NCBI GenBank assembly: GCA_017471465.1 | Contig: JAFUTI010000009.1 | Location: forward strand, 1 to 64,000 | From: Prevotella sp. | GTDB taxonomy: Bacteria > Bacteroidota > Bacteroidia > Bacteroidales > Bacteroidaceae | Direction: 5' to 3' | Length of the DNA: 64,000 nt | Shown here: piece after piece, positions 1 through 64,000 of the stretch | How positions within the stretch are numbered: the first letter of the stretch is position 1 | Layout of the letters: each line of letters starts with the position of its first letter | Position numbers and translations under genes: made by a program | Notes under the pieces: model-generated | The model's input: only the letters and a program-made list of their open reading frames with translations | Database searches by the model: none | What the model was told of the DNA's origin: nothing

Positions 1-9
1 AGAAATTTG

Positions 10-17
10 TACCTTTG
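10..17 (+). promoter_or_regulatory. -7 promoter element (TACCTTTG)
   Basis: Matches the Bacteroidetes -7 consensus TAnnTTTG on the plus strand. No gene follows before a terminator-like hairpin at 69-94, so it may make a very short transcript or be fortuitous. A minus-strand match (CAAAATTA, 52-59) faces left and probably serves a gene outside the window. Confidence 0.35.
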
Positions 18-68
18 CCCATAGATTTGAAATTTTTTGTTGTAGCAAACGCAAAATTACAAATCTTT

Positions 69-98
69 GGGGACTTGCCGAAAGGTTTGTCCCCTTTT
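69..98 (+). terminator. Intrinsic terminator-like hairpin
   Basis: GGGGAC (69-74) pairs with GTCCCC (89-94) and is followed by TTTT. It lies just upstream of the BspA-like gene and would insulate it from transcription coming from the left. Confidence 0.5.
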
Positions 99-162
99 CT
101 GTCAGCTCAGCTCATTTTTTTTATCGGACACCAATAATTTTTGCCAAATGAGAATATGTTGT

Positions 163-170
163 TATTTTTG
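163..170 (+). promoter_or_regulatory. -7 promoter element for BspA-like gene (TATTTTTG)
   Basis: TAnnTTTG match 24 bp before the ATG at 195. It argues against the more upstream ATG at 149, which lies before the likely transcription start. Confidence 0.55.
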
Positions 171-194
171 CATCGTCAAACAAGAATCTCCACG

Positions 195-830
195 ATGATA
201 AAAAGTATCGGTCTTATAGCCGCGTTGTTTTTATGTACGCTTACGCTGCCGGCGCAGAATGTTGTACACCGACCTTTGTCTTATGGCGACCGTATTCATG
301 GGTATGTGTTGTGTAACGGCAAATGCGTCGATGCGGTTTATTCTGTGAGGGACATCGAGGGTACACAAGTTGAATTAGGTTGTAATTCCTATTCGCAGAC
401 GGCCGTTGACACGGCCCTTGCCGGGAGAATCGTTGTTCCTTTACGTATAACGGCTCCTAATGGGCAGTCGTTTCTTGTGACAAGTGCGTCGCGCCACTGC
501 TTTGCCCATTGTAGTCACATCACTGAGGTGGTGCTGTCTGACAGTATTCGCGACATTGGCGACCAATCATTCATGAACTGTCGCTCATTGAAAAGCGTCG
601 AGCTGCCTTCTGGAGCAACGAACCTATGGCCATACGCTTTCCGTGGTTGTAGCAAGCTGCGCAGGGTGATAGTGAAGGCTACTGTTCCCCCCGATTCTTA
701 TAACGATGTGTTCGATGAACATACGCTGCGTTTTGCTACTCTTGTGGTTCCTTTAGCCAGTGCCGAAGCCTACCGCCAAGCCTTTGTGTGGAATATGTTT
801 CGCTACTCCATTCCCAGCATTGACTTGTGA
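195..830 (+). CDS. BspA-like leucine-rich-repeat secreted protein
   Basis: A 211-residue protein beginning with a signal peptide (Lys-rich start, hydrophobic stretch of about 15 residues, Ala-Gln cleavage region). Residues about 98-165 hold two to three LRR_5 (BspA-type) repeats with the pattern xxIxxxSFxxCxxLxxVxLP. This family in Bacteroidales is surface-exposed or periplasmic and used for adhesion or unknown binding; the substrate cannot be told here. It is much shorter than typical BspA proteins. The start at 195 is chosen because the -7 element at 163-170 lies between it and earlier ATGs. Its 3' end overlaps the convergent kinase gene by 28 bp. Confidence 0.75.
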   Translation: MIKSIGLIAALFLCTLTLPAQNVVHRPLSYGDRIHGYVLCNGKCVDAVYSVRDIEGTQVELGCNSYSQTAVDTALAGRIVVPLRITAPNGQSFLVTSASRHCFAHCSHITEVVLSDSIRDIGDQSFMNCRSLKSVELPSGATNLWPYAFRGCSKLRRVIVKATVPPDSYNDVFDEHTLRFATLVVPLASAEAYRQAFVWNMFRYSIPSIDL

Positions 831-1954
831 CGTTTCCGCCTTTTTTCTGCAACCTTAGCTGTTGAAAGAGCCAGGATGTCCTGTTGCCATTGCTGCCATT
901 CAGAGAGCATAGTCTCTAGTATCTGGTCGCGGTCGATGGATGTAAACCGCTGGTCCAGTCGGTCGGTATAGTCGTAGCAGAACTGATTGACAGTCATGAC
1001 GCGCTGCATGAAGTCGGGCCAGCGGTATTCCCAGTTCGACAGCGTGTCGGTGTGCTGTTTGAGTTGCGTGCGTTCCATCTGTTCATGCAACGCTTCTAAA
1101 GCTGCTGTCTTGGCGTAGGCTACGCGATTCAGTTCATTGTCCAGGACTTCCACACGCCATAACAGCAGTGCGACGATGCTGAGCAGCGCAGTCATAGCGA
1201 CAGCCACTCCCCATTTCATGATCTTTGCTTTTCGTTGTAGCAGTCGCTTTATATCTTTCTGCACCTCTTCCACATTCTGGTATCGTATGTCGATAGGCAG
1301 CAGGCAACGGCTCCAAATTTTCTGGTAGTTTGGCGGCAGTGGCATCTCGCTCATGATGACGCCAATGGAGTAGATGTCGTTGCGCAGGTCTGTCTGTGCG
1401 GCTGCAGTCTGCTCGGGCGACATGTAGCGGATGGTGCCGGCCGGTTGTTTCAGTATGACAAATGCATCGGTGTCGGCCAGTCCGAAGTCTATCAGCTTCA
1501 CGTGTTTACCAATGCGTGTCAGTATAATGTTCTGAGGCTTGAGGTCACGGTGTGCGATGCCTAGAGAATGGATATAACTGACGGCCTGTAGCAGCTCGTT
1601 GAGTATGCGGATACCTTCGGATGGTTCTATGGGGCGCTCTTTCATGGTCATTCCGTCGATGTATTCCATGACGATGCAAGGCCCTAAGTCCTCTACCTGT
1701 TCCATTCCCAGCACCTGTACCACGTTAGGGTGCTGCATCTGTATGAGGATGTCGAACTCCTTACGTAGCATCTGTCGTGCAAGTGCATTGTTGCTGCCTT
1801 TGTCGTTCAGTCCTTTCAGCATAAACCATCGCCCGTAGCGTTGCGCACGGGCAATGATGTTATATTCCGAGGTGTATATGACCGTCACGTCGGTGAATTC
1901 GGTAGAAATGTCCTCTGCCGAAATGCTGTGGATATATCCGGAGTATTCTTCCAT
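803..1954 (-). CDS. Membrane-anchored serine/threonine protein kinase
   Basis: A 383-residue eukaryotic-like Ser/Thr kinase. Visible motifs: an ATP-anchoring lysine in FMLKGL (about residue 44), the catalytic loop HRDLKPQN (about 133), DFG (about 156), and the GTxxYMSPEQ activation segment. The glycine loop is poorly formed. One membrane segment lies at about 246-268, after the kinase domain, followed by a roughly 110-residue tail predicted outside the cytoplasm with a likely coiled coil. ATG at 1954 is preferred over the in-frame TTG at 1960. It starts 2 bp after the stop of a 28-codon ORF, so it is probably co-transcribed with and translationally coupled to the two ORFs upstream. Substrate unknown. 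Confidence 0.85.
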   Translation of the reverse strand: MEEYSGYIHSISAEDISTEFTDVTVIYTSEYNIIARAQRYGRWFMLKGLNDKGSNNALARQMLRKEFDILIQMQHPNVVQVLGMEQVEDLGPCIVMEYIDGMTMKERPIEPSEGIRILNELLQAVSYIHSLGIAHRDLKPQNIILTRIGKHVKLIDFGLADTDAFVILKQPAGTIRYMSPEQTAAAQTDLRNDIYSIGVIMSEMPLPPNYQKIWSRCLLPIDIRYQNVEEVQKDIKRLLQRKAKIMKWGVAVAMTALLSIVALLLWRVEVLDNELNRVAYAKTAALEALHEQMERTQLKQHTDTLSNWEYRWPDFMQRVMTVNQFCYDYTDRLDQRFTSIDRDQILETMLSEWQQWQQDILALSTAKVAEKRRKRHKSMLGME

Positions 1955-1956
1955 TC

Positions 1957-2043
1957 TCAATCTTCGTCATTCAGGTATTCGAAGCGCACCCCTCCGCATT
2001 TTCCGCAGATATAAGCCGTGGGTGGGTTCTCGTCTTGTTTCAA
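1957..2043 (-). CDS. 28-codon ORF with a CxxC pair, directly after a UAG stop
   Basis: Reading on the minus strand, the codon right after the TAG of the upstream gene is TTG, and the same frame stays open for 28 codons to a TGA at 1957. The peptide contains one CGKCGG zinc-knuckle-like motif and ends acidic. There is no ATG in this frame. It can be read as a separately initiated small protein (TTG start), as a readthrough tail of the upstream protein, or as a C-terminus lost by a nonsense mutation. Its precise fit between the two neighbours (0 bp and 2 bp) argues that the segment is or was translated. Confidence 0.45.
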   Translation of the reverse strand: MKQDENPPTAYICGKCGGVRFEYLNDED

Positions 2044-2541
2044 CTAGTCCAGGTAGAGTGGCTGTCCCTCAATGATTATGCTACAGAGAAACGTGTTGCC
2101 GGGCAGAAGACAGGTGTTTTCAGAGCGGATAACCAGGAAGTGCTGACCGCCGTTGTACTCCACGTCGCAGATACGTCCCGGATGCCATGTCAGGCGAAGT
2201 CGGTCGCCACGCGTCAGACCGTCTTCCACGCTCAGCACCCTGCCCATCATAAACGTACTGCTCTCTCCTTCTCCTACAAGGGTTGATTTGTTGACATAGG
2301 CATCGAAGTCGGCATAGCCGATAAATCGGGCCAGGATAGAGAGTGTCGAAAGGCGCGGCTCGTGTTTCTCGTCGAGTGTTCCCCAGATGCGACGCAGGGT
2401 GTTGCGGCTCAACAGTTCACCAACCCGTGCAAAGATGCGACTGCTCAGCAGGTCGAAGTCCTTCGGCGTCAGCAGTTTTCTGTCGATGGCCTGTTCTACG
2501 CTATGTCTCAGTGCAGCAATGTTCTCATTTGTTGCAATCAT
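2044..2541 (-). CDS. Small protein with putative N-terminal helical DNA-binding region
   Basis: A 165-residue protein. The N-terminal half (about residues 1-85) is helical with a pattern (LSRNTLRRIWG, then LSTLSILARFIGYADFDAYV) that resembles helix-turn-helix-containing Bacteroidetes proteins, and the C-terminal half is beta-rich (RGDRLRLTWHPGR, FLVI, FLCSIII). I do not recognise an established family. The ATG at 2541 is chosen over 2568 because the -7 element at 2546-2553 would leave the upstream start outside the mRNA; the leader is then only a few bases. It heads an operon with the 28-codon ORF and the kinase, so a signalling role is possible but inferred. Confidence 0.65.
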   Translation of the reverse strand: MIATNENIAALRHSVEQAIDRKLLTPKDFDLLSSRIFARVGELLSRNTLRRIWGTLDEKHEPRLSTLSILARFIGYADFDAYVNKSTLVGEGESSTFMMGRVLSVEDGLTRGDRLRLTWHPGRICDVEYNGGQHFLVIRSENTCLLPGNTFLCSIIIEGQPLYLD

Positions 2542-2545
2542 TTTG

Positions 2546-2553
2546 CAAAGGTA
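2546..2553 (-). promoter_or_regulatory. -7 promoter element (TACCTTTG), near-leaderless
   Basis: CAAAGGTA on the plus strand is TACCTTTG on the minus strand, only 4 bp upstream of the ATG at 2541. Transcription would start at or near the start codon. Confidence 0.6.
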
Positions 2554-2659
2554 CGATTTTTTCTCCATCTGGCAAGCATTGCTATTCGAAAAACCTCATA
2601 AAAAACATGTCGGTTGCAATATGGGCTGAAATGGACGGAGACGGTTCGAGGAAAAGTTG

Positions 2660-2667
2660 TACTTTTG
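2660..2667 (+). promoter_or_regulatory. -7 promoter element for a candidate small RNA (TACTTTTG)
   Basis: TAnnTTTG match upstream of a stretch with no convincing ORF that ends in a terminator at about 2867. Confidence 0.45.
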
Positions 2668-2673
2668 CAGCAA

Positions 2674-2867
2674 CAGTAGTTTTTTTTGCTGCCGCTCCGC
2701 TGCGGCTGATCGGTTTGCAGCGAGTAGAGCAGTATTTCATTTTTTAGTTAGAAAGCCAAGCATAGCGTCCGTGAGGATACAGGCAAGGCTATTAAGTTGT
2801 TAAAAGAAAAACTTGTATATGGTGGCGGTATGTCCGTGAGGATTGATTACCGCCATATTTTTTTTTT
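2674..2867 (+). ncRNA. Candidate structured small RNA ending in a terminator
   Basis: Between a promoter-like site (2660-2667) and a strong terminator lies about 190 nt without a credible ORF. A 12-base unit GTCCGTGAGGAT occurs twice (2767-2778, 2832-2843); each folds as a 4-bp stem capped by a GTGA (GNRA-type) tetraloop. The first sits inside an ATAGC/GCTAT stem, the second inside the terminator stem TGGCGGTA/TACCGCCA (2823-2830, 2848-2855), which is followed by a T-run (2858-2867). An AAGTT/AACTT stem lies between. I do not recognise the RNA family; size and position leave open a 6S-like or regulatory RNA. Confidence 0.45.
2823..2867 (+). terminator. Intrinsic terminator with nested GNRA hairpin
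   Basis: An 8-bp perfect stem (2823-2830 with 2848-2855) followed by TATTTTTTTTTT. Its loop contains the second copy of the 12-base GTCCGTGAGGAT unit. Confidence 0.7.
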
Positions 2868-2930
2868 CAGCAGTCAGAAACTATTTGTCTCTTATCTTTT
2901 CTTGTGTGATATTATTGCTGCCGACAAGTA

Positions 2931-3285
2931 ACCCACACCTCTTACACCTGGCACTTAACTACCTGATAGTCAATGGCGAATTGATTCGGGTAGGTCGCAC
3001 CTGAGGTAGCACCAGTGGTCGCATCTGAGGTCGCACCAATCGGGTCATATTATTATTAATGTTCGCGCGCGTGTGTTGTCAGAAAATCCTGGCCCGACAG
3101 AAAAATCTCGCGGCGTGAAATTTTTCTGAGCGGCTGTGAGATTTTTCTGAGCGGCCGGTATTTTTCTTGCTGTTCATTGGTGCTACCACTGGTGCTACCT
3201 CAGGTGCGACCACTGGTGCGACCTACCCGAATCAATTCGCCATTGACTATCAGGCAGTTAAGTGCCAGGTGTAAGAGGTGTGGGT
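2931..3285. repeat. 355-bp element with 110-bp inverted arms and internal 12-bp tandem units
   Basis: Left arm 2931-3040 and right arm 3176-3285 are inverted copies. The outer 71 bp match with a single mismatch. The inner 48 bp of each arm consist of four 12-bp units of the form GGT(C/A)GCACC(TGA/AGT/AAT), at 2993-3040 and 3176-3223, with the unit order differing between arms. The 135-bp centre has GCGCGCG and a repeated ATTTTTCTGAGCGGC (about 3120 and 3143). There is no ORF and no clear target-site duplication. It may be a non-autonomous mobile element (MITE-like) or a large hairpin with a regulatory or recombination role. Confidence 0.8.
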
Positions 3286-3384
3286 ATTGTTCGTTTATAG
3301 CCATTATGGATGTCGTTTAATTGTGACTGATAAAATCGCCAAATTTTTTTTGCTGAAAATGTTGCCGGTTTCGAATATTATTAT

Positions 3385-3392
3385 TACCTTTG
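3385..3392 (+). promoter_or_regulatory. -7 promoter element for nrdDG (TACCTTTG)
   Basis: Consensus match 117 bp upstream of nrdD, giving an mRNA leader of about 110 nt that contains the repeats annotated at 3404-3469. Confidence 0.65.
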
Positions 3393-3403
3393 CAGCCGTT
3401 CGG

Positions 3404-3469
3404 GTTTTCCAAAACGGACAACTTTTCCGGAAAAACTTTAACCAAAGTTTTCCAAAACGGACAACTTTT
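3404..3469 (+). promoter_or_regulatory. Leader of nrdDG with 23-bp direct repeats and hairpin
   Basis: A 23-bp sequence starting GTTTTCCAAAACGGAC is repeated exactly at 3404-3426 and 3447-3469. Between and overlapping them, GGAAAAACTTT (3429-3439) and AAAGTTTTCC (3444-3453) form a stem with an AACC loop and one bulged A. The region is inside the predicted 5' leader. It could be a repressor-binding site pair (NrdR-like function, though it does not look like a known NrdR box) or an RNA switch. Confidence 0.55.
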
Positions 3470-3508
3470 ACTGCAGCTGAAATTGCTAAATAACTAAAAA
3501 TAAGAGAT

Positions 3509-5605
3509 ATGATGGAGATAAAAGACTTTACCATTACCAAGCGCGACGGTTCTAAGGATCGTTTCTCGCTTGACAAGATTATGAACGCTATTCTGAAGGC
3601 GTTTGAGAGTGTCGATGAACCAACAGACCTGGGGGCCATCTCGAAGATTATAAGCCACTTGGACATCAAGGACGATATTACGGTGGAGGATATTCAGAAC
3701 CAGGTTGAGGAAGCCCTGATGAGAGAGGGCTACTATAAGGTGGCAAAGTCTTTCATGCTCTATCGCCAGCAGCACACTGAAGACCGTGAGACGCTGGAGA
3801 AAATGATGTTCTTGTCGGAATACATGGAGTCGGTCAATGCTGCGACCGGCTCGAAGTATGATGCCAATGCCAACGTGGAGCACAAGAATATTGCCACGCT
3901 GATTGGCGAGTTGCCCAAGTCGAACTTCATCCGTCTGAACCGCCGTCTGCTGACCGAGCGTATCAAGAAGATGTACGGCAAGGAGCTTGCCGACAAGTAT
4001 ATTGACCTGCTGACCCACCACTTTATATACAAGAACGACGAGACGAGCCTTGCCAACTACTGTGCCTCGATTACGATGTATCCGTGGCTCATCGGCGGCA
4101 CGGTGGCCATTGGCGGCAACTCGACGGCTCCGACGAACCTGAAGTCGTTTGCAGGCGGATTTGTCAATATGGTGTTCATGGTCAGCTCGATGCTGAGCGG
4201 CGCCTGTGCAACGCCAGAGTTCCTGATGTATATGAACTACTTCATCGGCAAGGAGTATGGCACCGACTACTGGCAGCACCCCGACCAGCAGGCTGACCTG
4301 AGCTTGAAGAAACGTTCTATCGACAAGGTCATCACCGACTACTTCGAGCAGATTGTCTACACGCTGAACCAGCCTACCGGTGCCCGCAACTACCAGGCCG
4401 TCTTCTGGAACATTGCCTATTACGACCGTTACTATTTTGAGTCTATCTTCGGCGACTTCTACTTCCCCGACGGCTCGAAGCCCGACTGGGCCGGCCTTAG
4501 CTGGCTGCAGAAGCGCTTTATGAAGTGGTTCAACCATGAGCGCACGAAGACCATGCTGACATTCCCCGTGGAGACGATGGCTCTGCTCACCGATGAGAAT
4601 GGCGACTGCAAGGATCCCGAGTGGGGTGAGTTCACGGCCGAGATGTATTCAGAGGGTCACTCCTTCTTCACCTATATGAGCGACAACGCCGACTCACTGT
4701 CGTCGTGCTGTCGCCTGCGCAATGAGATTACCGACAACGGCTTCAGCTATACCCTTGGTGCCGGTGGCGTGTCGACGGGGTCTAAGTCGGTGCTGACCAT
4801 CAACCTGAACCGCTGCATCCAGTATGCCGTGAACCATAAGCTGGACTATCTGGAGTATCTTGGCGGTATCATCGACCTGTGCCACAAGGTGCAGACGGCA
4901 TACAACGAGAACCTGAAGGAACTACAGGAGCACGGTATGCTGCCACTCTTCGACGCCGGCTATATCAACATCGGCCGTCAGTATCTGACCATTGGCATCA
5001 ACGGTCTCGTCGAGGCCGCTGAGTTTATGGGTCTGAAGATCACCCCCAACGACGACTACCAGCACTTCGTGCAAGGCATCCTGGGGCTGATAGAGAAGTA
5101 CAACAAGCAGTATCGCACGAAGGAACTGATGTTCAACTGCGAGATGATACCTGCCGAGAATGTCGGTGTGAAGCATGCCAAGTGGGACCGTGAGGACGGT
5201 TATTTTGTGCCCCGCGACTGCTACAACTCCTACTTCTACGTCGTCGAGGACGACTCGCTCAGTGTCATTGATAAGTTCAAGCTCCATGGTCGTCCCTATA
5301 TCGAGCACCTCACCGGCGGTTCAGCCCTGCACATGAATCTTGACGAGCATCTGTCGAAGCAGCAGTACCTGCAGTTGCTGAAGGTGGCTGCCAAGGAAGG
5401 CTGCAACTACTTCACGTTTAACATCCCGAATACCATCTGTAACGAGTGTGGCACGATTGACAAGCGCTATCTGAAAGAGTGTCCCCACTGCCATTCCGCG
5501 AATGTGGACTATATGACGCGTATCATCGGATATCTGAAGCGCGTCTCAAACTTCTCGCAACCACGTCAGGAGGAGGCTGCCCGCCGCTATTACGCCCATG
5601 CTTAA
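3509..5605 (+). CDS. nrdD: Anaerobic (class III) ribonucleoside-triphosphate reductase
   Basis: A 698-residue NrdD, which makes deoxynucleotides from ribonucleotides under anaerobic conditions using a glycyl radical. It begins with an ATP-cone allosteric domain (about residues 3-95, opening ITKRDGSKDRFSLDKI), has the active-site cysteine region SSCCRLRN (about 394-401), a C-terminal zinc site made of CNEC and CPHC (about 644-665), and the glycyl-radical motif RIIGYL with Gly about 674. Length is normal for the family. A second ATG follows directly at 3512. It overlaps nrdG by 8 bp. Prevotella NrdD with an ATP cone is a known structural model, which supports the assignment. Confidence 0.97.
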   Translation: MMEIKDFTITKRDGSKDRFSLDKIMNAILKAFESVDEPTDLGAISKIISHLDIKDDITVEDIQNQVEEALMREGYYKVAKSFMLYRQQHTEDRETLEKMMFLSEYMESVNAATGSKYDANANVEHKNIATLIGELPKSNFIRLNRRLLTERIKKMYGKELADKYIDLLTHHFIYKNDETSLANYCASITMYPWLIGGTVAIGGNSTAPTNLKSFAGGFVNMVFMVSSMLSGACATPEFLMYMNYFIGKEYGTDYWQHPDQQADLSLKKRSIDKVITDYFEQIVYTLNQPTGARNYQAVFWNIAYYDRYYFESIFGDFYFPDGSKPDWAGLSWLQKRFMKWFNHERTKTMLTFPVETMALLTDENGDCKDPEWGEFTAEMYSEGHSFFTYMSDNADSLSSCCRLRNEITDNGFSYTLGAGGVSTGSKSVLTINLNRCIQYAVNHKLDYLEYLGGIIDLCHKVQTAYNENLKELQEHGMLPLFDAGYINIGRQYLTIGINGLVEAAEFMGLKITPNDDYQHFVQGILGLIEKYNKQYRTKELMFNCEMIPAENVGVKHAKWDREDGYFVPRDCYNSYFYVVEDDSLSVIDKFKLHGRPYIEHLTGGSALHMNLDEHLSKQQYLQLLKVAAKEGCNYFTFNIPNTICNECGTIDKRYLKECPHCHSANVDYMTRIIGYLKRVSNFSQPRQEEAARRYYAHA

Positions 5606-6086
5606 GTATGTGAATACCGACGTGGTGTTCCAGGAGATTCCCGACGAGGTGACACTGGCCATCAACATCTCGGGCTGTCCCTGCCGCTGCCCTGGCTGTC
5701 ACAGCCGTTATCTGTGGGACGATGTCGGGCTGCCTCTGGATACGGCGGCTATCGACTCGTTTGTCGGCCATCTCTCATCGGACATCACCTGTATCTCGTT
5801 CATGGGTGGCGATGCCGACCCGAAGGCTGTGAACATGCTGGCACAATATATCCATGAAGAATACCCTGCTTTGAAAGTGGCGTGGTACACGGGCCGCATC
5901 CGTGTACCCGCCATTGTCAACAAGGCCGACTTTGACTACATCAAGGTCGGCCCTTACATTCGTCATCTGGGCTCGCTGAAGGACCCGACGACCAACCAGC
6001 GGTTGTACCGCCGGACCGACGACGGGGCGTTCGAAGACATTACCCACCGTTTCTGGAAGACGAGCGTGAAAAAACAGGCATCATAA
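5598..6086 (+). CDS. nrdG: Anaerobic ribonucleotide reductase activating protein
   Basis: A 162-residue radical-SAM activase that installs the glycyl radical on NrdD. The CxxxCxxC cluster motif is at Cys27, Cys31 and Cys34, with an extra Cys29 inside it, followed by the SAM-site FMGGDAD motif. ATG lies inside the end of nrdD, so the two are translationally coupled, matching their obligate partnership. The last codons run into a perfect 16-bp hairpin. Confidence 0.95.
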   Translation: MLKYVNTDVVFQEIPDEVTLAINISGCPCRCPGCHSRYLWDDVGLPLDTAAIDSFVGHLSSDITCISFMGGDADPKAVNMLAQYIHEEYPALKVAWYTGRIRVPAIVNKADFDYIKVGPYIRHLGSLKDPTTNQRLYRRTDDGAFEDITHRFWKTSVKKQAS

Positions 6087-6108
6087 CGCCAGCGTTATGA
6101 TGCCTGTT
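6073..6108. terminator. Perfect 16-bp hairpin at the end of nrdG
   Basis: Left arm 6073-6088 and right arm 6093-6108 are exact inverted copies with a CCAG loop; the nrdG stop codon lies within the left arm. The left arm is flanked by an A-run (6070-6074) that would read as U on the minus strand, so it may terminate the tRNA/SRP RNA transcript, and possibly nrdDG in the other direction. Confidence 0.6.
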
Positions 6109-6114
6109 GGGGTG

Positions 6115-6188
6115 AGCCTCTTGTCGGATTCGAACCAACGACCCCGAGATTACAAATCACGTGCTCTGGCCAACTGAGCTAAAGAGGC
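6115..6188 (-). tRNA. tRNA-Thr (anticodon TGT)
   Basis: Minus strand. Acceptor stem GCCTCTT/AAGAGGC, D arm GCTC...GAGC, anticodon loop TTTGTAA reading TGT, T arm GTTGG-TTCGAAT-CCGAC. The anticodon stem has one T-T mismatch. No encoded CCA is seen. It follows the SRP RNA by a few bases and probably shares its transcript. Confidence 0.93.
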
Positions 6189-6192
6189 GGGT

Positions 6193-6288
6193 GAGCCAGC
6201 GGTCTGCATCGCGCCGCTACAACCAAGTACCTTTGCTACGTTCCCGTCCTGGAGGATTTCTCAGGAGCTGGCCGTACAGGACTGGCTC
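6193..6288 (-). ncRNA. ffs: Bacterial signal recognition particle RNA (4.5S type)
   Basis: Minus strand. The ends pair (GAGCCAG with CTGGCTC) and the apical region has the SRP domain IV signature CAGGACGGGAACGTAGCA opposite CTCCTG. About 96 nt, consistent with a small Alu-less SRP RNA that binds Ffh. A -7 element (6311-6318) lies upstream and tRNA-Thr directly downstream. Confidence 0.85.
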
Positions 6289-6310
6289 ATGTTCTGCTCG
6301 AAAGCGGGTG

Positions 6311-6318
6311 CAAAGGTA
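6311..6318 (-). promoter_or_regulatory. -7 promoter element for SRP RNA/tRNA-Thr
   Basis: CAAAGGTA on the plus strand is TACCTTTG on the minus strand, about 23 bp upstream of the predicted SRP RNA 5' end. Confidence 0.6.
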
Positions 6319-6415
6319 CGAATAAAAAGTGGAATGTCATCGGCTGAGAGGAAAAAGTTGCCGCCTTTTAACGATATTTAGTTTTTTTTCCAGCCTTTCT
6401 GTGGGTGGTTTGTAT

Positions 6416-6423
6416 TATCTTTG
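6416..6423 (+). promoter_or_regulatory. -7 promoter element (TATCTTTG)
   Basis: Consensus match 4 bp before an in-frame GTG (6428) and 28 bp before an ATG (6452) of the AraC-type gene. Confidence 0.55.
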
Positions 6424-6427
6424 CAGC

Positions 6428-7582
6428 GTGATTAGTGATATTATCATAGCGATGCCCATGTTCGTATGCGGCGTTCTGGCCCTGCAGCTGGTTTTCAGCC
6501 TTGGCCGGCGTTTTGAGCCGTCGAAGGCTTGGCTCTTGTTGTGGGCTGTCACGGCAACGGTGCTCTACGCCTGTCATTTCGTCTACTTCCGTCATATTAC
6601 GCAGTTGCTGCCGCTGACCGACAGTGCTTATGTGCTGTGCAATATGACGGTATACCCTGAGTTCCTCGTCTATCTGTATGTGTTGACCGACGAGCGAAAG
6701 CCAGGCATGAGGCTTCGTCTGGCTGCCCTGGCCTACCTCTCGCTGGCATTGCTGGGCAGTGGTGCCGTAACTGCGCTCTATGCGATGATGCCGGTCGACG
6801 ATCGGCAGCTGTTCATCAGTCACTATCTCTACCAGGCCGACCGGTCGCTACTGACGGGGCTACCCTTGGCACAGGCCTACGTTCACGATGCCTGCAAAGC
6901 CGTCTTTGTCGTTGGTGTGTTGGCAACGGTGGTTATTGGCGGCAAGCGGCTGAAACGCTACAATCTGCTGGTCGACCAGTTGTATGCCGATACCGAAGAC
7001 CGTTCTTTGCGCGGGATGACGACCTTGCTCGTCTGGTTTCTGGTGACGGCGGCCCTGTCGCTTCTGGCCAATGCCCTTGGCCGCCAGTGGTTTGTACAGG
7101 AGGCTATTCAGGGCTTGTCGTGGCTCTCTCTCACGTCAGTTGTCTTCTCGGTGATGCTCTGTGGTATCGGTCTGATGGGCTTACAGCGGCAGTTCAGCAT
7201 TGCCGACATCGCCGTCGACAATGCTCCGGTCGAACCGCTGGACTCACGGAATGACAGTCTTCAGATTGTTGCCGCCGACTTTGTCGCACTGATGGACGGC
7301 CAGCAGCTCTATCTGCAGCCCGACTTGCGTCTCGACACCGTGGTGAAGATGATGAATACCAACCGCACTTATCTGTCGCAGGCGTTGAGCCTGCAGATGG
7401 GTGTGACGTTTACGGAGTATGTCAATCGTCGCCGCATCGCTCACGCCTGTCGTCTGATGGCGCAACAGCCGGCTCTGCGACGGTTGGATGTTGCCACGGC
7501 CTGCGGCTACAGTTCGCTGGTTACGTTTTGGCGAAATTACAAGAAGTATGCCGGGGAAGGGGCTGATTTAACTAAATTTTAA
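6428..7582 (+). CDS. Membrane-bound AraC-family transcriptional regulator
   Basis: About 384 residues. The N-terminal two thirds carry around seven hydrophobic membrane segments (first at VLALQLVFSL, last at LTSVVFSVMLCGIGLMG), and the C-terminal 100 residues hold an AraC-type double helix-turn-helix (LDTVVKMMNTNRTYLSQAL...FTEYVNRRRIAHACRLM...VATACGYSSLVTFWRNYKKYAG). This layout is common in Prevotella and couples a membrane sensor to DNA binding; ligand and target are unknown. The start is uncertain: GTG at 6428 is almost leaderless from the promoter at 6416-6423, ATG at 6452 is the alternative. Confidence 0.8.
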   Translation: MISDIIIAMPMFVCGVLALQLVFSLGRRFEPSKAWLLLWAVTATVLYACHFVYFRHITQLLPLTDSAYVLCNMTVYPEFLVYLYVLTDERKPGMRLRLAALAYLSLALLGSGAVTALYAMMPVDDRQLFISHYLYQADRSLLTGLPLAQAYVHDACKAVFVVGVLATVVIGGKRLKRYNLLVDQLYADTEDRSLRGMTTLLVWFLVTAALSLLANALGRQWFVQEAIQGLSWLSLTSVVFSVMLCGIGLMGLQRQFSIADIAVDNAPVEPLDSRNDSLQIVAADFVALMDGQQLYLQPDLRLDTVVKMMNTNRTYLSQALSLQMGVTFTEYVNRRRIAHACRLMAQQPALRRLDVATACGYSSLVTFWRNYKKYAGEGADLTKF

Positions 7583-7614
7583 GGAGTTTTGGTTGTAATA
7601 TGGCAGAAAATGCG

Positions 7615-7622
7615 TAATTTTG
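7615..7622 (+). promoter_or_regulatory. -7 promoter element (TAATTTTG)
   Basis: Consensus match 37 bp before the TTG start of the DUF4199 gene; probably drives the run of genes to about 11.9 kb. Confidence 0.55.
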
Positions 7623-7659
7623 CAGCCGGAAATTGTATATATTAAAATAAGAGAGCATT

Positions 7660-8187
7660 TTGACACCAGCAGAATACGTTCAGTTGAAGGCCTTTGCCCG
7701 TCTCGACGGTGCCAGGCTGGCGTTGCTGTGGGTAGCCTGTTTCGCCTGCTACATCGTAGGCATCGCCAATCCGCTGTATAGCATGGTAGCCATCGTGCTG
7801 ATGATTGCCACACCGTTTTTCGTGAGTCGTCGTCTGGCGAAGTTCCGCGACGAGGGTTTGGGGGGCGTCATCTCTTTTGGTCGCGGGTGGGGTTATTCCC
7901 TCTATGTGTTCCTCTATGCCTCCATCTTGCTGGCTCTGGCCCAGTATGTGTATTTCGCCTTCATCGACCAGGGATACCTGCTCAAGTCGTTCACTGAGGC
8001 GTTGTCGTCATCGGAAGCCCGTCAGGTCGTCGAGCAGTATGGCGCCCAGCAGATGATCCAGGAGAGTATGGAGCAGTTCAGCCAGATGCGTCCCATTGAC
8101 TACGCCCTGAATATTCTGACGGTAAATATCGTGATAGGCGCAGTTCTCGGACTGCCTATAGCCGCGTTAATCAAGAAAATTAAATAA
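7660..8187 (+). CDS. DUF4199 membrane protein
   Basis: 175 residues with four predicted membrane helices (about 20-35, 38-55, 85-105 and 150-168). The pattern, including the N-terminal pair of helices and RRLAKFRDEGLGGVISFGRGWGYSL, matches DUF4199, a Bacteroidetes family of unknown function commonly placed before a glycosyltransferase, as here. The only sensible start is a TTG at 7660. The stop overlaps the next start (TAATGG). Confidence 0.75.
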   Translation: MTPAEYVQLKAFARLDGARLALLWVACFACYIVGIANPLYSMVAIVLMIATPFFVSRRLAKFRDEGLGGVISFGRGWGYSLYVFLYASILLALAQYVYFAFIDQGYLLKSFTEALSSSEARQVVEQYGAQQMIQESMEQFSQMRPIDYALNILTVNIVIGAVLGLPIAALIKKIK

Positions 8188-9143
8188 TGGATATTTCTGT
8201 AGTAATCCCTCTTTACAATGAGGACGAGTCTATACCCGAGCTCTATGCGTGGATAGAACGTGTGATGAAGGAGAACGGCTTCTCCTATGAGGTCATCTTT
8301 ATCAACGACGGCTCTACCGATCGTTCTTGGGACATTATCAGTGAGCTGAACCAGAAGCACCCCGAGGTGGTGCACGGCATCAAGTTCCGCCGAAACTATG
8401 GCAAGAGTCCTGCGCTCTACTGCGGTTTTGAACGGGCCCAGGGCGATGTGGTCATCACGATGGATGCCGACCTGCAAGACTCGCCCGACGAGATTCCCGG
8501 CCTGTACCGTATGGTGAAGGAGGAGGGCTACGACCTTGTCAGCGGCTATAAGCAGAAGCGCTACGACCCGTTGTCGAAGACCCTTCCCACGAAACTCTTC
8601 AATGCTACTGCCCGCAAGGTCAGCGGCATCAAGAACCTGCACGACTTCAACTGCGGTCTGAAAGCCTATCGCAAGGCGGTGGTGAAGAACATCGAGGTCT
8701 ATGGCGAGATGCATCGCTACATCCCTTACCTGGCCAAGCAGGCCGGTTTCGACCGTATTGGCGAGAAAGTCGTTCAGCACCAGGCCCGCAAGTACGGTCA
8801 GTCGAAGTTCATGGGGCTGAACCGTTTCGTCAACGGCTATCTGGACCTGCTGACGCTGTGGTTCCTGTCGACCTTCGGGAAGAAGCCGATGCACGTCTTC
8901 GGATTCCTCGGGACGCTGATGTTCTTCATCGGTTTCGTGTCAGCGCTGGTCATCGGCATCGACAAGCTATGGTGTCTTGCCAATGGCGTTCCGCAGCGTC
9001 TGGTGACCGACTCCCCATACTTTTACATTGCCCTGACAATGATGGTTATCGGCACGCAGCTGTTCCTGACGGGCTTTGTCGGTGACCTTGTCAGCCGTTC
9101 GTCAGCAGGACGGAACGACTATCAAGTAGAAGAGACGATATGA
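8187..9143 (+). CDS. Family 2 glycosyltransferase (DPM1/GtrB-like)
   Basis: 318 residues. The N-terminal GT-A domain has VVIPLYNEDESI, the nucleotide-binding FINDGSTD, and the metal-binding MDADLQDSP motif (about residues 92-100). Two C-terminal membrane helices (about 232-258 and 280-303) place it with polyprenyl-phosphate glycosyltransferases such as DolP-mannose synthase or GtrB, which make lipid-linked sugars at the inner membrane. Donor sugar cannot be read from sequence. Overlaps both neighbours by 1-4 bp. Confidence 0.88.
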   Translation: MDISVVIPLYNEDESIPELYAWIERVMKENGFSYEVIFINDGSTDRSWDIISELNQKHPEVVHGIKFRRNYGKSPALYCGFERAQGDVVITMDADLQDSPDEIPGLYRMVKEEGYDLVSGYKQKRYDPLSKTLPTKLFNATARKVSGIKNLHDFNCGLKAYRKAVVKNIEVYGEMHRYIPYLAKQAGFDRIGEKVVQHQARKYGQSKFMGLNRFVNGYLDLLTLWFLSTFGKKPMHVFGFLGTLMFFIGFVSALVIGIDKLWCLANGVPQRLVTDSPYFYIALTMMVIGTQLFLTGFVGDLVSRSSAGRNDYQVEETI

Positions 9144-9625
9144 ACCGGAAAACCCTGCTGGCTTTGTTTGTTGCTGTTGTACTGAGTGCCTGTTCCAGCA
9201 TAGACTGTCCGGTGCAGAATCTCGTGCGTACCTATTATCAGCTGAAGACGACGGGTGCTGCTGCCGACACGCTCACTGACACCCTGACCATCACCAGCCG
9301 TCGAGCCGACGGCTCCGACACCATTCTGCTCAACAGGGCTGTCCTGCTTTCGTCGTTTGCCCTGCCAATGGGCTATTCCAATCCTGAGGATACTCTTTAC
9401 TTCCGCTTCTCCAACGGCACGTATGTGGCTGTCGACACCATCTGTATCAAGAAAGACAATTATCCCCACTTCGAGTCGGTCGACTGCAGTGCCTCGTTCT
9501 TCCATCAGATTACCGCAGTCCGCACGACGCACTACGCGATAGACTCCATCAGTATTAACAACACGTCAGTGAACTATGACACTTCGCCCGAACATTTCCA
9601 CCTATATCTCAAGAAGCGCCTGTAG
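9140..9625 (+). CDS. DUF6452 family lipoprotein
   Basis: 161 residues with a lipoprotein signal peptide ending LSAC, lipid Cys at 18, then Ser-Ser. The remainder is beta-rich and matches the DUF6452 pattern, a Bacteroidales family of unknown function often encoded just before a DUF6048 protein, as here. The ATG overlaps the preceding stop (ATGA). Likely anchored in the outer membrane or periplasm. Confidence 0.75.
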   Translation: MNRKTLLALFVAVVLSACSSIDCPVQNLVRTYYQLKTTGAAADTLTDTLTITSRRADGSDTILLNRAVLLSSFALPMGYSNPEDTLYFRFSNGTYVAVDTICIKKDNYPHFESVDCSASFFHQITAVRTTHYAIDSISINNTSVNYDTSPEHFHLYLKKRL

Positions 9626-10268
9626 CCTCTTGCTGCTTTTGCTGGCAGTGCTGCCGGCACAGGCCCAGAAGCTGTTCCGCCTTGAGAAAGACACCATCCC
9701 GCTGATGCGTGGCTTCCAGGTGTCGTTCGACCTCGTCGGCGCCGCCCAGATGATGTTTGGCGACTATGGGCAGTACGAGGGTGCCTTCAGGTTGAACCTG
9801 CACGACCAGTGGTTCCCGATTGTCGAGATTGGCTATGGCAAGGCAAACCACGAAGAGGATATCGTGACAGGGCTGGCGTATAAGACGTCGGCACCGTATT
9901 TCCGTGTCGGTGTCGATTTCAATCTGCTGAAGAAGAAGCATCAGTCCAACCGTCTGTTTGCCGGTCTGCGCTATGCTCACACTTCGTATAAGGTGGATGC
10001 CTGGCGCCGCGACTTCCCCGATCCGGTGTGGCAGTTCTCTACGGGCTTCGGCGTGCGCGATGCAGCGTGTTACCAGCATTGGGCCGAGATTGTTGTCGGT
10101 CTCGATGCACAGATATGGGGCCCGGCCCATCTGGGATGGAGTGTGCGTTACCGCCAGCGTCTTGCCCACAGCGAGGGTGATTTGGGTAATACTTGGTATG
10201 TGCCTGGCTATGGTCTTCAGGACACGTCGAACCTTGGCGCTACATTTAACGTAATCATTGATATATGA
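9576..10268 (+). CDS. DUF6048 family predicted outer-membrane protein
   Basis: 230 residues. A signal peptide (LLLLLLAVLPAQAQ) is followed by alternating beta strands ending in an aliphatic/aromatic C-terminus, suggesting a small beta-barrel or barrel-like periplasmic protein. Matches DUF6048 by layout and by its pairing with DUF6452. It overlaps the upstream gene by 50 bp in another frame; the signal peptide begins only around residue 14, so a start near 9600 is possible but no better start codon is seen. Confidence 0.7.
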   Translation: MTLRPNISTYISRSACSLLLLLLAVLPAQAQKLFRLEKDTIPLMRGFQVSFDLVGAAQMMFGDYGQYEGAFRLNLHDQWFPIVEIGYGKANHEEDIVTGLAYKTSAPYFRVGVDFNLLKKKHQSNRLFAGLRYAHTSYKVDAWRRDFPDPVWQFSTGFGVRDAACYQHWAEIVVGLDAQIWGPAHLGWSVRYRQRLAHSEGDLGNTWYVPGYGLQDTSNLGATFNVIIDI

Positions 10269-11239
10269 TGAACGAGAGACAGAAGAAGCGACTCTTGTGG
10301 CAGCTCCCGTTCCTGACGCTGCTGATTGTGGGAACCGTCCTCATCGTCCGTCAGCAGCGGTCGATGCCCTATCAGACGGATAAGGGCTTCGTCTTCGGGA
10401 CGGTCTACGCCATCACCTACCAGAGCGATGAGAACCTGAAGGCCGACATTGAGGCCGAGCTCCAGAAGGTGGACAACGAGTTCTCGATGTTCAACGAGCG
10501 TTCTACCGTGGCGCGTATCAACCGCGGTGAGCGGGTCAGCAGGAGCCGGATGTTCAACGAGGTCTACGAGCTGGCGCAGACCGTGAACCACGACACCGAC
10601 GGCGCCTTCGATATCACGGTGGCACCCCTTGTCAATGCCTGGGGCTTTGGCTTCAAGAATGCGATAATGCCCACCCGCCGGCAGGTCGACTCGTTGTTGA
10701 AGGTTCGTAATCAGTACGACTTCTCTGCCATTGCCAAGGGCTATGGTTCAGATGTCGTTGCCCGTCTGCTGCGCAGCCGTGGCATCAGCAACTTCATGGT
10801 GGAGATAGGCGGTGAGGTGGTGACTCAAGGCATCAGCGAGCGCCGTCTGCCGTGGCGCATAGGCGTTACCAAGCCTGTAGAAGACTCGCTTGCCGTCGGT
10901 GGTGAGCTGCAGACGGTGCTCAACATCACCGATGTGGCTATGGCCACCAGTGGCAACTATCGCAATTTCTACTATAAGGGCGGTCGTAAGTTTGCCCATA
11001 CCATTGACCCGAAGACCGGCTATCCGGTGCAGCACTCACTTCTGTCGGCCACCGTTCTGGCCAAGACTTGTGCTGTGGCCGATGCATACGCTACCTCATT
11101 CATGGTGATGGGTATCGAGCGAGCCAAGAGCGTATTGGAGCGCCATCCGGAGCTGATGGCATACTTCATTTATTCCAAAGCCGATGGCAGTAACGGCGTG
11201 TGGTTCTCGCCTTCGTTGAAAAGTAAGATTACAGAATAA
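10265..11239 (+). CDS. apbE: FAD:protein FMN transferase
   Basis: 324 residues, ApbE family. After an N-terminal membrane anchor (about residues 10-28), the enzyme body shows the family hallmarks FSMFNERSTVARIN, DITVAPLVNAWGFG, FSAIAKGYGSDVVA, EIGGEV and KFAHTIDPKTGYPV. ApbE attaches FMN through a phosphoester to Thr residues of partner proteins such as Na+-NQR or RNF subunits in the periplasm. No partner gene is in the window. The start overlaps the previous stop. Confidence 0.93.
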   Translation: MMNERQKKRLLWQLPFLTLLIVGTVLIVRQQRSMPYQTDKGFVFGTVYAITYQSDENLKADIEAELQKVDNEFSMFNERSTVARINRGERVSRSRMFNEVYELAQTVNHDTDGAFDITVAPLVNAWGFGFKNAIMPTRRQVDSLLKVRNQYDFSAIAKGYGSDVVARLLRSRGISNFMVEIGGEVVTQGISERRLPWRIGVTKPVEDSLAVGGELQTVLNITDVAMATSGNYRNFYYKGGRKFAHTIDPKTGYPVQHSLLSATVLAKTCAVADAYATSFMVMGIERAKSVLERHPELMAYFIYSKADGSNGVWFSPSLKSKITE

Positions 11240-11246
11240 CAGCGCT

Positions 11247-11951
11247 ATGCCCCTGCTTAAGATTTACGATCAGCTCCTACAGTTCCCGCTGTTCCAGGGA
11301 ATGGGCCGTGACGATCTGGCTCAGGTGGCCGGCCACACGAAGTTTGGTTTCCAGAAGGTATCGGCAGGACAGACCGTAGCTGCCGTCGACAGCCCCTGTA
11401 CACAGCTGTTTTTCCTCCTTTCCGGAATCCTCCGTGCAGAGACGTTCTCCGATGACCGCGCCTACAGTGTTGTCGAGGAGGTGACTGCCCCCTTCCTGTT
11501 TCAGCCCGATGCCATCTTCGGCTATCATCAGCGTTTCACACATACCTTTAAGGCACGAACGGCGTGCAGCTTCATCACTCTTGACAAGACGGAGGTGATG
11601 CGGCTCAGCGAACAGTTCCTGGTTTTCCGCCTCAATCTCCTAAACATCTTTGCCACCCACAGTCAGAAGCTCCAACAGCAGTTGTGGCATCGTTATCCCG
11701 AGACGCTGACGGTGCGCATTGCCCGCTTCCTCGTCTGCCGATGCCTCTATCCGGCAGGCTCCAAGACCTTTAACATCCTGATGACCCGTCTGGCCGACGA
11801 AGTGGGCGACAGCCGCCTTGATGTCAGCCGGGCTCTCAACCTGATGCAGCGCGAAGGTCTCCTCCATCTCAATCGCGGGCGCATCGTAGTGCCGCAGTTG
11901 GAGCGTCTGTCGATGCAAAACGTCAAACCAGTGTTAGCGGGGGTGAAATAA
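11247..11951 (+). CDS. Crp/Fnr family transcriptional regulator
   Basis: 234 residues. An N-terminal cyclic-nucleotide-type beta-roll (about 15-125) and a C-terminal winged HTH (about 155-222, with TRLADEVGDSRLDVSRALNLMQREGLL). No Fnr-type cysteine cluster is visible, so it is not obviously an oxygen sensor. Members of this Bacteroidetes group act as redox or metabolic regulators with unknown ligand. It is 7 bp after apbE and likely co-transcribed. Confidence 0.88.
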   Translation: MPLLKIYDQLLQFPLFQGMGRDDLAQVAGHTKFGFQKVSAGQTVAAVDSPCTQLFFLLSGILRAETFSDDRAYSVVEEVTAPFLFQPDAIFGYHQRFTHTFKARTACSFITLDKTEVMRLSEQFLVFRLNLLNIFATHSQKLQQQLWHRYPETLTVRIARFLVCRCLYPAGSKTFNILMTRLADEVGDSRLDVSRALNLMQREGLLHLNRGRIVVPQLERLSMQNVKPVLAGVK

Positions 11952-11994
11952 TCGAAAAAAATCAAATATATTTGGCTTTTTCCACACTTATTCG

Positions 11995-12002
11995 TAACTT
12001 TG
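11995..12002 (+). promoter_or_regulatory. -7 promoter element for dcp (TAACTTTG)
   Basis: Consensus match 25 bp before the ATG. The 19-base string TTCGTAACTTTGCACGCTG (11991-12009... start of line) recurs exactly upstream of the DUF4348 gene near 61.8 kb. Confidence 0.6.
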
Positions 12003-12027
12003 CACGCTGTTAAGAGAAAGATATGTT

Positions 12028-14112
12028 ATGATAGAAGAGAATAAGAGGATAAACCCGTTTTTTGAACCTTACAATACGCCGCACGACACGGCGCCGTTTG
12101 ACCGTATCCGCCTTGAGGACTTTGAAGAGGCCTTCATGGAGGGCATACGCCGCGACGACGAGCAGGTAGAACAGCTTGTCAACAACCCTGAGAAGCCCAC
12201 CTTTGACAATACCATCATCTCTGTCGACGACGAGAAGGACAACTACTACGACCTGCTGTCGCGCACCTCGGCGGTGTTCTTTAATCTGCTGTCGGCAGAG
12301 ACCAATGACGAGATGGACGCCTTGGCACAGAAGATGAGTCCCATCCTGACGAAACACGCCAACGACATAAGACTGAACGAACAGCTCTTCGAACGTATCA
12401 AGTACGTACGCCGTCACCACCGCAGGCTGACACCGGAAGAGAAGATGCTACTCGACAACTGTTACGACGGCTTCGTCCGTAGCGGTGCCCTGCTCGATGC
12501 CGACGGCAAGGCCCGTCTGCGTCAGCTCACCGAGGAGGCCTCGATGCTCTCGCTACAGTTCTCGCAGAACCTGTTGAAGGAGCAGAAAGCCTTCACCCTG
12601 CACATTACTGACGAGGCCCAGCTTGACGGTCTGCCAGAATCAGCCCGCGAGGCTGCTGCCCTTGCCGCCAAGGAGCGTGAACAGGAAGGGTGGGTCTTTA
12701 CGCTGGACGGCCCCAGCTATTCGCCCTTTATGACCTATAGCACCCAACGTGAGTTGCGCCGTCAGATGTATATGGCCTACAACACGAAGTGTATCCACGA
12801 CAATGCGGAGAACAATCTCGATATCTGCAAACGGCTGGTGAACCTGCGCCGCGAGATAGCCCAGCTGTTGGGCTATAAGACCTACGCTGACTACGTGTTG
12901 AAACACCGTATGGCAGGCAACGTACGCAGTGTCTATAAACTGCTGAACGACCTCATCGACGCCTACAAACCCACCGCGCTGAAAGAGCGCGACGAGTTGA
13001 AGAAGCTGACGAACGACAAGTTGGAACCGTGGGACGTGGGCTACTACTCCCACAAGCTGCAGATGAAGAAATACCATATCGATGCCGAGATGCTGCGTCC
13101 CTACTTCCAGCTGGACAAGGTCATCGGCGGCGTCTTCGGTCTGGCAACGAAACTCTACGGCATCACCTTCAAGGAGAACCGTGAGATTCCCGTCTATCAT
13201 CCTGACGTGAAAGCATACGAGGTGTTCGACCGTGACGGCACATTCCTCGCCGTCTTCTATGCCGACTTCTATCCCCGCAAAGGCAAGCAAGGGGGGGCTT
13301 GGATGACGGAATACCAGGGACAGTGGATGGAACGTGAGGATGTTCACAAACCATATAGTCCTGACAACAGTAAGAACGTGCGTCCTCACGTGTCGGTGGT
13401 GATGAACCTGACGAAGCCGACGGACGATAAACCCGCCCTGCTGACGCTGAGCGAGGTGGAGACGTTCCTCCACGAGTTCGGACACTCGCTCCACGGCATG
13501 TTTGCCAACACACGTTTCGAGAGCCTCTCAGGCACCAACGTGTGGTGGGACTTCGTCGAACTGCCTTCGCAGTTCATGGAGAACTTCGCCGTAGAGAAGG
13601 AGTTCCTGCGCACCTTCGCCTTCCATTACGAGACTGGCGAGCCACTCCCCGAGGAGCTGATAGACCGTATTGTCAAGAGCCGTAATTTCATGTGTGCCAC
13701 GGCCTGTCTGCGCCAGGTGTCGTTCGGTCTGCTTGACATGGCCTACTACACAAAAAAAGATGAGTTTACGGACGATATCATACCGTTTGAAAAGAAAGCC
13801 TGGCAGAAGGCTATCCTCGGAAAACAACGTATGGACACCTGTATGACGGTTCAGTTCTCGCACATCATGGCAGGCGGCTATGCTGCCGGCTACTATAGCT
13901 ATAAGTGGGCCGAGGTGCTCGATGCCGACGCTTTCAGCGTTTTCAAGCGCGAGGGCATCTTCAACCCTGCTACGGCCCAGCGGTTCCGCGACTGTATCCT
14001 GAGCAAGGGCGGCACGGAGAATCCGATGACATTATATAAGAGGTTTAAGGGCGGGGAGCCTACCATTGACGCATTACTGAAACGCAATGGAATCAAGCGC
14101 GCCAAGCGCTAA
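12028..14112 (+). CDS. dcp: M3 family zinc metallopeptidase (peptidyl-dipeptidase Dcp-like)
   Basis: 694 residues, thimet-oligopeptidase family. The HExxH zinc motif HEFGHSLHG lies at about 481-489, with the third ligand in the conserved ESLSGTNVWWDFVELPSQFMENF segment. Dcp removes C-terminal dipeptides from oligopeptides in the cytoplasm; no signal peptide is seen. Length and motif spacing are normal. ATG at 12028 is used; an out-of-frame ATG lies at 12023. Confidence 0.93.
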   Translation: MIEENKRINPFFEPYNTPHDTAPFDRIRLEDFEEAFMEGIRRDDEQVEQLVNNPEKPTFDNTIISVDDEKDNYYDLLSRTSAVFFNLLSAETNDEMDALAQKMSPILTKHANDIRLNEQLFERIKYVRRHHRRLTPEEKMLLDNCYDGFVRSGALLDADGKARLRQLTEEASMLSLQFSQNLLKEQKAFTLHITDEAQLDGLPESAREAAALAAKEREQEGWVFTLDGPSYSPFMTYSTQRELRRQMYMAYNTKCIHDNAENNLDICKRLVNLRREIAQLLGYKTYADYVLKHRMAGNVRSVYKLLNDLIDAYKPTALKERDELKKLTNDKLEPWDVGYYSHKLQMKKYHIDAEMLRPYFQLDKVIGGVFGLATKLYGITFKENREIPVYHPDVKAYEVFDRDGTFLAVFYADFYPRKGKQGGAWMTEYQGQWMEREDVHKPYSPDNSKNVRPHVSVVMNLTKPTDDKPALLTLSEVETFLHEFGHSLHGMFANTRFESLSGTNVWWDFVELPSQFMENFAVEKEFLRTFAFHYETGEPLPEELIDRIVKSRNFMCATACLRQVSFGLLDMAYYTKKDEFTDDIIPFEKKAWQKAILGKQRMDTCMTVQFSHIMAGGYAAGYYSYKWAEVLDADAFSVFKREGIFNPATAQRFRDCILSKGGTENPMTLYKRFKGGEPTIDALLKRNGIKRAKR

Positions 14113-14125
14113 TGAATAGTGAATA

Positions 14126-14548
14126 ATGATGAGTGAAAAGCAAAGTAAACTCGACGAGCGCTATCTGCGTATGGCTCGTATCTGGGCCGAGAACAGCTAC
14201 TGTAAGCGTCGGCAGGTGGGCGCCCTGGTCGTCAAGGACAAGATGATTATCAGCGACGGCTATAACGGTACGCCCACGGGCTTTGAGAACGTGTGCGAGG
14301 ATGACAACAACGTGTCGAAACCCTACGTGCTGCATGCTGAAGCCAATGCCATCACTAAGTTGGCACGTAGCAACAATAATAGCGACGGCGCCACCATCTA
14401 CATCACGGCATCGCCCTGTATAGAGTGTGCCAAACTCATTATCCAGGCCGGTATCCGCCGGGTCGTCTATGGAGAGAAGTATCGCCTGACAGACGGCATT
14501 GACTTGCTGGAGCGTGCAGGCATTGAAATGGTATATCTCGGAGAGTAA
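14126..14548 (+). CDS. dCMP deaminase family protein
   Basis: 140 residues of the zinc-dependent cytidine/dCMP deaminase fold. The ligand and proton-shuttle motif HAE is at about 70-72 and PCIEC at about 97-101. In this family the enzyme makes dUMP from dCMP for dTMP synthesis (ComEB-like). It follows dcp by 13 bp and ends 13 bp before the S41 protease start, suggesting one operon. Confidence 0.9.
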   Translation: MMSEKQSKLDERYLRMARIWAENSYCKRRQVGALVVKDKMIISDGYNGTPTGFENVCEDDNNVSKPYVLHAEANAITKLARSNNNSDGATIYITASPCIECAKLIIQAGIRRVVYGEKYRLTDGIDLLERAGIEMVYLGE

Positions 14549-14561
14549 CAGCAGTAAATCC

Positions 14562-16184
14562 ATGAACAGAAAGAATCGTTTTATGCCACTTTGGTTGGCT
14601 GTGAGTGTGGTGATAGGCATCTTCATCGGCTCCTTCTTTGCCAACCGTTTCTCAGGCAACCGACTTAGCATCATCAACTCGGGCAGCAACAAACTGAGCG
14701 ATTTGCTACATATCGTCGACGACCAGTATGTCGACACTGTCAATGTCAACGACCTCGTTGAGAAGGCGATGCCCACCATCTTGTCAGAGCTTGACCCCCA
14801 TAGCGTTTACATCTCACAGAAGGACGTGCAGCAGGCTAACGATGACCTGAAGGGCTCCTTCTTTGGCGTGGGTATCGAGTTCACCATCCGCAAGGACACT
14901 ATTCATGTGCAGAATGTCATCTCGAACGGACCATCCGAACGTGCCGGCCTGTTGGCAGGCGATAAGATTGTCGAGATTGACGGACAGCCTTTCGTAGGCA
15001 AGGACGTCACCAATGACGAGGCTATGCGTCGGCTGAAGGGCGACAAGGATACAAAGGTCAAGATAGGTGTCCTGCGTAACAAGGAAAAACAGATACGCCA
15101 CTACACTGTCACGCGTGGTGAGATACCTATGAAGAGTGTCACTGCCAGCTATATGCTTAACGACAAGACGGGCTATATCAAGATAAAGAATTTCGGCGAC
15201 AAGACCTATCCTGAGTTGCTCATCGCCTTGGCTGGCTTGGGTCAGGAAGGGCTTGCGAACCTTGTCATCGACCTTCGTGGCAATACCGGCGGTTATTTGG
15301 GCTCTGCTGTCCAGATGGCTAATGAGTTCCTGTCGCGTGGCAAACTCATTGTCTATACCGAGGGTCGCCATTCGGCGCGTCAGGAGTATCGCAGCGACGG
15401 TCGTGGGTCGTACCAGAAGATACCGCTTGTGGTGCTCATCGACGAAGGGTCTGCATCGGCCAGCGAGATTTTCGCCGGTGCCATTCAGGACAATGACCGC
15501 GGTACTATCATCGGACGACGCTCCTTTGGCAAGGGCTTGGTACAGCAGCCCATTTCGTTACACGACGGCTCCATGATACGTCTTACCGTTGCACGCTATT
15601 ACTCACCGTCAGGACGCTGCATACAGAAACCCTATACCAGCGGTGCCGACCGCAGCTATGAGGAGGACCTTATCAACCGCTATCAGCATGGCGAGTTCTT
15701 CTCGCAGGACAGCATCAAACACGACGGTCCGGAGTACCACACGTCCAACGGACGCATCGTTTATGGTGGCGGTGGTATCACTCCCGACATCTTCGTGGCT
15801 GAAGACACTGCCGACGTCACCTCTTATTATAAGGAGGCCTCTATGTCGGGACTTATCCTGCAGTTTGCCTACGAGTATGTAGACGACAACCGCCAGCGGC
15901 TCAGCACCTATTCTACCCGTCAGGCATTGGAGGCAGCGCTCAAGCGGCTTAACACCGTTGAACTGTTTGCACAATATGCTGAGAAGAACGGCCTGAAGCG
16001 TCGTAACTTGATGATACAGAAGAGCCACCGGCTGTTGGAACGCTACATCAACAGCCGTCTCATCTATAACCTTCTCGACGAGCAGGCATGGACGTCATAC
16101 CTCAATGATGACGATCCGGCCATCGGCGAAGCGCTACGCGTCTTCAAGGCAGGGGAATCGTTCCCGAAGCCCAAAAAGGATTAA
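14562..16184 (+). CDS. S41 family carboxy-terminal processing peptidase
   Basis: 540 residues. An N-terminal membrane anchor (about 8-28), PDZ domain (about 95-175 with GVGIEF and SERAGLLAGDKIVEIDG), and the S41 catalytic core with Ser in EGSASASE (about 297) and Lys in SFGKGLVQ (about 323). CtpA-type proteases cut C-terminal tails of periplasmic proteins. The start at 14562 follows the deaminase stop; an upstream in-frame extension would overlap it and lacks the signal. Its end overlaps the convergent DciA-like gene by 4 bp. Confidence 0.92.
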   Translation: MNRKNRFMPLWLAVSVVIGIFIGSFFANRFSGNRLSIINSGSNKLSDLLHIVDDQYVDTVNVNDLVEKAMPTILSELDPHSVYISQKDVQQANDDLKGSFFGVGIEFTIRKDTIHVQNVISNGPSERAGLLAGDKIVEIDGQPFVGKDVTNDEAMRRLKGDKDTKVKIGVLRNKEKQIRHYTVTRGEIPMKSVTASYMLNDKTGYIKIKNFGDKTYPELLIALAGLGQEGLANLVIDLRGNTGGYLGSAVQMANEFLSRGKLIVYTEGRHSARQEYRSDGRGSYQKIPLVVLIDEGSASASEIFAGAIQDNDRGTIIGRRSFGKGLVQQPISLHDGSMIRLTVARYYSPSGRCIQKPYTSGADRSYEEDLINRYQHGEFFSQDSIKHDGPEYHTSNGRIVYGGGGITPDIFVAEDTADVTSYYKEASMSGLILQFAYEYVDDNRQRLSTYSTRQALEAALKRLNTVELFAQYAEKNGLKRRNLMIQKSHRLLERYINSRLIYNLLDEQAWTSYLNDDDPAIGEALRVFKAGESFPKPKKD

Positions 16185-16471
16185 CAGAATCTTACGTCGG
16201 CAATCACCTGGTTGCCGACGTGTTCGTTAAGGCGCCTGACAAATTCGGTACGGCGAAGGCTCAGGTCGGCGCGCAGGGCGGGGGAGGAGAGACGCACGTA
16301 GAGCGTCTGGTTCAGGATGTATGTGTTCAGGGTGTAGCTGGCTATCGTCTCGCCTGCAACGACAGGCCAACTCTCCATGAGCCGCTTCTGCAGGAGCGGC
16401 GTCTCAAGACCCTGATCACGCAGGTTGCGCAGTATCAGGTCTCTGATTGATTTTACGTCACGCCTGAACAA
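16181..16471 (-). CDS. DUF721/DciA-like protein
   Basis: 96 residues, matching the DUF721 (DciA-type) domain: LLQKRLMESWPVVAGETIASYTLN followed by LYVRLSSPALRADLSLRRTEFVRRLNE. DciA proteins load the replicative helicase in bacteria lacking DnaC, and location next to recF supports a replication or repair role. The start is a TTG at 16471, lying inside the end of recF (14-bp overlap). Confidence 0.8.
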   Translation of the reverse strand: MFRRDVKSIRDLILRNLRDQGLETPLLQKRLMESWPVVAGETIASYTLNTYILNQTLYVRLSSPALRADLSLRRTEFVRRLNEHVGNQVIADVRFC

Positions 16472-17552
16472 TGCTTCCCTCCCTTACGTTGTAGATGTGA
16501 TAATCGTGCGACGATTTGGCGAGTATCTGGTCCAAGTGCTCACGGTTGGTGTCAGTCATGAATATCTGTCCGAAGTCGTCGCTGGATACGAGGCTTACAA
16601 TCTGCTCAACACGCTGAGCATCGAGCTTGTCGAAGATGTCGTCGAGAAGCAGCAGCGGCGTGGTAGGCATAACGCGGCGCAGCAGTTCAAACTGCGCCAG
16701 TTTCAGGCTGATGACAAAGGTCTTCTGCTGACCCTGCGACCCCTCCCGCTTCATCAAGCGTCCTTCGAGTGTGATTTCCAAGTCGTCGCGGTGAACGCCA
16801 TGCAGCGAATAGCCTACGGCACGGTCTTTCAAGCGGTCGCGCCGGATGACGTCGAGTAGCGGTCCGCGCTGGCAGTGGCTGACATAGTTCAGCGACACCT
16901 CTTCGCGCCCGCCAGAAATCTGCTCATAGTACTGCTGGAAGAGCGGCTTCAGCTGTTCGGTGAACAGTGTCCGCTGTCGGAAGATGGCTTCGCCGGCTGA
17001 AGCCATCTGTTCTTCAAAGATAGCCATCATCTCCTCGTCGGGCTCTTCCTCTTGTTTCAGCATGACGTTGCGCTGCTGCAATGCCTTGTTGTAGCGGCTT
17101 AGCGCATCGATATAACTATGGTCTGTCTGTGCTATCACTACGTCCATCAGCCGTCGCCGTTCCTCACTGCCCCCCTCAATTAAATAGGTGTCGGCGGGCG
17201 AAATCATGACGATAGGTATCAGGCCGATGTGTTCCGATAGCCTGCGGTACTCTTTCTTGTTGCGCTTGAAGTGCTTCTTCTGTCCGCGCTTCATGCCACA
17301 GCTGATGACCAATGGCTGGCCATTGTCCATGTATTCCCCGTCAAGCATGAGGAAGTCCTGTCCGTGGCGGATGACCTGTGAGTCGACTGGGTTCGAGGCC
17401 GAGTGGCAGAACGATAGGAAATAGACGGCATCGAGCACATTGGTCTTCCCGGCACCGTTATGACCTATGAAGCAGTTCATCTTTGGCGACAGCTGTAACG
17501 TAGCCTCTGCGATATTCTTGTAGTTGAAAAGCGTCAGTTTTTCGATAATCAC
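16458..17552 (-). CDS. recF: DNA replication and repair protein RecF
   Basis: 364 residues, SMC-like ATPase that helps RecO/RecR load RecA at single-strand gaps. Walker A GHNGAGKT is at about 30-37, the ABC-type signature is near GQQKTFVISLKLAQ, and Walker B TPLLLLDDIFDKLD at about 300. The start is a GTG at 17552, a few bases after the -7 element at 17557-17564, so the mRNA is almost leaderless. Confidence 0.95.
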   Translation of the reverse strand: MIIEKLTLFNYKNIAEATLQLSPKMNCFIGHNGAGKTNVLDAVYFLSFCHSASNPVDSQVIRHGQDFLMLDGEYMDNGQPLVISCGMKRGQKKHFKRNKKEYRRLSEHIGLIPIVMISPADTYLIEGGSEERRRLMDVVIAQTDHSYIDALSRYNKALQQRNVMLKQEEEPDEEMMAIFEEQMASAGEAIFRQRTLFTEQLKPLFQQYYEQISGGREEVSLNYVSHCQRGPLLDVIRRDRLKDRAVGYSLHGVHRDDLEITLEGRLMKREGSQGQQKTFVISLKLAQFELLRRVMPTTPLLLLDDIFDKLDAQRVEQIVSLVSSDDFGQIFMTDTNREHLDQILAKSSHDYHIYNVREGSIVQA

Positions 17553-17556
17553 GATG

Positions 17557-17564
17557 CAAAATTA
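17557..17564 (-). promoter_or_regulatory. -7 promoter element for recF (TAATTTTG)
   Basis: CAAAATTA on the plus strand, 4 bp upstream of the GTG start of recF. Confidence 0.5.
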
Positions 17565-17628
17565 CGCTTTTCTCCGCTAAAAACAAAAAAAATAGCGAAT
17601 TAATAATCCATAATTCACAAATTCTTTG

Positions 17629-17636
17629 TAACTTTG
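17629..17636 (+). promoter_or_regulatory. -7 promoter element (TAACTTTG)
   Basis: Consensus match 41 bp upstream of the TPR protein start; likely drives the TPR gene and ribH. Confidence 0.6.
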
Positions 17637-17677
17637 CGCCGCAAATTCTATTGGCATATAAAAAAACAAAATAAATA

Positions 17678-18352
17678 ATGGCAAATCAGAACAATCAGAA
17701 GGGTGCTCCCGTAGAGGAGACCCTTAGCAAGAATGAGGCATTCTTCCTCAAGTATCAGAAACAGATTATCGGCGCCGTGATAGCACTGGTGGTTATCGTT
17801 GCCGGTTGTATTCTTTACAACAATTACGTGGCAGGTCCTAATGCAGAGAAGGCAAGCACGGCGCTGGCCAAGGGACAGGAGTATTTCGCCAACGAGATGT
17901 ACGAGAAAGCTCTTAACGGCGACAGTACCGGCTACATTGGCTTTGCAAAGATTGCCAGCGAGTACGGTGGCGATGCCGCTAACTTGGCAAACCTCTATGC
18001 CGGTCTGTGCTATGCCAACCTCGAGAAGTGGCAGGAGGCTGTCGACTGTCTGGAGAAGTTCGACCAGAAGGACGACCAGATGATTTCTCCTGCATCCCTG
18101 GGTGCTCTGGGCAATGCCTACGCCCATGTCAACCAACTCGACAAGGCTGTGGCAACGCTGAAGAAGGCTGCCGAGCGTGCCGACAACAATTCGCTGTCGC
18201 CAACGTTCCTTATCCAGGCCGGTGAGATCCTTGAGAGCCAGAACAAGAAGGATGAGGCTCTGAAGCTGTATCAGACCGTGAAGGACAAGTACTTCAACTC
18301 TATGCAGTATCAGACGATTGACGCTTATATCGAGCGTGCTTCTGCAAAATAA
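17678..18352 (+). CDS. Membrane-anchored tetratricopeptide repeat protein
   Basis: 224 residues. One membrane helix at about 33-55 near the N-terminus, then three to four TPR units (ANLYAGLCYANLEKWQEAVDCLEKF, ALGNAYAHVNQLDKAVATLKKA, QAGEILESQNKKDEALKLYQTV). The layout resembles YfgM-type periplasmic TPR proteins that work with secretion chaperones, but the partner here is not known. Ten bases upstream of ribH. Confidence 0.8.
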   Translation: MANQNNQKGAPVEETLSKNEAFFLKYQKQIIGAVIALVVIVAGCILYNNYVAGPNAEKASTALAKGQEYFANEMYEKALNGDSTGYIGFAKIASEYGGDAANLANLYAGLCYANLEKWQEAVDCLEKFDQKDDQMISPASLGALGNAYAHVNQLDKAVATLKKAAERADNNSLSPTFLIQAGEILESQNKKDEALKLYQTVKDKYFNSMQYQTIDAYIERASAK

Positions 18353-18361
18353 TCAAGCGCG

Positions 18362-18832
18362 ATGGCCACTAAAAATCTTTCTGAATACAATGTGGATAAA
18401 GTGCCCGATGCGTCGAACATGATTTTCGGCATTGTCGTGGCAGAGTGGAATCCCGAAATCACAGGCGCCTTGCTTCAAGGGTGTGTCAGCACACTCGAGA
18501 AGCACGGCGCTTTGCCTGAGAATATCCATGTGAAGACAGTCCCAGGCTCCTTCGAGCTGATTTACGGAGCCAGACAGATGACCCTCAACGACGGCTACGA
18601 TGCTGTCATCATCCTTGGCTCTGTCATCCGTGGCGAGACACCACACTTCGACTATATCTGTCAGGGAGTCACTCAGGGCATTGCCCGTCTGAATGCCACT
18701 AACAATATTCCAGTGGTATTCGGTCTGCTGACGACCAACGACCTGCAGCAGGCACGTGACCGTGCTGGAGGACGTTTGGGCAACAAGGGCGACGAGTGTG
18801 CCGTCGTTGCCATTAAGATGGCGAAGTTCTAG
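18362..18832 (+). CDS. ribH: 6,7-dimethyl-8-ribityllumazine synthase
   Basis: 156 residues. RibH condenses 5-amino-6-ribitylaminouracil with dihydroxybutanone phosphate in riboflavin synthesis. Motifs seen: VAEWNPEIT near the N-terminus, [11 protein letters not shown], and the catalytic His region [10 protein letters not shown]. Length is normal. No FMN riboswitch is seen because it sits second in an operon. A strong terminator follows. Confidence 0.95.
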
Positions 18833-18848
18833 ACTGTTATATCATAGT

Positions 18849-18878
18849 AAAAAAGCCTCCCAACTGGGAGGCTTTTTG
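18849..18878. terminator. Bidirectional intrinsic terminator after ribH
   Basis: GCCTCCCA/TGGGAGGC-type stem flanked by an A-run on the left and TTTTT on the right, between ribH and the convergent kinase-like gene. Confidence 0.85.
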
Positions 18879-18880
18879 TG

Positions 18881-20377
18881 TTATGCGTCATGAAGTGTCA
18901 GCGTGAATCGGGTGCCCTTCGTGAATTCCGGGTCAATCTCCAGCTCGCCCTTCATCTTTAGCGCCATCTGGCGGCAGATGGGCAGTCCCAGACCGTCGCC
19001 GGTGGTGAGGTCTTTGACTTCGCGGAAGGCCTGGAACACCTCTTCGCGCAACTCTTCGGCAATTGGCTCGCCAGTGTTCGAGACCAGGAACTGGAAAGTG
19101 TGGGCGCTGCGCTTCTTGAACTCTAGCGTCACTTTGCCTTCTGCGGGTGTGTACTCAGCAGCGTTCTTTAAAAGGTGTAGCAGGATGTGCGACACATATT
19201 CCTTGTTGATCCTTGCGTTCATCCTCGGTGCCTCCACCTTCAAGGCGACACCTTTCTTGATGTCACCCTCTATCTGTTTCATCAGACTCTCGCAGAACGG
19301 CGGCATCTGTGTCTCCTCTGTCTCTACGCCCTCGTCCGTCGAGTTCTCCAGCTCTGACAGTGTCTGTATGTGCGACGAGAAATCGAGCAGAGCCTTCACA
19401 CCGGGCAGGTTCGCATCCATCTTAAGCAATGTGGGCTCCAGTTGTGCAGAGATGTTGCTGATGAACTTCGCTTTCAAGGCGTTGTTCTCCTTCAGTGTGT
19501 GGATGCTCTTCTTCTGTTTGCGTGTCAGCAGGATGAAGCGCAGCAGGACGATGGCACCTGCCACTAAGACGGCAGCCAATGCTGCCGCAAGTATGCCGAG
19601 GCCAACGATAATCACCTGGCGCGTCGTCAGCGAGCTGTCCTTCTCGGCGATGGAGACCTCGTTGTCGGCAATCTGCTTTTTTAGCGCGTTGATCTGGTCG
19701 GCTGTCTTCAGCGCGTTGGTAGAGTCTTTCCAGGCCATATAGCTGCTGTATGACTGAGCCACCATCGAGGCACTGCCCGAGCGCCGTCCACTGGCGATGA
19801 GTGTCTTGTAGACCTCGTCCACCTTGTCGTACTCCTTCGAGGCGGTCAGTTTGTCGGCCATTTGCTTGAACACCACATTGCCCTGCTGTGTCTGTCCCAG
19901 CGTGTAGTAGTAGATGGCTTTATTGTATAGCAGATCATTCTTTACGCTCTCGTCGTTCGACTTCTGTGCGTGCGTCTCCATAAAGTTAAGCTGTTCCTTG
20001 GCGCTAGCGCTCTTGTGCAGTTTGCTGTACATCGTGTAGCGCTCCTTTGTTGTCATGTAGTAAAGGGCAGACTTCTCGGCAGCGTCCAGTTGGCTTGCGT
20101 TGACTGACTGTTCGATGCGGCGCAGCAGTTCGAAGGCTTCCTTATAGAGGTTCTCACGATAGTACAGAGCCGTTGCCTTGACGCCACACTCCACGCCCTG
20201 CTTCATCTTCCCCTTGCCGACATAGTCCTCAAAGGCACGGATGTAGGTGTAGCGGGCCTCTATGGGTTTCGCGTTTTCGATAGCTGTCTCCGCACGTTGC
20301 TGCAGGTCGCTCTTTTGGGCGCTGACAGTAGTGCCGATAAGCAGGCCTAAAAATAAGATTAAAATCTTTTTGTTCAT
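18881..20377 (-). CDS. Histidine-kinase-like sensor lacking the phosphoacceptor histidine
   Basis: 498 residues. Signal peptide, a periplasmic helical TPR-like region (about 25-245), a membrane helix (about 250-277), then a kinase half. The ATP-binding core is intact: N box HLLKNAAEY (about 404) and G box DGLGLPIC (about 464). The dimerisation segment reads FISNISAQLEPTLLKMD where histidine kinases have SHELRTPL, so Ala stands in the place of the phosphorylated His (about 307). No response regulator is adjacent. It may be a kinase-dead receptor, act on a partner, or use the ATPase domain otherwise. Confidence 0.8.
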   Translation of the reverse strand: MNKKILILFLGLLIGTTVSAQKSDLQQRAETAIENAKPIEARYTYIRAFEDYVGKGKMKQGVECGVKATALYYRENLYKEAFELLRRIEQSVNASQLDAAEKSALYYMTTKERYTMYSKLHKSASAKEQLNFMETHAQKSNDESVKNDLLYNKAIYYYTLGQTQQGNVVFKQMADKLTASKEYDKVDEVYKTLIASGRRSGSASMVAQSYSSYMAWKDSTNALKTADQINALKKQIADNEVSIAEKDSSLTTRQVIIVGLGILAAALAAVLVAGAIVLLRFILLTRKQKKSIHTLKENNALKAKFISNISAQLEPTLLKMDANLPGVKALLDFSSHIQTLSELENSTDEGVETEETQMPPFCESLMKQIEGDIKKGVALKVEAPRMNARINKEYVSHILLHLLKNAAEYTPAEGKVTLEFKKRSAHTFQFLVSNTGEPIAEELREEVFQAFREVKDLTTGDGLGLPICRQMALKMKGELEIDPEFTKGTRFTLTLHDA

Positions 20378-20412
20378 GTTATGTGTTTTTTATGATTGCT
20401 ATTTTGGTAGTG

Positions 20413-20420
20413 CAAAGGTA
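20413..20420 (-). promoter_or_regulatory. -7 promoter element (TACCTTTG)
   Basis: CAAAGGTA on the plus strand, 36 bp upstream of the histidine-kinase-like gene start. Confidence 0.6.
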
Positions 20421-20482
20421 CATATTTTTTTTGTCACTCCAAATAAAATGGCTAATTATTTGGCCATTTCAGAAAGATGTCG

Positions 20483-20490
20483 TAATTTTG
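20483..20490 (+). promoter_or_regulatory. -7 promoter element for exodeoxyribonuclease III (TAATTTTG)
   Basis: Consensus match 26 bp before the ATG at 20517. Confidence 0.6.
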
Positions 20491-20516
20491 CGCACATCTA
20501 ACCATCAATAATCGAA

Positions 20517-21269
20517 ATGAAACTTATCAGTTGGAATGTCAACGGCCTGCGCGCTTGCGAGGGCAAGGGCTTTAGCGATATCTTTCGTCAGTTGGATGCC
20601 GACTTCTTCTGTCTTCAGGAGACGAAGTTGCAACAGGGGCAGCTCGACCTGCAGTTTGACGGCTACCAGTCCTACTGGAACTATGCCGAGAAGAAAGGCT
20701 ATAGCGGCACGGCCATCTTCACCCGTCAACAGCCACTCGCTGTCACCTGTGGTATCGGTGTCGACCAGCACGACCATGAGGGCCGTGTCGTGACCCTCGA
20801 GATGCAGGACTTCTTTCTCGTCTGCTGCTACACCCCCAACTCTCAGGATGGTCTGAAGCGGCTGGAGTACCGCCTGTCGTGGGAGGACGCCTTCCGCCGC
20901 TATCTCAAGCAGCTCGATGCCCGGAAGCCCGTCATCCTATGTGGCGACTTGAATGTGGCCCACGAGGAGATTGACATCAAGAATCCCAAGACCAACCGCC
21001 ACAACGCCGGGTTCACCGACGAGGAGCGTCAGGCCTTTAGCGACCTGCTTGCCTGTGGCTTCCGCGACACCTTCCGCACGCTCTATCCCGATGAAGTCAA
21101 GTATTCTTGGTGGTCTTACCGTTTTCAGGCGCGTCAGAAGAACGCCGGCTGGCGTATCGACTATTTCGTTGTCAGCGACAGTCTGATGTCGCAGGTGACC
21201 GACGCCAAGATTCATACCGACGTCCTCGGCAGCGACCACTGCCCCGTGGAGCTGGATTTGAATTTCTGA
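20517..21269 (+). CDS. xth: Exodeoxyribonuclease III / AP endonuclease
   Basis: 250 residues of the EEP superfamily. Motifs: KLISWNVNGLRA at the start, metal-binding Glu in LQETKLQ (about 35), CGDLNVAHEEID (about 141-152), and the C-terminal LGSDHCPVEL with the catalytic His. The enzyme cuts at abasic sites in base-excision repair in the cytoplasm. Single gene with its own promoter. Confidence 0.95.
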   Translation: MKLISWNVNGLRACEGKGFSDIFRQLDADFFCLQETKLQQGQLDLQFDGYQSYWNYAEKKGYSGTAIFTRQQPLAVTCGIGVDQHDHEGRVVTLEMQDFFLVCCYTPNSQDGLKRLEYRLSWEDAFRRYLKQLDARKPVILCGDLNVAHEEIDIKNPKTNRHNAGFTDEERQAFSDLLACGFRDTFRTLYPDEVKYSWWSYRFQARQKNAGWRIDYFVVSDSLMSQVTDAKIHTDVLGSDHCPVELDLNF

Positions 21270-21285
21270 CTATATCTTTTTATAT

Positions 21286-22158
21286 TCAGAGCTCCGAGTT
21301 AGTCGCCCTGAACTGCTTTGGTGACAGTCCCGTCATTTGCTTGAATAGTCGGGAGAAGTAGTAAGAGTCGTCGAAGCCAATCTTATGACAGATTTGGTTT
21401 ACGCGCATGTTTGTTGTCTTCAGCAGCTGGCAGGCGTGACTGATCTTTTGTCGGTTGAACCACGCCAGCGGACTCTCACCAGTCTGCTGACGGAACAGCG
21501 TGGAGAAACGGCTGGGTGAGTAACCTGTGTAGCTCGCTATCTGTTCGAGGGAAAGGCGGCGCTCCAGATTCTCAAGCATGTAATGCTGTGAGGCGGCAAT
21601 GATGTCGTTGCCCCCTTGACAGTCCTGTCGGTAGCTGTTAAGGTAGCGCATAGTGGCCAGATAGTAGTGAAGCAGGGATGAGGCATAGCGTAGCGACTCG
21701 CTGTCAGTGCTACGTTCGAGGGTGGAAAAGATCTCTTCGAAAACGTGCTGGCGCTCGCTGATACGTGAGTTCAGCGACGGGCGGATATCATGGGGCGTCA
21801 ACATACCTTCGCTGTAGACAGCGGCGTGGTTGCCCGTGAAATGAATCCAATAGATTGTCCAGGGCTGCGAACAGTCGGCACCGTATGTATGCGGCACGTT
21901 GGCAGGCAGGATAAAGAACTGGTTTGCGCCGACCTCGTAATGCCGACCTTTAACCTCATACCACCCCAGACCTTCCATGCAGTAGATAAGGACGTACTCA
22001 CCGATGGGCTCCCGCCGCTCTCGGCGGTGTCTGTCGGCATGGGGATAGTAGCCGATGTCGGTGATGTATAGACTCGACACCAGCGGGTCTTGCCGCTCGG
22101 CCTCAATGGTCATGGGTGGCAGTACGATGCTGCGCTCGCCGATGAACCCTTCCTTCAT
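21286..22158 (-). CDS. AraC-family regulator with cupin sensor domain
   Basis: 290 residues. The N-terminal AraC-type cupin (about 1-150, with GANQFFILPANVPHTYGAD) is the sugar-binding half; the C-terminal HTH_18 (about 190-285) contains LSLEQIASYTGYSPSRFSTLFRQQTGESPLAWFNRQKI and ends in the usual VGFDDSYYFSRLFKQMTGLSPKQFR. The start at 22158 is chosen because the -7 element (22167-22174) lies 8 bp upstream. Divergent from the sugar porter, so it most likely controls that operon. Confidence 0.9.
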   Translation of the reverse strand: MKEGFIGERSIVLPPMTIEAERQDPLVSSLYITDIGYYPHADRHRRERREPIGEYVLIYCMEGLGWYEVKGRHYEVGANQFFILPANVPHTYGADCSQPWTIYWIHFTGNHAAVYSEGMLTPHDIRPSLNSRISERQHVFEEIFSTLERSTDSESLRYASSLLHYYLATMRYLNSYRQDCQGGNDIIAASQHYMLENLERRLSLEQIASYTGYSPSRFSTLFRQQTGESPLAWFNRQKISHACQLLKTTNMRVNQICHKIGFDDSYYFSRLFKQMTGLSPKQFRATNSEL

Positions 22159-22166
22159 AACGTGGG

Positions 22167-22174
22167 CAAAGATA
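22167..22174 (-). promoter_or_regulatory. -7 promoter element for AraC regulator (TATCTTTG)
   Basis: CAAAGATA on the plus strand, 8 bp upstream of the ATG at 22158. Divergent from the porter promoter about 58 bp away. Confidence 0.55.
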
Positions 22175-22231
22175 GTAAGAATATCCATCTTTTCCAAAGA
22201 AAAATCTAACTTTTTATATAAAATAATGTCG

Positions 22232-22239
22232 TATCTTTG
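22232..22239 (+). promoter_or_regulatory. -7 promoter element for sugar porter (TATCTTTG)
   Basis: Consensus match 4 bp before the ATG at 22244 and 28 bp before the ATG at 22268. Confidence 0.6.
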
Positions 22240-22243
22240 CACT

Positions 22244-23557
22244 ATGAAACTAAAAACCAATGATAACATGAAGAAATCGTTTCTCTATTTCATTTGCGCC
22301 GTATCGGCCATGGGCGGTCTGCTTTTCGGCTACGACTGGGTGGTGATTGGCGGTGCCAAGCCGTTCTACGAACTCTATTTCGGTATTGCCGACTCACCGC
22401 TGATGCAGGGCGTAGCCATGACTACGGCACTGGTGGGCTGCCTGGTGGGAGCTATGGTGGCGGGTGCTGCTGCCGACCGCTTTGGGCGCAAACCGTTGCT
22501 GATGACGTCGGCCGTGCTGTTTACGGTGAGTGCCATAGCCACAGGCCTGTTTAACGACTTCACCTTATTTAATATAGCACGCTTCATTGGCGGCGTGGGC
22601 ATTGGCGTAGCCTCGGCACTGGCACCGATGTATATTGCCGAGGTCAGTCCGGCGGAGATTCGCGGCCGTATGGTGTCGCTCAACCAGATGACCATTGTGC
22701 TGGGCATCCTCGGAGCGCAGATTGTCAACATGCTGTTGGCCCGCGACACTACCGTGGCTGAGAACATGGCGTGGAACGTGGCGTGGGGCTGGCGTTGGAT
22801 GTTCTGGGCAGAGACACTGCCCGCAGCACTCTTCCTGCTGATGAGTTTCTTTATTCCGGAGAGCCCTGTCTATCTGCGGTTGAAGGCAGAAGGCAAGTCG
22901 GAAACGGCAAAGAACGAGGCAGGCTTAAAAGAACTTTTTCAGGGCAAATATCGTAAGGTGCTTGTGCTGGGCCTGGTCATCGCCGTCTTCCAGCAATGGT
23001 GCGGCACAAACGTCATCTTCAACTATGCGCAGGAGATTTTCGTGGGTGCAGGCTTCGATGTCGATGGTATGTTCATCAACATCGTTATCACCGGCATTGC
23101 CAATGTGGTGTTTACATTTGTTGCCCTCTATACCATCGAGAAGTGGGGACGCCGCACGCTCATACTCTTAGGTGCCGGTGGACTGGGACTAATCTACCTT
23201 ATCCTGGGCTCCTGCTACTTCATGGGCATGACGGGTGTGATGATGGTTGCCCTCGTGGTGGCCGCCATCTCGGTCTATGCCATGACCCTTGGTCCCGTGA
23301 CGTGGACCCTCTTGGCGGAGATATTCCCCAATAGGGTACGCGGCGTGGCCATGGCTACCTGCACGTTTGCCCTGTGGGTGGGCTGCTGTACGCTCACCTT
23401 CTCGTTCCCGTCGATGAATGTCGCTCTGGGCAGCAGCGGAACTTTTTGGATCTATTCAGCTATTTGCATTTGCGCCTTCATATTCCTTTTCCGCAAATGT
23501 CCTGAGACCAAGGGCAAGAGTCTGGAGGAACTGGAGAAAGAACTCGTTGAAAGATAA
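22244..23557 (+). CDS. Sugar porter of the major facilitator superfamily
   Basis: 437 residues with 12 predicted membrane helices. Sugar-porter signatures: DRFGRKPLL between helices 2 and 3, FIGGVGIGVASALAPMYIAEVSPAEIRGR, PESPVYL after helix 6, and the C-terminal PETKGKSLEELE. Members import pentoses or hexoses with protons across the inner membrane (XylE/AraE/GalP group). The ATG at 22268 is an equally good start. 22 bp upstream of the DUF5107 gene and divergent from an AraC regulator: a sugar uptake operon. Confidence 0.9.
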   Translation: MKLKTNDNMKKSFLYFICAVSAMGGLLFGYDWVVIGGAKPFYELYFGIADSPLMQGVAMTTALVGCLVGAMVAGAAADRFGRKPLLMTSAVLFTVSAIATGLFNDFTLFNIARFIGGVGIGVASALAPMYIAEVSPAEIRGRMVSLNQMTIVLGILGAQIVNMLLARDTTVAENMAWNVAWGWRWMFWAETLPAALFLLMSFFIPESPVYLRLKAEGKSETAKNEAGLKELFQGKYRKVLVLGLVIAVFQQWCGTNVIFNYAQEIFVGAGFDVDGMFINIVITGIANVVFTFVALYTIEKWGRRTLILLGAGGLGLIYLILGSCYFMGMTGVMMVALVVAAISVYAMTLGPVTWTLLAEIFPNRVRGVAMATCTFALWVGCCTLTFSFPSMNVALGSSGTFWIYSAICICAFIFLFRKCPETKGKSLEELEKELVER

Positions 23558-23579
23558 ATGAAATAATAAAGTAAGAAAA

Positions 23580-26500
23580 ATGGTAAAAGCTTGGAGAGAA
23601 ATGGTGACGATACCAACATACGAGGTGGGTCGTCCGGAGAAGAACCCGATGTTCTTGGAGAAACGTGTCTATCAGGGCTCGAGCGGCGTGGTATATCCCT
23701 ACCCAGTCATCGAGACAATGAGTGATGAGAGGATAGATAAGGACTATCAGGCAGTATGGCTTGAAAATGAGTACATTAAGGTGATGGTGCTGCCAGAGTT
23801 GGGCGGTCGTGTGCAGATGGCCTACGATAAAATCAAACAGCGCCATTTCGTCTATTATAACCATGTCATTAAACCGGCGCTGGTAGGACTGGTAGGTCCT
23901 TGGATCAGTGGCGGCATTGAGTTTAACTGGCCCCAGCACCACCGTCCCAGTACTTATATGCCTGCTGACACCGCTATTGAAGAGAATACCGACGGTAGCA
24001 TCACGGTGTGGGTGAGCGAAATGGAAAAGATGTTTCATCAGAAGGGCATGGCAGGCTTTACCCTTCACCCGGGCTGTGCCTATCTTGAAATCAAGGGCGT
24101 ACTCTACAATCGCACCGACGTGCCGCAGACCTTCCTCTGGTGGGCCAATCCTGCCGTTGAGGTGAACGATGCATATCAGAGTGTGTTCCCCCCCGACATC
24201 AATGCAGTCTTCGACCATGGCAAGCGGGCCGTCTCAAGTTTCCCCATCGCCACAGGAACCTATTACAAGATGGACTATTCGGCTGGTGTGGATATTTCGA
24301 ACTACAAGAATATCAAGGTGCCCACTAGCTATATGGGCGTAAACAGCCGTTTCAACTTCGAGGGCGGCTATGAGAACGACACTCAGGCAGGTATGCTGCA
24401 TGTGGCAAGCCACCACTTCTCGCCAGGCAAGAAGCAGTGGACGTGGGGAAACGGAGACTTCGGACGTGCATGGGATCGGAATCTGACCGATGAGGCCACA
24501 CCTGACGAGATGAAGCGGTGGGATGTCGACCGCAAGGGTTTCCGCCCATACATAGAGCTGATGGCAGGTGTCTACACCGAGAACCAGCCCGACTTCACCT
24601 GGCTGATGCCCTATGAGGAGAAACGATTTGTGCAGTATTTCATGCCCTATCGCGAACTGGGTGTGGTGAAAGAGGCCTCGAAAGATCTTATCATGAATAT
24701 CGAAGCAATAGGCGACCATCAAGTGCTGTTCAAGGTGTTTGCCACATCAAAGCAAGATGTGCGCATCGAGCTCAGTGACGACAATGGGACGGTTTATTAT
24801 AATAAGGTGTTGACAGTCTCTCCTGAAGAGGTTTTCACTGAGGCCGTAGCTTGTCCTGACGTACGTTTCGACGAACTGAACCTCCGTTTCTACAGGAAGC
24901 TTTATGGCCAGGATCGCTGCGTGATGAACTGGCATGCCGAGAACGACGAGATACGTCCCATCCCGGACAGTGCTGAGGCTGCACTGTTGCCCGAGCAGAT
25001 AAAGACCAACGAGCAGCTCTTCCTCACCGGACAGCATCTCGAGCAGTATCGCCATGCCACGTGGAGTCCGACAGACTACTACGAGGAGGCACTGCGTCGC
25101 GATCCCAACGACATCCGTTGTCTCAATGCCCTGGGCCTTTGGAACATTCGAAAGGGACGCTTCGCACGGGCCGAACAGTATCTGCGCAAAGCCGTGAAGC
25201 TATCTCAGAAGCGCAATCCAAACCCATACGACAGCGAACCTATCTACAACCTGGCACTCGCACTGAAATACCAAGGATTGTTATGCGATGCCTACGAGTT
25301 GTTCTGGAAAGCCACGTGGAGCAAGGCATGGGCAGACGCCGGATATTTCGAGGCCGCAAAGATCTCGGTAGCAGAAGGCAGGCTTGATGACGCCATGGAC
25401 GAACTGGACCGTTGCCTCACCAATAATGCTCACAACCAGAAGGCGCTTGCCTTGAAAACCGCTGTACTTCGGCTGATGGGACGCAAAGACGACGCTGTGA
25501 AATTGTGTAACGAGATCTTGAAGACCGACCTCTTCAACTATGGCTGCCGCTACGAGCTCTATCTCGCCAGCGAACAGCAGGAGGTGCTCGACGAGCTGAC
25601 CACCATGCTACAGGGCTTGGCCAAGAATTACGACGAGTTGGCGTTAGACTATGCTGCCGCAGGACTGTACGACGAGGCTCATGCCATCTGGCATCTGGCT
25701 GAGAAAGCGGGAGCTGTCAGTCCCATGACCTATTACTATCAGGGACTGTGGGAGAAGGCCGAACAGACATGCAGCGACTATTGCTTCCCAAACAGGAACG
25801 AAGACGTGATAGCACTGGAAAAAGCCAAGTGTGAGAATCCGAAGGGTGCACGTGCACCTTACTACTTAGGATGTCTCTATTATGCTGCCCGTCAGTATGA
25901 TCTGGCCATTGAGAACTGGGAAATCTCTGCCCGATTCGACCCGGAGTTCCCCACCGTTTGGCGCAACCTGGCCTTGGCTCGTTTTAATAAACAGAATCGC
26001 CAACAGGAAGCCCTTGAATACATGGAGCGTGCCTTCCATCTTGATGAGGACGACGAGCGCGTTCTCATGGAGCTCGACCAGCTCTACCGGCGTATGCAGA
26101 AACCTCATGAGGAGCGTCTTGTATTCCTGCAGAAGTATCCGCAGCTGATATCCCGTCGTGACGATCTGGTACTCGAGGAAATTACCCTTCTTAACCAGAC
26201 AGGACAATACGTAGAAGCAATGAAAAAACTGGATGCCCACCATTTCCACCCATGGGAAGGCGGCGAAGGCAAGGTGTCAGGGCAGTACCAGATATGTCGT
26301 GTGGAATTGGCAAAGAAGAATCTGAAAGCCGGCGATGTCGATATGGCCATCACGCTGTTGAACCAATGTCTGGAATATCCTTGTCATCTGGGAGAAGGTA
26401 AGCTCCATGGCGCTCAAGAAAACGACTTCTACTACTTCCTCGGTTTGGCGTACGAGATGAAAGGCGACAGACAGAAAGCCTACGAGTGCTGGGAGGAGGC

Positions 26501-26885
26501 AACGAAAGGACCTCAGGAACCTGCCGCCGCCATGTACTACAACGACGCAAAGCCCGATAAGATTTTCTATCAGGGACTGGCCCTTATCAAGCTGGGACGC
26601 CAAGCTGAAGCCAACGGTCGCTTCTACAAGCTCATCAACTATGGCAAGCAACACATCTTCGAGCATATCGTGATGGACTACTTTGCCGTCTCGCTGCCCG
26701 ACCTGCTCATCTGGGAGGACTCTCTTGACGTGAAGAACCGCATTCACTGTCTCTACATGCTTGCCCTGGGCTACTACGGTCTGGGCGACAAGGAGCATAC
26801 CTTGCGCTATCTCAGCGAGGTGGAGCAGCTCGACGTCAACCACTACGGCATCCAGGCTTTCCGGTCGTTGATGCAGATGGCCTAA
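23580..26885 (+). CDS. DUF5107 domain protein with C-terminal TPR array
   Basis: 1101 residues, no signal peptide. The N-terminal part (about 40-380) is DUF5107, a beta-sandwich related to aldose-epimerase-like domains (LPELGGRVQMAYDK, GGIEFNWPQHHRPSTYMPAD). From about 495 on there are many TPR-like helix pairs (ALGLWNIRKGRFARAEQYLRKA, YYLGCLYYAARQYDLAIENWE). Such proteins often sit beside sugar transporters; a glycan- or sugar-processing role in the cytoplasm is plausible but I cannot name a reaction. Its stop codon overlaps that of the convergent regulator. Confidence 0.8.
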   Translation: MVKAWREMVTIPTYEVGRPEKNPMFLEKRVYQGSSGVVYPYPVIETMSDERIDKDYQAVWLENEYIKVMVLPELGGRVQMAYDKIKQRHFVYYNHVIKPALVGLVGPWISGGIEFNWPQHHRPSTYMPADTAIEENTDGSITVWVSEMEKMFHQKGMAGFTLHPGCAYLEIKGVLYNRTDVPQTFLWWANPAVEVNDAYQSVFPPDINAVFDHGKRAVSSFPIATGTYYKMDYSAGVDISNYKNIKVPTSYMGVNSRFNFEGGYENDTQAGMLHVASHHFSPGKKQWTWGNGDFGRAWDRNLTDEATPDEMKRWDVDRKGFRPYIELMAGVYTENQPDFTWLMPYEEKRFVQYFMPYRELGVVKEASKDLIMNIEAIGDHQVLFKVFATSKQDVRIELSDDNGTVYYNKVLTVSPEEVFTEAVACPDVRFDELNLRFYRKLYGQDRCVMNWHAENDEIRPIPDSAEAALLPEQIKTNEQLFLTGQHLEQYRHATWSPTDYYEEALRRDPNDIRCLNALGLWNIRKGRFARAEQYLRKAVKLSQKRNPNPYDSEPIYNLALALKYQGLLCDAYELFWKATWSKAWADAGYFEAAKISVAEGRLDDAMDELDRCLTNNAHNQKALALKTAVLRLMGRKDDAVKLCNEILKTDLFNYGCRYELYLASEQQEVLDELTTMLQGLAKNYDELALDYAAAGLYDEAHAIWHLAEKAGAVSPMTYYYQGLWEKAEQTCSDYCFPNRNEDVIALEKAKCENPKGARAPYYLGCLYYAARQYDLAIENWEISARFDPEFPTVWRNLALARFNKQNRQQEALEYMERAFHLDEDDERVLMELDQLYRRMQKPHEERLVFLQKYPQLISRRDDLVLEEITLLNQTGQYVEAMKKLDAHHFHPWEGGEGKVSGQYQICRVELAKKNLKAGDVDMAITLLNQCLEYPCHLGEGKLHGAQENDFYYFLGLAYEMKGDRQKAYECWEEATKGPQEPAAAMYYNDAKPDKIFYQGLALIKLGRQAEANGRFYKLINYGKQHIFEHIVMDYFAVSLPDLLIWEDSLDVKNRIHCLYMLALGYYGLGDKEHTLRYLSEVEQLDVNHYGIQAFRSLMQMA

Positions 26886-29800
26886 ATCTTCTTATATTGT
26901 GATGGGCTTACACCATATTTAGCCTTGAAACAGCGTATGAAATAAGACGGGTTGTCTATGCCGACGGCATAGGCAACCTGATTTACATTCATGTCGTTTT
27001 CTTGCAGAAGTTCCGCAGCCACGCGCATCCTTTCGTTACGGATATAGTCGTTGGGCGAGACACCCATCACCTCCTTGCACTTCTTGTAGAACTGCGTGCG
27101 ACCCATCTGCATCTTTTGAGCCAGCTCGTCAACGCAGAAGTCCTTGTCGCTCAGGCGGCGTTGTACAATGACAATAAGACGCTCGCGGAACTTCTTGTCG
27201 CCCATGTCGGTGATGATGGTGTCGACTGTTTCCGGCTCTTTCTTGATGGCTTCAATCAGCTGTTCCACACTTGTCTGTTGCATCGCTGCCGACTCTTGGT
27301 GGCTGGTTGTATGCTGTTGGCTATTGGCATCCTTGATGAGCTTTATGACGAGCGACTGCAATACGCTGGCACTGACGGGTTTGGCAAGGTAGGCATCAGC
27401 CCCCGCCTCAATGCCTTTGACATGATGTTTGTCATCGCCAAGTGCTGTCAGTAAGACCACAGGTATGTGACTTGTCTCTTCGTCGGATTTCAACCGGCGG
27501 GTCAACTCATAGCCGTCCATCGATGGAAGCATCACATCGCTCAACACCAAGGCGGGGTGCTGCTCCTTGGCATGAAGCCAGCCCTGCTCACCGTCGGTGC
27601 AGGTGTCTACACGGAAGAATAGTCCTATCTCACGTTCCAGTTGCTCGGCCATATCGGCATCGTCCTCTATGATGAGCACCTGTTGGTCGTTCAAGGCCTC
27701 GGCACGTCCTTCTATCGTTTCAGGTGCGGACTGATCGCTCGTTTTCAAGGCAGTGAGGGTAGACAGCTCATCTTCGCTATATACGCTGTCGTCAATCGGT
27801 AACGTGAGCGTGAACACGGAGCCACCTTCCGGTGCAGCCGAATAGGACAGGGTGCCGTGATGAAGCACGGCCAGTTGATGGGCGACATAAAGACCTATGC
27901 CCATGCCGCCTTGACTCACATAGCCGTGCATGTAGGGTTGGAATAGCTGCTGCTGCTGTTCTGTGCTGAGACCCTTACCACTATTGGAAACGGTAAGAAC
28001 CAGGCGGTCTGTCTTTTTCAGCGTTATGGTGACACGTCCTTTTGCGGGGGTGTACTTGACGGCATTCGAGATGAGGTTGTAGGTAATTGTCTCAACGGCC
28101 TGATGGTCGAACATCATCGTATGACGTTTGGCGAAAGGCGTGAATGTGTAGTTCAGTTCTTTCCTGTTGGCGATATGCCAGAAGTCCATGAACACCGCCT
28201 GTACCTCTTGCACAATGTCGCCATCGGCTACCCCCAGCCGTTTCTCGCCCGCGTTCAGCCGACGGAATTCCAACAGCTGATTCGTGAGCTTCAGCAGTCG
28301 GGCTGTACCCCTTCGGATGCTTTGCAGCCAGGGCTTTCCCTCGTTGATGGATTGGGCGTTTGTAAGTTGATCAACGCCGTTCTCGATGATGCTTAGCGGG
28401 GTACGGAACTCGTGGCTTATTTGTGTGAAGAAGCTCAGCTTGAACTCGGTCATGTTCCTTTCCAGGTGGAGGTTCTCGCGCAGTCGCAGCGTGCGCAGGA
28501 ACTGTCGCACGAAGAGACCTATGACCAGTGTTGTCAGCACGAGGTAACACAGCCATGCCCACCATGTGTTCCACCACGGCTGACGTATCTCGAAGGTCAG
28601 TGTCTGCTCGGCCGTCTCAGTCCCTTTGCCTGCCATCATCTTCACGTGGAAGGTGTAGCGGCCTGGTCGCAGGGCATCATAGGTGGCCAGCGGGGTGGTG
28701 CCCACGTTGCTCCACGGCTTTTCGCGGCCTTCCAAGTAATAGGTGTAGACGGCGAGACCCGTCTGCGAGTAGTCGAGGTTGGAGAAACTGATGCTGACCT
28801 TGTCCTGGTTGTGGGCAAACGACAGCTGGCTGTTCAGGTCGAGCAGCAGGGAGTCGTCCAAACTGATGGCGGTAATCAGCGGCGCTTCGGTCTGCGTCTT
28901 TGGACGCTCCATTTGTGGCGACAGTCGCAGCAGTCCGTAGTTGGTGCCCATGAGCAGGTCACCACCGACGGTCAGTGCCGACGAGTTCTCAGCGTAGACG
29001 TTGCTCTGCACGTCCTCACCGAAGAAAAACCATCGCACGATTTCCGACTGTGCGTCCCAGAAGGCCAGTCCGTCGTCGGTGCCTATCCACACGTTCTGTT
29101 GCGGATCAATCTCGATGGTGTTCACGTTCCGCTTTTGCAGCCCCTGCTGGTCGGTGGGCATGAAATAGTCTAACTGTCCGTCGGCAGTCAGCAGGCAGCG
29201 CACGGCTCCGCCGTTGTTGGCTCCCGACCACACGCAGCCGCTGACGCTGTCGGCCTTCAGACAGATAATCTCCGACTGGCAGAAATTGCCGCGCTGCTTG
29301 CTGAAGTTAAGGAAGTCGCTGTCGGTAATCTGCTGCTTCCGCGTGTCAGCGATGTAGAGCCCGTCGTCGGTGCCCACCCAGAGCCGCTGGTCGCTGTCTA
29401 TGCAGAGCGCGTGCTGGCGGCGCTGGTTACGGTTCTGTGTTAGCAGTTGTGCGAATTCCATCGTCTCTGGCTTCAGCATCAGCAGACGGTCGCCCAGCGT
29501 GGCCATCCACAGACGGCCCTGCCGGTCCTCGGCTATGCTGTAGATGTTGTTGGCCGGACAGCCTTCCACTTTCTTCCCGTTCAAGAGCAGACCGCCGCCG
29601 CGTGTGCCTATCCAGGTGCGTCCGTGGCTGTCAACGAAGTATTCGTAGGCCGTTGAGTGTATGTTGCCTTGCAGCGTCATGCGGTCGTTGACGGTGTCGT
29701 AGTGATAGAGTGAACCGTCGCGATAGCTCACCAGAATGTTGCCGTCGCTGTCTTGGCGATATATCTTCCTGACGAAGTTCGAGCGGTCCTTCAGGCGTTT

Positions 29801-31078
29801 ATTGTCAGGGAAGACCATGTGCGAGGTGATGGCCGGCAGCGTGATCTTCGACAGGCCGATGAAGTCGCACGACACCCAGAGCGTCTTGCTGCGCTCGAAC
29901 GTCAGATCCAGAATATAGTCGGAGTGAATGAGCGGTCGTTCGTCTTCCGCCGTATAGTGACGTGTCTCTGCTGTTGCAGTGTCGTAGATGTAGAGACCTT
30001 CGCCATAGACTGCTATATAGTAGCGCTCGTTGGTTGAACCCTTTGCGATGCGATAGCGCGGATGAATGCCTGCGTCGACCGACTTCTGTGAGATTAGTGT
30101 CAGCGAGCGAGGGGCCTGCCTGTCAGCCGTCAGCAAGTACAGGCGGTTATCGTCGGCAGCCAGCCAGAGTGTCGCGTCGTCCTGAAAAATGGGGTAGGCC
30201 TGTCGCAGGCTGATGTCGGCTGGTGTGGTGATGAACTGTTCGTTGCTGAGGTCGAATGCCATGATGCCGTCAGGGTGCATTAGCAGCCACAGGTTGTTCC
30301 ACTGCGCATGATACCACACGGTGCCGTCTTTGGTCTGCTGGTTGCGAACCTGTTTCAGCACGTGCCCGTTTGTGTCGTAGACCACAACGCTCTTGTCGGT
30401 TCTGAGGGCATACGCCTTTCCCTGCCGGCACGTCACGGCTTCATAGCCCTGTGTGGTGTCCAAGTGTGCCAGTTGTCCGTCGGCTTTCAGCATAGCCAGT
30501 CCGCCTAGGGTGGGAATCCACACCTGGTGGAGCGAGTCTTCCTGCAGGGGCTGCACGCGGTTGTGGTGCAGCAGTCCGTTGGCCACGTTGTAGTCGGTGG
30601 CTTTCAGCACCCCGTCTTCCAGTCGCAGCAGTCGCAGTCCCCGGTCTTCGTCGTAGAGTGCAGCGTGGTGGCTGGATAGGAAGAAGTGGCTGTAGCGGTC
30701 GTGGGCCAGGTCGGGCTGTTCGTAGGCTATGAAAGTGTTCCGTTGCAGGTCATAGCAGGCCGTGCTGTTGTTGGTGGAGGTGATCCAGAGCAGACTTCGG
30801 CAGGTGTCCTCCCTGAGTTCGTTCACATGCCCGCCGACGAGTGTGCAGCCAGGGTCTTCTGGTGAGAAGTTCACGAAGTGGTAGCCGTCGTAGCGGCTCA
30901 GCCCGTTCGACGTGCCGAACCACAGGTAGCCCCTTTGGTCTTGCAGCATGCAGCGCACGGTGTTGCTCGACAGTCCGTCGAGGGTCGACACGCGCGTACT
31001 ATTAAATATATAGTTGTTTCTCGCCTGACTGTGCAGTGCGATGGTCAGTAGGAGTATTAGTAATAGTCTTGTTCGCAT
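26882..31078 (-). CDS. Hybrid two-component system regulator (periplasmic sensor, kinase, receiver, AraC HTH)
   Basis: 1398 residues. Signal peptide, then two beta-propellers built of reg_prop repeats (DQRGYLWFGTSNGLSRYDG at the start), a Y_Y_Y domain, one membrane helix (about 838-860), HisKA with ISHEFRTPLS (His about 888), HATPase with DNLISNAVKYTP-like N box and GIGLYVA, a receiver with VLSDVMLPSMDG (Asp about 1181), and a C-terminal AraC HTH (about 1290-1398). These proteins sense oligosaccharides and activate the neighbouring polysaccharide locus. It is divergent from the pectin cluster, so rhamnogalacturonan-derived sugars are the likely ligand. All catalytic residues appear present. 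Confidence 0.95.
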   Translation of the reverse strand: MRTRLLLILLLTIALHSQARNNYIFNSTRVSTLDGLSSNTVRCMLQDQRGYLWFGTSNGLSRYDGYHFVNFSPEDPGCTLVGGHVNELREDTCRSLLWITSTNNSTACYDLQRNTFIAYEQPDLAHDRYSHFFLSSHHAALYDEDRGLRLLRLEDGVLKATDYNVANGLLHHNRVQPLQEDSLHQVWIPTLGGLAMLKADGQLAHLDTTQGYEAVTCRQGKAYALRTDKSVVVYDTNGHVLKQVRNQQTKDGTVWYHAQWNNLWLLMHPDGIMAFDLSNEQFITTPADISLRQAYPIFQDDATLWLAADDNRLYLLTADRQAPRSLTLISQKSVDAGIHPRYRIAKGSTNERYYIAVYGEGLYIYDTATAETRHYTAEDERPLIHSDYILDLTFERSKTLWVSCDFIGLSKITLPAITSHMVFPDNKRLKDRSNFVRKIYRQDSDGNILVSYRDGSLYHYDTVNDRMTLQGNIHSTAYEYFVDSHGRTWIGTRGGGLLLNGKKVEGCPANNIYSIAEDRQGRLWMATLGDRLLMLKPETMEFAQLLTQNRNQRRQHALCIDSDQRLWVGTDDGLYIADTRKQQITDSDFLNFSKQRGNFCQSEIICLKADSVSGCVWSGANNGGAVRCLLTADGQLDYFMPTDQQGLQKRNVNTIEIDPQQNVWIGTDDGLAFWDAQSEIVRWFFFGEDVQSNVYAENSSALTVGGDLLMGTNYGLLRLSPQMERPKTQTEAPLITAISLDDSLLLDLNSQLSFAHNQDKVSISFSNLDYSQTGLAVYTYYLEGREKPWSNVGTTPLATYDALRPGRYTFHVKMMAGKGTETAEQTLTFEIRQPWWNTWWAWLCYLVLTTLVIGLFVRQFLRTLRLRENLHLERNMTEFKLSFFTQISHEFRTPLSIIENGVDQLTNAQSINEGKPWLQSIRRGTARLLKLTNQLLEFRRLNAGEKRLGVADGDIVQEVQAVFMDFWHIANRKELNYTFTPFAKRHTMMFDHQAVETITYNLISNAVKYTPAKGRVTITLKKTDRLVLTVSNSGKGLSTEQQQQLFQPYMHGYVSQGGMGIGLYVAHQLAVLHHGTLSYSAAPEGGSVFTLTLPIDDSVYSEDELSTLTALKTSDQSAPETIEGRAEALNDQQVLIIEDDADMAEQLEREIGLFFRVDTCTDGEQGWLHAKEQHPALVLSDVMLPSMDGYELTRRLKSDEETSHIPVVLLTALGDDKHHVKGIEAGADAYLAKPVSASVLQSLVIKLIKDANSQQHTTSHQESAAMQQTSVEQLIEAIKKEPETVDTIITDMGDKKFRERLIVIVQRRLSDKDFCVDELAQKMQMGRTQFYKKCKEVMGVSPNDYIRNERMRVAAELLQENDMNVNQVAYAVGIDNPSYFIRCFKAKYGVSPSQYKKI

Positions 31079-31110
31079 GTTTCATCAATTTTTGTATTGA
31101 TAATCCGCTG

Positions 31111-31118
31111 CAAAGATA
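31111..31118 (-). promoter_or_regulatory. -7 promoter element for hybrid regulator (TATCTTTG)
   Basis: CAAAGATA on the plus strand, 33 bp upstream of the regulator ATG. Confidence 0.6.
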
Positions 31119-31213
31119 CAATATTTCACTGAAAAAGCGGTCCATAATGTCATTTTTGTACGTTTATAGTGTAAACTGTATGATTTTTTTATGGTAAGAA
31201 TGTCATTTCTGTA

Positions 31214-31221
31214 TACTTTTG
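31214..31221 (+). promoter_or_regulatory. -7 promoter element for the pectin cluster (TACTTTTG)
   Basis: Consensus match about 190 bp before the first gene at 31412, leaving a long structured leader. The AT-rich tract just upstream (31140-31200) would be where the hybrid regulator binds; two copies of an AATGTCATTT(C/T)TGTA string (31147-31160 and 31199-31212) look like direct repeats for it. Confidence 0.55.
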
Positions 31222-31271
31222 CTGTCACAAAATCATCATTTTAGTTTTAGTTAGTAAATAGTTTTTTTTCA

Positions 31272-31334
31272 TTAGGTTAGTAGTAGTACACATCGGCATT
31301 GTTACGCGTGAGCGTGACAATGCTGATAACCTAA
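31272..31334 (+). promoter_or_regulatory. Structured mRNA leader of the pectin cluster
   Basis: An outer stem TTAGGTTA (31272-31279) with TAACCTAA (31327-31334) encloses a 12-bp stem (31296-31307 with 31312-31323) capped by a GTGA tetraloop. Only AAAAAA follows, so it is not an intrinsic terminator. It may stabilise the mRNA or act as a switch or target for a small RNA. Confidence 0.55.
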
Positions 31335-31411
31335 AAAAGACGAATGCCAGCAAAACAATAAAATATACTGATTGACTAAAAACAATATAATAAACAATTA
31401 AACTATAAAAA

Positions 31412-33283
31412 ATGAAAACAAAACTACTATTCTTAAGCCTCGCCCTAATGGGAGGGGCGAGTACTTGGGCTGATGGCAGAACTGCTGTTCAAGATGCAAC
31501 AGACATTTCTTCAGCTTCAGCTGAGAATCCTGTCAATGTGACCAGTTGGTTTACTGACCTTAACACAATTGCCGATAATACAATACCCTCTGGATGGGTT
31601 GCTTCTAACAGCAATATCTCTATTCAGGGAAAAACATCTTATACATATTTTATTTCGGGTTCGAGTTTAAGTTGTTATAGTGTTAGTAGTGGAACTTCAG
31701 CGGGTACAGTTTCAGTTACTTATTCAAGTGTACCTAAAGGCATGTACAGGATTACTGTATGCGCAGCCTCTCGTTATGCTACATCTAATGCAGACTATGT
31801 TTACGGAAACTCTATAAAAACTGCTATCTCCACAAAAATTGGCGGTACTTCGGCAGCAACAGAAACGATTGATAATATTCCAGTATACGATGGTGTTAAT
31901 ACACTGACCTTTGGTGTTGAACTGGCTGCAGGACAATCAGGAAGTAACAAAGGCGCATGGGCTTGTATAAAAGACATCCAAGTTTATTATCTTGGTTCTG
32001 AAACGGGTGCAGCTGACTATACTGCGTTATTGGGGAGTGAGATTACTGCTGCTCAGAGCGTATTAGGTACTTACACGGGGAAAATAGGTACTGCAATATT
32101 CCAGTTTAATGCGTCTACACAATATGATGCTCTCAACAGTGCTATCAGTTCTGCCAATACCACCTATGAGGCAGGTAGCGTAACAGAGTCTGACTACAAC
32201 ACACAGTCTGCGGCTTTGTCTTCGGCCAAGTCTGCACTCCAGGCTATTGCAATGACGGCTCCAGACGAAAGCAAATATTATATTCTGCGTTCTAATTGGA
32301 ACAAGACTTATTGTCTGAACTTGAATTGGGTGAATGCAGATAATCCTGCAGAGGTGGGTAATTATCCAACTATCTCGACATTAGATTATGGTGTGAAATT
32401 CAAAGCGGTAACCGGACAAAATGACCAGTTCTATCTTGTGGGCATCGATGGCCAGTATTTGGGTAGTAATACCACTGACAACAATGCATTGACAGATAAA
32501 AAAATATGGAGGTCAACGGATGAAAGGTATACAAAGTGGCGCGTAATACCCATTGCAGGAGGACATTTCCGTTTGTACAACACCTATGCCAGCCGCTATC
32601 TTTGGACTGAAACAGTCTCATCAGTTCCAACCTTGAAATGTAGTGCTCATAGTTATGCTACGGCAGACAATAGTTATTGGGATATTACTGAGTTGACCAC
32701 CTCTTCTGCTTCTATGTATATCACTTCTGCTGGTTGGGCAACCTTTGTAGCTCCGTTTGCAGTAGAGTTGACTGGAAGCCTAAGTGGTGTGGAGGCTTAT
32801 ACCGTGACCACTGATGGTTCAACGGTAACCCTTAGCGAGGCTTTGACAACTATTCCTGCTAATACTCCGGTACTGATTAAAGGCGATGCTTTTGGTTCTC
32901 CGGTTGAAGTCTGTGGCTATTCGCAGGCATTCTGGAACGGACAGCCGCAGGTGGACAACCTTGTCGGTACACTTACCGCCCAGACACTTCCTACTGACGG
33001 TACGGTCTATCTGTTGCAGAAGCAGGATGACGTAGTAGGCTGGTATCATTACACCGAAGGAACTATCAGCAGCACCGCCAATCGTGCCTATCTGAAAGTG
33101 GCATATGGTGGTGGGGCCCGCGAGTTCATCCCCATGGTTGGTGATAATGAGGACACAGCCATCACATCAGTAAATGCAGAAGGAACAAAGGCTAACGGCT
33201 ATTACAACCTACAGGGTCAGCGCATCAGCAATCCTAAGAATGGCCTTTACATCGTAGGTGGGAAAAAGGTGATTGTGAAGTAA
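31412..33283 (+). CDS. Secreted protein with carbohydrate-binding-like and ricin-like regions
   Basis: 623 residues, function not recognised. Signal peptide (LALMGGASTWA). Residues about 40-195 look like a jelly-roll carbohydrate-binding module, about 205-285 a helical FIVAR-like spacer (ALNSAISSANTTYEAGSVTESDYN), about 290-430 a ricin-B-like beta-trefoil (YYILRSNWNKTYCLNL...GHFRLYNTYASRYLW), then further beta domains. The C-terminus has the tail YYNLQGQRISNPKNGLYIV with a basic end, seen on three neighbours. First gene of the cluster; probably binds pectin at the cell surface. Composition is AT-richer than the later genes. Confidence 0.7.
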   Translation: MKTKLLFLSLALMGGASTWADGRTAVQDATDISSASAENPVNVTSWFTDLNTIADNTIPSGWVASNSNISIQGKTSYTYFISGSSLSCYSVSSGTSAGTVSVTYSSVPKGMYRITVCAASRYATSNADYVYGNSIKTAISTKIGGTSAATETIDNIPVYDGVNTLTFGVELAAGQSGSNKGAWACIKDIQVYYLGSETGAADYTALLGSEITAAQSVLGTYTGKIGTAIFQFNASTQYDALNSAISSANTTYEAGSVTESDYNTQSAALSSAKSALQAIAMTAPDESKYYILRSNWNKTYCLNLNWVNADNPAEVGNYPTISTLDYGVKFKAVTGQNDQFYLVGIDGQYLGSNTTDNNALTDKKIWRSTDERYTKWRVIPIAGGHFRLYNTYASRYLWTETVSSVPTLKCSAHSYATADNSYWDITELTTSSASMYITSAGWATFVAPFAVELTGSLSGVEAYTVTTDGSTVTLSEALTTIPANTPVLIKGDAFGSPVEVCGYSQAFWNGQPQVDNLVGTLTAQTLPTDGTVYLLQKQDDVVGWYHYTEGTISSTANRAYLKVAYGGGAREFIPMVGDNEDTAITSVNAEGTKANGYYNLQGQRISNPKNGLYIVGGKKVIVK

Positions 33284-33317
33284 TAAACGATTATTCATGT
33301 AAAAAAAGAAATTGGAT

Positions 33318-33491
33318 ATGAAAACAATATATATTAAGCCCGAGACAACGATAGTGAAAGTTTCCCCCTGCACATTGCTTGCAGGATCTCCTGGTATTGT
33401 TAATGGCGGCAGTGCCGACACAGAGAGTGCCCAGGAAGGTGGCGGCTATATGCTCGGCCGTGGCTTTAGTTTCTGGGACGACGAAGAATAA
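33318..33491 (+). CDS. 57-residue peptide, family A member 1
   Basis: Small ORF with ATG at 33318 and TAA at 33489-33491. It begins MKTIYIKPE, has a central LLAGSPG, a Gly-rich stretch and ends GRGFSFWDDEE. It lies 34 bp after the ricin-like gene and 32 bp before the PL11 gene on the same strand. A second gene at 37088 encodes a clear homologue. No signal peptide and no known domain. Short, Gly-rich peptides of this general shape occur in Bacteroidales, but I know no assigned function. Confidence 0.7.
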   Translation: MKTIYIKPETTIVKVSPCTLLAGSPGIVNGGSADTESAQEGGGYMLGRGFSFWDDEE

Positions 33492-33523
33492 AGAATATAA
33501 TCTACTGAAAATATTGGTGTCAA

Positions 33524-36500
33524 ATGATGAAAAAATGGGTGTTCCTTGTGATGCTGGCAGCGAGTGTGTTGTCTGTAAAAGCTCAGACTGCGAAAGCAAC
33601 AGACCGTGGGCTCTGGGCGTCAATAGCCACAAAGCAGAGTGGTGACGATCTGACAACAAATGGCAACTGGAAAGCATACTATGGAAAGGTGCTTGTGTCG
33701 TGGCGTATGCTGCCTGGAGATAACAGAAATACTAGTTTTGATCTTTATCGGAAGATAGGAAGTTCAGCAGAGATTCAGCTGAATACAGCTGAGACGCCTA
33801 TCACTAACACTTGCTTTCAGGATGCGGACTTAAGCAGTTTTAGCAGCGATGTCACTTATAGGTTGACTTATGCAGGTCGTTCAGAAACGCTGGCTACCTA
33901 TACTATAAAATCGGCACAGCTGACGGCAGGCCGCCCGTATCTCTCCATACCGCTGAAGGATACCAAGGATGTGTGTGGCACAGACTCGGTGGTCTATCAG
34001 GCCAACGATGTCAGTGTGGGCGACCTGGATGGTGATGGCGAGTTTGAAATCATTGTCAAGCGCCTACAGACCACTCGCCGTGCCTCAACCGACAACTCTA
34101 TCCGTGATGAGTTCGGCGTAGGTGCTAGCTACTCGCTGCCCGATGTGCTATATGCCGTCATTTGGGATGCATATAAACTGGATGGCACTTTCCTCTGGCG
34201 TGTCAAAGGAGGTCCCGGCATCATCCTGGGCAACAGCTCATCGTTTGCTGTAGCCGACTTCGATGGTGACGGTTGTGCAGAGATGATTATCCGCACGTGC
34301 GAGGGAACCGTATTCGGCGATGGCACAGAGATTGGAGATACCAACGGCGACGGTAAGATAGATTATCGTACCTGGGGTAATCTTGGAACAACGCATGAAG
34401 GCTATATTGACCATTATAACTCAGACGGTCCGGAGTTTATCTCTGTCATTGACGGAAAGACAGGCCGTGAGTTGGCACGTGACAATTTCATTGCCCGTGA
34501 GAACAGTGCTTCGTGGGGCGATGAGTATTGGAAGCGTGCCTGCTCGTTCCGCGTAGGACAGGCCTATCTGGACGGAATCGACAAACTGCCTTCGCTGGTT
34601 TTAGGACGTGGTGTCTACAACCGGTCGGTGCTGGAAGCCTGGGACTACCGCAACGGTCAGCTCACCAAACGATGGCGCTTCGACAGTGCAGCCAGTGGGG
34701 GAAGTGACAAAAATAAGGATGGACAGCCAAACTCTGCCTATGCCGGTCAAGGCAATCACTCATATACAGTGGCCGATTTGGATGGTGACGGAAAGGACGA
34801 AATCATGTACGGTTCGATGGCTATCGACGATGATGGCTATGGCTTGTGGACTACGGGCCTGGGACATGGTGACGCCCAGCACGTGGGAAAGTTCCTGCCC
34901 GACCGCGAAGGCCTGCAGATGTTTCATTGCTTGGAGAGCGGTGTGACGATGGTGGCTCTTCACGATGCCAAGGACGGTTCGGTGATATGGAAGAAAGAAG
35001 GCTCTGAAGCTAATGACTGCGGACGCTGCATGGTGGCCGATGTCGACCCGTCTTCGCCTGGCTGTGAGTTCTGGTGGGCAGGCTCCAATGCCTACTCTCA
35101 GACAGGTGATACCGACCTGGGCTACAAGCCCTCATCCTGTAACGCTGCCATTTGGTTCGACGGTACACTCACGCGCCAGTTGATCAATGAGAACACTATC
35201 AACAACGATCGTAATGGGGGACGCACATTCACCATCTATCGCTACGATGAGAAGTTTATCAATGGTACCAAGTCGAATCCCTGCTGGTATGGCGACTTCG
35301 TTGGCGACTGGCGTGAGGAGTTTATCGTGCCTGACCAGACCAGGCTGAACGACCTGAAGATCTTCTCTACCTGGTATCCTACCGATCATCAATTCCCCTG
35401 GCTGATGACAGACCATACCTACCTGATGGGCGTACTCAATGAGAATATCGGCTATAACCAGCCGCCAAACCTTGGCTATTACCTTGGGCCAGATCTGGTC
35501 AGTGATGACGAGGCCTGGGAGGCTTTCAATCAGATAAACGCCGTAGACGATTCGGACGATTCAGAAAAGACGTACATAGAGCCTGGCACTTACACCTTTA
35601 CGAATATCAATGCAAAAGGGGTGAGTTGGGGAGTTGGTCACTCTACCATGTTCGACAACTCTGACGATGATCATCCGTTTTTCAGTATAACGGATGGTGG
35701 CAATACCATCAACTTCCGAAATGCCCAGCCCTTTACTGATTCCAATAGTAATAGTATCGATTGGAGTGATGTACTTGCCGCTTCCAGCGATGCCACTGTA
35801 TTCATCACCTCGACATCAGGTAAAAGCGGTATTGGAACGAATAAAAATAATACTGGCTATTTGCTCGTCAAGAATCTGAAGGCAGATGATCAGCTGACGA
35901 TCAACGTGTCATCCTATTGGGGACAGTTCTATCTGATGGGGTATGGACAGACAGGAGTGGCCCAGATAGAAGGTGTTACCACCGATGAAGCCTCACCCGG
36001 CTTTTCCAATAACACTGTCACTAAAACCATCACCTCCGATGGTCATGTGATTATCAAAATAGTCTCAACATCGTCGTCAAGTCCATGTACCTTGGCCGGT
36101 ATTGTCATCTCGCGTACAGGGGTCGAGACGATGAGTGCTCCATCTGCTTCCGTCAGTAGTTACGACAACCATACCATTGCCGTCGTTCCAGGTTTGTCAA
36201 CCAAGCAAGAGGCTACTGTAACGACCTATTATAGTACGACGACAGATGTCTATAATGAGGAGAATAAAAATACAGACTGGAATGAAGTAGACGAAGGTCA
36301 TACCGTCAGTTTCTCATATCCCGATGATCATGGAAAGACGTTCTGCTTCGTGAGCGTGAGTAGTAGTGGTGCTACGTCTTCAGTATTCACAATGACATCA
36401 TTGTCGCTCTACAAACAAGTCACCATCTCCGCGGATCTATACGCAACTTACAGTTTTGACAAACACTTGGATTTCACAAACGTAAGCGGACTGTCAGCTT

Positions 36501-37051
36501 TTGTGGCATCTGATGTGGAGACAGAAGGCTATGTCACATTGACCAAAGTCGGAAAGGTAAGGGGAAATGGCTGGCAGTCGGCGGTACTGTTGAAGGCTGA
36601 TGCGGCGGCCACATATAGTATACCTGTAACAGATGCCGACAGTGAGGGTATTGTTAACTATGGAAGCAGTAAAGGCGGAAATAGCAATAACTACTTCATG
36701 GCAACCTTATGGAATAACAGTGAAGCGGGCTATAACGGCGCTACATTAGCAAGCTCTACCAATGGCTATACTAACTACATTCTGGGTAAGGACGATAGTC
36801 ATGCGATAGGTTTCTATAAAGCCAATTCTAACCCGATTGCTTCAGGGAAGGCTTTCTTGCATTTGCCCGATGAGTTTGTTCCCACTGACAATTCCCGTAT
36901 CTCGTTAGTGCTTGATGGTGAAACTACGAGTATGAAGGATGTGTGGAGTGAGAAGACAGAAAGACTGTATTACGATTTGCAAGGCCGTCGGATAAAGAAT
37001 CCAACAAAAGGCTTCTATATCGTAAACCATAAGAAAGTGTTGGTAAGATAA
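33524..37051 (+). CDS. Rhamnogalacturonan lyase, PL11 family, with extra C-terminal domains
   Basis: 1175 residues. After a signal peptide the PL11 core (about 22-670) has its propeller with repeated calcium loops (VGDLDGDGEFE, VADFDGDGCAE, VADLDGDGKDE), the LGHGDAQHVGKFLPDREG motif, GDWREEF, and the closing NIGYNQPPNLGYYLGPD. PL11 cleaves rhamnosyl-galacturonosyl bonds in rhamnogalacturonan-I by beta-elimination. Residues about 680-1140 add beta-rich modules not found in the shorter PL11 at 37955, and the protein ends with YYDLQGRRIKNPTKGFYIV. The extra part is AT-richer than the core, suggesting a mosaic. Confidence 0.92.
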   Translation: MMKKWVFLVMLAASVLSVKAQTAKATDRGLWASIATKQSGDDLTTNGNWKAYYGKVLVSWRMLPGDNRNTSFDLYRKIGSSAEIQLNTAETPITNTCFQDADLSSFSSDVTYRLTYAGRSETLATYTIKSAQLTAGRPYLSIPLKDTKDVCGTDSVVYQANDVSVGDLDGDGEFEIIVKRLQTTRRASTDNSIRDEFGVGASYSLPDVLYAVIWDAYKLDGTFLWRVKGGPGIILGNSSSFAVADFDGDGCAEMIIRTCEGTVFGDGTEIGDTNGDGKIDYRTWGNLGTTHEGYIDHYNSDGPEFISVIDGKTGRELARDNFIARENSASWGDEYWKRACSFRVGQAYLDGIDKLPSLVLGRGVYNRSVLEAWDYRNGQLTKRWRFDSAASGGSDKNKDGQPNSAYAGQGNHSYTVADLDGDGKDEIMYGSMAIDDDGYGLWTTGLGHGDAQHVGKFLPDREGLQMFHCLESGVTMVALHDAKDGSVIWKKEGSEANDCGRCMVADVDPSSPGCEFWWAGSNAYSQTGDTDLGYKPSSCNAAIWFDGTLTRQLINENTINNDRNGGRTFTIYRYDEKFINGTKSNPCWYGDFVGDWREEFIVPDQTRLNDLKIFSTWYPTDHQFPWLMTDHTYLMGVLNENIGYNQPPNLGYYLGPDLVSDDEAWEAFNQINAVDDSDDSEKTYIEPGTYTFTNINAKGVSWGVGHSTMFDNSDDDHPFFSITDGGNTINFRNAQPFTDSNSNSIDWSDVLAASSDATVFITSTSGKSGIGTNKNNTGYLLVKNLKADDQLTINVSSYWGQFYLMGYGQTGVAQIEGVTTDEASPGFSNNTVTKTITSDGHVIIKIVSTSSSSPCTLAGIVISRTGVETMSAPSASVSSYDNHTIAVVPGLSTKQEATVTTYYSTTTDVYNEENKNTDWNEVDEGHTVSFSYPDDHGKTFCFVSVSSSGATSSVFTMTSLSLYKQVTISADLYATYSFDKHLDFTNVSGLSAFVASDVETEGYVTLTKVGKVRGNGWQSAVLLKADAAATYSIPVTDADSEGIVNYGSSKGGNSNNYFMATLWNNSEAGYNGATLASSTNGYTNYILGKDDSHAIGFYKANSNPIASGKAFLHLPDEFVPTDNSRISLVLDGETTSMKDVWSEKTERLYYDLQGRRIKNPTKGFYIVNHKKVLVR

Positions 37052-37087
37052 CAGTATGTGGCGAATGAAATATTATTGATTAGAGCT

Positions 37088-37264
37088 ATGAAAAAGATTT
37101 ATTGCGCACCAGCAGTCTCAATAACAGAAGTGGGGATTAATAGTATGATACTGTCAGGTTCCATTACAGTAAATGATGAGGGTGGTGCTATTGTGGTCAG
37201 CAACGACCTTATTGAAGGGGCGGCCATGGGGCGGCAAAACTTCTCTATCTGGGATCTTGAGTAA
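37088..37264 (+). CDS. 58-residue peptide, family A member 2
   Basis: Homologue of the peptide at 33318: starts MKKIYCAPAVSI, has ILSGSITVN in the middle and ends GRQNFSIWDLE. Shared positions include MK-IY--P at the start, L-GS in the centre and F-S-WD-E at the end. It follows the PL11 stop by 36 bp and precedes another secreted protein by 24 bp. The ATG at 37088 is chosen because the start of similarity coincides with it. Function unknown. Confidence 0.7.
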   Translation: MKKIYCAPAVSITEVGINSMILSGSITVNDEGGAIVVSNDLIEGAAMGRQNFSIWDLE

Positions 37265-37288
37265 TAAACAACAAAACTAGAATAACGT

Positions 37289-37936
37289 ATGAAAAAAATA
37301 AATTCGAAGGTGGCTGTTCTCATGGTCTTAATGAACATGACAGCCTTGACAACAACTGCACAGAAAGTGTATTATTTCAAACAGTGGACCATAGATGCCG
37401 GACAGAGTGCTTACACAGAATACATGAGCGACGAAAAGGTGGAGGGCGTTGACCTGTTAAATACTGCCAACGAACCGGTAGCTCTCTACTACATCAGTGA
37501 CCTGTCAGCTAGCGATGTGACATTGGAGTTGGACCGCCACTTTGCCGTAAGCAATAACATCCCTACGAACACGTTCTACTTCACCAACAGCAGTAATTGT
37601 GGTGGTCTGTATGCCTACGGCTCTGTGTCTGAGGATACGTACTTCTCGGTTGTCAACCTGAAGAAAGGCGACGTGGTGCGCGTCGTCTATAATGGCACCA
37701 TACTGAAGTATGCCAACACAAACTACACCTACACTTGGAACTCAAGCTGGAACATGGCCCTCAAGGCTCTTTACGCCTATAATGAAAAGAACGGCAGCAG
37801 CGGAATAGCTGATGCTGAGGTAAAAGCGAAAAGTGCTGACAACGTCATCTACGACCTGCAAGGCCGCAGAATGCAATCCAATCATCTGCCACGAGGCTTG
37901 TTCATTCGCAATGGAAAGAAAAACATCGTCAAGTAG
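37289..37936 (+). CDS. Small secreted protein with C-terminal tail
   Basis: 215 residues. Signal peptide (VLMVLMNMTALTTTAQ), then one beta-rich domain (about 27-165) with many Tyr, Asn and Thr residues, then the tail IYDLQGRRMQSNHLPRGLF and a basic end. No enzyme motif is recognised. Position between two PL11 lyases suggests a pectin-binding or accessory role, which is inference. Confidence 0.65.
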   Translation: MKKINSKVAVLMVLMNMTALTTTAQKVYYFKQWTIDAGQSAYTEYMSDEKVEGVDLLNTANEPVALYYISDLSASDVTLELDRHFAVSNNIPTNTFYFTNSSNCGGLYAYGSVSEDTYFSVVNLKKGDVVRVVYNGTILKYANTNYTYTWNSSWNMALKALYAYNEKNGSSGIADAEVKAKSADNVIYDLQGRRMQSNHLPRGLFIRNGKKNIVK

Positions 37937-37954
37937 CAGTCTACATCAATATTT

Positions 37955-40054
37955 ATGAGAACAAGACTGGCCTTCCTCCTCTTGCTTTCTACCATCGGAA
38001 CATCGGCACACTCCCTCATAGAACGACTGGATCGTGGCCTGGTGGCTATCAAGAGTGGTAGCAATACTTTTCTCAGCTGGCGCGTGCTGGCCGACGATAC
38101 TAACGACGTGACGTTCGACGTGCTTCGCAACGGCACGGTGGTAAAGAGTGCACTGACCGTGAGCAATTGTTTGCTCACGGGCTACAGTGCCTCCAATCAG
38201 TTTCAAGTGGTGGTGAAGCAGGGTGGGGAACCCGTTGAGGCCACTGCCCCCGTTAGGGCATGGACCGATGTCTTCACTACGCTGAAGACCGACCGGCCGG
38301 CCTCGCAGCCAGACTATCACTATTTTCCTAATGACTGTTCAGTTGGCGACCTTGACGGCGACGGTGAATATGAGATTGTGGTGAAGTGGGATCCCTCGAA
38401 CAATCAAGACAACTCGAAGAGCGGCAAGACAGGCAACGTCTATCTGGATGCTTACAAGCTCGACGGCACCAAATTGTGGCGCATCGACCTGGGACAGAAT
38501 ATCCGCGCCGGTGCCCACTACACACAGTTCCTGGTCTACGACTTCAATGGCGACGGACGTGCCGAGCTGGTCTGCAAGACCTCCTTGGGCAGTGTGGACG
38601 GACAAGGTAACTATGTGAATAAGGCTACCGATGACACGAACATCAGTGGTCGCAGCAACATAGTGCGCTATGCCAATGATAGTGGATACATACTCAACGG
38701 ACCGGAATTCCTGACCGTCTTCGAGGGAACGACGGGACGCGCCATACATACCATCTGGTATAATCCTAATCGCGGCTGCACCTTTAACAAGGTGGCGGTA
38801 CCCTCAGCTTCAGAACTTAAAACACTCTGGGGGGACAACTACGGCAACCGCTGTGACCGCTTCCTGGCCTGCGTGGCCCATCTCGACGGAGCAGACAAGC
38901 CTGCCTCGGCCGTGATGTGCCGCGGCTACTACACACGTTCTTATCTTTGGGCCGTAGACTTCGACGGTGAGCGGCTCAGCACTCGATGGATTCACGGCTC
39001 GGTGAGCAAGTCACAGGTTGAGCGCACCGATGCTGACGGCAATAAGCAGACGCGCACCTACAGCACGAACACATCGGGCATTGGCAGCAGTTATACGGCC
39101 TACGGCCAGGGTTGCCACTCGGTGAGCGTGGGCGATGTTGACGGTGACGGCTGCGATGAGATTATCTATGGCTCGGCAGCTGTCGACAACGACGGCTGGC
39201 TGCTGCATACCACTGGTCTGGGCCACGGCGATGCGTTGCACCTCTCCGACCTGATGCCCGACCGCGAGGGACTGGAGGTGATGATGGTGCACGAAGAGTC
39301 GCCCTACGGCTGGAGCGTGCGCGATGCCAGGACGGGCGAGCTGATCATTCACCACAAAGGCATCAGCGACACGGGTCGAGGCATTGCTGCCGACATCTAC
39401 GCTGACCATCGCGGCTTTGAGTTCTGGCACAGCGACGACATGGACTTGGCAACGCAGTACGACAAGCAGGGCCCAATGAACATCTACAGTAGCGGCGACG
39501 AGGTGGTGGGCAACTATGTGAGGAACTATCCCTTCTATAACTTCCGTATCTACTGGACGGGCGACCTGCAGGATGAACTCTTCGACAAGGGTGCCTTGAA
39601 CGACGGTAAGTGGCAGCGCCTGCTCACCTGCAACAAGTTTGGCAACTCCGTCACCTACGGATCGAAAGCCACGCCGCAACTCAGTGCCGACATTCTGGGC
39701 GACTGGCGCGAGGAACTCATTCTCTTCGACTATACTGACTCCTGCACGCTGAATATTTTCTCGACTGTCCTGCCCACCGAACACCGCATCCCCACGCTGA
39801 TGCACGACCACATCTACCGCATGTCGGTCGCTTGGCAGAATGTGGGCTACAACCAGCCGCCCCATCTGGGCTACTTCCTGCCCGACTACAAGGAGCACCA
39901 ACAGGCGTTGACAGGTATTAGGAATTTGGACGATACTGAGGAAGAGATTTCACAGCGTTTCGACCTGTCTGGCCGATGTGTCAGTGCTGGCAAGGGTAAA
40001 GGAGTGTATATCGTGAAGAAAGGTTCTGACGTAGCAAAAGTGGTAAGCCGATGA
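37955..40054 (+). CDS. Rhamnogalacturonan lyase, PL11 family
   Basis: 699 residues. Signal peptide, then the PL11 propeller with calcium loops (VGDLDGDGEYE, VYDFNGDGRAE, VGDVDGDGCDE), GLGHGDALHLSDLMPDREG, ILGDWREEL and NVGYNQPPHLGYFLPDY. Compared with the 1175-residue paralogue it lacks the added modules and keeps only a short tail (QRFDLSGRCV...GVYIVKKG). Cleaves the rhamnogalacturonan-I backbone in the periplasm or at the surface. Overlaps the next gene by 4 bp. Two PL11s in one cluster may divide endo- and exo-action. Confidence 0.93.
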   Translation: MRTRLAFLLLLSTIGTSAHSLIERLDRGLVAIKSGSNTFLSWRVLADDTNDVTFDVLRNGTVVKSALTVSNCLLTGYSASNQFQVVVKQGGEPVEATAPVRAWTDVFTTLKTDRPASQPDYHYFPNDCSVGDLDGDGEYEIVVKWDPSNNQDNSKSGKTGNVYLDAYKLDGTKLWRIDLGQNIRAGAHYTQFLVYDFNGDGRAELVCKTSLGSVDGQGNYVNKATDDTNISGRSNIVRYANDSGYILNGPEFLTVFEGTTGRAIHTIWYNPNRGCTFNKVAVPSASELKTLWGDNYGNRCDRFLACVAHLDGADKPASAVMCRGYYTRSYLWAVDFDGERLSTRWIHGSVSKSQVERTDADGNKQTRTYSTNTSGIGSSYTAYGQGCHSVSVGDVDGDGCDEIIYGSAAVDNDGWLLHTTGLGHGDALHLSDLMPDREGLEVMMVHEESPYGWSVRDARTGELIIHHKGISDTGRGIAADIYADHRGFEFWHSDDMDLATQYDKQGPMNIYSSGDEVVGNYVRNYPFYNFRIYWTGDLQDELFDKGALNDGKWQRLLTCNKFGNSVTYGSKATPQLSADILGDWREELILFDYTDSCTLNIFSTVLPTEHRIPTLMHDHIYRMSVAWQNVGYNQPPHLGYFLPDYKEHQQALTGIRNLDDTEEEISQRFDLSGRCVSAGKGKGVYIVKKGSDVAKVVSR

Positions 40055-42546
40055 AAAGACTCCTGTTCCTGACCGTTCTGTTCTGCTCTCTCTCGCTATG
40101 GGCCAACTGCTATCACAGCATCCGTCCGGGCCAGTTGTGGCTTGACACGAGCGGAAAGCCCATCCATGCCCACGGCTTCCAGATCTTCGTGGGCGATGAC
40201 GGCATGTACTATTGGTATGGTGAGAATAAAGAATATACACATCTGGGCTCGAACGTGTGGACATGGGGTGTTCGTGCCTACCGCTCACGCGACTTTTACA
40301 ACTGGGAGGACATGGGACTCATCATCGAGCCCGACACCGTCAACCCACTATCACCCCTGCACTACTCGCAAACGCTCGACCGTCCACACATCTTGTACAA
40401 TAAAGGAACGCGCAAGTGGGTATGCTGGATCAAGTCGATGGATACCGACGGCTTCTTTGTCGTGCTGCAGGCCGACCGCTTTGAAGGGCCTTACACGCTG
40501 GTACGCCAGTTTAAGCCCGAGGGCTTCGGCGTGGGCGATTTCGATATGTATGCCGATCCTGAGACGGGCAAAGGCTATGTGTGGTTCGAACGCCCTCATT
40601 GGGAACTAATCTGTGCCGAACTGGCCGATGACTACCTTGGCACAAACGGAACATACTCAGAACACTTCGTGGGCATACGGCCGCCCTTCACTCGTGAGGC
40701 ACCGGCTCACTTCGTCTATCAGGGTCGCCACTACATGTTCACCAGTGGCACCACGGGCTATGTGCCTAATCCCTCGCAGGTGTGCGTCTTCGATGACTAT
40801 CATGGTGAGTATATAAATCTTGGCAGTCCGCACATCGATGACAAGTTCGAAGATTCCTTCGGCTCGCAGATTACCAGCGTTCTTAAGATTCCCAACACAA
40901 ATATCCATATAGCCCTTGCCGACCGTTGGCTGCCCCAATACTGGCAGACCGACGTGCCGCAACGCACCATGAAGAACAAGGAGAAGGCCTACTTGAACCA
41001 CAATCCCTTCGACCGCGATTTTACTATTCCGCAGGTGAAGGATAAGACGGGAGTGAAGCGTAGCAGGTGGGACACCACCGACTCGGCTAGATATGTCTTC
41101 CTGCCTATCACGTTTGATGTCGAAAGGAAACCTGTAATAAAGTGGCACGACGAGTGGCGATTAGAGGATTACACCGTTCCTAACAGCCTGCAAGTGGGGT
41201 CGCAAGCTATGCCCGACACAATATATCCCATCGTGGCACCATTTGATATGCCACGGTTGCAACGGCCAGTTATTAAAGGTAAGAAGATTGAAGTAAGGAT
41301 GAGCGGCAAGGGTGAGTCGACCAAGCTTATCCAGCAAGCCATCGACAAACTGGCCCGTCAGGGTGGGGGACGGGTGGTCATACCTGCCGGTCGGTGGCTC
41401 ACGGGGCGCATCGAACTGAAATCGGGTGTGGAGTTGCATCTCAGTGAGGGCTGCGAACTGCATTTAAGTGGCAAGGTTGAAGACTATCTGCCCGTGGTGT
41501 TTACCCGCGATGAGGGCATAGAACTCTATTCGCTGGGTGCTTTTATCTATGCCAACGGGGCAGAGAATATCGCTGTGACTGGCAAGGGGCGTATTGTGGG
41601 CCCTTCGACTGACTGCGAGATTTATCAGGTGAACAAGGAAAAGGCGTTAAATATAGAGTTATTAGTCGATGCTGCCACACCCGTCGAAGAGCGCATCTTC
41701 GACGGTAAGGCGCATCAAGGCGAAGTGTTCCTGCCAAAGAGCATTGCCCCCATCAATTGCAAGAACGTGCTCATTGAGGGCATCACCATCGACCATAGCC
41801 TCTATTGGAACGTTGTGCCACAATACTGCGAGAACGTCATCATTCGTGGCGTGACGGTCAACAGCTTCGGTCATGGCCGTACCGACGGCATTGATATTGA
41901 GTCGTCGAAGAATGTGCTCGTAGAGTACTGCACGCTGGACTGTCAGGACGATTGCTACACCATGAAGAGCGGCCGCAACGATGATGGCTTGCGAGTGGGC
42001 TTGCCAACGGAGAACGTGGTGCTTCGCTATAATCTGGCGCTGCGTGGTGCCGGCGGCATCGTCTGTGGAACTGAACTTGCCGGTGGCGTACATAATATTT
42101 ATATGCACGACTGCGTTTTTAATGGTACAGATCAGGCTTTCCGCTTCAAGACGTTGCGTAAGCGTGGTGGCGGCGTAAGGAATGTGACAATTGAGCGCGT
42201 GCGTGTCAACGTCACCGGCCCGGCCTTCTATTGCGACATGCTGGGCAGCGTGAAATGGGGCGGCGATCAGGCCCGCCGCTACGGCAAGGAAGGCAAGGAA
42301 ACAGCCACCGAGGAAGAGATTGCCGCCCTGCGCACGCCCTACACCCCCGACTTCCACGACATCACCATCCGCGACGTGGTTGTAGAGCATTGCGGCAAGT
42401 TCATCTCCGCCATCGGCTTGCCCGAACAGCCCCTGCGCCACGTGCTCATACAGAATGCACAGGTGAGGGCCGGCGAACTGGGCGTGATGCGCGATGTGGA
42501 GGACTTCCTGCTGGAGAACGTACAGATAGAGCAGATAGGCAAATGA
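40051..42546 (+). CDS. Natural fusion of a GH43-like domain and a GH28 polygalacturonase
   Basis: 831 residues with signal peptide. The first half (about 20-380) is a five-bladed propeller of GH43 type (GQLWLDTSGKPIHAHG, Trp-Tyr-Gly-Glu-Asn, YSQTLDRPHILYN, FDMYADPETGKGYVWF), near the exo-galactanase-like subgroup. The second half (about 410-831) is a GH28 beta-helix: TDGIDIESSKNV, DCQDDCYTMKSG, GGIVCGTELAGG and FRFKTLRKRGGG correspond to the family's NTD, DD, G-H-G-like and RIK motifs. Predicted to remove galactose-type side groups and galacturonic acid from pectin in one polypeptide. Overlaps both neighbours by 4 bp. Confidence 0.88.
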   Translation: MKRLLFLTVLFCSLSLWANCYHSIRPGQLWLDTSGKPIHAHGFQIFVGDDGMYYWYGENKEYTHLGSNVWTWGVRAYRSRDFYNWEDMGLIIEPDTVNPLSPLHYSQTLDRPHILYNKGTRKWVCWIKSMDTDGFFVVLQADRFEGPYTLVRQFKPEGFGVGDFDMYADPETGKGYVWFERPHWELICAELADDYLGTNGTYSEHFVGIRPPFTREAPAHFVYQGRHYMFTSGTTGYVPNPSQVCVFDDYHGEYINLGSPHIDDKFEDSFGSQITSVLKIPNTNIHIALADRWLPQYWQTDVPQRTMKNKEKAYLNHNPFDRDFTIPQVKDKTGVKRSRWDTTDSARYVFLPITFDVERKPVIKWHDEWRLEDYTVPNSLQVGSQAMPDTIYPIVAPFDMPRLQRPVIKGKKIEVRMSGKGESTKLIQQAIDKLARQGGGRVVIPAGRWLTGRIELKSGVELHLSEGCELHLSGKVEDYLPVVFTRDEGIELYSLGAFIYANGAENIAVTGKGRIVGPSTDCEIYQVNKEKALNIELLVDAATPVEERIFDGKAHQGEVFLPKSIAPINCKNVLIEGITIDHSLYWNVVPQYCENVIIRGVTVNSFGHGRTDGIDIESSKNVLVEYCTLDCQDDCYTMKSGRNDDGLRVGLPTENVVLRYNLALRGAGGIVCGTELAGGVHNIYMHDCVFNGTDQAFRFKTLRKRGGGVRNVTIERVRVNVTGPAFYCDMLGSVKWGGDQARRYGKEGKETATEEEIAALRTPYTPDFHDITIRDVVVEHCGKFISAIGLPEQPLRHVLIQNAQVRAGELGVMRDVEDFLLENVQIEQIGK

Positions 42547-43637
42547 GAACCTTTTTTTCTATCGTCATCATGCTGGTCAGCCTTGGCCCTGGGGCACAAG
42601 AGACCATTTCGCTCAACGGACAGTGGCTGATGGGCGAGGGGAGAAATTATGTGGAGACGGTCACCGTGCCGGGTATTCATACGGACCCGACATGGATGAA
42701 CAACGACACGCTGTGGTACAAGCGTACGGTGACGCTGCCACGTGGCAGGTGGACGCACGCCACGCTGGAACTGAAAGGCGCTCGCTTTGCACCAGCAGTG
42801 TTTGTCGATGGTGTCGAGGTGTCGCGCAGCGGTGGCGGTATGGCTCCGACATTCCATCTGCTGAAGGGCAGGCACGTGAAGCCCGGCAAGACCGTTACCA
42901 TAGAGATAGCGCTGACATCCCTGAAGCAGTTACCCAAGACCGATGCATCGTATATAGCAGTGAGCGACCACTGGCGGTCGAACATCTCATCATCGCTGTG
43001 GGACGATGTGTTCCGCGCCACCGTGCCCACCAATGTCAGCAAGGCTCGCATCTATACACCCGTTGATGAGACCGAACTGAGAACTATGCTTGCTCAGCAG
43101 GACCTGATTATCAGCGAAAAGCCAGAACAAGCTGATGTAATCCTGCTCTCGGCCCTTTCTTGGAACCGTATAGCAAAGGGTGACAGCATCGTCAACTGGA
43201 TTATTGAGCAAGCCATCAACCGCGGTATCAGCGTCGTGATGCTCGACGTGGGACCGCAATCGCTGGGCAAGGGATATCCCATTGAGGGGCAGAGTCTGAA
43301 GAGCCTGCTCAATCCTCCATCGGTCAGCAATCCCCGTTTGCAGGACTATCGCCTCTTCGGCAGCATCATCTTTCATTTTAAGGAGGCTGCCGAGGCTGAG
43401 ACCAATCTATTCCCCGACGTAAAGAATAACTCGTTGTGGAAACGATTGCCTGCCGACTATCGTGGCATGTGGAACGGATTGCGCGGCGACCTCGTCGTGC
43501 CGGCCTGGGAGATGGAGGTACAGGGCGTGAATGCCGACCTCGACAATACAGGAAAATCCTTTGAGCGTCGCTATGACGAGACTGCCGTACAGATGGTGCT
43601 TAACATGATAGAACAAGTATTGACAAGCCATGAATAG
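42543..43637 (+). CDS. GH2-like protein without a catalytic barrel
   Basis: 364 residues. Signal peptide, then a GH2-type sugar-binding jelly roll (about 20-165: ISLNGQWLMGEGRNYVETVTVPGIH, VFVDGVEVSRSGGG), followed directly by an alpha/beta domain like the glutamine-amidotransferase-type C-terminal domain seen in other GH2-like proteins (VNWIIEQAINRGISVVMLDVGP, PAWEMEVQGVNADLDN). The immunoglobulin and TIM-barrel portions that hold the active site are missing. ATG overlaps the previous stop. It may be an accessory binding protein or the remnant of an enzyme. Confidence 0.65.
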   Translation: MRTFFSIVIMLVSLGPGAQETISLNGQWLMGEGRNYVETVTVPGIHTDPTWMNNDTLWYKRTVTLPRGRWTHATLELKGARFAPAVFVDGVEVSRSGGGMAPTFHLLKGRHVKPGKTVTIEIALTSLKQLPKTDASYIAVSDHWRSNISSSLWDDVFRATVPTNVSKARIYTPVDETELRTMLAQQDLIISEKPEQADVILLSALSWNRIAKGDSIVNWIIEQAINRGISVVMLDVGPQSLGKGYPIEGQSLKSLLNPPSVSNPRLQDYRLFGSIIFHFKEAAEAETNLFPDVKNNSLWKRLPADYRGMWNGLRGDLVVPAWEMEVQGVNADLDNTGKSFERRYDETAVQMVLNMIEQVLTSHE

Positions 43638-46518
43638 ATTCATCCTGACAACAGCCCTCGCAGCGCTGACCATGAGCGCAGGGGCACAAAAGAAAAACAA
43701 TGTGCTGTCGCAGTCGTTTGAACTGCGCTATGTGACCAGCGACCCGAAGGCCAATGGCGAAACCGACTACAAGGGGGCCACGGAATGGATGGACACCGAA
43801 CAGCGGGTGGCCTATCTCACTCACTGGCAGCAGTATGCTTCGAAGCGCTTCGGCGACCAGACGCTGGACCAGCAGGTCGTGACAGCCAATGAGGTGGCCG
43901 ACGCCATGAAGCGCTTGAAGCCGCAACCATTGCCACAAGTGCGCCAAAAGGTGGTGCTTGACGAATGGCGATGGGCTCCGTCGACCTCTCATCACAAGCC
44001 GCTCGCCTCTCAATACCATTTTGAGAGGCAGACCTACAACCTGCGGTTGGAGTGCAGCATCAATGGGCGTGGCACGTTGCAGTTGATGGACGGAGGCTCT
44101 GTGGTCTGCGAATACAAGAACGACGGCAAGTCCCACAAGGCCGTATTTGAGGTGGACCTGCTGGAGCGTCGCTACAATCTGCGCCTCGATGGGCAGTTGG
44201 CTGTAGACTTTCAGCCACTGAAGACCACCCAGAAGGGCGGCATCGACGGCCTCTTGCTCAACGGTAGTGTGGCCGACGGATTTGCCGTGGACGACATCTG
44301 GGCCCTCGGCTACACCAAGACCTCCGACACCAAGCGCTTGAACCAACCCCTCTTCGCGAAAACTATCCTCGATGCCAGTTCAAGGAAACCAATCGACACC
44401 CAGGACTGGACGTGTCCCGACTACGATGACAACGGGTGGACAACCTGCACCATGCCTAAGAACCACGGCACGGAACGTCACGAGGGCGAGGCCCTGTTGC
44501 TACGCCGGTGGGTGGATGTGAAGGATTTCGAGAAAGCCTACTTTGAACTGGAGTCGCTCTTCCCCAGCGGCGAACTGTGGATCAACGGCAAGGTGGTGGA
44601 GGTGCTCCACGACGGCCATCGCAAGATTGTCGACGTGACAAAGTACCTGAAGCCCAACGGGAAGAACCTGTTGGCCCTGCGCATAGACCCCTTCCACGCC
44701 AATTTCAAGCAGATGATGCACCACTGTCCCACCGATCCCAACATCGGGTGGTTTGCAGGAAGAAGTTTCCTCCATCTGGTGAGAAGCACCTTTGTTAGCG
44801 ACTTGTATGTCTATGCCAATACAATCGAAGGGCAGGACGCGGAAGTGACAGCGGAAGTGACGTTGTACAACACCTCGTATACATTCTACAAGGGGCAACT
44901 GCAGGTGCTGCTGAAAGACTGGTTCCCCACGGATGGGAAAGAGTGGGTGGCCGACTCGGTCGAGGTGGAACTGCAGCCACAGGAGCAGCGGACGCAGAAA
45001 CTACGTTTCCGTGTGAAGGACGCCCATCTCTGGTCAGTGCAAGAACCACAACTCTATCAGGTGCGCGCTTTGCTTGTCAATAGCGTCAGCGGCAAGAAGA
45101 CCGAGACCTTCTCGGCAGTCGACGGCGACCTGGCCCGCACGCGCGAACTTGTCATCGACAAGCTGACTGACGACTATGTCATTACTACCGGCTTCCGCAC
45201 CATTGAACAGGACGATGGCACCTTCCGCATCAATGGACAGCCTGAACTGCTGCGTGCGCCGCTCTACTTCGGCCAGCGCTTCCCACTGGAACGCAATGCA
45301 CTCGACCTGCTGTGCCCCCATTCGGAAGACATCATGAAGGAACTGCTGGCCGTGAAGAAGATGAACGGCAACGGCATGCGCATGTCGGCTCACTGGAGCG
45401 ACGACAACCCTCAGGACGGTACCAACGACCCGCGTTTCACCGAGATAGCCGACCAACTGGGCCTGATGTTCATCTGGCAAACAGCATCATGGATTCGGCT
45501 GCGCTCACCGCTGGTAGCCGACTTCGAGGGCATGGCCGAGGATGTGCGCCAGCTGCGCAACGCACCGAGCATCGTCATCTGGCAGCCCAGCAACCACCCC
45601 TCGCTCACAGACTGGAAGTCGGCCATGGCCTACTGGCACAAGGTCTACGACGCTATATATCCCAACGACACTACACGACTCATCACCCCCACCGCCGACT
45701 TCCGCCACACGCGCGTATATAATGATAGTGGTTCACGAGACGACAAACGCCGCCCCGTCAGCTACTGCGACCCCGTGTGGACGGCCAACCGCATCAGCCG
45801 CGGCTCGATGGACTATCCTACGGGCTTCGGACAGGATTGGGAGTACCTGCGCCGTTGGCCCGTGCCCCACAAATGGCCCGGCAATGCCGACATCGTGAGC
45901 TTCCTGAATTCATCTGAACGTGCTTACTTCAACTTCGAGCAGGAAGAAACTATCGGACAGATGAACTGGGAGATGTTCCGTGGTTCGCCCATCTATAAGT
46001 ATCACAGCTATGAGTGGGACTACGACACGGGCTCTATCGGCCGACTGCTCACCAGCGACGAGTGGCGCGAGAGTCAGGCGTGGCAGGCCTTTTCGGCTTA
46101 CGAGTGTATAAGAAAAATGCGCTGGCTCGACTACGATGGACTATCGTGGTGTTGCATGTGGGGAGGCGGCAACATGGGCACCTACCAAAAGCCGCTCATC
46201 GATGCCCTCGGACACAAGAAGCTGGCGTGGTATGCCCACCGCATGGGCTTCCAGCAGATGCTGGCCGGCTCAAAGGATGTCGATATGGTCTATGGTCCTG
46301 ACGACAAACCACAGGTGGTGGTGATGAACCTCGGTGAGTTACGGCAAGTTGATGTGACAATCATTATCAGAAACGTGCAAGGGCATCAAGTTGGCAAAAA
46401 GAAACTATCTGGTATCGTCCTGCCAGCAGGCCGTTCGGCAACTGATGCAGGGTTGCTGCAGATACCGAAACTCGCTGACGGCTATTACTTCTTTGAGTAT
46501 CAGATTGTCGGGAAGTAA
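43630..46518 (+). CDS. GH2-like glycosidase with altered acid/base site
   Basis: 962 residues with signal peptide (LTTALAALTMSAGA). A N-terminal beta domain (about 100-230), then GH2-type jelly roll (about 260-400), Ig-like and TIM-barrel parts (RINGQPELLRAPLYFG, GMRMSAHWSDDN). Where GH2 enzymes have an Asn-Glu acid/base pair, the sequence reads IWQPSNHPSL with Asn655-His656, so the usual Glu is absent. It may be a different clan-A specificity or a pseudo-enzyme. Overlaps the previous gene by 8 bp. Expected in the periplasm; a weak terminator follows. Confidence 0.75.
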   Translation: MNRFILTTALAALTMSAGAQKKNNVLSQSFELRYVTSDPKANGETDYKGATEWMDTEQRVAYLTHWQQYASKRFGDQTLDQQVVTANEVADAMKRLKPQPLPQVRQKVVLDEWRWAPSTSHHKPLASQYHFERQTYNLRLECSINGRGTLQLMDGGSVVCEYKNDGKSHKAVFEVDLLERRYNLRLDGQLAVDFQPLKTTQKGGIDGLLLNGSVADGFAVDDIWALGYTKTSDTKRLNQPLFAKTILDASSRKPIDTQDWTCPDYDDNGWTTCTMPKNHGTERHEGEALLLRRWVDVKDFEKAYFELESLFPSGELWINGKVVEVLHDGHRKIVDVTKYLKPNGKNLLALRIDPFHANFKQMMHHCPTDPNIGWFAGRSFLHLVRSTFVSDLYVYANTIEGQDAEVTAEVTLYNTSYTFYKGQLQVLLKDWFPTDGKEWVADSVEVELQPQEQRTQKLRFRVKDAHLWSVQEPQLYQVRALLVNSVSGKKTETFSAVDGDLARTRELVIDKLTDDYVITTGFRTIEQDDGTFRINGQPELLRAPLYFGQRFPLERNALDLLCPHSEDIMKELLAVKKMNGNGMRMSAHWSDDNPQDGTNDPRFTEIADQLGLMFIWQTASWIRLRSPLVADFEGMAEDVRQLRNAPSIVIWQPSNHPSLTDWKSAMAYWHKVYDAIYPNDTTRLITPTADFRHTRVYNDSGSRDDKRRPVSYCDPVWTANRISRGSMDYPTGFGQDWEYLRRWPVPHKWPGNADIVSFLNSSERAYFNFEQEETIGQMNWEMFRGSPIYKYHSYEWDYDTGSIGRLLTSDEWRESQAWQAFSAYECIRKMRWLDYDGLSWCCMWGGGNMGTYQKPLIDALGHKKLAWYAHRMGFQQMLAGSKDVDMVYGPDDKPQVVVMNLGELRQVDVTIIIRNVQGHQVGKKKLSGIVLPAGRSATDAGLLQIPKLADGYYFFEYQIVGK

Positions 46519-46538
46519 CATTTGAAACATACAAAGAT

Positions 46539-46570
46539 TAGATTATCCATCATTTTTGTCGGATAATCTA
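46539..46570 (+). terminator. Hairpin after the 962-residue GH2-like gene
   Basis: TAGATTATCC (46539-46548) pairs perfectly with GGATAATCTA (46561-46570), followed by TCTTTTATG. Divides the cluster and precedes an internal promoter. Confidence 0.5.
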
Positions 46571-46593
46571 TCTTTTATGTCCTTTTTATTGTT

Positions 46594-46601
46594 TATCTTT
46601 G
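46594..46601 (+). promoter_or_regulatory. Internal -7 promoter element (TATCTTTG)
   Basis: Consensus match 30 bp before the GH35 gene, giving the last two genes of the cluster a promoter of their own. Confidence 0.55.
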
Positions 46602-46630
46602 CAAGCAAAAACAAATAACTACTAAGAAGA

Positions 46631-48652
46631 ATGAATCTACTAGCAAAGTTGATGGTAGCAGGCGGCGTGGCTCTCATGGCGATAACGTCGGCCAATGCTC
46701 GTGAGAACCAAGAAGTGAAGTGGGACAGCAAGAGTCTGATTATCAACGGCCGCCGCGTGGTGCCTGTCATGGGCGAGGTACACTACTCGCGCATTCCTGC
46801 CAACGAGTGGGAGGCTGAAGTGAAGAAGATGAAAGAGGGTGGGGTGACCCTCATTGCCACCTACGTCTTCTGGAATCATGTGGAGGAGCAGGAAGGCCGG
46901 TTCCGGTGGGACGGTCAGCGCGACCTGCGCCGCTTCCTGGAAATCTGTAAGGAGCAGGATCTGCCTGTCATACTTCGTATCGGTCCCTTCTGTCACGGCG
47001 AGGTTCGCAATGGCGGTATTCCCGACTGGATGTTCTCCAAGGGCTGCAAGTTGCGCTCGCAAGACAAGGTGTTTCTCAGCTATGCCGACAAACTCTACCG
47101 CCAGATTTACTCGCAGATCATCGGGCTACAGTGGAAGGACGGCGGCCCGCTCATAGCCTGCCAGTTCGATAATGAGTATCGCGGCAGCGGCGACTACCTG
47201 ATGGCGCTGAAGAAGATTGCCCTCCAGATAGGTTTCGACCTGCCGTTCTACACCCGTACTGGCTGGCCCGAACTGTCGAAGCCCGTACCCTTCGGCGAGA
47301 TGCTGCCCCTCTATGGCGACTATGCTGACGGCTTCTGGGACAAGGAAGTCAAGGAAACCGTAGGTAATTACTACAAAGCGTTTAACTTCAAAGGTTTCCG
47401 CTCGTCGACAGCTATTGGCACCGACCTGCTTGGCAAGCAGGAAGAGAAGATCAACAAGGGTGACGAGGATTATCCTTACTTCACCTGTGAGCTGGGTGGC
47501 GGCATGGCCACGGCCTACCACCGCCGTCCCTACATTTATACTGATGACACCTATTCGATGGCACTGGTGAAGCTCGGCTCTGGCTCTAACCTGCTTGGTT
47601 ACTATATGTACCACGGGGGTACTAACCCTGAGAGCACGACGGGCATCACCCTGAACGAGACACAGCGCACACTGGGCACCGCCAACAATGACCTGCCCGT
47701 GAAGACCTACGACTTCCAGTGTCCGTTGGGTGAGTTCGGTCAGGCCTATCCGCAGTACTACCGTCTGCGTCCGCTGCATCTTTTCATGCAGGACTTTGGT
47801 GAACTGTTGGCTCCGATGGAGGCCACGTTCCCTGCACCGCAAGACCTGAAGAAAGGTGACGATAGCCAGTTGAGATGGGCAGTCAGGAGCAAGGATAGTG
47901 CCGGCTTCATCTTTGTCAACAACTATGAGCGCCTTCAGAGTATCTCTGCAAAGAAGAACGTGCAGCTCAGTGCCTGCGACGTGACACTGCCACGGCTCAC
48001 GATACCCTCCGGCACGATGGCTGTTTTCCCCGTCAATGTGGCTGGTATCAAGTATGCTACCGCCCAGCTGGTGGCGAAGCGCGACGGACGTATCTATATG
48101 ATGCAGGTGGCGGGTGTTCCATCCATCATTAGCATGCAGGATGGCAAGACCCTGAAGAATGTCAAACCCCGCGGCGTGGTCAAGCCAGTTTATAAGAATA
48201 TCTACCTTCTGACGCAACAGGAGGCCGAACACCTGTTCCTCGACCCTGTTGGAAGTCAGATATCACAGAGTGTTACCTTCACAAAGACGAAGGAAGCTGG
48301 ACCGTTGCGCCAGATTGTCAAGGGTAAGGCCAAAGTGGCCGAGGCACCGTCGGAGGACGACTGGCAGAACGCTGCCGTCTACACCATCCGGCTCCCACAA
48401 GCCAGAGAGGGTCTCCTGTCCGTCAGCTATCGTGGTGACTGTGCCCGCCTGTATGCCAACGGTAAGCTCATAGCCGACAATTTTTACTATGGCCGTCCGT
48501 TCCTCTATGGCCTGTGGCGACTGCCTGATGGCGTCGGCGAACTGGAACTGCGTATCCTGCCCCTACAGCCCGATGCTCCTGTCTATCTGCCTCGTGAGGC
48601 AGACAAGACGGCTGGCGAAGAACTCAAGAACATAGAATTCGTAAATCGATAA
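46631..48652 (+). CDS. Beta-galactosidase, GH35 family
   Basis: 673 residues with signal peptide. The GH35 barrel shows INGRRVVPVMGEVHYSRIP, YVFWNHVEEQEG, ILRIGPFCHGEVRNGGIPDWM, the acid/base Glu in CQFDNEYRG (about 179) and the nucleophile Glu in FTCELGGGM (about 289). It removes terminal beta-galactose residues, fitting galactan side chains of rhamnogalacturonan-I. Has its own promoter and is followed by a GH2-like gene 5 bp downstream. Confidence 0.93.
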   Translation: MNLLAKLMVAGGVALMAITSANARENQEVKWDSKSLIINGRRVVPVMGEVHYSRIPANEWEAEVKKMKEGGVTLIATYVFWNHVEEQEGRFRWDGQRDLRRFLEICKEQDLPVILRIGPFCHGEVRNGGIPDWMFSKGCKLRSQDKVFLSYADKLYRQIYSQIIGLQWKDGGPLIACQFDNEYRGSGDYLMALKKIALQIGFDLPFYTRTGWPELSKPVPFGEMLPLYGDYADGFWDKEVKETVGNYYKAFNFKGFRSSTAIGTDLLGKQEEKINKGDEDYPYFTCELGGGMATAYHRRPYIYTDDTYSMALVKLGSGSNLLGYYMYHGGTNPESTTGITLNETQRTLGTANNDLPVKTYDFQCPLGEFGQAYPQYYRLRPLHLFMQDFGELLAPMEATFPAPQDLKKGDDSQLRWAVRSKDSAGFIFVNNYERLQSISAKKNVQLSACDVTLPRLTIPSGTMAVFPVNVAGIKYATAQLVAKRDGRIYMMQVAGVPSIISMQDGKTLKNVKPRGVVKPVYKNIYLLTQQEAEHLFLDPVGSQISQSVTFTKTKEAGPLRQIVKGKAKVAEAPSEDDWQNAAVYTIRLPQAREGLLSVSYRGDCARLYANGKLIADNFYYGRPFLYGLWRLPDGVGELELRILPLQPDAPVYLPREADKTAGEELKNIEFVNR

Positions 48653-48656
48653 TGAC

Positions 48657-51533
48657 ATGAGAAAAACCATCTGTACCCTCTTGTTCCTTTGTTGCATTGG
48701 TTTGCAGGCTCAGGACATCGTCTCGTTGGCTGGTGACTGGGATTTTGCCATCAGCGATGCTGCTCCCTCTGCTTATACCGACTATGTCATGTTGCCAGGC
48801 TCCATGCTGACCAATGGCAAGGGTGACCCTGTAAGTACGAAGACCCAATGGACGGGGTCGCTCTACGACTCCAGCTATTACTTCAATCCCTATATGGAGA
48901 AGTACCGCCATGAGGGTCAGATGAAGTTTCCTTTCTTCCTGACGCCCGAGAAGCATTATGTCGGTCCGGCCTGGTATCGCAAGAAGGTGTATGTGCCGCG
49001 TGAGTGGAAAAGTCGTCGGGTGACGCTCTTCCTCGAGCGCCCGCACATAGAGACCAAGGCCTATGTCAACGGACATGAGGTGGGACGGCAACTGTCGTTG
49101 TCGACCCCTCATCGTTACGACGTCACCAAGTATCTGAAGTATGGTGAAAGCAATGAGATAGCCATCCGCGTATATAATGGTATCGAGAACGTCTGTGTGG
49201 GACAGGATAGCCACTCCGTGACAGACCAGACACAGGGTAACTGGAACGGTATCGCCGGTCGTATTGAGCTGCAGGCTCAGTGGCGTAAGCTGAACATACA
49301 GCGCGTCAGTATCCAGCCCGACTTGAAAGCCAAGAGCCTGACCGTCGAGGTGCAACTCGAAAATCATATCGACGGTATCCGCGTTTTCCCGCTATACGAT
49401 TATTGGGTGGAGGCAAATATCCGCCTGCTTAACGGCCAGCAGGCTGGTCAGTTGATGGGGGTGTCTCGGGTGGAGGCTCTCAGCAGTAAGCTGAAATTCC
49501 GCTTCCCTATCGACGATTTCTTCCTTTGGGATGAGTTCAGCCCTGTGCTCTATCGGCTGACGGTGGCAGCAGGCGAAGACCTCTACGAGACACAGTTCGG
49601 ACTGCGCGAAATCAGTACTCAGGGACGTCAGTTGATGATTAACGGGCGGCCACTCTTTCTGCGTGGTACGGTAGAGAACTGCTGTTTTCCCGAGACGGGC
49701 TATCCTCCGACCGACGAGGACGAGTGGATGCGTATTTTCCGCAAGTGCAGGGAGTACGGTCTGAACCATGTACGCTTCCATAGCTACTGTCCACCGGAGG
49801 CTGCTTTCTGTGCTGCCGACAGGCTGGGACTGTACCTTCAGCCGGAAGGTCCGTCGTGGCCTAACCACGGCGTGCGGCTACGTAGGGGTATGAAGATCGA
49901 CGACTACCTGCTGGCAGAGTCGAAGCGCATCATCGACGAGTATGGACACCATCCCTCGTTCCTGATGATGGCTGCAGGAAACGAACCCGCCGGCGACTGG
50001 GTGAGCTACTGCAACGACTGGGTGAAGGAGATGAAAGCTTACGACCCGACGAAGATCTATGCCGGTGCCAGTGTCGGTGGCGGCTGGGCATGGGACTCTG
50101 CTTCCGACTATCATGTCAAGGGTGGAGCCCGCGGACTCGACAGCTGGAACCGTCGTGCGCCGTCGTCCGACGATGACTACTATGATGGGATATTGTTTCC
50201 GCGCAATTATAAGGATACGGTGCCCAACAATACCCCAGTCATCACCCATGAGAAGGGCCAGTGGTGCGCCTTCCCCGACTTCAGGGAGATTTCCCAGTAC
50301 ACCGGTGTTTATAAGCCTGGGAACTTCGAGATTTTTCGCGACCTGTTGCGCGATAATGGTATGGCCTCGATGGCTGAGAAGTTCCTGATGGCCAGTGGAC
50401 GGCTGCAGGTGCTCTGCTACAAATATGAGATTGAACGCAACCTGCGCACCAAAGACTATGCCGGCTTCCAGCTTCTTGGACTGAACGACTACAGCGGACA
50501 GGGCACAGCGCTCGTCGGTCCGCTTAATGTCTTCTGGCGTGAGAAGGGCTATTGTACTGCCAGCGAGTGGCGGCGATTCTGTTCTATCCTCGTGCCGCTG
50601 GCGCGATTCCCCCGTTTTGTCTATACCACGGCTGACACTCTCAGTGTCCCCGTTGAAGTCTACAATGCCTACTCTACAAAGCTGACGGGCCTGAATACTG
50701 TCTATACCGTTACCGACGACAGTGCCCGTGTGGTGGCCAGCGGTAAACTCTCGTCCGCAGATCTGCCCATCGGCAAGAACCATCAGTTGGGTTCGGTGAC
50801 TCTTCCGCTAAGCGGTATCAAGGCGCCTGCCAAACTGACGCTTACCGTCAACCTCGACAAGAACTGGAAGAACCATTGGGACTTCTGGGTCTATCCCGCT
50901 GATGTGTCTGCTGATGCTACACTCTCAGACATAGTCATTACAGACGACTATACGGCAGCACTGAAAGCCTTGAAACGCGGTGCTACCGTGCTGTTGACGG
51001 CCGCTGGCAAGGTGACGTTGGGGAGCGATGTCAAGCAGAACTATCTTCCTGTGTTCTGGAATACGTCATGGTTCAAGATGCGTCCGCCGCACACCACCGG
51101 TGCCTATATCGACAACCGACACCCGCTCTTCAAGCATGGATTTCCCACCGACGACTGGTCGAACCTCAACTGGTGGGAGTTGCTGAATCGGGCGCAGGTC
51201 ATGAATCTCCGTGAGTTGCCTGCCGACTATCAGTCGCCCATACAGCCAATCGACACCTGGCACGTCTCGCGTAAGCTAGGTATGATGGTTGAGGCCTCTG
51301 TGGGGAAGGGACGCTTGCTGATGACAACGATGGATATCAGCAGTCGGCTTGACCAGCGACCTGTTGCGCGCCAGATGCGTCAGGCTATCCTTGACTACAT
51401 GCAGAGTCCCGATTTCTGCCCGGCCCTGAAGCTGACGTCGGAAGTCATCACCGATTTCTTCACGAAGCAGGCACCGCCCGTCAATATGTTCACTAATGAT
51501 TCGCCCGATGAGCTGAAACCGAAGATAAACTAA
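48657..51533 (+). CDS. GH2-like glycoside hydrolase
   Basis: 958 residues with signal peptide. GH2 jelly roll (about 20-205: LAGDWDFAISDA, WYRKKVYVPREWKSRRVTLFLERPH), Ig-like part, barrel with INGRPLFLRGTVENCCFP, acid/base in MMAAGNEPAGDW (Glu about 443), probable nucleophile in ITHEKGQW (Glu about 530), then a C-terminal alpha/beta domain (about 750-940) like that in the 364-residue neighbour. Specificity among beta-galactose, beta-glucuronic acid or arabinose-type linkages cannot be set from sequence. Last gene of the cluster; 70 bp later an IS begins. Confidence 0.85.
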   Translation: MRKTICTLLFLCCIGLQAQDIVSLAGDWDFAISDAAPSAYTDYVMLPGSMLTNGKGDPVSTKTQWTGSLYDSSYYFNPYMEKYRHEGQMKFPFFLTPEKHYVGPAWYRKKVYVPREWKSRRVTLFLERPHIETKAYVNGHEVGRQLSLSTPHRYDVTKYLKYGESNEIAIRVYNGIENVCVGQDSHSVTDQTQGNWNGIAGRIELQAQWRKLNIQRVSIQPDLKAKSLTVEVQLENHIDGIRVFPLYDYWVEANIRLLNGQQAGQLMGVSRVEALSSKLKFRFPIDDFFLWDEFSPVLYRLTVAAGEDLYETQFGLREISTQGRQLMINGRPLFLRGTVENCCFPETGYPPTDEDEWMRIFRKCREYGLNHVRFHSYCPPEAAFCAADRLGLYLQPEGPSWPNHGVRLRRGMKIDDYLLAESKRIIDEYGHHPSFLMMAAGNEPAGDWVSYCNDWVKEMKAYDPTKIYAGASVGGGWAWDSASDYHVKGGARGLDSWNRRAPSSDDDYYDGILFPRNYKDTVPNNTPVITHEKGQWCAFPDFREISQYTGVYKPGNFEIFRDLLRDNGMASMAEKFLMASGRLQVLCYKYEIERNLRTKDYAGFQLLGLNDYSGQGTALVGPLNVFWREKGYCTASEWRRFCSILVPLARFPRFVYTTADTLSVPVEVYNAYSTKLTGLNTVYTVTDDSARVVASGKLSSADLPIGKNHQLGSVTLPLSGIKAPAKLTLTVNLDKNWKNHWDFWVYPADVSADATLSDIVITDDYTAALKALKRGATVLLTAAGKVTLGSDVKQNYLPVFWNTSWFKMRPPHTTGAYIDNRHPLFKHGFPTDDWSNLNWWELLNRAQVMNLRELPADYQSPIQPIDTWHVSRKLGMMVEASVGKGRLLMTTMDISSRLDQRPVARQMRQAILDYMQSPDFCPALKLTSEVITDFFTKQAPPVNMFTNDSPDELKPKIN

Positions 51534-51594
51534 GGTGAGAGTTTGTAAAAAGGTCTCATTTTTGTTAGTTTTGCTGAAATAGTTTCGCGTTTTG

Positions 51595-51603
51595 CTGATT
51601 TTA
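51595..51603 (+). repeat. Target-site duplication, left copy
   Basis: CTGATTTTA, identical to 53206-53214, immediately outside the left inverted repeat of the IS. Confidence 0.85.
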
Positions 51604-53205
51604 CTAAACTTTCGCAAGTGAATGATTATTCATCACGCTGCGTATAAATTATACATTTGATAGAATTTATGGAACTTAGGATTGACATCAATAACCGCAG
51701 AAAGCAGTTCGCTGGCATCGGCAGAGATGATCTCTGCGATTTCCAGTATGGTGTCCAATATGAGTTCCCATATTCTGTCCGTTACAGACAGCTCGAGAGT
51801 ACCCGCAGTGGCTTCACGGAAGAGTTCTCCGATGGTCTCGTATGCCTCAAACCGTTTTACCGTGCAAAGAATGTTGTACTGCATCATCGTCAACGTAAAG
51901 CTGGCAATCTGTGCGGAGAAATGTACGCTCTGGCTTTTTCCGAGATTCAGCAGTACCTTCATGTCTCGATATGCCACTTCGGTCGTCCAACGGGTAGCGT
52001 ACGTCCTGTATGCCTTGAGGAAGCTGAGCGAGAGGTCGGTAGTGAGCAGTCCATTCCACTGTCCATTCCTGCCTCGTTTCGAGAAGAACAGACTGACGGT
52101 AGTGCCTGCAAACTTGACATCAATGGTACAATAGCTGCACTTCAGCGTCGCGTTGTGTTTGACGAGTCCTTCCTTCTGTAGGCGCTTGATAATCTGGCTG
52201 GCATTCAAGTCGCCCCACTTGGTATCGTACTTGGTCTTGCCAAGCTTGATCATACCCAACAGGTGGCACTTGATGTGGCGGCTTGTAATGAGTCTCACAA
52301 AATCTGCATTGGTAAACCAGCTGTCAACGAGCAGATAGTCGAAGCGGATACCACGTTTGATGGCATACTTCAGCATTTCGATGGCCTTGTCGGTCTTCTT
52401 CATTGTGTACTCCCTGATGCGCTCTTCGACAGCCTCTCCACTATGATCCTCGCTGAAACGAGCCTTCCGCTCCTTATCCGTCAGGCCCTGCTTCCTGTCC
52501 GGCTTTCGTCCTTCTTCGCCATGAAGGGAGAAGTCGAGCATCAGCTGGCTCAGGCCATCGGTATAGAGCAGGGTAAGGCACTTGTAGCCAAGGATGGTCT
52601 TATGCTCAATATGAGAGAATACCTTGCCGATGAGCTCACACTTGCGTCCGCTCTTGGGAGCATCCGTGTCATCGATAATCAGACAGACAGGCCTGTCATT
52701 TTGAGTCTCGCTGCTACGGCTGATCTTCCTCAGCAGCTGGAGGTTCATCGCGTAGAGCAGCTTGCGCCACTTAACGTTACCATCATTCATAAAACGATAG
52801 AACATGTCTTTCTCACAACTGAACAGGCGGCTTAAGGATGAGCCCGAGTATTGGTATGCATTCCTGACGACGAAGAAAGGGAACAGCATCAGAAGATTCA
52901 AGACCTGCACGTTCGTGAACTTGCAGTTCTCCTTCTTCTCTGCTCCGATCTGCTTCGGACGTATGTTTATGCACTCCATGACTCTCATAATGGCGTTAAT
53001 CGCACGATTTTTATCATTTTCTGAGAAAAAGCTTCTCAAATCTGAAAGAATTGTTGTACCTTTGCTCACGGCTTTGATGTTTGAATTTTACTTTTTGGCG
53101 ATTGTAAAATTACTCATTTTCAGTGAGTTAACCAAACATCGAGGCCATTTTTATTCCTATTTTATGTTAAATTATGCAGGTGCACCATCACTTGCGAAAC
53201 TTTAG
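51604..53205 (-). mobile_element. IS4-type insertion sequence, 1602 bp
   Basis: Bounded by 18-bp inverted repeats (51604-51621 and 53188-53205, CTAAA(C/G)TTTCGCAAGTGA, one mismatch) and by identical 9-bp direct repeats outside. Contains a single transposase gene on the minus strand. The exact duplication and intact gene point to recent insertion, between the end of the pectin cluster and the promoter of the VTC gene. Confidence 0.93.
51633..53069 (-). CDS. IS4-family DDE transposase
   Basis: 478 residues. DDE catalytic triad candidates: Asp in IIDDTDAPKSG (about 132), Asp in LLVDSWF (about 248), and Glu in RWTTEVAYRDMK (about 361), the last in the IS4-type E helix with a following Arg/Lys. 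Full length with no frameshift, so likely active. Catalyses cut-and-paste movement of the surrounding element. Confidence 0.92.
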   Translation of the reverse strand: MSKGTTILSDLRSFFSENDKNRAINAIMRVMECINIRPKQIGAEKKENCKFTNVQVLNLLMLFPFFVVRNAYQYSGSSLSRLFSCEKDMFYRFMNDGNVKWRKLLYAMNLQLLRKISRSSETQNDRPVCLIIDDTDAPKSGRKCELIGKVFSHIEHKTILGYKCLTLLYTDGLSQLMLDFSLHGEEGRKPDRKQGLTDKERKARFSEDHSGEAVEERIREYTMKKTDKAIEMLKYAIKRGIRFDYLLVDSWFTNADFVRLITSRHIKCHLLGMIKLGKTKYDTKWGDLNASQIIKRLQKEGLVKHNATLKCSYCTIDVKFAGTTVSLFFSKRGRNGQWNGLLTTDLSLSFLKAYRTYATRWTTEVAYRDMKVLLNLGKSQSVHFSAQIASFTLTMMQYNILCTVKRFEAYETIGELFREATAGTLELSVTDRIWELILDTILEIAEIISADASELLSAVIDVNPKFHKFYQMYNLYAA

Positions 53206-53214
53206 CTGATTTTA
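53206..53214 (+). repeat. Target-site duplication, right copy
   Basis: CTGATTTTA, matching 51595-51603. Confidence 0.85.
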
Positions 53215-53238
53215 TTTGTCAGATAGCTACAGATACAT

Positions 53239-53246
53239 TATCTTTG
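53239..53246 (+). promoter_or_regulatory. -7 promoter element for VTC operon (TATCTTTG)
   Basis: Consensus match 32 bp before the VTC gene. It lies only 34 bp from the right end of the IS, so the insertion may have replaced the -33 surroundings or upstream control. Confidence 0.6.
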
Positions 53247-53277
53247 CAGTGTCAAACAAATAATATCAGCAAAACGT

Positions 53278-54045
53278 ATGAATGATATACTGAGACAGCT
53301 TGAACCGATAACGCTCGACGAGATGAGCGGCATCAGACTGATGAACCGTACTGATACGAAGTTCGTCACGACACTGCCTATGCTGGAGCGTTTGCTGGTG
53401 ATGGCAAAGGACGACTACTACGCCCAGGCCATTGACGACAAGCGCATAGCGGCTTACTTTACCGTCTATTTCGATACGCCGGACTGTAATATGTACACTG
53501 TCCACGAGACGGGGCATACGAATCGTCAGAAACTGCGTGTCCGCTCATACGTCGACTCCCATTTGGACTTCCTTGAAGTGAAGACCAAGAACAACCGCGG
53601 TCGTACGAAGAAGAAGCGTGTGTCGCTCAATGGCTTTAACCCTGACGACAGTGCCGCTTTCGACGTGCAGTGTCCTGACTATGCCGACTTCCTGCACCAA
53701 TACCTGCATTACGATCCTGCATCGCTCAGCCGTCAACTCGAAAACCGCTTCGACCGTATCACGTTGGTGAACAAGGCGAAGACGGAGCGTCTGACCATTG
53801 ACACACACCTGCGATTCCGCAACATCACGACGGGCAACCTGCGATTCATGGACGACATCGTCATTATTGAGCTGAAACGCGACGGGCTTATGCCGTCGCC
53901 CATCCTGGGGCATCTGCGACAGCTGCGCATCAAACCTCATGGATTCTCCAAGTATGTCATCGGCTCGGCTCTCACCAACGATCAGTTGCACTGCAACCGT
54001 CTGAAGCCCAAACTCAACGATATCACAAAACTATTAAACCCATAA
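53278..54045 (+). CDS. VTC-domain (polyphosphate polymerase-like) protein
   Basis: 255 residues. The VTC/CYTH-like tunnel fold is shown by MNRTDTKFVTTLP near the N-terminus, YFDTPDCNMYTVHETG, KLRVRSYVDS, LEVKTKNNRGRTKKKR and IIELKRDG, supplying the basic residues that bind phosphate chains. Eukaryotic VTC4 makes polyphosphate; bacterial copies beside DUF4956 are thought to do similar work. It is 5 bp upstream of a DUF4956 membrane gene. Confidence 0.88.
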   Translation: MNDILRQLEPITLDEMSGIRLMNRTDTKFVTTLPMLERLLVMAKDDYYAQAIDDKRIAAYFTVYFDTPDCNMYTVHETGHTNRQKLRVRSYVDSHLDFLEVKTKNNRGRTKKKRVSLNGFNPDDSAAFDVQCPDYADFLHQYLHYDPASLSRQLENRFDRITLVNKAKTERLTIDTHLRFRNITTGNLRFMDDIVIIELKRDGLMPSPILGHLRQLRIKPHGFSKYVIGSALTNDQLHCNRLKPKLNDITKLLNP

Positions 54046-54050
54046 ACAAT

Positions 54051-54707
54051 ATGTTGGATTTCCTTAATTTCTCCGCGGGCTTCACCGCCATGTTGGTACG
54101 CCTGACCATCAGCGTCATCGTCACCTGGTTCATCATCTTCCGTCTGTACTACATGAAGAGTCGGCGACGCGACTTTAGCTTTACGTTCATGCTTATCCAC
54201 ATTGCTATTTTCTTCATCGTCTTCTTCATGATTTTCGTGTTGGAGGACATGAAAGGCAAAACGTCGATGGGTATAGGTATTGGACTCTTCGGCATCTTCT
54301 CTATCATGCGCTACCGCACTGACGCTATGCCGGTACGCGAGATGACCTATCTCTTCATCATCATCGCACTGGCCGTTGTCAACGCCATTGCCGAGGGAGT
54401 GCCCATGCTCGAACTCCTGCTTACTAACATCATCATCGTCGTTGCAGTTTGGCTCTGCGAGATCAGCCTGAAGACGCAGCCCTCAAAGCTTGTGCAGTAC
54501 GACCGCATGGAACTGATTGTCCCTGAGCGTCGTGAGGAACTGAAAGCCGACCTTGAAAAACGCCTTGGTCTGGATATCCTTAAGATAGAGGTTGGGGCCG
54601 TTGACTTTATCCGCGACATGGCTATGCTTCGTGTTACTTACAAGGGCGTTGACTCTAGTGCCAATAGTGTCATAAAACTTAAGAACAGCCAGTTGGCTGA
54701 GTTCTAA
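54051..54707 (+). CDS. DUF4956 membrane protein
   Basis: 218 residues with about four membrane helices in the first 130 residues (VRLTISVIVTWFIIFRLYY, IAIFFIVFFMIFVLE, LFIIIALAVVNAI, LLLTNIIIVVAVWL), then a cytoplasmic ferredoxin-like domain. Typical DUF4956 core FGIFSIMRYRT is present. The family regularly pairs with VTC-domain proteins, as here, and may form a membrane channel or exporter for the product. A terminator follows. Confidence 0.85.
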   Translation: MLDFLNFSAGFTAMLVRLTISVIVTWFIIFRLYYMKSRRRDFSFTFMLIHIAIFFIVFFMIFVLEDMKGKTSMGIGIGLFGIFSIMRYRTDAMPVREMTYLFIIIALAVVNAIAEGVPMLELLLTNIIIVVAVWLCEISLKTQPSKLVQYDRMELIVPERREELKADLEKRLGLDILKIEVGAVDFIRDMAMLRVTYKGVDSSANSVIKLKNSQLAEF

Positions 54708-54718
54708 GTAACAAATCA

Positions 54719-54747
54719 TAAAGGGTTGCCAATCGGCAACCCTTTAA
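54719..54747. terminator. Intrinsic terminator after DUF4956 gene
   Basis: AAAGGGTTGCC and GGCAACCCTTT are perfect complements around AATC, between the DUF4956 gene and the convergent aldehyde dehydrogenase. Confidence 0.75.
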
Positions 54748-54763
54748 TAATTGACGGTGTTGT

Positions 54764-56206
54764 TTACATATCGTCGTAGGTGTCGAGGTAGGTGACGTGG
54801 GTCACGAGATACTCCTCAACGCCGTGCTTGCCGTCGGCACCGCCGATGCCGCTCTTCTTCACACCGGCGTGGAAGCCCTGGATGGCCTCGAAGTGCTCGC
54901 GGTTGATGTAGGTCTCGCCGAACTCCAGTTCGCGGCAGGCCTTTACAGCCACGTTCAGGTCCTTGGTAAAGATAGAGCTGGCCAGACCGTATTCACAGTC
55001 GTTGGCGTAGCCGATGACCTCGTCGATGGTCTCGAATTCTACCAGCGGGATCACCGGGCCGAAGGTCTCCTCGTGGATGATGTCCATGTCCTGACGGCAG
55101 TTGTCAAGCACGGTGGCAGCATAGAAGTAGCCCTTCGTGCCGACGCGCTTGCCGCCGCACAGCAGCTTGGCTCCCTGCTTGATGGCGCGCTCCACCTTCT
55201 CGGTGACGCTCTCCAGAGCACGCTGCTCCACCAGCGGACCCATGTCTACCGATGCGTCGGCGCAGGGGTCGCCCACCTTCACGGCCTGCATCTTCTTCAC
55301 CAGAATGTCTGTGAACTGCTTCTTCACGCCCTTCTGTACGTACACGCGCTCGGCATTGTTACAAATCTGACCGTTGTTGCCGATGCGGCTGTCAACAATC
55401 CACTGTGCAGCACGCTCCAGGTCGGCGTCGTTCATGACGATGGCCGGGGCCTTGCCGCCCAGCTCCAGGCTCACCTTCGTGATGTTCTTCGAGGCGGCTG
55501 CCATGATGCTCTCGCCGGCAGAGACGGATCCTGTCACCGAGACGATGTCGATCTTCGGGCTGCCAGCCATCTCGTTGCCGATGACCGAGCCCTTGCCCGT
55601 GACGATGTTGATGACGCCGGCGGGCAGTCCGCTCTCGGCCACCACCTTGGCAAACTCCGTGCAGTTCTCAGGTGTCAGCTGGCTGGGCTTGATGACGATG
55701 GTACAGCCGGCAATGAGCGCGGCTCCGGCCTTGCGGGCGATGAGGAAGAACGGGAAGTTCCAGGGCAGGATACCGGCGACGACGCCGATGGGCTTCTTCG
55801 TCAGCAGGATGGTCTCGTTGGGACGGTCTGAGGGGATAATCTCGCCCTCGATGTGGCGGGCGAAGGTGGCCATATACTCGAAGTAGCTGATGGTGGCACC
55901 CACCTCGATGGAGGCCCAAGCGCGGGTCTTGCCCTGCTCGCGCATGATGATTTCGGTGAACTCCTCCTGGCGGGCCTTGATGCCCTCGGCAAACTTCAGC
56001 AGATACTGGGCACGCTCAATGGCGGGTGTCTTGGCCCACGCCTTCTGGGCGGCGCGGGCAGCATCCAGGGCACGGTTCACGTCCTCGATGGTGCCTTCCG
56101 GCTGGCGGCTGATGACCTCCTCGGTCGATGGGTTCAATACGTCAATCCACTTGCCGTTCGAGCTCTCGCAGAACTGGCCGTTAATGTACATCTGTAAGTC
56201 TTTCAT
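54764..56206 (-). CDS. aldA: Aldehyde dehydrogenase (lactaldehyde/glycolaldehyde type)
   Basis: 480 residues, NAD(P)-dependent ALDH superfamily. Visible: PWNFPFFL, KPSQLTP, the active Glu in LELGGKAP (about 248), the catalytic Cys in NNGQICNN (about 282), and EETFGPV. The sequence resembles AldA, which oxidises L-lactaldehyde, the product of rhamnose and fucose breakdown, to lactate. Nearby pectin enzymes releasing rhamnose make that role plausible, but no rhamnose isomerase or kinase is in the window, and other aldehydes are possible. Confidence 0.88.
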   Translation of the reverse strand: MKDLQMYINGQFCESSNGKWIDVLNPSTEEVISRQPEGTIEDVNRALDAARAAQKAWAKTPAIERAQYLLKFAEGIKARQEEFTEIIMREQGKTRAWASIEVGATISYFEYMATFARHIEGEIIPSDRPNETILLTKKPIGVVAGILPWNFPFFLIARKAGAALIAGCTIVIKPSQLTPENCTEFAKVVAESGLPAGVINIVTGKGSVIGNEMAGSPKIDIVSVTGSVSAGESIMAAASKNITKVSLELGGKAPAIVMNDADLERAAQWIVDSRIGNNGQICNNAERVYVQKGVKKQFTDILVKKMQAVKVGDPCADASVDMGPLVEQRALESVTEKVERAIKQGAKLLCGGKRVGTKGYFYAATVLDNCRQDMDIIHEETFGPVIPLVEFETIDEVIGYANDCEYGLASSIFTKDLNVAVKACRELEFGETYINREHFEAIQGFHAGVKKSGIGGADGKHGVEEYLVTHVTYLDTYDDM

Positions 56207-56254
56207 ACGTGTAGTTTGTTTTAAGTTTAGGTAAATAGTTCGCTAGTTTGGTAG

Positions 56255-56262
56255 CAAAGATA
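56255..56262 (-). promoter_or_regulatory. -7 promoter element for aldA (TATCTTTG)
   Basis: CAAAGATA on the plus strand, 49 bp upstream of the aldehyde dehydrogenase start. Confidence 0.6.
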
Positions 56263-56265
56263 AAG

Positions 56266-56303
56266 AAAAAAAACGAGACTGCAAGCATCAGTCTCGTTTT
56301 TTA
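56266..56303. terminator. Bidirectional intrinsic terminator between pheS and aldA
   Basis: AACGAGACTG and CAGTCTCGTT form a 10-bp stem with A-run on one side and TTTTTT on the other. On the minus strand it ends the pheS transcript before the aldA promoter. Confidence 0.8.
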
Positions 56304-56347
56304 TGATATTTTTATGTTTAATTCTTTTCTTTGTACGTGTCGGGGGA

Positions 56348-57406
56348 TTAGTTGGCAGCCTCAAACTCCTCCAGGAAACGGGTGTCGTTCTCAGAGAAGA
56401 GACGCAGGTCGTTGACGCGGTACTTTAGGTTGGTGATGCGCTCCACACCCATGCCGAAGGCATAGCCCGAATAGACTTTCGAGTCGATGCCGCAAAGCTC
56501 CAGCACGTTGGGGTCGACCATTCCGCAGCCCAGGATTTCTACCCAGCCGGTGTGCTTACAGAAGCCACAGCCTTCACCGCCGCAGATGAAGCACGAGATG
56601 TCCATCTCAGCCGATGGCTCAGTGAAGGGGAAGTAGCTGGGGCGCAGACGTATCTTCGTGTCGGCGCCGAACATCTCCTTGGCGAACGACAGCAGCACTT
56701 GCTTCAGGTCGGTGAACGACACGTTCTTGTCGATATACAGACCCTCTACCTGATGGAAGAAGCAGTGGGCGCGGGCGGTGATGGCCTCGTTGCGATAGAC
56801 GCGGCCAGGGCAGATGACGCGGATGGGGGCCGTCAGCTGACCATTCTCGTCGTGCATCTGTTCCATCACGCGGGCCTGAACACTTGACGTGTGTGAACGC
56901 AGCAGAATGTTCTTCGTGACGTCATTAGGATGCTGCGAGACAAAGAAAGTGTCCTGCATGTCGCGGGCGGGGTGATCGGCAGCGAAGTTCATCTTCGTGA
57001 AGACATGCAGGTCGTCTTCCACCTCGGGACCGTCGGCCAGAACGAAGCCCATTCGCGAGAAAATGTCGATAATCTCGTTGGTGACGATGGTCAGCGGGTG
57101 GCGTGTGCCCAGCTTGATGGGGTAGGGGGTGCGCGTCAGGTCGAGCTGCTCTTCGCCCGTCTCCTGGGTGTCGCACTCCTCACGAAGCTGGTTGATGCGC
57201 TCGGTAGCCATCTGCTTCAGTTCGTTAATCTTCATGCCGACGGTCTTCTTCTCGTCGGCTGCCACGCTACGGAAATCATTCATCAGGGCCGTTATCTCGC
57301 CCTTCTTGCTCAGGTACTTCAGGCGGAGTTGCTCCACCTCTTCGGCATTCTTGGCGCTTAGCGTCTGTACTTCTTTCAGAAGTTGTTCTATCTTGTCAAG
57401 TATCAT
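56348..57406 (-). CDS. pheS: Phenylalanine-tRNA ligase alpha subunit
   Basis: 352 residues. Class II aminoacyl-tRNA synthetase: N-terminal coiled coil, then motif 2 (GRVYRNEAITARAHCFFHQVEGL), PSYFPFTEPSAE and motif 3 GVERITNLKY. Charges tRNA-Phe together with PheT, which is not in the window. The ATG at 57406 is chosen because the promoter element at 57437-57444 makes an earlier start unlikely. Confidence 0.96.
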   Translation of the reverse strand: MILDKIEQLLKEVQTLSAKNAEEVEQLRLKYLSKKGEITALMNDFRSVAADEKKTVGMKINELKQMATERINQLREECDTQETGEEQLDLTRTPYPIKLGTRHPLTIVTNEIIDIFSRMGFVLADGPEVEDDLHVFTKMNFAADHPARDMQDTFFVSQHPNDVTKNILLRSHTSSVQARVMEQMHDENGQLTAPIRVICPGRVYRNEAITARAHCFFHQVEGLYIDKNVSFTDLKQVLLSFAKEMFGADTKIRLRPSYFPFTEPSAEMDISCFICGGEGCGFCKHTGWVEILGCGMVDPNVLELCGIDSKVYSGYAFGMGVERITNLKYRVNDLRLFSENDTRFLEEFEAAN

Positions 57407-57436
57407 ATTTTTGGTGTAAAATTGCAATTTTGGGTG

Positions 57437-57444
57437 CAAAGTTA
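57437..57444 (-). promoter_or_regulatory. -7 promoter element for pheS (TAACTTTG)
   Basis: CAAAGTTA on the plus strand, 31 bp upstream of the pheS ATG. Confidence 0.6.
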
Positions 57445-57597
57445 CGAAATAATGCTGACATACGAAAGCATTTTGTGAGAATTAACGCAGTTTTCCCCGT
57501 AAATATCCCATTAATTAAAGCATCCAGCCGTTTCTGTTCTTGGCAGGATGCTCTTCGTTTAGAGTCAGGGCTTGATGCCCTCTTACATCTTACCTCG

Positions 57598-57723
57598 TTA
57601 GAAGTACAGTGGTCCGTGGCCCATACACAAGGTGGTGGTCAAGGCGGTCAGGAAGGCGGTGAGCGCGGCTACTATCATCTTCACCGCAATCTCAATCATT
57701 TTCATCTTGAGTTTCATGGTCAT
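57598..57723 (-). CDS. Smalltalk-type small protein
   Basis: 41 residues (39 if the ATG at 57717 is used). A basic N-terminus (KLKMKM) is followed by one hydrophobic helix IVAALTAFLTALTTTLCM, the layout of the Bacteroidales smalltalk family, whose members usually lie beside HU-like and N-acetylmuramoyl-amidase genes; neither is present here. Downstream on its strand AGCATCC/GGATGCT (about 57520-57555) could form a terminator. Function unknown, probably membrane-associated. Confidence 0.6.
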   Translation of the reverse strand: MTMKLKMKMIEIAVKMIVAALTAFLTALTTTLCMGHGPLYF

Positions 57724-57745
57724 CAGATTTGAAGTTCAACAAATC

Positions 57746-57772
57746 CACACAAAGGGTCTGACCCTTTGTGTG
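57746..57772. repeat. 27-bp perfect palindrome
   Basis: CACACAAAGGGTC and GACCCTTTGTGTG are exact inverted copies around one T. No T-run follows on either strand, so it is not a standard terminator. It lies 23 bp upstream of the smalltalk-type gene and could be an operator or an RNA hairpin. Confidence 0.6.
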
Positions 57773-57846
57773 CTTCAGGTTAGGTGCGCCAATCTTAAAT
57801 ATTGTGTATTTTTGTGCCAAATCGTTATATTCTCGAAAAGATTTCG

Positions 57847-57854
57847 TAACTTTG
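57847..57854 (+). promoter_or_regulatory. -7 promoter element (TAACTTTG)
   Basis: Consensus match 19 bp before the small ORF at 57873, probably the original promoter of the decayed gene set that follows. Confidence 0.5.
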
Positions 57855-57872
57855 TTGCGATATAACGGTAGT

Positions 57873-57995
57873 ATGGCAGAAGACTATAACATATTGCAAG
57901 AGAACGAGAAGCGGTATCCGATGTTTATACCTCTTGACTACCGCTACAATAGTTTTTTATGTAAAGCATGTAAAACGTATGGAAGAACGAAATAA
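57873..57995 (+). CDS. 40-residue ORF of unknown function
   Basis: Starts with ATG 19 bp after a promoter-like element and contains an FLCKACKTYGRTK end with a CxxC pair. No family is recognised. It overlaps the YhcG remnant by 17 bp. Could be a real small gene or a fragment of a larger one, since the following genes are truncated. Confidence 0.35.
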   Translation: MAEDYNILQENEKRYPMFIPLDYRYNSFLCKACKTYGRTK

Positions 57996-58122
57996 TAGCA
58001 AAGCGTTGACACAAGAACTGCAAAGTGCAGTTAAGACCATCAAGACGGCCATCCTGCAGAGCCAGGCACGTGCGGCCCAGATGATCAATGGCGAGCAACA
58101 GTCGCTCTACTATGGCAAATGA
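57979..58122 (+). pseudogene. Truncated YhcG (DUF1016) N-terminus
   Basis: 47 codons that read like the start of the YhcG/DUF1016 nuclease family (helix with KTIKTAILQSQARAAQMIN, then SLYYG), stopping at TGA exactly where the intact family continues. The rest of the gene, several hundred residues, is missing. Its stop overlaps the McrC remnant start. Confidence 0.6.
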
Positions 58123-58321
58123 CAGAAGACAAGGGCATACTGATTCGTAACATCTATTATATGCTGGCCTACGCTTTCCAAGAGCTTAGGCAGAACACTC
58201 AGATATTTCTGTTCTTCCCATTATGCAAACGGACATTTTGTTGACTATAGGTGAACGCACGATGATAGTAGACACCAAGTATTACACAAAGCGCTATAAA
58301 AACATGGTAAATAGAATTTGA
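58119..58321 (+). pseudogene. Internally deleted McrC remnant
   Basis: Two fragments in different frames. The first (58119-58244) begins TEDKGILIRNIYYMLAYAFQ, like the N-terminus of McrC-type restriction subunits; the second (58223-58321) has TDILLTIGERTMIVDTKYY, like the McrC nuclease motif. The central part of several hundred residues is deleted and the frames do not join. Evidence of a lost restriction locus. Confidence 0.6.
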
Positions 58322-58326
58322 ATGAG

Positions 58327-58887
58327 ATGGGAAAGGAAAACAAAGTATTTATATTCTGCATGATGCTGCTTACGGTTTTACCCACTTCAGCGCAACATGG
58401 CGATGCCCTTGATGACGTTTTGCAACACATCCCCATGGTTTCAGTGCTGATTCTGAAAGCATCAGGAGCACCAGACAATAATTCATGGGCTCTCACGCTG
58501 GGGACCTGCGCTGCCACTTATGTAGTTGGAACTGGAGCCACCTACGGATTAAAACACACGATGCATGAGTGGCGTCCCGACAACACCGACCACTATTCTT
58601 TTCCCTCCGGACATTCCATGTTTGCCTTTGCCGGAGCCACGGCCCTGCGTCATGAGTTTGGTCACTTGTCGCCTTGGGTGAGCATTGGCGGCTACGGGGT
58701 GGCTACATTCGTTGCCGTCGACCGCGTATGTCGTGACCGCCACTATGTACACGATGTGCTTGCCGGAGCTGCCATTGGTGCGCTCTCTGCCGAACTCTGC
58801 TTTTTCCTGAAGAACAAACTTTTCAAGCCAGAAGGCCTCGATTTGGCTTTCACGGGAACACAACTTGCCGTTAGCTACCGATGGTAA
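58327..58887 (+). CDS. PAP2 family phosphatase
   Basis: 186 residues. Signal peptide (CMMLLTVLPTSAQ) and the three PAP2 motifs: KHTMHEWRP (K-x6-RP), FPSGHS, and VCRDRHYVHD (R-x5-H-x3-D). Such enzymes remove phosphate from lipid phosphates such as undecaprenyl pyrophosphate or phosphatidate at the membrane or periplasm. The first ATG is at 58327; the earlier TTG at 58318 overlaps the McrC remnant stop. Intact, though surrounded by remnants. Confidence 0.85.
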   Translation: MGKENKVFIFCMMLLTVLPTSAQHGDALDDVLQHIPMVSVLILKASGAPDNNSWALTLGTCAATYVVGTGATYGLKHTMHEWRPDNTDHYSFPSGHSMFAFAGATALRHEFGHLSPWVSIGGYGVATFVAVDRVCRDRHYVHDVLAGAAIGALSAELCFFLKNKLFKPEGLDLAFTGTQLAVSYRW

Positions 58888-58895
58888 ATATTGAA

Positions 58896-59228
58896 AAATC
58901 AGCTTCAACAACGGCGAACTGGTGATGACCGGCGAGGACATCAACACCCTCGTGGAACAGCAGAGCAAGGCAGTACACCAAAGAGGAAATCAACGCGCTG
59001 CTTTCAAACATCCAGGGCGGAGTCACTCCCGACTTGTCCAACTATGTGACAAAAGAAGAGATGTATACTTATGTAAAAGGGACAACACAGGACTTACAAC
59101 TTCAGATACAAGCCCTCCAAGCGTATGCAGCTAATAATGCACAAGCAATTGCAGTTCTGAACCAGAAAGTCAATGCTTTAGATTCGAAAGTCGATGCTAT
59201 AAATGCAAAAGTCGATGCTATTCAATAA
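58896..59228 (+). pseudogene. Frameshifted coiled-coil protein remnant
   Basis: Reading FNNGELVMTGEDINTLVEQQ continues after a frame change near 58970 into YTKEEINALLSNIQGG and on to a C-terminal coiled coil with heptad-like repeats (LNQKVNALDSKVDAINAKVDAIQ) that ends at 59226-59228. No start or signal is present. It looks like the C-terminal part of a longer protein, possibly tail-fibre- or adhesin-like, and its stop overlaps the convergent GH2 gene. Confidence 0.5.
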
Positions 59229-61609
59229 TTGGGTGGTTGGGACAGGAATTTGTCAGTAGCCGACAGTGTGATGCGTGCTGTCTTCAGACCCTTGCCCTGC
59301 ACGGTTATCGTTGCCTTACCCTTCTTTCCTGTGCTCCTGACCACGAGCAGGGCACGGCCCTTCCAAGCCTTGTGCGTATTGTCGGTGTAGCGGTCGCAGT
59401 CCCTGATGTCGGCATTGCCGAAGCCGATAAGCGTAGCAGGACCGCTGACGGTAGCAGTCAGGTCGTTGGCGGCAAGAGCATTCAGGGTGCCTTGGACATC
59501 GGTCAGTTCGACGGTGATGAACGCCAGGTCCTGACCGTCGGCCTTGATGGTTGTGCGGTCGGCAGTCAGACGGATGGCCTTGGCTTCACCGGCTGTCTGC
59601 AGAGCGACTTTTTCCTCTCCTCCCATCCCCGACGTACCGTCGCCTACCCGTAGCCCTTCAGCACGGAGCGTGCCTGGCTGATAGGGTAGGGTAAACGTGG
59701 CCATCCCCTGCGCCACTTCTTTCTCGCCGATGAGCTGGTCGTTCAGGTAGAGTCGCACCTTGGGGTAGTGTGAATACACCTCCACGTCGATGTTCTTGCC
59801 CTCGTGTCCCGGCCACGTCCAACTCTCGTAGGTAGGCCATACGCTCCACTTCGTGGTATGGATTTTGCCGTAATATCCGTCAGGCTCGCGTACTGCCATG
59901 TAGAGCCGCATTCCCGACGTACCGTCGCCTACCCGTAGCCTTTCGCCATCCTTATTGTACAGCATGGAACGGTAGTGGCTGATAGGCTTGCGCTGACCGG
60001 TGAGGTCGATGTCGCCGCAGTAGGCGGCGTGGTTGGGGAACATCGGACCTTGCCAAGGTTCATTGGTAGGTTCCCCCTCGTAATACCAGCGTCCGATGCC
60101 CGACTCTCCCAGGTAGTCGATGGCCGTCCACACAAAGTCGCCGATGACCCACGGCTCGTCCTGCACCTTGCGGTAGTTGCGCCAGGTGTCGCGCGAGTAG
60201 CTCTCCGTCTGCACCATCACCCGGCTGGGCACACGTTCGTGGTCGCCCTGCGATTTGTGGATCATGTAGTTGTAGCCCACGATGTCGTGCTCGGCAGCCA
60301 GCGGGTCGTAAATGTCCCATTCGGGGTCCCAGGCGCAGAGCGCGGAAGTGACCGGACGTTTCTGGGGGTCGAACTGCCGGCAGAGGGTGTTCAGGTTGTG
60401 GGCGGTCTTCACCACCTCAATCTTCTTGCGCTCGATGACTTCGTTGCCCGTTGACCAGCAGAACACGCTGGGGTGGTTGCGGTCGCGCAGCACCATTGCC
60501 CGTATGTCCTCTTGCCACCACTGGTCGATGAGCGTGGAATAGTCGTAGGTGTTCTTCTTGTCGCGCCACCCGTCGAAAGCCTCGTCGATGACCAGCAGTC
60601 CCAGTTCGTCGCAGGCCCTGAGGAAGGCCTCTGAAGGCGGATTGTGCGACGTGCGGATGGCGTTGAAGCCCGCCTCTTTCAGCAGGCGTACGCGGCGGTA
60701 TTCGGCAGCATCGAAGGCACGGGCGCCCAGGATGCCGTTGTCGTGGTGTACGCAGCCGCCATTGAGCACGATAGGCTGGCCGTTGAGTAACAGCCCCTTT
60801 TCGGCGGAGTAATCGATGGTGCGGATGCCATACGTGACGGGTACGACATCACCCATTCCCGACGTCTCGTCGCCCCCCCGTAGTCCTTCCGCTTCAATGG
60901 TCGTATGGTAAAGATAGGGATCGTCGGGCGACCACAGGTGAGGATTCTCCACATGAATGGTCTTCTCGATGGGTTTCCGTGAGCCATCCTCCATCACAAC
61001 CTCAGCCTTGATTTCTACCGTGTGAATGTCGGGCGTGGCTACGCTGACGCTCCATTCGTCGATGTAGCGCTTGCCAGTGGTCAGCAGCCACACATGACGG
61101 TAGATGCCCGAACCGCTATACCATCGGCAGTTCTTCTGCTGTGAGTTGTCGACTCGTACCTCCACCTCGTTCTGCCCCGGCTTCACGTAGGGTGTGATGT
61201 CCACGAAGAACGAGGAATAGCCGTAGGGATGACCACCAGCCCGCTGTCCGTTCACATAGACTTCGGCATTCATATACACACCCTCGAAGTAGAGGCGCAG
61301 TGTCTTATCTTTAAACTTTAAACTTTCAACTCTAAACAGTTTCCTATACCAGCCCTTGCCCGTTGGCAGATAGGCTCCGTCGTGACCGGCAGGCGCATCT
61401 TTGTCGAAGTCACCCTCAATACTCCAGTCGTGCGGCAGGTTGACCGTCCGCCAAGTTGTGCTGTCCCCAGAGAACTGCCAGTTGGCATCGAATAATTCTT
61501 GCCTTGCATGCGACCGGAGGTCGTTCGGCTTGCGGGCCATACCATGACTGGCACCCAAGGCAGTACCTGCCATCAGTAAAGCTGTAAAAAGAACTACAAT
61601 CTGTTTCAT
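59222..61609 (-). CDS. Beta-galactosidase, GH2 family, with three in-frame repeat insertions
   Basis: 795 residues. Signal peptide, GH2 jelly roll (about 38-185: ANWQFSGDSTTWRTVNLPHDWSIEGDF), Ig-like part, barrel with acid/base Glu in STGNEVIE (about 391) and nucleophile Glu in MVQTESYSRD (about 467), then DUF4982 and C-terminal Ig-like domains. Three short segments of type EGLRVGDGTSGMG interrupt it at residues about 239-252, 554-567 and 649-662, all in loops, from a repeated DNA element. The frame is kept each time. The start at 61609 fits the promoter at 61637-61644. Confidence 0.92.
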   Translation of the reverse strand: MKQIVVLFTALLMAGTALGASHGMARKPNDLRSHARQELFDANWQFSGDSTTWRTVNLPHDWSIEGDFDKDAPAGHDGAYLPTGKGWYRKLFRVESLKFKDKTLRLYFEGVYMNAEVYVNGQRAGGHPYGYSSFFVDITPYVKPGQNEVEVRVDNSQQKNCRWYSGSGIYRHVWLLTTGKRYIDEWSVSVATPDIHTVEIKAEVVMEDGSRKPIEKTIHVENPHLWSPDDPYLYHTTIEAEGLRGGDETSGMGDVVPVTYGIRTIDYSAEKGLLLNGQPIVLNGGCVHHDNGILGARAFDAAEYRRVRLLKEAGFNAIRTSHNPPSEAFLRACDELGLLVIDEAFDGWRDKKNTYDYSTLIDQWWQEDIRAMVLRDRNHPSVFCWSTGNEVIERKKIEVVKTAHNLNTLCRQFDPQKRPVTSALCAWDPEWDIYDPLAAEHDIVGYNYMIHKSQGDHERVPSRVMVQTESYSRDTWRNYRKVQDEPWVIGDFVWTAIDYLGESGIGRWYYEGEPTNEPWQGPMFPNHAAYCGDIDLTGQRKPISHYRSMLYNKDGERLRVGDGTSGMRLYMAVREPDGYYGKIHTTKWSVWPTYESWTWPGHEGKNIDVEVYSHYPKVRLYLNDQLIGEKEVAQGMATFTLPYQPGTLRAEGLRVGDGTSGMGGEEKVALQTAGEAKAIRLTADRTTIKADGQDLAFITVELTDVQGTLNALAANDLTATVSGPATLIGFGNADIRDCDRYTDNTHKAWKGRALLVVRSTGKKGKATITVQGKGLKTARITLSATDKFLSQPPNY
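59622..59662 (-). repeat. In-frame repeat element, copy A
   Basis: About 41 bp inside the GH2 gene encoding EGLRVGDGTSGMG. Its core CGACGGTACGTCG is nearly palindromic. Differs from copy B at about two bases over 36. Confidence 0.8.
59909..59947 (-). repeat. In-frame repeat element, copy B
   Basis: About 39 bp inside the GH2 gene encoding ERLRVGDGTSGM. Falls between residues that read together as a normal ERLYMAVREPDG segment of the family. Confidence 0.8.
60852..60892 (-). repeat. In-frame repeat element, copy C
   Basis: About 41 bp inside the GH2 gene encoding EGLRGGDETSGMG. The most diverged copy, with changes at the centre of the palindromic core. Confidence 0.75.
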
Positions 61610-61636
61610 CTTTATTTTTGTTTTATATACTGGCTG

Positions 61637-61644
61637 CAAAATTA
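61637..61644 (-). promoter_or_regulatory. -7 promoter element for GH2 gene (TAATTTTG)
   Basis: CAAAATTA on the plus strand, 28 bp upstream of the ATG at 61609. Confidence 0.55.
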
Positions 61645-61804
61645 CTCATTTATTCTTAAATTCATTCCCATAGATGTATCATGTTTTTTATTCTTTGTAT
61701 CAGTCCCCCCAACAGTTTACCTAAGAGTTGCGATAATAATGAAACTTTTAATTCGGAAATGAAAGAAAAAAAGATTTTTCTTTGTATTTCTCTCACTTAT
61801 TTCG

Positions 61805-61812
61805 TAACTTTG
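61805..61812 (+). promoter_or_regulatory. -7 promoter element for DUF4348 gene (TAACTTTG)
   Basis: Consensus match 25 bp before the ATG. Shares an exact 19-base string (61801-61819) with the dcp promoter region at 11991. Confidence 0.6.
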
Positions 61813-61836
61813 CACGCTGAAATTTAGCGAATAGTC

Positions 61837-62685
61837 ATGAGAAGACTGCTTTTCGGGGCATTGACACTGCTACTGCTGATGTTCTCGTGTAAAGGGAAAC
61901 AAACCGGCGACACGGCTGCTGACGTGCCACAAGACTCTGTTGACAGTACGGCGGTGGAGGATCTGGCGGCTGTTGATACGCTGGAACGCCTGATTACTGA
62001 GACGCCCATGCCCCGGGCTGCCGATGAGCTGTTTGACGACTTCCTCTTTAACTTCTCTGCCAATCGCAAGTTACAGATGGAGCGTGTGGTTTTCCCGCTG
62101 TTGACCATCAAGGGTGGCGACACGACGCATGTCGCCAAAGACAGCTGGAAGATGGAGCGCTTCTTCCTCCATCAGGACTTCTATACCGTTCTTTTCGACG
62201 ACGAGCGCCAGATGGAGCTTGTCAAAGACACCTCTGTCAGCGAGGCGACGGTGGAGAAGATCTATTTCAACACGGGCGCCGTCATGCAGTATAAGTTCCG
62301 CAGGGTCAAGGGTGCCTGGCTGTTGCTGGAGCAGAAGACGGAGCCGGTGGCGTCGAACAGGAACTCTTCGTTTCTGGAATTCTATCATCAGTTTGTGACC
62401 GACACTGCATTTCAGACGGAGAGTCTTGCTGAAACGGTGCAGTTCGTGGGGCCCGACCCTGACGATGACTTTGCACAGATGGAGGGCATCCTGACACCCG
62501 ACACATGGCCCGCCTTTGCGCCGGAACTGCCCGACCGCATGATTTATAATATCATCTACGGCCGTCAGGGAGCCAGGTCCGACAAGAAGATCTTTGTGAT
62601 GCGCGGCATTGCCAACGGTCTGGAGATGGAGATGACGTTCCGTCGGCACGGTGGCCGGTGGCAGCTTGTAAAACTGGTAGACTGA
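61837..62685 (+). CDS. DUF4348 family lipoprotein
   Basis: 282 residues. Lipoprotein signal with lipobox LMFSC and lipid Cys at 18, a Thr/Asp-rich linker (about 22-50), then the DUF4348 body (DELFDDFLFNFSANRKLQMERVVFPL...). Unknown function, Bacteroidales family. First of an operon with murB, 2 bp downstream, and the MBL hydrolase; the outer- or inner-membrane anchoring cannot be decided. Confidence 0.8.
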   Translation: MRRLLFGALTLLLLMFSCKGKQTGDTAADVPQDSVDSTAVEDLAAVDTLERLITETPMPRAADELFDDFLFNFSANRKLQMERVVFPLLTIKGGDTTHVAKDSWKMERFFLHQDFYTVLFDDERQMELVKDTSVSEATVEKIYFNTGAVMQYKFRRVKGAWLLLEQKTEPVASNRNSSFLEFYHQFVTDTAFQTESLAETVQFVGPDPDDDFAQMEGILTPDTWPAFAPELPDRMIYNIIYGRQGARSDKKIFVMRGIANGLEMEMTFRRHGGRWQLVKLVD

Positions 62686-62687
62686 CG

Positions 62688-63692
62688 ATGAGAGACCTGC
62701 GTGACTATAGCCTGAAGCGGCACAACACCTTTGGTATTGAGGCCCGCTGCCGACGCTTCCTGGAGTTTAGCGACGAGGGGGAGGCCGTTGAGGTGGCGCG
62801 GATTCTGCGTGAGTCGTCACTGCCTTTTATTATAATAGGTGGCGGCAGCAACCTGCTGCTGACCGGTGACTACGACGGCATCGTCGTGCGCTCCGCCATC
62901 AGGGGCTGTCGCTTCGAGGATGGCGGCAGGATGGTCTGCGGCAGTGGTGAGACGTTCGACGACATGGTGGCTGCGAGTATCGAGGCCGGCTATTACGGTA
63001 TGGAGAACCTGTCGCTCATCCCTGGCGACGTAGGGGCGAGCGCCGTCCAGAATATCGGTGCCTACGGCGTTGAGGCCAAAGACCTGGTGGAGTGCGTCTG
63101 GGCCGTTGAGATAGCTACCGGCGAGCCGTGTGTCATCGACAACGACGCCTGTGAGTATGCCTACCGCCAGAGCCGTTTTAAGCACGACTGGAAGAACCGC
63201 TACCTGATAACCCGTGTCGCCTATGCCCTCTCGCCGACATTTACCCCTCGTCTCGACTATGGTAACGTCAGGGCCGAACTCCAGAAGCAGGGCATCACTT
63301 CGCCCACGGCCCGGCAGTTGCGCCAGACCATTATCGACATCCGCAATGCCAAGCTCCCCGACCCTCAGGTGACGGGCAATGCCGGAAGCTTCTTTATGAA
63401 TCCCGTCGTGCCGCGCCGCAAGTATGAGGAGCTGGCCGCGCTGTATCCCGATATGCCCCACTACAAGGTTGACGACCAAAACGAAAAGATTCCCGCCGGC
63501 TGGATGATCGACCAGTGTGGCTGGAAAGGACGTTCGCTGGGGCGTGCCGGCGTTCACTCCAAGCAGGCCTTGGTGCTGGTGAACCTTGGTGGCGCCACCG
63601 GCCGTGAGATTGTCGCCCTTTGTGAAGCCATCCGCAAAGACGTTCACGACAAGTTCGGCATAGACATTCACCCAGAAGTCAACATCGTATGA
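62688..63692 (+). CDS. murB: UDP-N-acetylmuramate dehydrogenase
   Basis: 334 residues. MurB reduces UDP-GlcNAc-enolpyruvate to UDP-MurNAc in peptidoglycan synthesis, using FAD and NADPH. Motifs: NTFGIEA, GGGSNLLL, IPGDVGASAVQNIGAYGVE (FAD binding), catalytic Ser in GNAGSFFMNP and terminal Glu in HPEVNIV. Length is normal for type I MurB. Start chosen at 62688, 2 bp after the DUF4348 stop. Confidence 0.96.
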   Translation: MRDLRDYSLKRHNTFGIEARCRRFLEFSDEGEAVEVARILRESSLPFIIIGGGSNLLLTGDYDGIVVRSAIRGCRFEDGGRMVCGSGETFDDMVAASIEAGYYGMENLSLIPGDVGASAVQNIGAYGVEAKDLVECVWAVEIATGEPCVIDNDACEYAYRQSRFKHDWKNRYLITRVAYALSPTFTPRLDYGNVRAELQKQGITSPTARQLRQTIIDIRNAKLPDPQVTGNAGSFFMNPVVPRRKYEELAALYPDMPHYKVDDQNEKIPAGWMIDQCGWKGRSLGRAGVHSKQALVLVNLGGATGREIVALCEAIRKDVHDKFGIDIHPEVNIV

Positions 63693-64000
63693 AACTGACA
63701 TTTCTTGGAACCGGAACCTCGTGTGGCGTGCCTACCATCGGCTGCCAGTGTCGCACCTGCCAGAGCACAAACCCCAAGGACAAGCGACTGCGCTGCTCGG
63801 CACTCGTGGAGACCGACACGACACGACTGCTCATCGACTGCGGACCCGACTTCCGCCAGCAGGTGATGCCGCTGCCCTTCCGCAGGATCGACGGCATCCT
63901 CATCACCCATGCTCACTACGACCACATGGGCGGTATGGACGACATCCGCCCTTACTGTCAGTTTGGCGAGATCAATGTCTATGCCGACCCCATTGCCAGT
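63689..64000 (+). CDS. MBL-fold metal-dependent hydrolase (partial)
   Basis: 104 codons seen; the gene runs off the window. It opens MKLTFLGTGTSCGVPTIGCQC, with a CQCRTC pair, and has the metal motif THAHYDHMGGMDD. This pattern is that of PhnP-like/LipB-associated metallo-beta-lactamase-fold phosphodiesterases common in Bacteroidetes. ATG overlaps the murB stop (ATGA). Confidence 0.88.
   Translation, partial: MKLTFLGTGTSCGVPTIGCQCRTCQSTNPKDKRLRCSALVETDTTRLLIDCGPDFRQQVMPLPFRRIDGILITHAHYDHMGGMDDIRPYCQFGEINVYADPIAS

Follow-up and report, generated by a model that had tools for sequence, protein, structure and literature searches.

The three short inserts in a GH2 beta-galactosidase-like gene of Prevotella sp. 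are best explained as copies of a non-autonomous mobile micro-element of 33 nt, this one gene having taken three separate insertions of one dispersed element; the explanation as a whole is considered probable. The element sits between genes as well as inside them, and in genes just in those phases that stay open, where it mostly reads (E/Q)RLRVGDGTSGM. To judge from the available genome sequences, rumen Prevotella and their relatives bear many dispersed insertions of this hairpin DNA, with essential genes among the sites. A phenomenon best known from the palindromic elements (RPE) of intracellular Rickettsia is met here in abundant gut bacteria. Because the unit is small and regular, its insertion rule is known to the base and many filled and empty sites can be paired. 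This makes testable which enzyme and strand are used in movement, how proteins acquire ready-made loops, and why one codon is struck repeatedly. Annotators are warned that a short peptide which turns up across unrelated proteins of Prevotella represents an insertion and should not be taken for a domain.

Three inserts in one GH2 gene

The window, that is, the whole stretch of 64,000 nucleotides that was analysed, contains the following features.

59222..61609, minus strand: GH2 beta-galactosidase-like gene with three inserts, assigned by similarity to solved GH2 enzymes
59625..59657, minus strand: copy A of the 33-nt element, adding 11 residues (GLRVGDGTSGM) and differing twice from the usual sequence
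59658..59659, minus strand: target dinucleotide GA of copy A, from sequence and the filled/empty rule
59630..59642, minus strand: predicted hairpin of copy A with 5-bp stem and 3-nt loop, CGACG-GTA-CGTCG, from covariation
59910..59942, minus strand: copy B of the 33-nt element, adding RLRVGDGTSGM; in agreement with the consensus
59943..59944, minus strand: target dinucleotide GA of copy B, from sequence and the filled/empty rule
59915..59927, minus strand: predicted hairpin of copy B, CGACG-GTA-CGTCG, from covariation
60855..60887, minus strand: copy C of the 33-nt element, adding GLRGGDETSGM; the most diverged of the three
60888..60889, minus strand: target dinucleotide GA of copy C, from sequence and the filled/empty rule
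60860..60872, minus strand: predicted hairpin of copy C, CGACG-AGA-CGTCG, from covariation

The gene product is 795 aa long if read from the ATG and 805 aa if read from a TTG further upstream, at 61639. Over 36-nt frames (59624-59659, 59909-59944 and 60854-60889, minus strand), copies B and C are 94% and 83% identical to copy A, respectively, and a 21-nt core pattern with up to 3 mismatches matches three times in the window and never in 100 shuffles. An earlier sequence-only reading, which had described three related copies in this gene, two of them (A and B) nearly identical in DNA, is borne out. Its repeat of about 40 bp was too long, the inserted unit being 33 nt.

If the 11 residues are left out at each site, the protein reads like its orthologues. 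The junctions become LRAE|GGEEKV for copy A, DGE|RLYMAVREPDG for copy B and TTIEAE|GDVVPVTYG for copy C, the last comparable with TTIEAEGDVLPVTYG in orthologue L226, against which copy C adds exactly 11 residues. The example given in the sequence-only reading, ERL|YMAVREPDG, was correct to the codon. All three inserts are missing in 23 of 23 aligned orthologues; this set excludes L242 and L243, which match partially or distantly. An orthologue indel lies within 3 residues of the three sites in 23, 9 and 4 of the 23 sequences, and only 1.4%, 9.5% and 10.3% of all junctions have as many nearby indels. Because orthologue length varies near the insert sites, there is indirect support for the view that the inserts may fall in surface loops.

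Structure and target of the unit

The element consensus is AAGGCNACGGGTAGGCGASSNNNSSTCGGGAAT, 33 nt or 11 codons. A length-tolerant pattern returned 153 copies, 150 of which are 33 nt long and three 32 nt. The sequence is conserved over the entire unit, codon third positions included, and information content falls off beyond its edges. Insertion takes place directly 3' of (G/C)A, with neither target duplication nor loss of bases; the frequencies are 0.87 for G and 0.11 for C at base 0, and 0.99 for A at base 1. A homologous stretch was available for 50 copies, some of them the same sites in several genomes, and 34 of these comparisons give an exact, clean 33-nt insertion, for example in CTP synthase and in a dihydrolipoyl-dehydrogenase-like gene; GH2 site 1 also shows a clean 33-nt insertion. 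No target duplication occurs in the 34 exact comparisons, and the 16 inexact comparisons are off by 1 nt (6 cases) or by more (10 cases). The consensus has no terminal inverted repeat.

The unit starts 10 nt upstream of a nearly invariant GTAG (G 0.98, T 0.97, A 0.97, G 1.00), which is followed by one G and then by the stem. Among 44 distinct copies, 95.9% of the stem cells are paired, and the covariation of the 5-bp stem is 0.311 as against 0.074 in shuffles, 0/500 of which score as high. This covariation shows the predicted hairpin to have been maintained through compensatory change. The core had been called near-palindromic, a description that suits the 5-bp stem with its 3-nt loop and not the remainder of the unit.

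Occurrence

With a covariance model (E <= 0.01), the element was detected in 39 of the 148 genomes searched, the source genome included, all of them in the genus of the window. The source genome, a 53-contig draft that is 63% complete, gave 14 covariance-model matches. It also gave 7 places at up to 3 mismatches (1 for the reversed control pattern), the core thus recurring at 4 places besides the GH2 gene. With the segments absent from the orthologues and the core recurring elsewhere, neither refuting condition of the sequence-only reading holds. A looser pattern matched 59 times in this genome, and its 3-mismatch matches were left unused because the reversed control gave 42.

Carriers outside the genus include other Bacteroidales: among the matches listed in a scan of named genomes, a sample from at least 120 stretches, 79 of 80 loci bear Bacteroidales names, and one is labelled "uncultured bacterium". 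Cultured carriers include P. communis E15-14 (3 copies on a complete chromosome), Prevotella sp. MA2016 (4 copies) and P. lacticifex (1 copy); the copy that MA2016 has in L107 lies inside a gene, as does the site in P. lacticifex. At locus L044 of the same-genus genome G041, 300 nt of flank are identical to the Prevotella lacticifex record L095, in support of Prevotella as the genus. The element peptide was not found in phage records, and a full-text search of open-licence papers, with preprints outside its scope, returned no published account of the element.

Insertions inside genes

Gene-like ORFs harbour 99 of the 242 distinct copies, and 110 lie outside such ORFs, some copies being read on the other strand; in a later, less pattern-bound sample, the share in gene-like ORFs is 18 of 73. 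Gene calls here denote an open frame plus a codon score, not annotation. The peptide is found in unrelated proteins. Of 20 host ORFs scanned, 18 have a Pfam match, and the hosts include CTP synthase, RF2, AlaRS, CarB and glutamine synthetase III. The sole CTP synthase gene found carries one insert in the source genome and two in G158.

The main frame is used by 83 of the 99 in-gene copies (77/92 after merging homologous sites), where a share of about 0.51-0.55 is expected among open phases; the excess is weaker in the copies found only in the later sample (13/18, p 0.05-0.09). In the commonest subfamily, CGACG-GNA-CGTCG, the variable loop base falls at the third position of a Gly codon. Within the CGAGC subfamily, 12/15 in-gene main-frame copies have an AAA loop (peptide GEQSSGM), versus 4/47 copies outside genes.

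When the 33 nt are excised, 89 junctions lie inside a gene-like ORF, and none of them is in either of the two phases that would bring in a stop. The same classifier, applied to 4000 random GA sites, called 2601 gene-like and placed 1212 of these in stop phases. This difference argues that the element is read through rather than skipped and that gene-breaking insertions have been purged; if selection eliminated such copies, the intragenic set would be what it left. With 11 codons and an open frame, the element would lengthen the protein without breaking the gene, being translated along with the rest of the host protein and probably tolerated as a loop.

A segment that is spliced out of the mRNA or passed over during translation would, by contrast, never place its peptide in the protein. 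A small hairpin within coding sequence is the typical shape of such elements, which the present one fits, and the location of insertions in essential genes also speaks for this reading. Indifference to phase would be expected, yet the stop phases are empty; nearly every copy, moreover, has a length divisible by three, and the Rfam covariance models gave 0 matches at gathering scores over positions 59200-61700. Skipping or splicing is therefore judged very unlikely. The repetition of one peptide three times in a single protein could also suggest a conserved functional motif of the host proteins or a tandem duplication within the GH2 gene. Such an origin is extremely improbable, considering that the segments are missing in the orthologues, that the peptide recurs in unrelated proteins, that 110 copies lie outside gene-like ORFs, and that the DNA is conserved even at codon third positions. 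An artefact of metagenome assembly deserves next to no credence: most carriers among those listed are metagenome-assembled genomes and the source genome is itself a draft, but the three cultured strains carry the element and assembly errors would not respect codon phase.

Repeated and nested insertions

L131, L132 and L182 all carry the insert at one and the same codon, and 14 homologues, including L384 at 89% identity, are without it, which points to one codon having been struck more than once. In 15 of 17 shared-site pairs, the elements are identical at 31-33 of 33 positions, with flanks at 67-94%; the remaining two pairs, both with L172, score 1/33 because the nested copy is shifted. An old common insertion was considered as the cause of the near-identical elements at shared sites and judged not safe, because the copies had been gathered by near-exact patterns and the gene of L131, L132 and L182 points to repeated insertion.

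Nested copies, considered as a further source for the insertion rule, are of two types. The three cases of type 1 (L094, L096 and L163) fit GGCGA|CC exactly, and the five of type 2 do not fit this rule. In two of the latter, L109 and L134, a tandem arm duplication is an equally likely origin because just the left arm is repeated.

Candidate mechanism of movement

The element may move as a single-stranded DNA hairpin, with an HUH-type nuclease (RAYT/IS200 kind) acting in trans to cut and join it. This is a guess, put forward with less than even confidence; the GTAG tag favours it, and against it count the short stem and the fact that no such gene was found beside the element. The Y1 transposase family PF01797 was sought in the source genome, the 148 genomes and 9 carrier genomes. 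It was found neither in the source genome (G000), at 63% completeness, nor in G150, despite 16 element pattern matches there. The flanks of 62 Y1 loci, covered for about 1.5 kb in each direction as far as the contigs reached, contained no element, the best score being 19/28; 32 of these loci come from carriers and 30 from the best-scoring relatives, many of them non-carriers, and they represent part of the Y1 genes of draft genomes. Within the genus, Y1 is present in 29 of the 39 genomes that carry the element and in 26 of the 51 that do not (Fisher p 0.03, uncorrected for completeness). In G156, another GTAG-tagged repeat surrounds a Y1 gene (L265).

A related explanation places the element among the REPs of the GTAG superfamily, as one that simply lies inside genes more often than its kin and is moved by a RAYT (TnpA-REP) that is unrecognised, missing from the drafts or lost. 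The GTAG one base 5' of the hairpin agrees with this, as does the GTAG-tagged repeat of G156. Intragenic REPs are on record in Opitutus terrae (PMC3733652), and PMC6006769 describes both REPs that lie in frame within tnpA-REP genes (subclass 2.4) and a Bacteroidetes RAYT subclass with flanking atypical hairpins. The stem of 5 bp, however, is shorter than the 7-20 bp that PMC6006769 requires in its searches, the unit begins 10 nt before GTAG, no copy adjoins a Y1 gene in the 62 loci, and G150 is rich in copies without a Y1 match. Membership in this superfamily is a serious possibility, somewhat short of an even chance.

The micro-element might further be a transposable element adapted to life in proteins, with a fixed length of 11 codons, a (G/C)A target that most often opens a Glu/Asp codon, and a sequence tuned to a bland glycine-rich loop in the main frame. 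The variable Gly-codon base of the commonest subfamily and the in-gene bias of the AAA loop in the CGAGC subfamily would be signs of this. The reading is unlikely, the weak main-frame excess in the later sample counting against it. If it is true, tolerance by host proteins would be a selected trait of a transposable element.

Comparison with known systems

RPE are dispersed palindromic elements in frame within conserved protein genes, and for one enzyme with such an insert, Gmk, both translation and activity have been demonstrated, the affinity for its substrate being altered (PMC2229807). Like them, the Prevotella element lies in frame in unrelated conserved protein genes, with 89/89 junctions in open phases. 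Classical RPE are described as 105-146 bp long with 12-bp terminal inverted repeats (PMC2229807), whereas the Prevotella element has 33 nt and a single internal 5-bp stem; the comparison with RPE, including RPE-4 and RPE-6, is by description only. These two short classes have been equated with the intragenic CGTC repeats of R. conorii (PMC3733652). The tag of the Prevotella element is GTAG and not CGTC, and its target is a defined (G/C)A. The hosts are Prevotella and other Bacteroidales, not Rickettsia. Neither Prevotella nor these other Bacteroidales are known as reduced intracellular bacteria. The resemblance to RPE proposed in the sequence-only reading is thus supported in behaviour, namely a hairpin and insertion in frame within genes for conserved proteins, and not supported in descent or identity, as sequence, classical size, terminal repeats and host differ.

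PINSR of Prevotella intermedia and P. nigrescens is likewise a high-copy repeat in Prevotella, but it is described as 188 bp long, intergenic and most likely non-coding (PMC4755523). MITEs such as Correia, RU-1/ERIC and YPAL are also small non-autonomous mobile DNA, some of it in frame in genes; those listed in PMC2229807 are mostly about 100-200 bp, with terminal inverted repeats and target duplications, features not seen in the Prevotella element.

With GTAG REPs, as presented in PMC3733652 and PMC6006769, the element shares GTAG at the hairpin foot, compensating stem variants, a short loop, dispersal and some intragenic copies, and it conforms to the rule of GTAG/GTGG 0-2 nt 5' of the hairpin. 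Its stem falls below the search rule of PMC6006769 and within the 5-13 bp of the table in PMC3733652. It departs from these REPs in its extra 10-nt 5' arm, so that GTAG is not at the end of the unit, in having no RAYT gene seen adjoining it (62 Y1 loci, in drafts), and in the large share of copies in ORFs in both samples. Where the 2013 survey assigns repeats to Bacteroidetes, it does so for CGTC and not for GTAG repeats (PMC3733652). The in-frame REPs of subclass 2.4, which is present in Bacteroidetes, also keep the frame intact (PMC6006769); their host gene is the transposase itself, whereas the Prevotella element is hosted by housekeeping and metabolic genes.

Three copies in a GH2 gene

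The beta-galactosidase-like GH2 gene of the window (59222-61609, minus strand) contains three copies of a hairpin-forming element, which is read in its main frame as (E/Q)RLRVGDGTSGM. The sequence-only reading had proposed three in-frame repeat copies in this ORF, and these were recovered, in a 36-nt frame, as follows:

59624-59659, minus strand, element copy in the GH2 ORF
59909-59944, minus strand, element copy in the GH2 ORF
60854-60889, minus strand, element copy in the GH2 ORF

The window gave three matches, compared with none in 100 shuffles. None of the 23 aligned orthologues has any of the three inserts, in line with the earlier view that they are additions to an ordinary GH2 protein. 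At site 1, the window reads TTIEAE, 11 residues and GDVVPVTYG, and the orthologue L226 reads TTIEAEGDVLPVTYG. The homologue L235 (genome G034) bears different repeat peptides, of the PLPEREG and TPLPHREG types, at the places of sites 2 and 3, which argues that other repeats, too, enter these loops in frame. The coding sequence also has an AT-rich AAAGTTTAAAGTTTAAAG run at 61305-61335, where the orthologues differ in length by a few residues, and the stretch separating the GH2 gene from the ORF that ends at 58887 holds two 21-nt direct repeats (59165-59206, 81% alike).

That the core recurs elsewhere in the source genome (2.4 Mb, 53 contigs, 63% complete) was borne out: seven places, the three in GH2 included, have at most three mismatches to its 21 nt (reversed control, one). 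A covariance model, for which 44 distinct copies were used, has 14 matches there. Besides those in GH2, copies were read in the genes of CTP synthase, a dihydrolipoyl-dehydrogenase-like oxidoreductase, an alpha-2-macroglobulin-like protein, a hemerythrin/LuxR protein and an AMP-binding enzyme, as well as outside genes (L325) and in a weak ORF (L326).

The 33-nt unit and where it inserts

The edges of the logo, made from 151 non-nested copies out of 164, are sharp: position 0 holds G (0.87) or C (0.11) and position 1 A (0.99), followed by a constant part up to GGGAAT and then G (0.78), beyond which the information fades. Homologues with an empty site read GACGA/G in CTP synthase, ATCGA/TGCC in the dehydrogenase and GGGGA/GGGG in an intergenic palindrome (the slash marks the junction). 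Once the 33 nt are removed, 34 of the 50 copies with a homologous stretch align at zero length difference, some sites being counted in more than one genome; six are off by one base and ten by more, the latter being mostly poor or nested alignments plus one filled copy of the same place. Under a length-tolerant pattern, 150 of 153 copies measure 33 nt, not the roughly 40 bp first assigned to what was rightly recognised as an inserted repeat. The other three have 32 nt and a 2-nt loop:

L073, 254, 32-nt copy
L090, 3830, minus strand, 32-nt copy
L155, 2761, minus strand, 32-nt copy

The filled/empty fits and the constant length indicate that insertion takes place after (G/C)A, contributes 11 codons and leaves the target unduplicated.

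The stem arms, CGASS and SSTCG, vary by compensation: across the 44 distinct copies, 95.9% of cells pair and 25 cells are changed on both sides. Stem covariation is 0.311, whereas shuffles give 0.074 and slid versions no more than 0.045. Three stem pairs have a change on both sides, a number reached by 67 of 500 shuffles. Fully paired copies number 224, and the loop has the GNA form in 130 of them. In single-stranded DNA, loops of this kind are exceptionally stable, a hint for the element but not a test. At five loci (L101, L108, L109, L134 and L172), the arms occur more than once (as GAAAGGCTACGG units, in some cases with an additional right half) and depart from the clean GA rule; tandem duplication or unusual nested insertion may account for them.

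Reading frame and selection

Gene status was called by open frame and codon score for 242 copies whose surroundings differ: pattern searches supplied 169 and later loci 73, nearly all of the latter found through the covariance model. Ninety-nine lie in genes, 33 in weak ORFs and 110 outside, the in-gene share varying by sample (81/169 first, 18/73 later). By frame, 83 gene copies read ERLRVGDGTSGM and 4 read KATGRRRNVGN; the two open frames on the opposite strand account for 7 and 5. The main-phase share expected among the four open phases is about 0.51-0.55, taken from (G/C)A phases in long ORFs or from random GA sites passed through the same classifier. The main-frame excess is strong in the whole set (83/99, binomial p about 2e-10) and after merging homologous sites (193 sites, 92 in genes, 77 of them in the main frame, p 1e-9), and suggestive in the 73 later copies alone (13/18, p 0.05-0.09). 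These p-values, and the one given below for the AAA loop, overstate certainty because copies within one genome are related. Another main-frame count, 23/30, takes in previously seen sites.

The phase of each junction in a gene-like ORF was also read with the 33 nt left out. The 89 junctions fall 74, 3, 7 and 5 in the four open phases and never in the two phases where the element brings a stop, in either sample (73 first-sample and 16 later-sample junctions). By the same classifier, 4000 random GA sites of the same loci gave 2601 in gene-like ORFs, 1212 of them in stop phases. This contrast argues that translation passes through the element instead of skipping it, and that selection has removed gene-breaking insertions.

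Of 20 insert-bearing ORFs scanned against Pfam, 18 match; the hosts recognised by named models include CTP synthase, peptide chain release factor 2, alanyl-tRNA synthetase, the large subunit of carbamoyl-phosphate synthase and mannonate dehydratase. The source genome and G158 each have a single match to the N-terminal domain of CTP synthase; the gene has one insert in the former and two, at different positions, in the latter (L323).

Probable repeated insertion, and copies outside genes

In a putative outer-membrane-like gene, one GA (PYE/Q) is occupied by the element in L131, L132 and L182. Fourteen homologues are without the element there, including L384 at 89% identity and one, L391, with other extra residues; 37 of 90 genomes had a match to the gene, and of the 19 loci taken from these for comparison 18 were readable at the site. 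L147 (around 5200-5260) has a CCCC/GGGG-type palindrome with the element inside, in frame at this codon. Since L131 is far closer to the empty L384 than to the filled L182 (48%), the simplest reading of these sequences is that the codon was hit repeatedly. At shared sites, the elements are identical at 31-33 of 33 positions and the flanks at 67-94% (15/17 pairs), a comparison that is not relied on because near-exact collection favours intact copies.

Eighteen of the 110 non-gene copies sit at the centre of an immediate inverted repeat of at least 5 bp, compared with 1.8% for mismatched flanks and with 4 of the 99 gene copies, as if hairpin loops were good targets. Within the CGAGC subfamily, the AAA loop is found in 12 of 15 main-frame in-gene copies (weak ORFs included) versus 4 of 47 outside genes (p 3e-7). 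At L058, L148, L160, L166 and L183, the element stands directly 3' of a putative TGA stop; the homologous site in L111 is TAA.

Distribution

A 30-nt pattern is matched at up to three mismatches by 20 of 149 genomes, the source genome included, and its reversed control by no genome listed. The covariance model matches 39 of 148 genomes (source included), all of them from the window's own genus; the sampling of the order covered 58 other genera, and none of these has a match. Matches per genome range from 1 to at least 46; the search scored 46 candidates, and high counts are lower bounds. A scan of named genomes gave at least 120 stretches. Among the 80 loci in the matches listed, 79 are named Prevotella, Prevotellaceae, Bacteroides, Bacteroidaceae, Paludibacteraceae or Bacteroidales and one is labelled uncultured bacterium; many are ruminant-derived by their titles, and three are from cultured carriers (P. 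lacticifex, Prevotella sp. MA2016 and P. communis E15-14). The element is also present on 14 stretches of viral contigs (IMG/VR loci L248-L261), which suggests a path from host to host; the copy in L248 lies in frame within a short ORF that has no Pfam match.

Possible route of movement

HUH transposases are not known to duplicate their target. In the element, GTAG stands just 5' of the foot of the small hairpin. The single-strand transposases of this kind (IS200/IS605, RAYT) use a short fixed target and a small hairpin tagged in this way, according to the part of PMC6006769 consulted. By analogy, such an enzyme would move the element, a tentative proposal that we put somewhat short of even and on which the rest of the model does not depend. 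No gene of the Y1 family (PF01797) was found in the source genome, a 63% complete draft, or in G150, and a scan of 62 Y1 loci, 32 belonging to carriers, showed no element. Within the genus, Y1 occurs in 29 of 39 carriers versus 26 of 51 non-carriers (p 0.03; draft completeness may differ). The carrier G156, whose genome is labelled Prevotella, has a Y1 locus (L265, contig 47, about 1100-1350, both strands) in which another GTAG-tagged hairpin repeat (GTAGGGACAGACC...) forms arrays; the locus resembles a REP/RAYT unit.

Relationship to known elements

Full-text searches of a library of open-licence papers brought up no account of the element. The likeness to Rickettsia palindromic elements (RPE) noticed from the sequence alone holds for behaviour, which is in-frame, intragenic and dispersed, but not for size, structure or host, as far as the sections seen of PMC2229807 describe them. 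Some RPE classes, however, are short and have been equated with CGTC repeats (PMC3733652, in part). The layout resembles that of GTAG REPs and their RAYTs, for which intragenic and in-frame cases are on record (excerpts of PMC3733652 and PMC6006769); the end position and the neighbouring gene of the element do not fit, and its stem fits one of two REP rules. PINSR of oral Prevotella is a 188-bp intergenic repeat in the portion available of PMC4755523, whereas the element has 33 nt and is also intragenic. Taken together, these likenesses and differences place the element among the intragenic palindromic elements, as a member of neither RPE nor REP.
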